A DNA stretch of 36,560 nt, taken from assembly GCA_025928015.1 (NCBI GenBank), contig JAICKJ010000003.1, positions 1 through 36,560 of the forward strand. The letters run 5' to 3'. How positions within the stretch are numbered: position 1 is the stretch's first letter; each line of letters opens with the position of its first letter. A program made the translations under genes and the position numbers. Below the pieces are notes generated by a model, which saw only the letters and a list, made by a program, of their open reading frames with translations, ran no database searches and was not told where the DNA came from. Shown one piece after another: positions 1 to 36,560 of this stretch. This DNA comes from Thermomicrobiales bacterium (lineage in GTDB: Bacteria > Chloroflexota > Chloroflexia > Thermomicrobiales > UBA6265).

Positions 1-123
1 GAGATCGCCTACATCCGCTTCGCCTCCGTCTACCGCGAATTCGCCGATCTGGAGGATGTCCGGCGCGAGATGGAGGGCCTGGGCACCGTCCGCCGGACTG
101 CTGACCCGAACGCCGGCGCGTGA
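1..123 (+). CDS. nrdR: Transcriptional repressor NrdR, C-terminal fragment (5' truncated by window)
   Basis: Frame 1 reads EIAYIRFASVYREFADLEDVRREMEGL...*, matching the conserved NrdR C-terminal VAYVRFASVYRxF motif. Confidence 0.85.
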   Translation, partial: EIAYIRFASVYREFADLEDVRREMEGLGTVRRTADPNAGA

Positions 124-1283
124 GCCGGCGGCGTCAGCAGCGCTGGATCCTCCTCTCATCCTTCTTCGCCTTCGGCATCATGTTCGGCATCTGGCAGGTG
201 CTGCTGGAGGATTTGCGCCTCGCGCTTGGCCTCGCCACCGGGCCGCTCGGAATCGGCCTGACCCTCGGCTCGCTCTGTTCCTTCCCGTTGATGGTGTACT
301 CCGGCCGCGTGATCGGCCGCTGGGGCGCGCGATCCGTCGCCTTCTGGTCGAGCGTGCTGCTCGGCGGCTGCTTTCTCGTCCTCCCGTTCGTGCCCAAGTT
401 CGCCGTGCTCCTGATGCTGCTGGTCGTTTTCTTCGCCGCGTCCGCGATTTTCGACGTCGGCATCAACGCGGCGGCGATCGAGTATGAGCGGATTTGGGAA
501 ACGCGCTTTCTGCCCCAGCTCCACGGAAGCTTCTCAGGCGCGGCCGCCGTCGGGGCGCTCGCCGCCGGCGCGTTGCTCTCGGCGGGCGTACCGTTTCGCG
601 GTATTTACTGGATCGTGACCATCGTCTACGCGGGGCTGGCGTTCGCGCTGCTCCGCGCCGATTTCCCGGTTGCCGAGATTCAGACGCATGAAGGCGGCGC
701 CCGCCTCAACCTCTTCACCTGCCGGCCTTTGCTGGCGGTGGCGTTGCTCACCTGCGCGGCCTATTTCCTCGAAGGCGCGGTCGAGACCTGGGCGGTGATC
801 TACCTGCGCTCGTCGGTCGCGCTCCCGGCCTTCTTCGCCGCCGGCGCCGGCGCCGTCTTCTATGCAGCGATGCTGGCCGGGCGGTTGACGACGACGCTCG
901 TCGTGACGCGGCTCGGGCGGCTGCGTGTGGTGCAGATCGCCGGCGCATTCTCGCTGGCCGGGCTCGCGCTGGCGCTCGTCACGGCCCTGCCGGCGCTGAT
1001 CGTCGCCGGGTTCCTGCTCTGCGGGCTGGCCTTGGCGGCGGTGGCACCCATCACCTTCTCGCTGGCCGGCGACATCGTGCCCGGTCGCGCCGGCGATGCC
1101 AGCGCGGTGCTGACGACGATCGGCTACGCCGGTTTCCTGATCGGCCCGTCGATCCTCGGCGCCTTTGCGGAAGTGACCTCGCTGCGCCTGGCGCTGCTCG
1201 CCGCCGGGCTGGCCGGTGCGTTCATCTCGCTCCAGGCGACCCGGATTCGGGAACCGGTGGCGTCTGTCAGCGAGTGCACATGA
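120..1283 (+). CDS. MFS transporter
   Basis: 387 aa, about 12 hydrophobic segments, GTG start overlapping the nrdR stop (GTGA). Confidence 0.8.
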   Translation: MSRRRQQRWILLSSFFAFGIMFGIWQVLLEDLRLALGLATGPLGIGLTLGSLCSFPLMVYSGRVIGRWGARSVAFWSSVLLGGCFLVLPFVPKFAVLLMLLVVFFAASAIFDVGINAAAIEYERIWETRFLPQLHGSFSGAAAVGALAAGALLSAGVPFRGIYWIVTIVYAGLAFALLRADFPVAEIQTHEGGARLNLFTCRPLLAVALLTCAAYFLEGAVETWAVIYLRSSVALPAFFAAGAGAVFYAAMLAGRLTTTLVVTRLGRLRVVQIAGAFSLAGLALALVTALPALIVAGFLLCGLALAAVAPITFSLAGDIVPGRAGDASAVLTTIGYAGFLIGPSILGAFAEVTSLRLALLAAGLAGAFISLQATRIREPVASVSECT

Positions 1284-1330
1284 CTGCTTCCGGGACGACG
1301 CGCGACGGGTCTGGCAATTCCTCCACGCCT

Positions 1331-1466
1331 GTCATTCTGAGGCCCGCAAGCCGAAGAATCCGCCGGCGCAGCCGGTCCGCGGAGCGGACATCCTTGCCTC
1401 ATCGGACATATGTGGCCGGCGGGCAAGCGCTTCGCGCGGGGGATGCTTCCCGCTGGTCAGGATGAC
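1331..1466. repeat. Dispersed imperfect inverted-repeat element, copy A
   Basis: Starts GTCATTCTGA and ends TCAGGATGAC; internal GCCGGTCCGC...GCGGACAT block shared with the copies at 9953 and 27050. Confidence 0.75.
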
Positions 1467-1511
1467 GGACGTGGGGATTTGCAGGAGCGAAGAGATCTGA
1501 TTCTGAACACA

Positions 1512-1544
1512 AACCGGCCCCGGTCGCAAAGTCCGGGGCCGGTT
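1512..1544. terminator. Hairpin terminator between convergent MFS and trxA genes
   Basis: Perfect 12-bp stem AACCGGCCCCGG / CCGGGGCCGGTT with a 9-nt loop. Confidence 0.65.
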
Positions 1545-1568
1545 GTTGTGCGTCTGAGCGACCGCGCC

Positions 1569-1895
1569 CTAGCTCATGTGGGGCGTGAGGCGGTCGAGGA
1601 TTTGAGCCTTCGGCATGGCGCCGATGATCTTGTCAACCGGCTTGCCATCCTTGTAGACGATCATGGTCGGGATATTGAAGACGCCGAGCTGCGAGGCGTA
1701 CTGCTGGTTCTCGTCAACGTTGACCTTGACGATCTTGACCCGCGCCTGCTCCTCATCGGCGATCTCCGCGAGCACCGGGCCGACCATGCGGCAGGGACCG
1801 CACCACGGCGCCCAGAAATCGACCAGGACGGGCTTGTCGGCCTTGACAACCTCCTGGTCAAATGTGGAATCGGTAACTTCAACTGGCTTGGACAT
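1569..1895 (-). CDS. trxA: Thioredoxin
   Basis: 108 aa with VLVDFWAPWCGPCRMVGPVL active site and cis-Pro NIPTMIVYKDG; GGAGGAAGC RBS upstream. Confidence 0.96.
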   Translation of the reverse strand: MSKPVEVTDSTFDQEVVKADKPVLVDFWAPWCGPCRMVGPVLAEIADEEQARVKIVKVNVDENQQYASQLGVFNIPTMIVYKDGKPVDKIIGAMPKAQILDRLTPHMS

Positions 1896-2018
1896 GCTTC
1901 CTCCGGCATAGGTTCCCTCATGGAACCCTACTTCCCATATGATAGCATAGGCGTCCAGCCTTCCACAGCAGGGAAGGCGGCGCCGGCATTGCGGGTGCCT
2001 CCTATACTATGCGCTGCG

Positions 2019-3188
2019 ATGACGACCGGCAATGCTTCCGCATCCCGATCCGCAGAGCGCCTCCGGGTCGCGCTCGACACCAGTTTCCTGCAGCTTCCGC
2101 CCTCCGGCATCGGCTCCTACGTCGCCGGCTTCGGCGAGGCGCTGCGCCAACACGCGGACGAGATCGAGCTGGTGCCTGTCGTGCCCGACTGGACCGATCG
2201 TGGCGGATCGATTCCAGTCCTCGACCGGCTGCGCGACGACCCGCGTAGCCGCCGCTTCTGGTGGGACACGGTTGACGTGGCCCTCGCCGCCCGGAAGGCA
2301 CGACCCGCGCTGCTCCATCTGCCCCAGTTCAGCGCGCCGCTGTGGACTCCGTGCCCGCTGGTGGTGACGGTCCACGACGCGATCCCGCTGCTGCTCGATG
2401 AGTACCGCGCCTCCCGCGCCATGCGCACGAATGTGGCGATCATGCGTCGCACCGTCCGCCGGGCGCGGGCGATCATCGCGCCGTCGCACGCCGCCGCCAC
2501 CGACATCGCCGCCGCGTTGAGCTATCCAATGGAACGCATCCATGTCGTGCCGATGGCCGCGTCAGCGAACCTGGCGCCCGCCACCGACAGAGCGGCCCTC
2601 GCCGGGCGATTGCGCGACAGGTTCGGCATCACCGAAGACTATGTGCTCAATTTCGGCGGCTTCGACCGGCGCAAGAACGTGCCGCTGCTCGTGCGCGCCT
2701 TCGCCCGCGCCTTGCCGCAGTTCGGCCGGCCGGTCACGCTGGTCATTGGTGGCGCCCCGCACAGCGCCAACCCGGCGATGTTTCCGCCGGTCGCGCCGGT
2801 GGCGGAATCGCTCGGGATCAGCGACCGCGTGATGCTCTCTGGCCGGGTCAGCGACGAGGAGCGCCGCTGGCTCTATCAGGGCGCGGCCGCCTGTGTGGTC
2901 CCGTCGCTCTATGAAGGTTTCGGCCTGCCTGCGCTGGAGGCGATGTCATGCGGCGTCCCGGTGATCGCCGCCAACGTCACGAGTCTGCCCGAGGTCGTCG
3001 GCGATGCCGGTCTCCTGGTCGAGCCGACCGAAGACGCCCTCGCTGGGGCGCTGGCGCGCCTGTTGAACGACGCGGACCTGCAGCGACGACTGATCGACGC
3101 CGGTTTGGAACGCGCCGAATGCTTCAGTTGGGAACGGACGGCGCGTGAGACGATCGCCGTCTACCGCGAAGCAATCCCCATTCGGTAG
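2019..3188 (+). CDS. Glycosyltransferase family 4 (GT-B) protein
   Basis: ATG at 2019 within the longer ORF 1410..3188; contains VPSLYEGFGLPALEAMSCGVPVIAANVTSLPEVVGDAGLLVEP, the classic GT4 signature. Confidence 0.92.
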   Translation: MTTGNASASRSAERLRVALDTSFLQLPPSGIGSYVAGFGEALRQHADEIELVPVVPDWTDRGGSIPVLDRLRDDPRSRRFWWDTVDVALAARKARPALLHLPQFSAPLWTPCPLVVTVHDAIPLLLDEYRASRAMRTNVAIMRRTVRRARAIIAPSHAAATDIAAALSYPMERIHVVPMAASANLAPATDRAALAGRLRDRFGITEDYVLNFGGFDRRKNVPLLVRAFARALPQFGRPVTLVIGGAPHSANPAMFPPVAPVAESLGISDRVMLSGRVSDEERRWLYQGAAACVVPSLYEGFGLPALEAMSCGVPVIAANVTSLPEVVGDAGLLVEPTEDALAGALARLLNDADLQRRLIDAGLERAECFSWERTARETIAVYREAIPIR

Positions 3189-3210
3189 CGGCGGGACCTG
3201 TGCCCGCCGA

Positions 3211-3239
3211 GGTTAAAGGGGCCGGAGGCCCCCTCAACC
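3211..3239. terminator. Candidate bidirectional hairpin between convergent genes
   Basis: GGTT AAA GGGGCC GGA GGCCCC CTC AACC stem with a small internal mismatch, between the GT4 stop and the convergent 3283 gene. Confidence 0.4.
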
Positions 3240-3282
3240 GGGAGCCCGCAGGTGGCCCTCCCCTGCGGCAATTGCGGCTGCG

Positions 3283-4362
3283 CTATCCTCCGACTGGTTG
3301 GCATCCATTGTAGAAGAAGAGCTGAAGCTCGACTTCGCCTGTCGGAGTATCGCCCGGGAGGGCAATGGCCTCCTGACCAGCGTTCGCAAAGATCTGCGAA
3401 TAGTCGTTCTTCAGGATCTGATTGATCGCCTTGGAGAGCGTTGAGCCCGTCGAAACGTCGGGCGACTTTGAGGACGTGAGGACGAAGCCGACCTTGCAGC
3501 CTTGACCATCGATGTACTTCTTGAGCACGCCATCGAGTTGCTTGCGCGCATCCGCAACCGCGCCGGAATCACCCGAGTTGACTCCGTCGAGATCGACACG
3601 AATCGTCTCCGTCACCGAGTTCGGATTCAGCGAATTCGCCTGCGCCTGTTGCGCCAGCACGGTCGAGGTCGCCTGGATCGAGACGACGCCGTTCTGGTTC
3701 GCGGCGGAAGTTGACTGGACCGAGTTGAGCTGCGCCTGCGCGGCGGCGAGTTGTTGTTGCGTCAGCGTCGCCTGGGCGCTCAAGGTCGCCTGGGCGTTTG
3801 CGCCGGAGTTGGCTTGCTGGGTCGCGATCGCGTTCTGCTGCAATTGTTGCTGCGCCACCTGGGTCGAAAGGGCCTCCGCCGTCGCCAGCCGCGCGTTCAG
3901 GTCCTGGTTCGACTGCTGCGACTGCGCTTGTTGCGTCGCGTAGGCGGAGAGCGTCGCTTGCGATGAAAGCGCCTCCTGCGTCGAGAGCGCGTCGGCGGTC
4001 GCCCGCTGGTCACTCGTCATCGCGGCGCGGGTCTGCTCGGCCTGCGCCGCCTGGGTCGCGTTGTTCTGATAGATCGCCAGCTCGGTCTGCTGTGCCTCGG
4101 CGGTCTGCGCCTGCGCGAGCTGTTGTTGCTGCGCAGCGGTCAGCGTCGCCTGGTTGTTGGCCTGCGCGACCTGGAACTGCGCCTGCGCGGTCGCAAGCTG
4201 GTTCGGCGTCGCGGTCGGGGTCGGCGTCGGCGGCTCCTTGCCGACCGTGTTGGCGGCGAAGAAGAGCATCGCGAGCCCGAGCAGCAGGTCGGCGAACAGC
4301 CACCCGCCGAGGGTGATCATGTCGCGCTGCTTGCGCGCCCGCCGGTGTTTGAGCGGAAACAT
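3283..4362 (-). CDS. Single-TM protein with Gln/Ala-rich stalk; possible MotB/ExbD-like membrane segment and OmpA-like C-terminal domain
   Basis: 359 aa; N-terminal TM GGWLFADLLLGLAMLFFAANTVG with embedded Asp25, PTPTPT linker, ~190 aa Q/A/T-rich stalk, then a ~105 aa globular domain. RBS GCAGGAG upstream. Confidence 0.8.
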   Translation of the reverse strand: MFPLKHRRARKQRDMITLGGWLFADLLLGLAMLFFAANTVGKEPPTPTPTATPNQLATAQAQFQVAQANNQATLTAAQQQQLAQAQTAEAQQTELAIYQNNATQAAQAEQTRAAMTSDQRATADALSTQEALSSQATLSAYATQQAQSQQSNQDLNARLATAEALSTQVAQQQLQQNAIATQQANSGANAQATLSAQATLTQQQLAAAQAQLNSVQSTSAANQNGVVSIQATSTVLAQQAQANSLNPNSVTETIRVDLDGVNSGDSGAVADARKQLDGVLKKYIDGQGCKVGFVLTSSKSPDVSTGSTLSKAINQILKNDYSQIFANAGQEAIALPGDTPTGEVELQLFFYNGCQPVGG

Positions 4363-4412
4363 CGACTACTCCTGCGGGAACCAGAATGCGGGGTGGATAT
4401 GGGTCAGGATGG

Positions 4413-6119
4413 TCACGAACGGGGCGTGCGGGACCAGAATCCGGGCGAACCCGGCGCGCGCTCCGGCTCGTCGGTCTCGTCGCTGGCGACAACGGTGCCG
4501 CCGCGGCTCAGCTCTTGCCGGGTGGCCGTGCCGCGCAGCGCGTTGGCGAAGGCTTGCTGGAGCGCCTCGGTCGATGGCACCTGCTGGCTCAAGCGGGAGA
4601 GCGAGTTGGCGAGACCATCGAGTCGCTGCATGAGGTGGGTCAAGTCCTGGCTGACCTCGCGTTGGCGTTGCGCAGTCGTCATGCCGACCGCGCCCAGCTC
4701 CTTCGTCACGGTGGAGATGTCCCGCGCGATTTCGGCCTGCTGGTTGAGCAGATTGTTCAGCGCGGTGCCCTGTTGCGCCGACTGCTGGCCGATGCGGTCG
4801 AACTCGTCCCGGAAGCGGCCGAAGACCGCGCCGATGTCGTTCAGCGTCCGCGCCGTCGCTTGCGCGCTCGACGTGTTGGTGCGCAGCGCCTCGGCCAGGC
4901 GAGAGTTCGCCTCGGTGCCGGTGGACATGGCGGATTCGACCCGGCTCTGGCTCTCGGCAATCGCGTTGGCGATCGCGCTGATGCCCCGCACCGCCTCCGA
5001 TGCCGTCCGGCCCGCCTGCGCGGCCGTTTCGGCGCCGCTGAGCGCCTTGTCGGACGCATCGGCCAGGCTGACCGCCGCTGCGGCGAGTTGCCGCGTCGCC
5101 GATTGGTCGCTCTGGATCGAGGAGGAGGTCAGCCGCTCCAGGTTGCCCACGGCCGTGAGCAGGCTGCGCTGCTGCTCGCTGGACGCGCCGATCTCGGAGG
5201 TGAGGTCTTCGAGCGTTGTCTCCAGGCTGGTCGACACCTGGCGCAGATCGACGAGCAATCGGTGCATCTCGTCCGCGCCGGCGCGCATGCCGCTGGCGAA
5301 CATGCCGAAGTCGGCGAACTCCTTGTCCCGCCGCGAGGCGAGCGATTCGAGCCGGTCGTGCTCGACCTGCAATTGTGTCAACAGCTCCTGACTGGACCGC
5401 TCGAACCGGTCCGCCAGCCGTTCGACGCTCTCCGTCAGCCGGGCCGGGCGGGAGGAGCGGTCGGAGGCGAGCGCGACGGTCGCTTCGGCCAGAATGTTCT
5501 CCAGGTCGGTCTGAACGGAGCTGGCCGTCGAGGCGATCACGTCCTCCTGGCCCTCGCGCCGGCCGTGGGCGTAGATCGTGAGCAGGATGATCGCCAGGAT
5601 GATCGCGGCGTCGATGAGGGCGACGGTCGAGAAGGAGGGCGCGAAACGGGACGCCTCGCCGCCAAAACCCCGCTGCCAGAGCAGCAGGAATGGCTGCGCC
5701 GACTGGTCGGGATGCCTGTCGATGAACCGGCGGTAGGCGGCGGACGCCTCGGCGAGCGCCGCCCAGGTCAGCAGGATCGGAAAGAGGACGAGGATATTCC
5801 GGAGCCGGTCGGCCATCTCGATCGACGCCGGCGCGTAGCCGCCCTCGCGGCGGACCGCGTAGGCTATCGCCAGCCGCTCGGTGTTGAACGCTTGCCGCAG
5901 ATCGACGTCGGTCCAACGCTGCCGGCCGCGTTCGCTCCCGAGCGACTCGGCCAAGTCGCGCAGCCGGCCGGCCGCGCGGGGATCGACCTCGCCCATCGAC
6001 GCGGCCATGCCCTGGAGGTCGCTGATCAAGCCAGCTTGCGCCGAGCGCCGGCCCGCCGTCCGATTCGGAACGCTGCCCGGAAAGACCAGCGTATCGGCGG
6101 AGGAGCTGAACTCATTCAT
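4413..6119 (-). CDS. Two-TM membrane protein with long helical/coiled-coil cytoplasmic-type tail
   Basis: ATG at 6119 (MNEFSSSADTLVFPG...) inside the longer ORF 4413..7781; hydrophobic segments near residues 106-125 and 165-184; ~380 aa MCP-like helical tail. Confidence 0.8.
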   Translation of the reverse strand: MNEFSSSADTLVFPGSVPNRTAGRRSAQAGLISDLQGMAASMGEVDPRAAGRLRDLAESLGSERGRQRWTDVDLRQAFNTERLAIAYAVRREGGYAPASIEMADRLRNILVLFPILLTWAALAEASAAYRRFIDRHPDQSAQPFLLLWQRGFGGEASRFAPSFSTVALIDAAIILAIILLTIYAHGRREGQEDVIASTASSVQTDLENILAEATVALASDRSSRPARLTESVERLADRFERSSQELLTQLQVEHDRLESLASRRDKEFADFGMFASGMRAGADEMHRLLVDLRQVSTSLETTLEDLTSEIGASSEQQRSLLTAVGNLERLTSSSIQSDQSATRQLAAAAVSLADASDKALSGAETAAQAGRTASEAVRGISAIANAIAESQSRVESAMSTGTEANSRLAEALRTNTSSAQATARTLNDIGAVFGRFRDEFDRIGQQSAQQGTALNNLLNQQAEIARDISTVTKELGAVGMTTAQRQREVSQDLTHLMQRLDGLANSLSRLSQQVPSTEALQQAFANALRGTATRQELSRGGTVVASDETDEPERAPGSPGFWSRTPRS

Positions 6120-6350
6120 GGTCGTGCGAGAATCGACTGGTCGGGTATCCCGCTCGTCAGTGGGGGTTGCGCGTTTGGATCGGAGCTGCAAAGGGCCCGT
6201 ACCTTTCTGACACCTGGCGTCCGCGGGATGGGCCGGGTTGCTCGCGGGTCCGTTACAATGCCTCGTATGTTTGATCCACTCTACCACTCTCCCGCAACCA
6301 GCAGATGGCCCAGCCGCTGGTCCCTCCCCGCCAGAGGTATAGAGTAACGC
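6120..6350. promoter_or_regulatory. Shared divergent promoter region between the membrane pair and the kinase-like gene
   Basis: 231-bp intergenic region between divergent starts; no convincing -35/-10 pair identified by eye. Confidence 0.5.
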
Positions 6351-8666
6351 ATGACCGTACTCAACACGTTCTCGAACGCATTGCGTCACCATTCGGTTTC
6401 GGCGACGGCGGATGAACGCGCGGTGCTCGGCCCGGACGGCGAACCGGCCGTGATCGTTGGCCGCGATGCGCTCGTGACCCGCGTCCGCCGCGCGAATGGA
6501 CAAAACGCGGCGCTGCGGGTGCCCCTTGATGCCCGGGCGGGTGGAGACTGGCCGATTCGCTATGCCGCGCTGGAGCGGTTTCGCGCCGACTCGCGCGTCG
6601 GCGCGCGGTTGCCGGCCGGGATCGCTGTCAAGCGTGATGCGCTGGCGACCGGCACGGACGCGGAAGGCGGCGTCGGATTGCCGGCGGTTTCGATGGAGTG
6701 GATTGACGGCCCGACGCTGCTCGATGCGGTCGACCGTGCCTGTTCCGTCCGCAACACCGGCATCCTGACCGCGATCTATCGCGCATTGCTCGATGCGGTC
6801 AACGATGCACGAGTTGCTGGCTTCGTGCATGGCGACCTGGCCGCCGACAATTTGATGATTCGCCCAACCGGTCAGATGGCCTTCATCGATCTCGACGGCG
6901 CCACCTGGCGCGACGCGCCGTTCGGCGTCGCCGGGCGCGGAACTCCGGGGTACCGGCATCCGGGCGGCAATGGCCGGCAGCCGTCGTCGCGCGACGAGTT
7001 CGCGGCGCTCGTCCTCTTGGCGTCGTTGCTGATCTTGAGCGAGCAACCCGAGTTGCGGCGCCAATATGGCGATCCGCCGCATGTCCAGGGCGGCGCCTTG
7101 CTCTTCTCCGCCTGGGACATCTCCGACCCCTCGACCTCGCGACTCTTCGGGCTGCTCCGTGGCTCGGTCCGCCCGGCGACACGCACGGTGCTCGACGCGC
7201 TCGCCTCCGCCTGCGCCGCCGACCCCGACGAGGCCGCGACGTTTACCGCCGGTGTTGCTGGGCTGAAGCCCTTCCCGAAAGCGGATGAGCCGCGGAATTG
7301 GAGCGCAGGTTGGACCCAATCGCCTTTCAGCGACGACGTTGAGAACGTGTTGCCGTCGCTTCGCGCCCGCATGGGTGCCCAACCGGCTCCTGCGCCACAA
7401 CCAATGGATGCACTGGGTCAGGAAACCGTGCAAACGCCGGCGGCGGCGCCCCGGTTCGACGGGAATCTCGAAGTCTGGCGGGACCGCTTGCAGCGGGCGA
7501 TCGATCGCAACGACGATCTCACCGTCTCTCGCCTCTGGCCATCGCTGAAGCACGATCCCGCCGTCCAGACCATGGCCTATGCCGTCGCCGAGATCATCGC
7601 CGGCGGGTACGACAAGCGGATCGCGCAAGAGGCGAAACGCGGCCGCGACGATCTCGTCGCGCGCCTGGCGGAGGACGCGCGGCATCACGGCCTGGCTATC
7701 TCGACGGAGTCGCGCAAGTCTGCCCGGGCAGCGCGGGAGCGGTTGGCGACCCGGCACGCGCTCGAGCAGGCGCTGGCGCACAACGAGCAGCAGGCGCTGG
7801 CCGACCTGGCAATCTCCGGCCGCCTCGCCGAGCTGGGAGACGCGGACCGGGAGTCCGTCCGCCGGGTGCTGCGCGCACTCGAATGGCCCAACCTCTCGCG
7901 CGCCCTCGATTCAGACGACGACCGCCTCATTCTCGGTGCCTACGACGAAGAACTGTTCAGCCAGTCCGATGCGTTGGAGCAGACTGTGCGCGAGCGGATC
8001 GAGCTGGCGCGGCAGCGCTCCTCCTGGCTGGAAGAGGTCCGCGCGTCGCTCAGGCGCCGCGACGCCCATCTGCTGGCGCGATCGTTCGCCAAGCCACCGC
8101 CGGGCGCGGAGAGTCGTCTGAGTACCGCCGAGCGGAAGCGCGCCTTCCGGCTGATCGAGCGCGAGCGGGCGATCGCCGAGCTGAACACGGCGATCCAGGA
8201 ACGGGACGAGGCGAAGATCATCGCCGCGTTGGGATTCGTCGAGCGCGTCGGCGCGCGGATCGGCGATCGGGCCGACTGGTCGATCGTCAAGCGCGTCGTC
8301 GACCGGGTCTCGCTGATCCACGACCTGAAGGAGGCTGTCGAAGCCAGACCAGTGGACTACGGCCGGATCGCGCGGTTGCTGCCGGCGATTCGCGCGCTCG
8401 GCCTCGAAGGCGATCCGCGGCTGACCGGCCCGATCGAGCCGCGCCAACTGGCGCGGGAGCTCGTTCGCAACGCGCATCTGCGCCGGATGAGGATCGCGTT
8501 GAAGCGCGGCCACGAAGTCGCCATCGCCGTCGCCGCGGTGCCCGAAACCAACGACGCCTACCACCTGCTTCGGACCGATGAGCAGCTTCGCGTCGATCTG
8601 GCCCTCCAGAACCGCAACCGCACGCGCCCAGATAGCCCGGTCACCACCTGGCCCACGGCAGGCTAG
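6351..8666 (+). CDS. Atypical protein kinase-like protein with C-terminal helical repeats
   Basis: 771 aa; catalytic-loop-like HGDLAADNLMI (H160, D162, N167), DLDG (180-183) in the DFG position, and GTPGYRHPGG after it; the C-terminal ~400 aa is helix-rich. Confidence 0.8.
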   Translation: MTVLNTFSNALRHHSVSATADERAVLGPDGEPAVIVGRDALVTRVRRANGQNAALRVPLDARAGGDWPIRYAALERFRADSRVGARLPAGIAVKRDALATGTDAEGGVGLPAVSMEWIDGPTLLDAVDRACSVRNTGILTAIYRALLDAVNDARVAGFVHGDLAADNLMIRPTGQMAFIDLDGATWRDAPFGVAGRGTPGYRHPGGNGRQPSSRDEFAALVLLASLLILSEQPELRRQYGDPPHVQGGALLFSAWDISDPSTSRLFGLLRGSVRPATRTVLDALASACAADPDEAATFTAGVAGLKPFPKADEPRNWSAGWTQSPFSDDVENVLPSLRARMGAQPAPAPQPMDALGQETVQTPAAAPRFDGNLEVWRDRLQRAIDRNDDLTVSRLWPSLKHDPAVQTMAYAVAEIIAGGYDKRIAQEAKRGRDDLVARLAEDARHHGLAISTESRKSARAARERLATRHALEQALAHNEQQALADLAISGRLAELGDADRESVRRVLRALEWPNLSRALDSDDDRLILGAYDEELFSQSDALEQTVRERIELARQRSSWLEEVRASLRRRDAHLLARSFAKPPPGAESRLSTAERKRAFRLIERERAIAELNTAIQERDEAKIIAALGFVERVGARIGDRADWSIVKRVVDRVSLIHDLKEAVEARPVDYGRIARLLPAIRALGLEGDPRLTGPIEPRQLARELVRNAHLRRMRIALKRGHEVAIAVAAVPETNDAYHLLRTDEQLRVDLALQNRNRTRPDSPVTTWPTAG

Positions 8667-8695
8667 CGGCGGGATGCGCAGCTCAACGACGTGCT

Positions 8696-8721
8696 CCCCT
8701 CTCCCAGGATTGGGAGAGGGG
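8696..8721. repeat. REP-like hairpin, possible terminator
   Basis: Perfect 11-bp stem CCCCTCTCCCA / TGGGAGAGGGG with GGAT loop, between convergent genes. Confidence 0.7.
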
Positions 8722-8738
8722 CTGGGGGTGAGGGCGTA

Positions 8739-9905
8739 TTACGCAGGTTGCACCGGCTGTTCCCATGTGCCGGACGCAGCGCTGCGCTCGACTGCGTCCA
8801 GCACCGCCTGGCAGCGGAAGCCGTCCTCGAAGGTCGGCGCCGGGTTCACGCCGTTCTTGATTCCGTCCATCAGGTCGGCGATGGCGTGGACGAAAGTATG
8901 CTCCCAGCCGATGATGTGCCCCGCCGGCCACCAGTGGCCAGCGTAGGGGTGAACCGGCTCGGTCACGTTGATCGTCCGGAACCCTTGCAGCCCGATCTCG
9001 TCCTCGACAAAATAGACGTCCAGCTCGTCCAGCCGCTCCAGATTGAAGCGCAGCGAGCCGAGCGAGCCGTTGACCTCGAACGAGTTGTAATTGCGGCGTC
9101 CGGCCGCCAGCCGGGTCGCCTCGAAAACGCCGGTCGCGCCGTTGGCGAAGCGGGCGAGGAAGCTGGTTGCGTCATCGACCGTCACCTCGCCGGTCTCTGC
9201 GCTCCGCGCCGCCTGGAGACCCGATCCGCCGCCACTCTCCGCCTCCACCGGTCGTTCCTTGATGAACGTCGTGAGCGTGCCGACGACCTCGTTCACTTCG
9301 CCGACGAGGAAGCGCGACAGGTCGAGGATGTGCGCCCCGATGTCGCCGAGCGCGCCGGAGCCGGCCAGCTCCTTCTTCAGCCGCCAGACGAGCGGGAAGT
9401 CGGGGTCGACGATCCAGTCCTGGAGGTAGACGGCGCGGAAATGACGGATCTCGCCCAGCCGGCCGTCCGTGATGAGTTGCCTGGCGAGCTGGACCGCCGG
9501 CACGCGCCGGTAGTTGAAGTTGACCATGCCGATCGTGCCGGCATTCTTCCAGGCGGTCAGCATCTCCTGCGCTTCGTCGAGCGTGTTCGCCAGCGGTTTT
9601 TCGCAGAGGACGTTCTTGCCGGCATTGAGTGCCGCGATCACGACGTCGTGATGCGTATAGCCGGGTGTGGAGACGTCGATCAGTCCGATGTCGTCGCGGT
9701 TGACCAGCGCGTGGTAGTCCGTCTCGTACCCTTCCCAGCCCAACTCTTCCGCGGCCGCCTTCACCGCCTCCTCATTGCGGCCACAGATCGCTCTCATGAC
9801 CGGTTTTGGATCGACGTCGAAGAAGTGGCTCACCTGCCGGTACGCGTTGGAATGGGCGCGCCCCATGAACTTGTACCCGACCAGCCCCACACCGATCTCA
9901 CTCAT
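8739..9905 (-). CDS. Gfo/Idh/MocA family oxidoreductase
   Basis: Start MSEIGVGLVGYKFMGRAHSNAY (Rossmann), GKNVLCEKPLANTLDEAQEM (conserved EKP); RBS AGAGAGGAA. Confidence 0.93.
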   Translation of the reverse strand: MSEIGVGLVGYKFMGRAHSNAYRQVSHFFDVDPKPVMRAICGRNEEAVKAAAEELGWEGYETDYHALVNRDDIGLIDVSTPGYTHHDVVIAALNAGKNVLCEKPLANTLDEAQEMLTAWKNAGTIGMVNFNYRRVPAVQLARQLITDGRLGEIRHFRAVYLQDWIVDPDFPLVWRLKKELAGSGALGDIGAHILDLSRFLVGEVNEVVGTLTTFIKERPVEAESGGGSGLQAARSAETGEVTVDDATSFLARFANGATGVFEATRLAAGRRNYNSFEVNGSLGSLRFNLERLDELDVYFVEDEIGLQGFRTINVTEPVHPYAGHWWPAGHIIGWEHTFVHAIADLMDGIKNGVNPAPTFEDGFRCQAVLDAVERSAASGTWEQPVQPA

Positions 9906-9952
9906 TGCATTGATTCCTCTCTTGGTAATTCTCCCCGCCGCTTGCACTCGTC

Positions 9953-10089
9953 GTCATTCTGAGTGGGCGGAGCCCCGAAGAGTCCCCGCGCGAAGCGCTT
10001 TCCTATGATCAGGAGCGTCCTGGTTGGCCACGTTGTCCGCAGCCGCGGACCGGCTTCGCCGGGGGATTCTTCGCTCCGCTCAGAATGAC
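9953..10089. repeat. Dispersed imperfect inverted-repeat element, copy B (inverted orientation)
   Basis: Ends GTCATTCTGA / TCAGAATGAC; its reverse complement reads GAAGAATCCCCCGGCGAAGCCGGTCCGC..., as in copy D. Confidence 0.8.
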
Positions 10090-10153
10090 GATGAGGCGGG
10101 TTGGCGAGTGCTGGCGTGTCTGATTGCGCACGTCGAATCGCCGTATATTTCTG

Positions 10154-11116
10154 TCACACCCACCAGGGGGCGCCGGGTTGCTCGCTGATGACGACGTCCT
10201 TCAGGAACTTGACCGCGCTCGTGAACCCTTCGTTCGTGCTCATCAGCGAGTCCTCGTGCTCGATTGAGAGGACGCCGTCGTAGCCGGCCATCCGCAGCTC
10301 CGAGACGAGATGCCGCCAGAACTCCTGGCCGTGCCCGTAGCCGACGGTCCGGAAGATCCACGAGCGGTGGATCTCGTCGGTGTAGGGCTTGGTGTCCAGC
10401 ACGCCGTTGACGCGGATGTTGGGCTGATCGAGCCAGGTGTCCTTCATGTGGACGTGGAAGATCGCGTCCTTCAGGTCACGGATGCAGACCAGCGGATCCA
10501 TCCCCTGCCAGAAGAGGTGAGACGGGTCGAAGTTGACGCCGATCGTCTCGCCGCCGATCTCCCGCAGCCGGCGAAACGACTCCGTGTGATAGGCGAGGAA
10601 ACCGGGATGCAGCTCGATCGCGACCCGCACCCCGTGGTTCTTCGCGAACTGCGCCGCGTCGGACCAGTACGGCGTCGCGACCTCCTTCCACTGCCAGTCG
10701 AGCAGGTCGAGGTAGTCCGGCGGCCAGGGGCAGGTGACCCAGTTCGGGTACTTGGCGTCCGGCGAATCACCGGGGCAGCCGGAGAAGGTGATCACGTTCT
10801 CGACACCGATGGCCTGCGCCAGCTCGACCGTCTGCCGGAACGTCTTGTCGTCGGCCCGGGCGTGCTGCTTGTCCGGATGGAGCGGGTTGCCGTGGCAGGA
10901 GAGGGCACTGATCTCCAGCCCCCGGCTCTGCACGGCATCGATGAACGCCTGCTGCGCGTTTTTGTCTTTCACCAGCGGATCCAGATCGCAGTGGGCATTG
11001 CCCGGATACCCGCCGGTACCGATCTCGACCGCCTCGCAGCCGGCCTCCTTGATGTAGTCGAGCGCCTCGTCGAACGGTCGCTGCGCGAACAGGACGGAAA
11101 ATACGCCGATCTTCAT
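10154..11116 (-). CDS. Sugar phosphate isomerase/epimerase (xylose isomerase-like TIM barrel)
   Basis: 320 aa; MKIGVFSVLFAQRPFDEALDYIKEAGCEAVEIG, IGVNFDPSHLFWQGMDP, FHVHMKD; RBS GGGAGGGC. Confidence 0.93.
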   Translation of the reverse strand: MKIGVFSVLFAQRPFDEALDYIKEAGCEAVEIGTGGYPGNAHCDLDPLVKDKNAQQAFIDAVQSRGLEISALSCHGNPLHPDKQHARADDKTFRQTVELAQAIGVENVITFSGCPGDSPDAKYPNWVTCPWPPDYLDLLDWQWKEVATPYWSDAAQFAKNHGVRVAIELHPGFLAYHTESFRRLREIGGETIGVNFDPSHLFWQGMDPLVCIRDLKDAIFHVHMKDTWLDQPNIRVNGVLDTKPYTDEIHRSWIFRTVGYGHGQEFWRHLVSELRMAGYDGVLSIEHEDSLMSTNEGFTSAVKFLKDVVISEQPGAPWWV

Positions 11117-11376
11117 CGTCTGCCCTCCCGGTGCTGATTGGTGCTACGATCTCGGTATCCCCGCTGACCGCAGGTATGACGCCTTCGGGCGGCATCCTAC
11201 CCGGGAGTTGTCGCTGGGGCAAACGCGACCGACCCGGCCCGGCTGGTAAAGTTGACCGTACACGTCGTGCGCCGGGGCCGTTGCCGTCTCGCGTCCGATC
11301 GATCACGCCGAGCCGCTTTCGTCGACCAGGGATCACCATCACCGTGCGCGCCGAGCAGGAGCAGACAACCGGGCGA

Positions 11377-12885
11377 ATGGCGTCCGTTCCGGGCGCCAGG
11401 TTGATCGTCGCCAACCGCTACGAGGTGGATCTCGACCACCCGCTCGGTTCCGGCGGCATGGCCGTCGTCTATTCCGGCCGCGATCTCCGCTCCCGCCGGC
11501 AGGTCGCCGTCAAGACTCTGCGGCCCGAATACCAGCGCCTGCCAGGGTTGCGCCAGCGCTTCCGGCACGAAGCGCGGATGATGGCGATCTGCACCCACCC
11601 CAATCTGGCGACGATCTACGACCTGCACGAGGACGAGCGCGGCTCCTGGGCGATCATGGAGTTCGTGCCGGGCGAAAACCTGAAGCAGCTCATCGAGCGC
11701 GAAGGGCCGCTTCATCCTGAAGAGGTCGCCTCGATCCTCGATCAGGTCAGCGCGGGTCTGAAGGAGATCCACGCCAAGCGTCTCGTCCACCTCGATATCA
11801 AGCCGCAGAACATCCTGCGCGAGCCCGACGGACGGGTGAAGCTGATCGATTTCGGCCTCGCCCAACCGGCGGGCGAGACACAGCAGATGGACGACGGGCG
11901 CGCCTTCGGGACCGTCGCCTACCTCGCCCCGGAACAGGCCAGCGGCGAGAAGGTCACCGCCGCCAGCGACGTCTATGCGCTTGGCTGCGTGGCCTACGAG
12001 CTGCTGACCGGCGCGCCGCCATTTCAGGCCCCGGACGGACCGGAGCAAAAGAACCAGCTCATCCGCGCCCACCTGAACCAGACGCCCGTGCCGCCGACGC
12101 AGGTGCGTCCCGAGTTGCATATCCCGGCCTGGGTCGATGATGTGCTCGATTGGGCGCTGGCCAAACGGCCGGAAGATCGTTTTCACGATGTCCAGACCTT
12201 CGCGCGGATGTTCCGCTCCGGCACGGAGGGCGAGGCGACGCCGGCACCCGATGCGACTCAGCCGCTGACCTCGGCCAACGGTCACGGTCCCCGCCGCTGG
12301 TTTCCCTCGCGCCGCCAGGCGCCGGTGCCAACACTGGTCAAGGCCGCTCCGGCCGCCGCGATCCCGACGATGGAGCCGTCGACGCCATCCAAGGGGCGCC
12401 GGCTCTACCAGCTCGGCGGCCGCGCCGCCCGGCGCGGCCGCCGCTTCCGGCGGTTGCTCTGGCGGCTGACCTTGGTCCTCGCGATCGGGAACCTGATCCT
12501 CGGCATGGCGCTCCTGGTCCGAGGCGGACCCGCCTTGCTCGTGAGTCGCGCACTCTCGGTCGCCCCCGGCACGACCACGACCGTCGCGGTCGATAACCTG
12601 AATCTGCGGATCGCGCCCGGCTCAGCGGCGGAGATCATCACCGTGTTGCGGAGCGGTGATGAGGTGCGGGTCACCGGCCTGTCGCAAGAAGCCGATGGCA
12701 ATCGCTGGTGGCCGGTCGAGACGCGGCAGAACGACGTCGTCCTGAGCGGATTCGTCTGGGATGGCGGGCTGGCACCGAATCAATGGACGGGACGCATGTC
12801 CTGGGCGCAACGCGCCGTTGACCGCGTGCAGGACGCACGCCATCGCATCGGCGACGGAATCGCCTGGATGAGAAACCTCTTCTGA
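11377..12885 (+). CDS. PknB-type Ser/Thr protein kinase with TM and C-terminal SH3b-like domain
   Basis: GSGGMAVVYSG, VAVKTL, HLDIKPQNIL, IDFGLAQ, GTVAYLAPEQ; one TM; ectodomain VDNLNLRIAPGSAAEIITVLRSGDEVRV. Start uncertain (GTG at 11344 is an alternative). Confidence 0.92.
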   Translation: MASVPGARLIVANRYEVDLDHPLGSGGMAVVYSGRDLRSRRQVAVKTLRPEYQRLPGLRQRFRHEARMMAICTHPNLATIYDLHEDERGSWAIMEFVPGENLKQLIEREGPLHPEEVASILDQVSAGLKEIHAKRLVHLDIKPQNILREPDGRVKLIDFGLAQPAGETQQMDDGRAFGTVAYLAPEQASGEKVTAASDVYALGCVAYELLTGAPPFQAPDGPEQKNQLIRAHLNQTPVPPTQVRPELHIPAWVDDVLDWALAKRPEDRFHDVQTFARMFRSGTEGEATPAPDATQPLTSANGHGPRRWFPSRRQAPVPTLVKAAPAAAIPTMEPSTPSKGRRLYQLGGRAARRGRRFRRLLWRLTLVLAIGNLILGMALLVRGGPALLVSRALSVAPGTTTTVAVDNLNLRIAPGSAAEIITVLRSGDEVRVTGLSQEADGNRWWPVETRQNDVVLSGFVWDGGLAPNQWTGRMSWAQRAVDRVQDARHRIGDGIAWMRNLF

Positions 12886-12889
12886 TGGG

Positions 12890-13765
12890 TCATCGCAAGG
12901 TATCGCGGCCGTGCGGGAGGCGCGGGTTGCTCGAATCGGGCCGCAGCGCCCGCGCGACCTGCTGGTAGCGCAGCGCGATCTGCTGTTCGCGTACTTCGAT
13001 GTGCTCGATCGCGATGCCCGGCCGCAGCCGGAGCAGGAAGGGCGGCTGCAGGGGCAGCAGGCTGATCGTGCCGGCGAACCCCTGGTCGGCCAGCATCGTG
13101 ATCGCCCGGTTGACCAGCCGGCTGGAGCCGATCACGCCGTGGTCGTCGAGCGAGGCGGGCAGGCGCACCTGGTGGAGGCGTGGCATCAACCGCACGATGG
13201 TCGCCTCGATCTCCCAGGCGCGGTTCGCGTCGTGGCTCATGTCGAGCGCCAGGTCGACATCCCACTCCTCCGCGAACCGCTTGTAGGCGGCGAGGGTCGA
13301 GAGCTGATCGCGGTTGCTCGGGATGTCGCTCCCGTCGATGCCGATCACGAGGCGGAGACAGGCGCTCTCCGGCTCCTCCAGCAGCGGTCGCAGTACGGCC
13401 CGGGTGCGCAGCTCCGGCGACTTTCCGGTCTCGCGCCGGGGGACGATGACGGAGCGCAGTCCGAGCTCGTCCCGGGCGTAGCGGAGCAGATCGACCATGC
13501 GCTCGGCCAGTGCGGCGTTCGGCAGCGATGCCGGGAGCCAGACGCTCTTCACCCGCAACGTTTGCTCGGTCGCGATGCCGCTGAAGGCGTGTGGATCGGG
13601 GAGCCGACCCCGGCCGGTGAGGTCGAGATCGAGCGCGTACATGCCGGCGATGCGGGCCAGATTTGCCACTCCGCGCACGCCCCCCAGCGGCCCCGGCCGG
13701 CCCGCGAGCGCGAGGAGCGGGCGGTTGGCGGCGGAAGGCTGGTGGTAGGCGGGTCGGTCGGCCAT
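12890..13765 (-). CDS. Hypothetical protein, possibly TIM-barrel-like
   Basis: ATG at 13765 (MADRPAYHQPSAANRP); alternating beta/alpha pattern with VDLALDMSHDANRAWEIE and VRLPASLDD; no firm family recognised. Confidence 0.65.
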   Translation of the reverse strand: MADRPAYHQPSAANRPLLALAGRPGPLGGVRGVANLARIAGMYALDLDLTGRGRLPDPHAFSGIATEQTLRVKSVWLPASLPNAALAERMVDLLRYARDELGLRSVIVPRRETGKSPELRTRAVLRPLLEEPESACLRLVIGIDGSDIPSNRDQLSTLAAYKRFAEEWDVDLALDMSHDANRAWEIEATIVRLMPRLHQVRLPASLDDHGVIGSSRLVNRAITMLADQGFAGTISLLPLQPPFLLRLRPGIAIEHIEVREQQIALRYQQVARALRPDSSNPRLPHGRDTLR

Positions 13766-13870
13766 GGATGACGTTCTTTCTGCCTCCGGGCGTGGAACGG
13801 CGGCGCTCATGTCTCCCGGCGCCCGGAGACCGGGTGGCACGCTTCGCAGTCTAGCACCGAACGGAATGAT

Positions 13871-14776
13871 TCACCGTGCCTCGGTCGCCGGGCTGGCCGC
13901 CGCGTGACGGAGCGCCTGCTCGACGACCAGGCCGACGGCCATCGTCAAGCGCAGCTCCTGCGTGGGCTCCGGCCGCTTTCCTTCTCGCAAGGTGACGGCC
14001 AGCGCGAGGTCGCCATCGAAGGCGGTGTGCGCCGGCCAGACCGTGCGAGCCAAGGCGTCGTGGGCGGCGACGCAGCAACGGATCAGGGCGTCGTGGTTGC
14101 ATTCGGCATCGACAACAACGGCGATGAGGGTCGTCTGCGTGCCGTTTTGGAGTGGATTGACCTGCGCCTGCGTGAAGCGCGCGATGCGCTGCTCTATCGG
14201 CCCATCGTCAAGGTGGCCGAGTGCGTTGAGGACGGCGATCGCGGTCACCGAGCCATCCCGGAGCGCGATCTGGCCAACGCCGATCCCCGCTGGCGAGCTT
14301 TGCCCAGCGAGCTTGTCGACGGTCGCCCCGGTCCCGGCGCCGATAGCGCCCCATTCGACCACGTCGAGCGCGACAGCATCCTGGCAGGCGGCATAGCCGG
14401 CGGCGGCATCCGGCGCGATCGGCTGACCGACGGCGAGGTCGTAGATCACCGCTGCCGGCACGATCGGCACCGGCAGCGCCGCGGTCGGCACGCCGCGGCC
14501 GCGCTCACGCAGCCACCGCATGACGCCGTCCGCCGCCGCCAGCCCGAAGGCGCTGCCGCCGGCCAGGAGGAAGGCGTCGATGCGCTGCACGAGCCGGCCG
14601 GGCTCCAGTAACGCCAGCTCGCGGGTGCCCGGCGCCGCGCCGCGCACCTCGGCCGCCGCCAGGGCTGGTTGATCGAAGAGCAAAACAGTGCAGCCGGTCC
14701 GCGCCTCTCGGTCCGTCCAATGGCCGACGCGCAGTCCGTCCAGCGGTTTCAACCCGGCAAGCGGTTCGCTCACCAA
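13871..14776 (-). CDS. P1 family (S58, DmpA-like) peptidase
   Basis: GLRVGHWTDREARTGCTVLLF, LAGGSAFGLAAADGVMRWL, GAIGAGTGATV. Confidence 0.88.
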   Translation of the reverse strand: MVSEPLAGLKPLDGLRVGHWTDREARTGCTVLLFDQPALAAAEVRGAAPGTRELALLEPGRLVQRIDAFLLAGGSAFGLAAADGVMRWLRERGRGVPTAALPVPIVPAAVIYDLAVGQPIAPDAAAGYAACQDAVALDVVEWGAIGAGTGATVDKLAGQSSPAGIGVGQIALRDGSVTAIAVLNALGHLDDGPIEQRIARFTQAQVNPLQNGTQTTLIAVVVDAECNHDALIRCCVAAHDALARTVWPAHTAFDGDLALAVTLREGKRPEPTQELRLTMAVGLVVEQALRHAAASPATEAR

Positions 14777-15549
14777 TCGACCGTCAATCCAGGCAGCGCG
14801 ATCTTGATCGCGCCCGTGAACGCCGTCATCGCTTCGCGCTCGTAGGTCGCCAACCCATGTTCCTCCCCGAGGTGGGCCAGCACGAGCGTGCGGACGTTCG
14901 CGCTGGCGGCCAGCGCGCCGGCCTCTTCCGCGGACGTGTGCCCCCGACGGTCGAACGGCTCCTTGTCAGGGCCGAACCGGCCGGCATCGACGATCAGCAC
15001 GTCGACGTTCCGCGCGAACTCGTCGAGTTTCGCCGCCGGTCCGGTGTCGCCGGTGTAGACGAGCGCCGTGTCGCGGGTCTCCTCATCGACGCGGATCGCC
15101 CAGCACGGCACGTAATGGACGGTCGGCGTGAATGTGACGGTCGCGGTGCCGAAGCGCAGGGTCTGCGCCGGGTCGTACTCCCGCGCGTCGAAGACGCGGC
15201 TGAACCACTGTTCGGCTGGGCCGTCATCGGCGAAGACGCACGCCGCCTTCAGGAGGAACTCCTCGCCCCCCGGCGGCAGCCAGAGCGGTACCCTGCGGTC
15301 CGGTTTCTGGGGGTTGTAGGCGAGCGTGAAGCGGAGCGCGAAGAGGTCGAGGATGTGATCGAGGTGGAGGTGGCTGATGATGATCGCATCGATCGTCCGG
15401 AAGTCGGTGTGCTTGCGTAGCTCCTGCAAGGTATCCGGACCGAGATCGAGGACCAGCATCGTTCCGTTGCAGTCGAGCAGGTAGGACGAGCAGCCGACGC
15501 CCGTGCCGACGCCGGCGGCGCTGCCGCCGAGAACCGTGAGGCGATTCAC
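14770..15549 (-). CDS. MBL-fold metallo-hydrolase
   Basis: HLHLDHILDL metal-binding motif, YTGDTGPAAKL, LAHLGEEH. Confidence 0.92.
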   Translation of the reverse strand: MNRLTVLGGSAAGVGTGVGCSSYLLDCNGTMLVLDLGPDTLQELRKHTDFRTIDAIIISHLHLDHILDLFALRFTLAYNPQKPDRRVPLWLPPGGEEFLLKAACVFADDGPAEQWFSRVFDAREYDPAQTLRFGTATVTFTPTVHYVPCWAIRVDEETRDTALVYTGDTGPAAKLDEFARNVDVLIVDAGRFGPDKEPFDRRGHTSAEEAGALAASANVRTLVLAHLGEEHGLATYEREAMTAFTGAIKIALPGLTVDW

Positions 15550-16280
15550 TCATCCCCCTCCTGGCGAGCGCCTTTCCGCGCCATCTCGCGCGTGGTCAGG
15601 TAGGGATCCTCGTGGATCCCTTCGGATTCGAGATGCAGAACGTCGTTCCAGCGCACGATCTGCGTCGCGGATGCGGTAACGTGAATCTCGGAGATGCTGC
15701 AATTGCTGGGCGAGAAGCGAAAGAAGTCCTCCCGGCTCGTCTTGCCGGTCAGATGCAGCATGAACGTGCTGATCACGCCGCCGTGGGTCACGATCGCCAC
15801 GCGGTTGTGGTAGTATTTCGACAGCAGCCGGTCCAGCCCACGATCCACCCGTCGCTTGAAGTCGACATTCGACTCGCCCCCCGGCCAGGCGACGATCTCC
15901 GCCTTCGGGTTCTGGAGCTGCCGGGCCAGCTCCGGGTACTCGGTCACCAGGCTCTGGAACTCCTTGCCCTCGAGGTCGCCGAAGTCCCACTCCGCGAAGT
16001 CCCGATCGACCTCCAGCGACACGCCGGGGTGATACCGGAGGATCGCCTCGGCGGTGTCCTTCGCGCGGGAGAGCTGGCTGCTGATCGCCGCGTCGAAGGC
16101 GACGTCGCGGAGGCATTCGGCCAGTACCTCCGCCTGTCGCCGGCCGATGTCGTTCAGCGCGACATCCCAACTTCCCGCGTATTGCGACAGCGAGTTCGCT
16201 ATCGTCTGGCCGTGGCGGATGAGGTAGAGCGTCGTGTCGCCGCCGGCGGGGTGGACGAATGCGTCCGTTTCATGATCCAT
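15546..16280 (-). CDS. Histidine phosphatase family protein
   Basis: LYLIRHGQTIAN (RHG motif), SSQLSRAKDTAEAI, VTHGGVIST. Confidence 0.94.
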   Translation of the reverse strand: MDHETDAFVHPAGGDTTLYLIRHGQTIANSLSQYAGSWDVALNDIGRRQAEVLAECLRDVAFDAAISSQLSRAKDTAEAILRYHPGVSLEVDRDFAEWDFGDLEGKEFQSLVTEYPELARQLQNPKAEIVAWPGGESNVDFKRRVDRGLDRLLSKYYHNRVAIVTHGGVISTFMLHLTGKTSREDFFRFSPSNCSISEIHVTASATQIVRWNDVLHLESEGIHEDPYLTTREMARKGARQEGDE

Positions 16281-16968
16281 CGTTAGTTGCTTTCACTCGC
16301 TGCTGGCCGAATGGGCAGACCCGCAGCAGCGGGCAGACCGGGCATTCGGGATTTCGCGCGTGGCACAGCGCGCGGCCGTGGGCAATCATTTCCACGTGGA
16401 CAGCGTAGAGTCTGTCCGGATCGTTGCCAAGCATGGCCAGCAGCGCATCGTGCGCCTTTTCCGGTGTCACGGACTTCGGGATCGCCCCCAATCGCCAGGC
16501 GACGCGGTAGACGTGCGTATCAACCGGCATGGCCGGCATGTGGAGGCTGAAGAGGAGCACGATCGCCGCCGTCTTCGGCCCGACGCCATCGAGCTTCGTC
16601 AGCGCGGCGGTCGCGTCCGCGACCCTTAGATCGGCGAGCGGCGTCAGGTCGTAGTCGTCGCCCCATTCTTCGCGAATCGACTCCAGCGCTCGCTGGATGC
16701 GCGGTCCCTTCTGGTTCGCCAGACCGCCAGAGCGGATTGCATCGATGACCTCGTCCGGCGGTGCTACCCGGATCGCCTCCCAGGTCGGGAAGCGGGCGCG
16801 GAGCGAGGCGAACGCCCGGTCCGTGTTCACATCCGACGTGTTCTGCGACAGGATCGTGCTGACCAGCACCTCGACCGGCTCCCCATGCCGGTGCCACGGC
16901 CGCGGCCCATACGTCTCGTCCAAAATGCGCAACACCGTCTCCAGATTGCGCGGCTGCTCGACAATCAT
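16270..16968 (-). CDS. nth: Endonuclease III family DNA glycosylase/AP lyase
   Basis: HhH LDGVGPKTAAIVL with catalytic-type Lys, VDTHVYRVAWRLG Asp, C-terminal 4Fe-4S cluster Cys pattern CHARNPECPVCPLLRVC. Confidence 0.93.
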   Translation of the reverse strand: MIVEQPRNLETVLRILDETYGPRPWHRHGEPVEVLVSTILSQNTSDVNTDRAFASLRARFPTWEAIRVAPPDEVIDAIRSGGLANQKGPRIQRALESIREEWGDDYDLTPLADLRVADATAALTKLDGVGPKTAAIVLLFSLHMPAMPVDTHVYRVAWRLGAIPKSVTPEKAHDALLAMLGNDPDRLYAVHVEMIAHGRALCHARNPECPVCPLLRVCPFGQQRVKATNDGS

Positions 16969-17071
16969 CCCGTTCCCGTGCCTCAAACTCGCTCCCAACG
17001 CCCGGTGCGGGGCACGCCAGGCGCCTCAACGTGCTCCTATACTACTGGTCGCTGCAGGAGGTCGAGCGCAC

Positions 17072-17329
17072 ATGGCAACGAACGAGCACGCTGATCATCC
17101 AACCAGTCTCGCCGTTCACATTGACTCACCGCTGATTGGCATCATCTTTTTTGAGGAAGACGGGGAAGAAGTCACTCGATACTTCGCGGACGAGGCCGAC
17201 GCGCGTGCCGCGGTCGCGGAGCACGGTAGGGTAGATGTGCTGGCGCTGGCGGGGGTGTGGAGCGACCTCGATTGGGACCAGTGCATTGACGATCTCGACC
17301 AGATTCGGCACGGACCTACCGCGACATAA
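17072..17329 (+). CDS. Small acidic hypothetical protein (85 aa)
   Basis: ATG at 17072 with GCAGGAGGTC RBS 5' of it; MATNEHADHPTSLAVHIDSPLIGIIFFEEDGEEVTRYFADEADARAAVAEHG. Confidence 0.6.
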   Translation: MATNEHADHPTSLAVHIDSPLIGIIFFEEDGEEVTRYFADEADARAAVAEHGRVDVLALAGVWSDLDWDQCIDDLDQIRHGPTAT

Positions 17330-17370
17330 TCGCGCCAAACGCCTTCCTCGGCGCGGGCCTGTCTCTCGGG

Positions 17371-17400
17371 TTGCGCGGGAAGATAGCGGCTGGCTATACT
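17371..17400 (+). promoter_or_regulatory. Candidate sigma70-type promoter for the pyr operon leader
   Basis: TTGCGC (17371-17376), 18-nt spacer, TATACT (17395-17400). Confidence 0.5.
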
Positions 17401-17480
17401 TCGACGGTTACTACGAACCGCTGTAGGGTTCTGCATTCTCGTGCATCACATCTCACCGTTTGGTCTGCAATTGGGACGCC

Positions 17481-17519
17481 CCGCCCTCGGGTCATTCATT
17501 GACTCAGGGGCGGTTTTTT
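17481..17519 (+). terminator. Intrinsic terminator in pyrC leader (candidate attenuator)
   Basis: CCGCCC...GGGCGG outer stem, inner GGGTCA/TGACTC stem (with wobble), loop TTCAT, followed by T6; ends about 22 nt before the pyrC ATG. Confidence 0.7.
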
Positions 17520-17541
17520 GTATGGGGGCGGGGGAGGCACG

Positions 17542-18867
17542 ATGAGCGATCTCGTCCTGCGACACGGGTGGGTCATCGACCCGGCGAACGGCATCGACGG
17601 CGTCACGGACGTCCTGATCCGCGACGGGACGATTGTGGCGGTTGGCGAGGTCGGCGAGACGCCCGGCGTGCCCGACTATGACGCGACCGGGCTGGTCGTC
17701 TGCCCGGGGCTGATCGACGTCCACGTCCATCTCCGCGTGCCGGGGTTCGAGCAGAAGGAGACGCTCGCGACCGGGACCGCCGCCGCGGCCGCCGGCGGCT
17801 TCACGACCGTCTGCTGCATGCCGAACACGAAGCCGGCGCTCGACTCGCCCGAAGTGGTCGAGGATCTGCAGCACCGCATCCGGCGCGAGGCAGCGATCCG
17901 CGTGCTGCCGATCGCGACGATCACCCGCGGCCGCTCAGGCGGCGAGGCGGTCGATTTCGCGGCGCTCGCCGATGCCGGCGTGATCGGCTTTTCGGACGAT
18001 GGCGACACGACCGCGAACAGCGCGATCATGCGGCAGGCGCTGGAAGCCTCGAAGGAACTTGGCCTCCCGGTCATCGTCCACTGCGAGGACAAGGCTCTGG
18101 CGTCCGGCGCGATGAACGAGGGCGACGTCTCCCGCCGCCTCGGCATCACGGGCATCCCCTCGGAGGCGGAAGAGATCATCATCGCCCGCGACCTGATCCT
18201 GGCCGAGCTGACCGGTGGCTGGCTGCACGTCTGCCACGTCAGCAGCGCGCGCGGGGTCGCGTTGATCCGCGAGGCGAAGCGGCGCGGCGTTCACGTCACC
18301 GCCGAGGCGATGCCGCACCACCTGACGATGGACGACGAGTGGGTGGCCGGCTCGCGTCACCTGCTCAACGTGAGTGAGCCGGACGGGCGGTCGGGCGAGC
18401 CGGCCGATCCGAACACCAAGGTCAATCCGCCACTGCGGACGGCGCTGGACACCCGCGCGGTCCTCACCGGGCTGCTCGATGGCACGCTCGACTGCCTCGC
18501 GACCGACCACGCGCCCCATGCGGCGCCGGAGAAGCAGGGCAGCAGCTATGAAAACGCCGCCTTCGGGATGAGCGGCTCGGAATTTGCGCTGCCACTGACG
18601 CTCGCGCTCGTCCGCGCCGGGCATCTCTCGCTTTCCGAGCTGATCTCGAAATGGACGGTCGAGCCGGCGAAGCTCCTGGCGGGTGAGCGTGGCTCGTTGA
18701 CGCCGGGCGTCGCTGCCGACATGACCGTCTTCGACCCGGACGCGGCCTGGACGGTCTGCGCCGAGAACCTGAAGACGAAGAGCCCGAACACACCGCTGCT
18801 CGGCATGACGATGCGCGGGCAGGTGAAACTGACGTTGGTCGATGGAGAGGAGCGCTATCGTGCCTGA
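17542..18867 (+). CDS. pyrC: Dihydroorotase
   Basis: GLIDVHVHLRVPGFEQKE, CLATDHAPHAAPEK, SGSEFALPL; start MSDLVLRHGWVIDPANG. Confidence 0.95.
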   Translation: MSDLVLRHGWVIDPANGIDGVTDVLIRDGTIVAVGEVGETPGVPDYDATGLVVCPGLIDVHVHLRVPGFEQKETLATGTAAAAAGGFTTVCCMPNTKPALDSPEVVEDLQHRIRREAAIRVLPIATITRGRSGGEAVDFAALADAGVIGFSDDGDTTANSAIMRQALEASKELGLPVIVHCEDKALASGAMNEGDVSRRLGITGIPSEAEEIIIARDLILAELTGGWLHVCHVSSARGVALIREAKRRGVHVTAEAMPHHLTMDDEWVAGSRHLLNVSEPDGRSGEPADPNTKVNPPLRTALDTRAVLTGLLDGTLDCLATDHAPHAAPEKQGSSYENAAFGMSGSEFALPLTLALVRAGHLSLSELISKWTVEPAKLLAGERGSLTPGVAADMTVFDPDAAWTVCAENLKTKSPNTPLLGMTMRGQVKLTLVDGEERYRA

Positions 18868-20029
18868 GCAAACGACCGTGGACCGGCCCCGGGCCGACAC
18901 CCAGACGAAGCGCTACCGGCCGGCGACCGATGCCGCGATCGCGCTGGCGGACGGCGCCGTCTTTCGCGGCACCGCCTTCGGGGCGTCGGTCGATGGTGCC
19001 GGCGAGGTCGTCTTCACGACGACGATGACCGGCTACCAGGAGGTCTGCACCGATCCCTCCTTCCGTGGCCAGATCGTCTGCATGACCTACCCATTGATCG
19101 GCAACTACGGGCTGACGGACGCGTTCGATGAGTCGCGCCAACCGTGGATCGCCGGTTTGATCGTCCGCGAATATGCCGAGCAGCCGTCCAACTACCAATC
19201 GGATGAGACGATCGATCACTACCTCAAGCGGCATGGCATCCCAGGCATCGCCGCCGTCGATACCCGGGCGCTCACGCGGCACATTCGGTCGGTCGGCGAT
19301 ACCCGCGCCGCGCTCGTCCACAATACGACGGAGCTGAGCGACGACGATCTGATTGCGCGAGCGGAGACGGCGCCGCTGCCCGGCGAGCTGGAAGTCGTCG
19401 AAGAGGTCCGGGCGCCGGAGATTGAGACGTTCGGTCCGGAGGACGGCCCCTCGGTCGTCGTCGTCGATTGCGGCGTCAAGCGGAACATCGTCCGTTCGCT
19501 CGTCGAGCGCGGCGCTCGCGTCACGGTCGTGCCCTATGGCACGCCCTATGAGCAGATCAAGGCGCTCGCGCCCGATGGCGTCATCGTCTCACCCGGGCCA
19601 GGCGATCCGGCCAATCTCGATGACGGGCTGGACGTCGTGCGCGGGCTGCTGGCGGACGAGACACCGTATTTCGGCATCTGCCTCGGCCACCAGTTGCTGG
19701 CGCGGGCGATCGGCGCGGAGACGTCCAAGCTCAAGTTCGGCCATCGCGGCGGCAACCAGCCGGTGCGGGACGAGCGGACCGGCCACGTCACCATCACGGC
19801 GCAAAACCACAGTTACCAGGTCGATGGCGCGACGCTGCCAACGCATGGCGGCTGGCAGATCGCGCTGATCAATCTCAACGACGGCTCGGTCGAGGGTCTG
19901 GCGCACGAGACGCTGCCGGTCCTCTCGGTCCAGTTCCATCCGGAGGCCGCGCCCGGGCCGCGCGACAACGGGAAACTCTTCGATCAATTCTTGAATCTGA
20001 TCTCGAGCCGGTCGACGGCGACGCGGTAA
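18860..20029 (+). CDS. carA: Carbamoyl-phosphate synthase small subunit
   Basis: GTG start (VPEQTTVDRP), PYFGICLGHQLLARAIG glutaminase Cys, SVQFHPEAAPGPRD; overlaps the pyrC end. Confidence 0.95.
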   Translation: MPEQTTVDRPRADTQTKRYRPATDAAIALADGAVFRGTAFGASVDGAGEVVFTTTMTGYQEVCTDPSFRGQIVCMTYPLIGNYGLTDAFDESRQPWIAGLIVREYAEQPSNYQSDETIDHYLKRHGIPGIAAVDTRALTRHIRSVGDTRAALVHNTTELSDDDLIARAETAPLPGELEVVEEVRAPEIETFGPEDGPSVVVVDCGVKRNIVRSLVERGARVTVVPYGTPYEQIKALAPDGVIVSPGPGDPANLDDGLDVVRGLLADETPYFGICLGHQLLARAIGAETSKLKFGHRGGNQPVRDERTGHVTITAQNHSYQVDGATLPTHGGWQIALINLNDGSVEGLAHETLPVLSVQFHPEAAPGPRDNGKLFDQFLNLISSRSTATR

Positions 20030-20042
20030 GCCGCATCAGTTC

Positions 20043-23000
20043 ATGCACGGGGGAAACGGGTTGGAAGGACCAGCTTCGGGGGAAACGCGCGCCAGAAGCG
20101 TGCTGGTGATCGGCTCGGGTCCGATCGTCATCGGCCAGGCGGCGGAATTCGACTACGCGGGCACGCAGGCCTGTCGCGCGCTGCGGGAGGAGGGGATCCG
20201 GACGATCCTCGTCAACTCCAACCCGGCGACGATCATGACCGATGAGGACATCGCCGACGCGGTCTACATCGAGCCGCTGACGCCCGACGTCATCCGCCGC
20301 GTCATCCAGCGAGAACGGCCGGACGGTCTGTTGCCGACGCTCGGCGGGCAGACGGGGCTGAATCTCGCGGTCGAAGTCTCGCGGCTCGGCATCCTCGAGC
20401 GCTATGGGGTCCGCCTGCTCGGCACGCCGCTCGAGGCGATCGAGAAGGCCGAGGACCGCGCACTCTTCAAGCAACTGCTGAATGACATCGGCGAGCCTGA
20501 AGTCTCGAGCGCGATCGTCCACAATCTCGACGAGGCCCACGCCTTCGCCGCGACGACGCCGTTGCCACTCGTCATCCGTCCGGCCTACACGCTTGGTGGC
20601 ACCGGCGGCGGCGTCGCGACGACGCCCGAGGAGCTGGACCGGATCGTCACCTCCGGCCTCAATGCCAGTCCGATTCATCAGATCCTGCTCGATCGCTCGC
20701 TTCTCGGCTGGAAGGAGCTCGAGTACGAGGTGATGCGCGACGGCGCCGATACCTGCATCACCATCTGCAACATGGAAAACATCGATCCGATGGGCGTCCA
20801 CACCGGCGACAGCATCGTCGTCGCGCCGTCGCAGACGCTCACCGATCGCGAATACCAGATGCTGCGCACGTCGGCGTTGAAGATCATCCGGGCGCTCGGG
20901 ATCGAGGGCGGCTGCAACGTCCAGTTCGCGCTCGATCCGTACACCGAGGACTACGCCGTCATCGAGGTCAACCCGCGCGTCAGCCGCTCGTCGGCGCTGG
21001 CCTCGAAGGCGACCGGCTACCCGATCGCCCGCATGTCGGCCAAGATCGCGATCGGCAAGCGGCTCGACGAGTTGACGAACGCGGTGACCGGCAAGACGAC
21101 GGCCGCCTTCGAGCCGGCGCTGGATTACGTCGTCGCCAAGATCCCCCGCTGGCCGTTCGACAAGTTCCCGAAGGGGAATCGCGCCATCTCCACCCAGATG
21201 AAGGCGACCGGCGAGGTGATGGCGATCGACCGCTCGTTCGAGGGCGCGATCCAGAAGGCCGCGCGCTCGCTGGAGACCACCGCCAAGGATCTCCTCTGGG
21301 AGCACCCGTCCTGGCAGGACGATGACGAGCTCGTGCTGGCGAAGATCAAGACCCCCAACGACCTCCGCCTCTGGGCAGTGATGGCCGCGCTCCGCCGTGG
21401 CGTCAGTGTCGAGCAAATCCACGAGCTGAGCGCGATCGATCGGTGGTTCCTGTGGAAGCTGGAGGGGCTGGTCGCGCTGGAGCGCAAGCTGGCCAAGGGC
21501 ATCCCGACGCCCGACCTGCTCTGGCGGGCGAAGCGCAGCGGCTTCTCCGACAGGCAAATCGCCCAGCTGGGCGGCGTCGCGGCCAAGGTGATCACGGGTG
21601 AGCGCCGCAAGCTCGGCATGAGCCCGGTCTACAAGATGGTCGATACCTGCGCCGGCGAGTTCGCCGCCGCCACGCCCTACTTCTACTCGACCTATGAGGA
21701 GGAGGACGAGGCCGAGCCGCTGGCGGGCAAGCGGGCGGTCGTCGTCGGCTCGGGGCCGATCCGGATCGGGCAGGGGATCGAGTTCGACTACTGCTCGGTG
21801 CAGGCGTCGCGCTCGCTGCGGGAGGCCGGCGTCGCCTCGATCATGGTCAATTCCAACCCGGAGACCGTCTCGACCGACTTCGACGCCTCCGACCGCCTCT
21901 ACTTCGAGCCGCTCGACAGCGAAAGCGTCGAGGAAATCCTGCGCCACGAGGCGGGACCCGGCTGCGACCTCCCGCCGATGATCGTCCAGTTCGGCGGGCA
22001 GACGGCGATCAATCTGGCCGCGCCACTCAGCGCGGCCGGCGCGCCGATCCTCGGCAGCTCGCTCGACTCGATCGATCTGGCGGAGGACCGCGAGCGCTTC
22101 GAGGCGTTCCTGCGCGAGTTGAACATCCCGGAGCCGGCCGGTGCGGCCGTCACCTCGTTGCGCGACGCTGAGCAGGTCGCTGCGCGGATCGGCTACCCGG
22201 TCCTCGTTCGGCCCTCCTACGTCCTCGGCGGGCGGGCGATGGAGGTCGTCTACGGCGCGGACCAGCTCGCCCGCTACATCCGCAACCAGGCGACGCTCAC
22301 GCCGGAGCACCCGGTGCTGGTCGACAAGTACCTGCTCGGCAAGGAAGTCGAAGTCGACGCGATCTGCGACGGCACGGACGTCCTTATCCCCGGCATCATG
22401 GAGCACATCGAGCGCGCCGGCGTCCACTCCGGCGACTCCTTCGCCGTCTATCCGGGCGTCAACCTCTTCCCGACCGAGGTCGAGACGATCGTCGATTACA
22501 CGACGCGGATCGCGCTCGGACTGAACGCGCGCGGGCTGATCAACATCCAGTACGTCATCCACCGGGGCCGCATCTACGTCCTCGAGGTCAACCCGCGCTC
22601 GTCGCGCACCGTGCCGTTCCTGAGCAAGGCGACCGGCGTGCCGATGGTCAAGCTGGCGACCGGCATCATGCTCGGCCAGTCGCTCAAGGAGCAGGGGTAC
22701 GAAGGCGGCCTCTGGCCACGCCAGCCGCTCTACGCGGTCAAGGCGCCGGTCTTCTCGATGGCCAAGCTGAGCGGGGTGGAGACGCACCTCGGTCCGGAGA
22801 TGAAATCGACGGGCGAGGTGATGGGGACCGACCGCTCGTTCGAAGCAGCCTTCTTCAAGGCGCTGATCGCCGCGCGGCTGGCGTTGCCGCCGCACGGCTC
22901 GATCCTGGTCACGCTCGCCGACGAGGACAAGGCCGACGCGCTGGAGATGATCAACCAGCTCGTCCAGCTCGGCTACAAGCTCTATGCGACCGAGGGCACG

Positions 23001-23306
23001 GCGGCGCTGATCGAGCGGAACAACATGCCGGTCCAGATGGTCACCAAGCGCATCGGGCGCGGCAAGCCGGATATGCTGGACGTCATCCTCGACGGCACGG
23101 TCGATGGCGTTATCAACACGCCGGGGCCAGCCGACAAGGAGATCCTCGACGGCTTCGAGATCCGTCGCGCGGCGGTCGAGCGCGGTATCCCCTGCATCAC
23201 CTCGGTCGATACGGCAACAATGATGGTCAAGGCAATGATGCAGGCGGGCGAGGTCTACACGGTCGAGCCGATCGGCTCCTACCGGCGGAAAGGGTTCGGG
23301 TACTAG
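20043..23306 (+). CDS. carB: Carbamoyl-phosphate synthase large subunit
   Basis: 1087 aa; LVIGSGPIVIGQAAEFDYAGTQA and second-half VVGSGPIRIGQGIEFDYCSVQA duplicated ATP-grasp halves; MGS-like C-terminus. Confidence 0.97.
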   Translation: MHGGNGLEGPASGETRARSVLVIGSGPIVIGQAAEFDYAGTQACRALREEGIRTILVNSNPATIMTDEDIADAVYIEPLTPDVIRRVIQRERPDGLLPTLGGQTGLNLAVEVSRLGILERYGVRLLGTPLEAIEKAEDRALFKQLLNDIGEPEVSSAIVHNLDEAHAFAATTPLPLVIRPAYTLGGTGGGVATTPEELDRIVTSGLNASPIHQILLDRSLLGWKELEYEVMRDGADTCITICNMENIDPMGVHTGDSIVVAPSQTLTDREYQMLRTSALKIIRALGIEGGCNVQFALDPYTEDYAVIEVNPRVSRSSALASKATGYPIARMSAKIAIGKRLDELTNAVTGKTTAAFEPALDYVVAKIPRWPFDKFPKGNRAISTQMKATGEVMAIDRSFEGAIQKAARSLETTAKDLLWEHPSWQDDDELVLAKIKTPNDLRLWAVMAALRRGVSVEQIHELSAIDRWFLWKLEGLVALERKLAKGIPTPDLLWRAKRSGFSDRQIAQLGGVAAKVITGERRKLGMSPVYKMVDTCAGEFAAATPYFYSTYEEEDEAEPLAGKRAVVVGSGPIRIGQGIEFDYCSVQASRSLREAGVASIMVNSNPETVSTDFDASDRLYFEPLDSESVEEILRHEAGPGCDLPPMIVQFGGQTAINLAAPLSAAGAPILGSSLDSIDLAEDRERFEAFLRELNIPEPAGAAVTSLRDAEQVAARIGYPVLVRPSYVLGGRAMEVVYGADQLARYIRNQATLTPEHPVLVDKYLLGKEVEVDAICDGTDVLIPGIMEHIERAGVHSGDSFAVYPGVNLFPTEVETIVDYTTRIALGLNARGLINIQYVIHRGRIYVLEVNPRSSRTVPFLSKATGVPMVKLATGIMLGQSLKEQGYEGGLWPRQPLYAVKAPVFSMAKLSGVETHLGPEMKSTGEVMGTDRSFEAAFFKALIAARLALPPHGSILVTLADEDKADALEMINQLVQLGYKLYATEGTAALIERNNMPVQMVTKRIGRGKPDMLDVILDGTVDGVINTPGPADKEILDGFEIRRAAVERGIPCITSVDTATMMVKAMMQAGEVYTVEPIGSYRRKGFGY

Positions 23307-23311
23307 CGGGC

Positions 23312-24145
23312 ATGACGCCAACGACGACGATGCAATCAGCCGCCGGCGCGACCATGCGGCCGCGCGAGTTCCTGGCCGAATTGCTTGCCATCGAGCCGGT
23401 GATGGGTGACAGCGCGATCCTGACATTCACCGCGCCGGAAGGCTTCGCGAAGGCGGTCGGCGCAGGGCAGTTCCTCGATAGCCTCTGCCGGCCCGAGAGC
23501 GCCCACGATCCGCTCCTGCGCCGTCCTTATTCGATCTGTTCGGTCGATCGGGCGCGGAACACCTTCACGATCCTCGTCCGCCCGTACGGCCGGGGCAGCG
23601 CCTGGCTCATCAACCAGCCGGTCGGCACGCTGATCGACACCCTCGGCCCGCTCGGCAACCGGTTCGAGGTGCAGCCCAAGACCAACCGGCTGTTGCTGGT
23701 CGCCGGCGGCGTCGGCGCCGCACCACTCGTCTTGCTGGCCGAGGAAGCCGTCCGGCGCGGGCAGAGCGTGGCGTACATGATGGGGGCGCAGAACGCCGAG
23801 GGGCTGCTTCCGGCACATGTCTTGCCGGAGGAGGTCGAATACGTGGTCGCGACCGACGACGGCAGCGCCGGCGCGAAGGGGTTCGTGACCGATCTGGTCG
23901 GCGAATACCTGCGCTGGGCCGACCAGGTCTTTGCCTGCGGCCCGGAGCCGATGTTCCGCTCCCTGCGGCGGGTCGTGCTCGCCAACCGGATCGGCAATGC
24001 GCCACCGGTCCAGGTCTCACTGGAGCGGACGATGGCCTGCGGGCTCGGCGCCTGTCTCGGCTGCGTCGTCGAGACGAAGCACGGTATGCGGACGTCGTGC
24101 GTGCAGGGCCCGGTCTACGACATGGACGAGGTGATCTGGTCATGA
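23312..24145 (+). CDS. pyrK: Dihydroorotate dehydrogenase electron transfer subunit
   Basis: FAD-binding RRPYSICSVD, LLLVAGGVGAAPLVLLA, C-terminal Cys cluster CGLGACLGCVV...TSCVQGPVYDMDEV. Confidence 0.93.
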   Translation: MTPTTTMQSAAGATMRPREFLAELLAIEPVMGDSAILTFTAPEGFAKAVGAGQFLDSLCRPESAHDPLLRRPYSICSVDRARNTFTILVRPYGRGSAWLINQPVGTLIDTLGPLGNRFEVQPKTNRLLLVAGGVGAAPLVLLAEEAVRRGQSVAYMMGAQNAEGLLPAHVLPEEVEYVVATDDGSAGAKGFVTDLVGEYLRWADQVFACGPEPMFRSLRRVVLANRIGNAPPVQVSLERTMACGLGACLGCVVETKHGMRTSCVQGPVYDMDEVIWS

Positions 24146-25143
24146 GCGAAGCGCTCGCCGCACCCGATACCACCGTCGATCTCGCGCCGCGCAACCCACG
24201 CGAGCTGGTCCTGCGCAACCCGGTGATGGCCGCTTCCGGCTGTTTCGGCTACGGCCAGGAGTATGCCCAGATCATCGACGTGCAGCGGCTCGGCGCCTTC
24301 GTCTCCAAGGGCATCACGCCCAAGCCGCGCGCCGGCAATGCCATGCCGCGCATCGCCGAGACGCCGGCCGGGATGCTGAACGCGATCGGCTTGCAGAACC
24401 CCGGCATCCGCGGCTTTCTCAAGAAGTATCCGCCGATCTGGCAGCACTGGCAGGTGCCGGCGATCGTCAACATCTCCGCCGAGGCGGTCGACGACTACGC
24501 GATGATGGCGCGGCTGCTCGACGAGGCCCCTGGTGTCGCCGGGATCGAGGTCAACATCTCCTGCCCGAACATCGCCGCCGGCGGCTACTGCTTCGGCTGG
24601 GATCCGGAGATGTCGGCCGACGTCACCCGCGCCGTGCGCGCGGCGACGACGCTGCCGGTCATCGTCAAGCTCAGCCCCGGCGCGCTCGACATCATCGGCG
24701 TGGCGCAAGCGGTCGAGGAGGCCGGCGCGGACGCGATCTCGCTCATCAACACCCTCGTCGGCATGACGATCGACACGCGGACGCGCCGCCCGGTGCTGGC
24801 GAACGTCACCGGCGGCCTCTCAGGTCCCGCCATCCGCCCGGTCGCGGTGCGCATGGTCTACCAGGTCGCCGCGGCGGTGAAGGTACCAATCATCGGCATC
24901 GGCGGCATCGCCTCGCTCAATGACGCGCTGGAGTTCTTCCTCGCCGGCGCCAGCGCGATTCAGGTCGGCACCGCGCTCTTCGTCCAGCCGGGCATCCTGA
25001 TGCGCCTGATCGACGAGATCGAGGCGTACCTGGCGGCGAACGGCCTCAATCAGCTCGGTGAGCTGGTCGGCCGCGCCCATCCTGCCCACCGCGCGGACGT
25101 CACGGCCGATAGTGATGTCGCCCTGGCGGTTGCGGAAGGGTGA
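24142..25143 (+). CDS. pyrD: Dihydroorotate dehydrogenase catalytic subunit (class 1B)
   Basis: ATG at 24142 overlapping the pyrK stop; NPVMAASGCFGYG, VNISCPNIAAGG, ISLINTLVGM, IIGIGGIASLNDALEFFLAGASAIQVGTA. Confidence 0.95.
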   Translation: MSEALAAPDTTVDLAPRNPRELVLRNPVMAASGCFGYGQEYAQIIDVQRLGAFVSKGITPKPRAGNAMPRIAETPAGMLNAIGLQNPGIRGFLKKYPPIWQHWQVPAIVNISAEAVDDYAMMARLLDEAPGVAGIEVNISCPNIAAGGYCFGWDPEMSADVTRAVRAATTLPVIVKLSPGALDIIGVAQAVEEAGADAISLINTLVGMTIDTRTRRPVLANVTGGLSGPAIRPVAVRMVYQVAAAVKVPIIGIGGIASLNDALEFFLAGASAIQVGTALFVQPGILMRLIDEIEAYLAANGLNQLGELVGRAHPAHRADVTADSDVALAVAEG

Positions 25144-26195
25144 AGTTCCTCTACGCGCTGCTGATCATGGTGCCGGTCACCGTCGTGCTCAAGTACGCGG
25201 GCATCGGCGGTCACGCGGTCCTCTTCGTCTGTTCCGCGCTCGCGCTCATCCCGCTGGCGGCCGTCCTTGGCCGCGCGACCGATGACGTCTCGATCTACAC
25301 CGGGCAGCGGATCGGCGGCTTGCTCAACGCGACGCTCGGCAATGCCGCCGAGCTGATCATTACGATTGTCGCGCTGCGCGAGGGCCTGGTCGAGGTCGTC
25401 AAGGCGAGCATCGCCGGCTCGATCATCGGCAACATGCTGTTCGTCCTCGGCTTCTCCGTTCTCTTCGGCGGCCTGAAGCACGGCCGCCAGAAGTTCGACG
25501 CCCGCCACGCCTCGACCAACGCCTCGACAATGTCACTGGCGGTTCTGGCCCTGATCATCCCGGCCGTTTTTGCCCTCGGGAGCCCCAGGCATCGCCCGTC
25601 GGATAGCGACATCGTCCGCATCAGCGACGGCGTCGCGATCGTGCTCATCATCTTCTATGCGCTCTATCTGCTCTTCACGATCTTCGGCGGTTCGACGCCG
25701 GAGAGCGCGGCCGAGGAGGAGAGCGAGGGGCGGCTGAGCTTGCCGGTTGCGCTCGGCGTACTGGCCGTGGCGACCATCGCCATCGTCTTCATGAGCGAGA
25801 TCCTGGTCGGCGCGCTCGAGCCGACCGCCAAGGACTGGGACATGACCGAGCTCTTCGTCGGCGTCATGCTGGTGCCACTGGTCGGGAACATCGCCGAGCA
25901 CCTGGTCGCGGTCCAGATGGCGCTCAAGAACAAGATGGACCTGACATTTGGCATCGCGGTCGGCTCCGGCTTGCAGATCGCCCTCTTCGTCGCGCCGGTG
26001 CTGGTCCTGATCAGTCGCTTTGTCGGCCCCAACCCGATGACGCTCGTCTTCAATCCTTTCGAGATGATCGCGCTGATCGGCGCCGTGATCGTCGCGGTGA
26101 TGATCTCGGTCGATGGCGAGTCGAACTGGCTGGAGGGCGTCCAGCTCATTGGTTTGTATGCGATCCTCGCAATCGCCTTTTTTCTGGTGCCGTAA
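25140..26195 (+). CDS. Calcium/proton (cation) antiporter, CaCA/Cax type
   Basis: GTG start overlapping the pyrD stop; LNATLGNAAELIITIVALREGLVEVVKASIAGSIIGN and second-half GNIAEHLVAVQMALKNKMDLTFGIAVGSGLQIALFVAP duplicated motifs. Confidence 0.93.
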   Translation: MKFLYALLIMVPVTVVLKYAGIGGHAVLFVCSALALIPLAAVLGRATDDVSIYTGQRIGGLLNATLGNAAELIITIVALREGLVEVVKASIAGSIIGNMLFVLGFSVLFGGLKHGRQKFDARHASTNASTMSLAVLALIIPAVFALGSPRHRPSDSDIVRISDGVAIVLIIFYALYLLFTIFGGSTPESAAEEESEGRLSLPVALGVLAVATIAIVFMSEILVGALEPTAKDWDMTELFVGVMLVPLVGNIAEHLVAVQMALKNKMDLTFGIAVGSGLQIALFVAPVLVLISRFVGPNPMTLVFNPFEMIALIGAVIVAVMISVDGESNWLEGVQLIGLYAILAIAFFLVP

Positions 26196-26272
26196 TGCAG
26201 TGCGGTTGAGTCGAGCTGTCAGGAGTCCGACTGGCCGCCGCAGCGATTTGTCAATCGCCAATCACCATCGCT

Positions 26273-26386
26273 GTCATTCTGACCGGAGGGAAGAATCTCC
26301 CGCCGCAGCGGCTTACATGGCCAATAGAGACGCTCATGTTGGGCAACGACGAACGAGATGCTTCGCTCTGCGGAGCTCAGAATGAC
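26273..26386. repeat. Dispersed imperfect inverted-repeat element, copy C (shortened)
   Basis: Ends GTCATTCTGA / TCAGAATGAC; first 25 nt GTCATTCTGACCGGAGGGAAGAATC identical to copy D. Confidence 0.8.
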
Positions 26387-26453
26387 AGCCGGCAGAGGCG
26401 CGAATGATGGCACGATGTGGCCGAAGAAGGACCAATGGGGGAAAGGTTGATCA

Positions 26454-27032
26454 ATGACCCTGTTCGATGAAATGCGGGCGGTCGGCGCGCTGAAGGAGGG
26501 GCATTTCCTGCTCTCCTCCGGCCGTCACAGCGATGTATATGTCGAGAAATTCGACTTGCTGCGCAATCCGATGGCGACCTCACGCGTCTGTACCGGCTTT
26601 GCCGACCGCTTCCGCGACGAGCGGATCGACGTCGTCGTCGGCCCGACGACCGGCGGCATCCTGCTCGCCTTCGAGGTCGGGCGCCAGCTCGGCACGATGG
26701 CCGCTTACGCCGAGCGGGCGAGCGACGGCTCGACCGGGCGCGAAATCCGGCGGGGAACGACCTTCAAATCCGGCAGCCGCGTACTGGTCGTGGACGATAT
26801 CCTGACGACCGGCGGCTCGGTGCGCGAGACGCTGACGGTGCTGGAGCAGCATCCGGTCGAAGTCACCGCCGTCGCCGTGCTGGTCGATCGCAGCGCCGGC
26901 GCGACCCGCTTCGGCGATGTCCCGCTCTTCGCGCTCGCTTCTCAGAAGGTAGAGTCCTGGACGGCGGACGAATGCCCCCTCTGCAAACAGGGCATCCCGC
27001 TCGTCAAGCCCGGCACCACGGCCGTTTCCTGA
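26454..27032 (+). CDS. pyrE: Orotate phosphoribosyltransferase
   Basis: LKEGHFLLSSGRHSDVYVEKF, PRPP loop RVLVVDDILTTGGSVRETL. Confidence 0.93.
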   Translation: MTLFDEMRAVGALKEGHFLLSSGRHSDVYVEKFDLLRNPMATSRVCTGFADRFRDERIDVVVGPTTGGILLAFEVGRQLGTMAAYAERASDGSTGREIRRGTTFKSGSRVLVVDDILTTGGSVRETLTVLEQHPVEVTAVAVLVDRSAGATRFGDVPLFALASQKVESWTADECPLCKQGIPLVKPGTTAVS

Positions 27033-27049
27033 TTCCAGCCCGCTACGCG

Positions 27050-27187
27050 GTCATTCTGACCGGAGGGAAGAATCCCCCGGCGAAGCCGGTCCGCCGCAGC
27101 GGACATTCGTGGCCAACTAGAGCGTTTGCGGTGGCAGAGGAGTGTTTCGCGCGGGGATTCTTCGGCTCTGCGGAGCCTCAGAACGAC
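27050..27187. repeat. Dispersed imperfect inverted-repeat element, copy D
   Basis: Starts GTCATTCTGA and ends TCAGAACGAC; internal block shared with copies A and B. Confidence 0.8.
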
Positions 27188-27217
27188 GGGAAACGATCAT
27201 GCACGCGCGGGTGGTCG

Positions 27218-27433
27218 CTACTCCCCCGAATGCATCTCCGCGATCTTTTGCTTCAGCTCGGCGTGAAGCTGGACGAGATCGTCCAGTCGCTGCTCGATCT
27301 GCTGCAGCGTGTCCTCCCGGCGGCGCTCGGTGTATTCGTCCCGCAGCTCGATGAGCATCTGGGCGACGCGGCCGATGGTTCGCACGGTCTGCACCGCGTC
27401 ATTCTCCCGCGTGGGCGCGGAATATCCGCTCAT
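27218..27433 (-). CDS. Small coiled-coil hypothetical protein (71 aa)
   Basis: MSGYSAPTRENDAVQTVRTIGRVAQMLIELRDEYTERRREDTLQQIEQRLDDLVQLHAELKQKIAEMHSGE; heptad-like spacing; upstream purine-rich RBS. Confidence 0.65.
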   Translation of the reverse strand: MSGYSAPTRENDAVQTVRTIGRVAQMLIELRDEYTERRREDTLQQIEQRLDDLVQLHAELKQKIAEMHSGE

Positions 27434-27533
27434 GTCCTTCTCCTTGCAGCGGGGTTCGCGCCCTCCGGCGCCGTCAAAGTCGGGAAAAGCGTAGCACGAC
27501 CCGAGGTGCGTTCCGCGCCTTGGTCGCGGCTCC

Positions 27534-29624
<2,091 letters not shown>

Positions 29625-29770
29625 CTATGATTGACTCGATGGCCAAGAGGTGAACGTACGCCTCGGCGAGTGTAGCACGGCGCTCGTGCCCCGCCTCTGG
29701 TATCGTACGACGCAACGAACATGCGTTCCACACCCTCGGCCTGTGACAGCGATGGAAGGGGCATCCGCCG

Positions 29771-31879
29771 ATGGCGGAGCTGGTCAGCGGACAATCAGGC
29801 GTGGCGGAGGGGGAGGGCGGCCGCTACCTCGCGCTCTGTGAGCGCGCGGCGGAGTTCATCCTCTCCTGCGGCGGCGCGGTCGATGAGGACCGCCTCATCC
29901 AGTACGTCTTCGGCCAGGCCGGCTCGCCGGCGCTCTGGCGGCCGCTGCTCCGCTCGATCCTCGCCCACGACGAACGGCTCGTCTTCCGTGCCGAGGGCGC
30001 CTGGGCGGTGCTCGGTCAGGAACCCGGCGAACTGGCCGCCGAGCTGCTGCTCGACGAGTTCGTCGTCATCGATGTCGAGACGACGGGCCTCCGGCCGCTG
30101 CGGCAGCGGGTGATCGAGGTCGCGTGCATCCGCTACCGGAATGGCGCCGAGGAGGCGCGGTTCGAATCGCTCGTCAACCCCGGCAAGCGCATCCCCGCCT
30201 ATATCTCCGAGCTGACCGGGATCAAGGACGCGCACGTCGCCGAGGCGCCGCCCTTCGCGGCGATCGCCGAGGCGGTCCAGACCTTCATCGGCAGCGGGCT
30301 CGTCGTCGGGCATAACATCGCCTTCGATCTCAACTTCCTCAACGCCGAGCTGAAGCGCGTCGATCGGACCTCTCTCATCAACGAGCGGCTCGACACGATG
30401 GGCATGGCCGTCCGGCTGCTGCGCGGCGTGCGCAAGCCGAGCCTGGACAAGGTCGCGCGGCAGGTCGGACTGGTGCCGCGCAAGATTCACCGGGCCGGTG
30501 TCGACGCCGAATTGACCGGCGAGGTCGCCTTGCGGCTGGTCGATGAGGCGCGGCGCCAGGGCGTCACCTCGATCGACCAGCTCAAAGCCGCGTCGCAGCT
30601 CAAGGAGCGGCGACCGAAGGATCGCGTCGGGCGCGGCCGCACGCTGATCGACCGCTCGCTGCTGGCGGACATCCCGAAAAAGCCCGGCTGCTACCTGATG
30701 CGCGACCAGTTCGACCACATCATCTACGTCGGCAAGTCCCGCAATCTGCGCGACCGCGTTGCCTCCTATTACTCGCAACCGCTCGGCTACACGCGCAAGA
30801 TGGACGGGCTGCTCGAGTCGATGGTCAGGGTCGACGTCGAGGTCGTCGGCTCCGAGCTGGAGGCGCTGCTGCTCGAATCGCAGCTCATTCGCCGCTACGA
30901 GCCGCGCTACAACACCGCCATGCGTTCGTTCGAGCACTACCCCTACATCCGCGTTGATCTCAGCAGCTCCTGGCCACGCGTGATGCTGGCGCGAAACCGC
31001 AAGGACGATGGCGCCCGCTACTTCGGCCCATACCGCAGCAAGGGCGGGGCGCGGCGGACGGTCGATGTGATCAATGGCATCCTGCCGTTGCGGACCTGCA
31101 CGCGCTCGTTCAAGGACGCCCGCAGCTACGGCCACCCCTGCATCCTGCTCGATCTCGGCCGCTGCCTCGGCCCTTGCGTGGGCCGCGCCGATCGCGAGAC
31201 CTACCATGGGCTGATCGAGGACGTAGCGACCTTCCTCGATGGCGACGTGGACCGGTTGCAAGCCCGGCTCTGGATCGCGCTGGAAGAGGCGGCGGAGAAG
31301 CGCGACTTCGAGCGGGCCGAGCGCTTGCGCCGCGACATGCAGGCCGTGCTCGGCATCATCGAGGACCAGGGCCGGATGCGCCTGGCTGAACGCGAGCACA
31401 CGCTGCTGCTCGTGCTCCCGTCGGCGGAGCCGGCCTTTCGGGAAGTGCTGCTGGTGATCCACGGCCGCCTCTGGGCGCAGTTTCGCGCTCGCCGACCGCC
31501 GGCTGCTCCTGGACCCCAGCCGGATGCCGGCGAGGACGTCGTGCTCTCGGAGGTCCCCAGCGGCGCCGTCGCCGCGTCCGACCTGGTCGCCGATCTGGCG
31601 ACGCGGCTCGATCTGGCCTGGGCACGCTATCGGACGTGCCGGCTCAACCCGCTCGACAACTACGACGTGGATGAGGCCAACATCCTCAATCGCTGGCTCT
31701 TTCACCACGCGGACCACCCGGCACTGATCCGGCTTCCGATCGGCGATGATGCTGCTCCCGACTGGCCGGCGCTCGCCCGCGATGCCCTGGCGCTGACCGA
31801 TGACCAGCTCTCGTTCGATGATCCGTCAGTGGCCGGGCCCGTGTCGAACACAAGCGATGCTGAAGCTGACCTGGTGTAA
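29771..31879 (+). CDS. DEDDh (DnaQ-like) exonuclease fused to UvrC-type GIY-YIG nuclease and UVR motif
   Basis: FVVIDVETTGLRPLRQRVIEVACI...VGHNIAFDLNFL...HRAGVDAELT (ExoI-III), then KKPGCYLMRDQFDHIIYVGKSRNLRDRV (GIY-YIG), then ALEEAAEKRDFERAERLRRDM (UVR). Confidence 0.92.
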   Translation: MAELVSGQSGVAEGEGGRYLALCERAAEFILSCGGAVDEDRLIQYVFGQAGSPALWRPLLRSILAHDERLVFRAEGAWAVLGQEPGELAAELLLDEFVVIDVETTGLRPLRQRVIEVACIRYRNGAEEARFESLVNPGKRIPAYISELTGIKDAHVAEAPPFAAIAEAVQTFIGSGLVVGHNIAFDLNFLNAELKRVDRTSLINERLDTMGMAVRLLRGVRKPSLDKVARQVGLVPRKIHRAGVDAELTGEVALRLVDEARRQGVTSIDQLKAASQLKERRPKDRVGRGRTLIDRSLLADIPKKPGCYLMRDQFDHIIYVGKSRNLRDRVASYYSQPLGYTRKMDGLLESMVRVDVEVVGSELEALLLESQLIRRYEPRYNTAMRSFEHYPYIRVDLSSSWPRVMLARNRKDDGARYFGPYRSKGGARRTVDVINGILPLRTCTRSFKDARSYGHPCILLDLGRCLGPCVGRADRETYHGLIEDVATFLDGDVDRLQARLWIALEEAAEKRDFERAERLRRDMQAVLGIIEDQGRMRLAEREHTLLLVLPSAEPAFREVLLVIHGRLWAQFRARRPPAAPGPQPDAGEDVVLSEVPSGAVAASDLVADLATRLDLAWARYRTCRLNPLDNYDVDEANILNRWLFHHADHPALIRLPIGDDAAPDWPALARDALALTDDQLSFDDPSVAGPVSNTSDAEADLV

Positions 31880-31937
31880 GCACGCGGCACCGGTCGGCCA
31901 GGGCGACACAATCGTTCGCCCCTGGCAACCCACCGCG

Positions 31938-31969
31938 CCTGTCATTTCGAGCGCGCGAGAAATGACAGG
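31938..31969. repeat. Palindromic hairpin downstream of the exonuclease/UvrC-like gene
   Basis: CCTGTCATTTC ... GAAATGACAGG, 11-bp perfect arms around GAGCGCGCGA. Confidence 0.7.
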
Positions 31970-32123
31970 CCTGGGGAGCGCCGGGAGGAGGGATCGCGCC
32001 TGCTGGCGCGCAATCCACCCGTGATTCGGCATCTGCCCGTACAATTGCTCCCTATGAACGAAGCGCTTCGGGACTGGCGACGTGCTGCACGCGCGTCGCG
32101 TTCTTGTTCAAGGAGGTTTTTTC

Positions 32124-33437
32124 GTGAATCGACGCAGACTCATCAAGGTCACCGGTGCCGGCGGCGCCGTCATCGCCCTCGGTGGTCTCTCCGGCGCTCC
32201 CGCGTGGGCACGACAGTCGGGCGGCACGATCAAGCTTTGGGACACGCTCAACGAGGGCACCCGCAAGGACCTGATCGAGAACAAGATCGGCAAGAGCTTC
32301 TCCCAGAGCCACGATGGGGCGAAGATCGACCATCGCGGCTGGACGACCGAGGATCTGACCGGCACGCTGCCGCGCTCGGTCGATAGCGGCCAAGGGCCGG
32401 ACATCTCCCAGGTCAACAACGGCGAGGGCCTGATGGGGCCGATGATCCGCGCCGGCCAGCTTGTCTCGCTCGTGCCCTACGTCGAGAAGTACGGCTGGGA
32501 CACGATCCAGCCGCACGGCCTGCTGGCGCGGAACATGTATACCGCCGATGGCAAGCAGCTCGGTCAGGGCCAACTCTGGGGCATGTCGATGGAGGCCGAG
32601 ATCGTCGGCTTCTACTACAACCGGAAGATCTTCAAGGACAACGGCATCGAGCTGCCCAAAACGTTCGCCGATCTCGAAGCGGCGATGCAGAAGCTCAAGG
32701 ACGCCGGCCAGACACCGCTCATGTTCGGGAATCTGGACAAGTGGCCGGCGATCCACCTCTTCGGCGACATCCAGGGGACGATGACGACCCGCGCATACCT
32801 CGATGGGCTGATCTACCGCACCGGCAAGGAGTCGTTCGAGGACACGTCGATGATCGACGCCGCGACGAAGCTCAAGGAGTGGGTCGACAAGGGCTACCTG
32901 CTCGACGGCTACTCCGGAGTCAGCTCGGATGACGCGGTCTCGCTCTTCTCGGCCGGCCAGGGCGCGATGTTGATGCAGGGAAGCTGGAGCGCGGGCGACA
33001 TCGAGCAGGCGCTGGGCGCCGACGGCGGTTTCTTCCTGATGCCGCCAAAGGAGACCGGCGGCAAGGTGCTCAACGTCGGCGGTGTCGGCATCCCATACAG
33101 CATCATCAAGGGGACGAAGAACCCCGATCTCGACGCCGAGCTGATCGACTACCTGTGCTCGGACGAGGTCGTCGGCATGATCGTCGACGCCGGCGTGCTG
33201 CCGGCCCGCGCGGTGCCGAAGGAGAAGATCAAGCCGGACACCGTCACCGGCGATCTTTACACTGCCTTCAGCGCGGCGCTGGAAGGCGACGCGATCGGCC
33301 ACTACCTCGACTGGGCCTCGCCGACGATGTACGACACGCTGACGGCGCAGCTTCAGGCGCTGCTGGCCGGCAAGGTCGATCCGAAGACCTTCGTCGCCAA
33401 CCTCCAGGCCGATTATGCGAAGTCCTTCAGCTCCTGA
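32124..33437 (+). CDS. Sugar ABC transporter substrate-binding protein (CUT1 type)
   Basis: GTG start after AAGGAGG RBS; VNRRRLIKVTGAGGAVIALGGLSGAPAWA signal (twin-Arg-like); GQGAMLMQGSWSAGDIEQ typical of the family. Confidence 0.92.
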   Translation: MNRRRLIKVTGAGGAVIALGGLSGAPAWARQSGGTIKLWDTLNEGTRKDLIENKIGKSFSQSHDGAKIDHRGWTTEDLTGTLPRSVDSGQGPDISQVNNGEGLMGPMIRAGQLVSLVPYVEKYGWDTIQPHGLLARNMYTADGKQLGQGQLWGMSMEAEIVGFYYNRKIFKDNGIELPKTFADLEAAMQKLKDAGQTPLMFGNLDKWPAIHLFGDIQGTMTTRAYLDGLIYRTGKESFEDTSMIDAATKLKEWVDKGYLLDGYSGVSSDDAVSLFSAGQGAMLMQGSWSAGDIEQALGADGGFFLMPPKETGGKVLNVGGVGIPYSIIKGTKNPDLDAELIDYLCSDEVVGMIVDAGVLPARAVPKEKIKPDTVTGDLYTAFSAALEGDAIGHYLDWASPTMYDTLTAQLQALLAGKVDPKTFVANLQADYAKSFSS

Positions 33438-34368
33438 ACCGTCCGCGATCGGCTCCGATCTGGCGCTCGGCGTCCGGTCGGAGCCGGTCACCCGTCGCCG
33501 GGGACTCGCGGGCTCGGCGTGGGAGCCGTACCTTTACCTGCTGCCGGCGCTGCTCATCTTCACGCTCTTCGTCGCCGTGCCGGTCGTGGGGACGGTCGGG
33601 CTGAGCCTCGCCCATTGGGACGGCATCGCCTGGTCATCGGCGAGCTTCGCCGGGTGGCACAACTACACCCGGGCGCTGACCGAGGGGGAGTTCTGGCGCT
33701 CGATCTGGCACAACATCCAGCTCGTCCCATTCTTCGTCATCCTGCCGGCGATCCTCGGGCTGATCCCGGCGGCGATCGTCCATCAGGTGCGGCTGAAGGG
33801 CACCCCGGTCTTTCGCGCCGGCCTCTTCCTGCCCTACATCATGCCGGGCGTGCTGATCGGCGTCGTCTGGCGCTGGCTGCTGAACCCGGTCTTCGGCCTC
33901 ATCAACTCGTCCCTCAAGAAATTGGGCTTCCAGCCCCCGACCTGGCTCGGCGATTTCACCTGGGCGTTGCCGACCGTGGGCCTGATCGGCGCCTGGGCCG
34001 CCTACGGCTTTTGCTTCGTCGTCTTCCTCGCCGGCATGCAGAAAATCTCGCAGGACCTCTACGAGGCGGCGCGGCTCGATGGCGCCAACACCTGGCAGGA
34101 GTTCTTCGCCGTCACCTTGCCCGGTCTTCGCCGGGAGATGGCCGTCGTCCTCTCGGTCAACCTGATCAACGCGCTCCGCGCCTTCGACGTGATCAAGGCG
34201 ACGACCGATGGCGGCCCGGGCAAGCAGACCGAGGTGGTCGCTCTCTACATGATCAATGTCTTCGAGGCCCGGCAGGTGGGCTACGGCGCGGCGATAGCCG
34301 TGCTGCTTGCGGTCACGACGCTCGCGCTCTCGTTGCTCGTGCTGCGGCTCTTCGGGGAGCGCGAATGA
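33415..34368 (+). CDS. Sugar ABC transporter permease (MalF-like)
   Basis: EAARLDGANTWQEFFAVTLPGLRREMAVV EAA loop, multiple TMs. Confidence 0.93.
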   Translation: MRSPSAPEPSAIGSDLALGVRSEPVTRRRGLAGSAWEPYLYLLPALLIFTLFVAVPVVGTVGLSLAHWDGIAWSSASFAGWHNYTRALTEGEFWRSIWHNIQLVPFFVILPAILGLIPAAIVHQVRLKGTPVFRAGLFLPYIMPGVLIGVVWRWLLNPVFGLINSSLKKLGFQPPTWLGDFTWALPTVGLIGAWAAYGFCFVVFLAGMQKISQDLYEAARLDGANTWQEFFAVTLPGLRREMAVVLSVNLINALRAFDVIKATTDGGPGKQTEVVALYMINVFEARQVGYGAAIAVLLAVTTLALSLLVLRLFGERE

Positions 34369-35180
34369 TCAAGCGATCCCTGATCTACCTCTTGCTGGCG
34401 ATCGGCGTGGTGATCGCCGTCGCGCCGTTCGTCGTCACGATCCTCTCGTCGCTCAAGACGTCGATCGAGCTCGTCACCGGCGTGTTCGCGTTGCCGAAGG
34501 ACGCCCAGTGGCAGAATTACCGCACCGCCTGGGTGGACGGCCACTTCGACCGCCTCTTTCTCAACAGCCTCGTCGTCGCCATCGGCGTCGTCGTGCCCTC
34601 GATCTTCCTCTCGGCGATGACCGGCTACGCCTTCGCCCGCTTCCGCTTTCGCGGGTCGAACGCACTCTTCGCCTATCTGCTCTTCGGGCTGATCGTGCCG
34701 CTGCAGGCGCTCGTGATTCCGCTCTTCTACCTGATGCGCTCGCTGCACCTGCTCGACAGCCTCTGGGCGCTGATCCTGCCGCAAATCGGGCTCAGCCTCT
34801 CGTTCGGCACGCTGCTGATGCGGGAGGCGTTCCGGACGATCCCGCGGGAGATCGTGGAGGCGTCGATCGTCGATGGCGCCAGCTCCTGGAAAACGCTCTG
34901 GGGGATCATGTTTCCGCTCTCCCGGCCGATCGTCGGTACGCTGGCGCTGATGTTCTTCATCTGGACCTGGAACGAGTTCCTGCTGCCGTTGATCGTCAAC
35001 ATCGACCCGAAGTACCAGACGTTGCCAGTCGGCCTGCTCTATTTCCAGCAACGCTGGACCTCGAACGTCCCGGTCATCGCCGCCGGCTCGACGATCATCT
35101 TCCTGCCGCTGACCATCGTCTTCCTTCTCTTCCAGCGCCAGCTCATCCGCGGCATCACCTCCGGCGCCGTCAAAGGCTAG
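34365..35180 (+). CDS. Carbohydrate ABC transporter permease (MalG-like)
   Basis: ATG at 34365 overlapping the previous stop; EASIVDGASSWKTLWGIMFPLSRPIVGTL EAA loop. Confidence 0.93.
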   Translation: MIKRSLIYLLLAIGVVIAVAPFVVTILSSLKTSIELVTGVFALPKDAQWQNYRTAWVDGHFDRLFLNSLVVAIGVVVPSIFLSAMTGYAFARFRFRGSNALFAYLLFGLIVPLQALVIPLFYLMRSLHLLDSLWALILPQIGLSLSFGTLLMREAFRTIPREIVEASIVDGASSWKTLWGIMFPLSRPIVGTLALMFFIWTWNEFLLPLIVNIDPKYQTLPVGLLYFQQRWTSNVPVIAAGSTIIFLPLTIVFLLFQRQLIRGITSGAVKG

Positions 35181-35357
35181 CTCGCGCCGCAATCCAGAAA
35201 GGAGTGCCGATCCCGCGCCGCCGGCGCCCTAATGGCGGCGTGCGCCGGTGGACTATGGTTCTGGTGCAGGTACTTTGTTCTGCAGAGGCGACCATCTTCG
35301 ATGGCGCCTTTTGTCATATGTTCGCTTGAATCATCCTGAAGCGATGGAGAATCAAGA

Positions 35358-36158
35358 ATGGTGACGTCGGTCCGCCAGCGGCGGGCGCGCGGTCCGGTGA
35401 TTCCGCCAGTTCCCCTGATTGCGGAGCAGTATGGGCCGGCGAGATTGGTCGTCCTCCACCTGGCGCCGGGCGCGATCTTCACTCTTGCGGTCTTGCTGGC
35501 GGCGTCCTTCCTCAACCGGTGGGGCGTCGATCCGAGTTTTGTGCTCATCGGCGCGATCGGCGTCGTCCTGGCGCCGCTCGAATGGGGTTACCTCGCACTC
35601 TATGCCCGCCGGACGACCGGCTCCTGGTCGCCGCTGCGGGCCGTCGAGTTCCGGAACTTTGTCCCAGGCCGGCGCCTCGCGCCTATGGCGGCGGCCCTGG
35701 CAGCATGGTTCTTCATCTGGCTGGCCGTGTCGATCGCGGTGGTCGACATGTGGCTGGCGACGAACGTCTTCTCGTGGATGCCGAAGTCGCTCCTCATCTT
35801 CTCCGGCGTCGACCGCGACACGAGCGTCTCGGCGCCGGCCGGAGCGCTGATCGCGCTCCTGGTCATCGCGTTGGTCTTCAACGGCGTGGTCGGGCCGATC
35901 ACCGAAGAGCTCTACTTCCGCGGCCATCTCTTGCCGCGACTGGAGCGCGATGGCCGCTGGGCGCCGGTCATCAACACGGTTCTCTTTGCCATCTATCACT
36001 TCTTCTCGCCCTGGCGGTATCCGGCCATCATCGTCGGCTTCCTGCCGATCACGTGGATGGTCTGGCGCAAGCGAAGCATCTTCATCTCGATCGCGACGCA
36101 CATGACGATCAACACCATCACGGTGCTGCTCCTGATCGCCGCGTTCGCGGCTGGGTGA
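35358..36158 (+). CDS. CPBP family intramembrane metalloprotease
   Basis: GPITEELYFRGHLLPRL (EExxxR motif), VINTVLFAIYHFFSPW, multi-TM. Confidence 0.9.
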   Translation: MVTSVRQRRARGPVIPPVPLIAEQYGPARLVVLHLAPGAIFTLAVLLAASFLNRWGVDPSFVLIGAIGVVLAPLEWGYLALYARRTTGSWSPLRAVEFRNFVPGRRLAPMAAALAAWFFIWLAVSIAVVDMWLATNVFSWMPKSLLIFSGVDRDTSVSAPAGALIALLVIALVFNGVVGPITEELYFRGHLLPRLERDGRWAPVINTVLFAIYHFFSPWRYPAIIVGFLPITWMVWRKRSIFISIATHMTINTITVLLLIAAFAAG

Positions 36159-36234
36159 TGGGGGCCATTCGACTGCGCGTAGAATGGGGACAGGGACAAA
36201 GCCGTCCGTGTCGCCATGCATCGGAGTGCAGCGC

Positions 36235-36560
36235 GTGGAATACGACGTTCTCGTCATCGGCCGCCCATCGTGGGACCTCGTCTTCACCGGTTTGCCCAAG
36301 TGGCCGGTCGTCGGGCAGGAGATTTACGCCCAGGGGTTGACCGTCTCGCCGGGCGGCACGTTCAACACCGTCGCCGCGCTCGCGCGGCTCAACGCCCGCG
36401 TCGGCATGATCGGCAGCGTCGGCAACGACGAGTGGAGCGGGCTCTGCCTGGCCGCCATGCAGGGCGAGGGCGTCTCGACCGAGCTGATGGCGGTGCTGGA
36501 CGAGCCGATGCCCGCCGTCAGCGTCTGCATGACCTACGATGGCGACCGCGGCTTCATCTC
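36235..36560 (+). CDS. PfkB-family carbohydrate kinase, N-terminal fragment (3' truncated by window)
   Basis: GTG start; VEYDVLVIGRPSWDLVFTGLPKWPVVGQEIYAQGLTVSPGGTFNTVAALARLNARVGMIGSVGNDEWSG. Confidence 0.88.
   Translation, partial: MEYDVLVIGRPSWDLVFTGLPKWPVVGQEIYAQGLTVSPGGTFNTVAALARLNARVGMIGSVGNDEWSGLCLAAMQGEGVSTELMAVLDEPMPAVSVCMTYDGDRGFI

Follow-up and report, generated by a model that had tools for sequence, protein, structure and literature searches.

A conserved three-gene locus in Chloroflexota encodes a putative stator-like membrane protein pair divergent from an atypical kinase-like protein

The locus lies within a stretch of 36,560 nucleotides from a Thermomicrobiales bacterium (assembly GCA_025928015.1, contig JAICKJ010000003.1; hereafter the window), the remainder of which carries largely housekeeping genes. 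A one-TM stalk protein of 359 residues, here termed B, is encoded on the minus strand at 3283..4362. The adjacent minus-strand gene (4413..6119, ATG at 6119) is separated from it by 50 nt (4363-4412) and encodes A, a two-TM protein of 568 residues with a coiled-coil tail. Across an intergenic region of 231 bp (6120..6350, without strand assignment), a kinase-like protein of 771 residues is encoded divergently on the plus strand (6351..8666). The three calls are based on open reading frames together with homologues, those of B adjoining A at almost every A-B locus examined. This arrangement, described in an earlier interpretation of the DNA (the sequence-only reading), proved exact to the base, and the transmembrane (TM) helix counts given there were reproduced by hydropathy analysis: exactly one in B, two in A and none convincing in the kinase. 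The statement that none of the three proteins falls into a nameable family was likewise upheld, in that neither A nor B matches a curated Pfam or NCBIfam model above cut-off and the kinase exceeds the Pfam cut-off for APH only (4.6e-06). Since other genera carry homologues of all three genes (about 31-66% identical), arranged in the same way, the module is not a product of chance.

In its anatomy B resembles the B subunit of a stator, with a TM aspartate, a stalk and a predicted OmpA-like C-terminal domain. The TM helix (LGGWLFADLLLGLAMLFFA, residues 18-36 by hydropathy; 4255..4311, minus strand) contains Asp25 (codon 4288-4290). An aspartate is present at this position in 38/38 B homologues, which were collected via A, B or the kinase and not via the TM motif, and across these sequences the segment reads GW(L/I/V)(F/W/Y)AD and continues as a Leu-rich helix. 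Profile alignment placed the aspartate in register with that of MotB (56-71% probability) and with that of ExbD (44-65% probability). When the TM columns of the B alignment were shuffled, the observed score was reached or beaten by 1/100 shuffles for MotB and 0/100 for ExbD. Searched against the PDB, the B profile returned ExbD, in register (E 0.7), as one of just two weak matches; taken alone this match is weak, but its position appears consistent. A match of the B profile to the dehydrogenase 4ni5 (E 0.085) was rejected.

The low-complexity stalk of B (about residues 41-240; 3643..4242, minus strand) is composed of 25% Ala, 24% Gln and 12% Thr, and is much shorter in homologues from other classes. 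The C-terminal globular domain (residues 240-359; 3286..3645, minus strand) was assigned an OmpA-like topology from AlphaFold and Foldseek. AlphaFold predicted its 120 residues as strand-helix-helix-strand-helix-strand-strand with a mean pLDDT of 92.8. Foldseek then matched the domain to the OmpA-like structure 3td4 with a probability of 1.00, a TM score of 0.55 and an E-value of 0.0075, which is not significant by E-value, all E-values for this model and for that of A being above 0.001. The wall-binding domains of SiiA and TagL were also returned (E 0.005-0.02), and similar scores were obtained with the unrelated alpha/beta folds of ThiL, PurM and chorismate mutase. No HMM matched this domain, and its profile comparison with MotB gave 1%.

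The layout of A comprises some 100 cytoplasmic residues, TM1, an outer loop of approximately 35 residues containing a conserved PFLLLWQxGF, TM2 and a helical or coiled-coil tail. The membrane core (TM1 at about residues 104-127, the extracytoplasmic loop and TM2 at about residues 163-187; 5559..5810, minus strand) was delimited from alignments, AlphaFold and Foldseek. Hydropathy places the two helices at residues 109-127 and 166-184, and AlphaFold predicts helices at 98-135 and 163-222, most of the core exceeding a pLDDT of 90. TM1 carries P114, T118 and W119, whilst TM2 carries D170 and T181. In an alignment of 33 sequences P114, A125, W148 and F152 are invariant, and D46, L53, R107, T118, W119, Y129, L145, G151 and D170 are each retained in at least 90%; T181 does not vary within the family alignment and is mostly retained elsewhere. 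Such near-invariant Pro, Thr and Asp residues in the TM helices would be typical of the lining of a polar channel. In ZorAB, ZorA provides a Ser/Thr ring against which the ZorB aspartate is packed, and the long ZorA tail is required (PMC11890865); by analogy, T118 and T181 are candidates for a ring of this kind in A.

The cytoplasmic coiled-coil or helical tail of A (residues 226-531; 4527..5444, minus strand) is modelled by AlphaFold as helices 226-333, 339-415, 422-512 and 517-531 with moderate pLDDT, and its matches in the PDB and PADLOC are of coiled-coil type only. We discounted as compositional the matches that A gave to SMC, JetC, chemoreceptors and the ZorA tail; the PADLOC ZorA match (0.0012) is confined to the tail and is probably due to coiled-coil composition. 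A Foldseek search with the full A model returned three ExbB structures (probability 0.80, 0.72 and 0.57; E 0.3-0.8) in a list dominated by mostly unrelated long helical proteins. No significant sequence similarity was found between A and MotA, ExbB or TolQ (0.09% by profile comparison), nor any match to PF01618. This lowers the claim that A belongs to the stator superfamily; the mechanistic analogy may still hold.

In the third protein, the kinase-like domain (about residues 28-310; 6432..7280, plus strand) was located by alignment of homologues and by its APH and STK_OB matches, the best profile matches being PADLOC STK_OB (1.2e-11) and the LanL/LanKC kinase domains. The sequence carries the motifs HGDLAADN and DLD (H160-G161-D162, from 6828, with N167; D180-L-D182, 6888-6896; plus strand). 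The homologue alignment places Arg56 (6516-6518, plus strand) at the beta-3 Lys position, and arginine replaces this lysine in every homologue compared. The aspartate of HGD has been lost in 3 of about 28 homologues (HGN, HGA and HGE). Judged by the beta-3 Lys, the HRD Asp and the DFG Asp, the protein is not a canonical Hanks-type Ser/Thr kinase. Given the absence of the beta-3 Lys from all homologues compared and the loss of the HGD Asp from three, phosphorylation is uncertain, and the protein may have weak kinase activity or serve as a scaffold that binds nucleotides. Its C-terminal region (about residues 361-771; 7431..8663, plus strand) is conserved among homologues and contains no Pfam domain above its cut-off. 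A motif scan of this region revealed several short, related, helical-looking motifs (for example at residues 376, 467, 511, 607 and 655), which would form a plausible docking surface. This long unrecognised region and the arginine at the beta-3 Lys position distinguish the protein from kinases of the STK_OB type and from LanL and LanKC.

All three genes are present in 25/32 genomes of the window's family. B and the kinase occur in the same 25 genomes as A and adjoin it where the contig is long enough, and the kinase is divergent from A wherever a contig shows both. The three genes are found in every one of the 11 family genomes with a completeness of at least 90%, and the family genomes without A are 65-84% complete. 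None of 29 genomes from the order's other families carries A. Across genera A is 45-66% identical and the kinase, which evolves faster, about 31-45%. The flanking genes are also conserved, and encode a thioredoxin, a glycosyltransferase, an oxidoreductase, an isomerase and a second kinase. No match to the module was found in phage or plasmid collections, and no effector-like gene adjoins it in the window's family. The module is thus core and chromosomal in this family, as opposed to a mobile island, and has apparently been inherited vertically.

Beyond the family, a search with A over 301 Chloroflexota genomes recovered 18 more, with 23-36% identity. In the fetched loci B adjoins A, save for the Ktedonobacterial A paralogues L096, L098 and L100. 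These three adjoin kinase and PP2C-like genes and no B, and the next gene looks TetR-like by eye. The B TM motif was also used as a DNA pattern against 84,980 GTDB species genomes, giving 95 stretches; as the pattern requires the aspartate and a fixed motif, the search bounds the taxonomic range only and is silent on conservation of the aspartate. Among the matches listed, all carry Chloroflexota or Actinomycetota titles except one 'uncultured bacterium'. The motif falls within a B-type ORF in about 80 of the 95 loci, and an A next to B went undetected in only about five of those, three of which are cut near the locus end. From this linkage it is close to certain that A and B constitute one functional unit. 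No homologue of the window's kinase was detected alongside the Actinomycetota pairs or several of the Chloroflexota ones. The co-occurrence that the sequence-only reading proposed to check holds for three genes in the window's family and for the A-B pair alone across the phylum and beyond. The outcomes named there as refuting, homologues that are rarely adjacent or that each belong to a characterised family, were also looked for, and the reading was not refuted. No description of this pair was found in the open-access literature searched, and it is apparently a widespread, unnamed family of the Chloroflexota and Actinomycetota.

The neighbours of A and B vary between lineages. In Thermogemmatispora the gene order is kinase, DO-GTPase2, GAP1 (GAP1-N2/GAP1-M), A, B, with the kinase homologues sharing operons with A and B, and in Dictyobacter and Thermosporothrix it is GTPase, GAP1, A, B. 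Elsewhere, PP2C, NB-ARC/TPR and NERD-kinase-STAND proteins are encoded beside the pair. At the A-B locus of a freshwater actinobacterium, a signal peptidase-like gene and a collagen-repeat gene lie nearby. DO-GTPase/GAP1-N2 systems have been predicted to function in biological conflict, are enriched in multicellular bacteria and display a kinase/PP2C theme (Kaur et al. 2020, PMC7159879); neither MotB nor ExbD is mentioned in that work. The module resembles these systems in Ktedonobacteria, where A-B (and in Thermogemmatispora the kinase too) shares an operon with DO-GTPase2 and GAP1. In contrast, GAP1 was found neither in the window's genome (76.5% complete) nor in 40 relatives, and DO-GTPase2 gave a match in just 1/33 genomes, being almost missing from the family and missing from the window's genome.

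We propose, with a probability of roughly 0.6, that A and B form a stator-like ion-channel or motor complex of the MotAB/ExbBD/ZorAB/GldLM kind that is controlled by the kinase. A, with its two TM helices and long cytoplasmic coiled-coil tail, would form a ring into which the TM helix of B, bearing the proton- or ion-carrying D25, would insert. The stalk and OmpA-like domain would reach the cell wall or surface. Most likely, the C-terminal region of the kinase would bind the cytoplasmic part of A, or the kinase domain would modify it, setting the state of the complex. The genes, the pairing of A with B, their conservation, the motif and the predicted folds are observed, and from these we infer ion conduction, a 5:2 stoichiometry, wall binding, kinase control and physiological role. 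The B side of the proposal is backed by motif, topology and predicted fold, the A side only by its architecture and a weak similarity in fold. It is on grounds of linkage only that the kinase probably controls the complex, accompanying A in 25/25 family genomes that have A. The analogy to ZorAB and MotAB raised by the sequence-only reading gains support from the TM aspartate motif, the predicted OmpA-like fold and the cytoplasmic tail on the two-TM partner. As the module is chromosomal and apparently vertically inherited in the window's family, its likeliest role there is envelope sensing or force transduction, related to cell-wall status, growth or stress. Of the roles first suggested (signalling, stress response or defence), signalling or an envelope function fits better here, and defence is weakened in this lineage by the near-universal, syntenic, chromosomal occurrence of the set among housekeeping genes and by the lack of phage or plasmid matches. 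In Ktedonobacteria, the same genes stand in predicted conflict operons.

These operons, in which A-B is found with DO-GTPase2 and GAP1 domains that define predicted conflict systems (PMC7159879), would suit a conflict system, whether directed against phage or of the self/non-self type. A Zorya-like A-B pair would sense perturbation of the envelope by phage and the kinase, joined in Ktedonobacteria by DO-GTPase2 and GAP1, would trigger the response. The NB-ARC/TPR, NERD-kinase-STAND and PP2C neighbours agree with such a function, as does the resemblance to ZorAB, including the PADLOC match to the ZorA tail with its probable compositional origin. Nevertheless we consider it unlikely: the module is present in all of the most complete family genomes with conserved flanks, and not as a sporadic island, A is 45-66% identical across genera, and the family has no GAP1, almost no DO-GTPase2, no effector-like neighbour and no counterpart in phage or plasmid records.

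The abundance of signalling proteins among the neighbours (kinase, PP2C, GTPase and NB-ARC), the coiled-coil tail of A and a kinase that may be non-catalytic would suit a non-conducting transmembrane pair, in which B senses the wall or surface, the A tail passes the signal on to the kinase and the aspartate serves in helix packing only. This is quite unlikely in view of the register of the B aspartate with the ion-carrying residues of MotB and ExbD, which depends on a specific motif and is not a property of any hydrophobic helix, and of the near-invariant, channel-like Pro, Thr and Asp residues in the A helices. The least probable alternative is that the kinase is an independent neighbour and the functional unit is A-B only. 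Divergent transcription, the faster evolution of the kinase and the pairs that have no detected homologue of it alongside, in Actinomycetota and several Chloroflexota, would be in keeping with independence; its unbroken association with A within the family and the homologous kinases in the same operon as A-B in distant Ktedonobacteria are not.

Extending the stator-like reading to the whole distribution, A-B may represent an undescribed, minimal branch of ion-driven stators with a two-TM A subunit in Chloroflexota and Actinomycetota. It would span the envelope as a general unit of signalling or force, coupled, according to lineage, to an atypical kinase, a DO-GTPase/GAP1 pair or surface-protein genes. 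We hold this extension tentatively, at slightly less than even odds. Were it true, a further type of stator with a two-helix A, core in one Chloroflexota family, would be wired to kinases or DO-GTPases, predicted GTPase-centred conflict systems would be directly linked to ion-driven sensing, and the question would arise of what role a motor plays in bacteria mostly without an outer membrane. Species of the named genera Thermogemmatispora, Dictyobacter and Saccharothrix make the reading testable.

Ion-driven stators occur in flagella, Ton/Tol systems, gliding/T9SS and Zorya. The Pfam models for MotA/ExbB, MotB_plug and OmpA have no match anywhere in the window's genome. Like Zorya, the module is a two-gene membrane pair in which the B-type protein has an N-terminal TM aspartate (D24/D21 in ZorB, D25 here) and an OmpA-like periplasmic domain (predicted in B) and the A-type protein a long helical cytoplasmic tail. 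It differs in the two TM helices of A, the lack of a detectable MotA_ExbB domain, the kinase partner and its core chromosomal status in the window's family; no ZorB model match and no Zorya effector genes were recognised at the locus. ExbB/ExbD and TolQ/TolR share with it the TM aspartate motif, in register, and a weak similarity of ExbB to the fold of A. However, A has no sequence match to these proteins, B has a long stalk and a predicted OmpA-like domain, and TonB or TolA partners were not found here. A has two TM helices, compared with three in ExbB and four in MotA. GldL/GldM yields no significant sequence match beyond a weak coiled-coil match to GldL, and the periplasmic domains of GldM are different; this T9SS/gliding motor nonetheless pairs a two-TM A-type subunit with a one-TM B-type subunit that has a large extracytoplasmic part.

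An ordinary Ser/Thr kinase-like gene, the second kinase gene in the vicinity of the A-B-kinase module, lies on the plus strand of the window at 11131-12885. Since homologues of this gene occur near the module in approximately 10 loci of the window's own family, it may form part of the module's regulatory neighbourhood. Some genomes of the family also possess additional sites, away from B, that resemble the stalk/C-terminal half of this one-TM protein (G025:C647:8712-9422, G027:C361:2318-2884 and G012:C123:4754-5533), some of them residing within larger ORFs. These stretches perhaps represent a separate use of the B domain, or split contigs.

In Thermogemmatispora (loci L103, L104 660-10649, L106 and L107), the kinase, the predicted conflict-system components DO-GTPase2 and GAP1, A and B share a single operon, ahead of which lies a conserved unrecognised gene of about 235-355 aa. 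At three Ktedonobacterial loci, a divergent paralogue of the two-TM protein A (L096 8574-9902, L098 7748-9211 and L100 5897-7285) comes after two other genes, one for a homologous kinase and one that is PP2C-like. No B gene is present beside these paralogues, and the gene that follows each reads as a TetR-like regulator.

In a Nanopelagicaceae MAG (L175 157-5402), the neighbours of the A-B pair are a gene resembling signal peptidase S26 and one that encodes a collagen-repeat protein, which suggests that freshwater actinobacteria carry the pair within a gene cluster for a surface structure.
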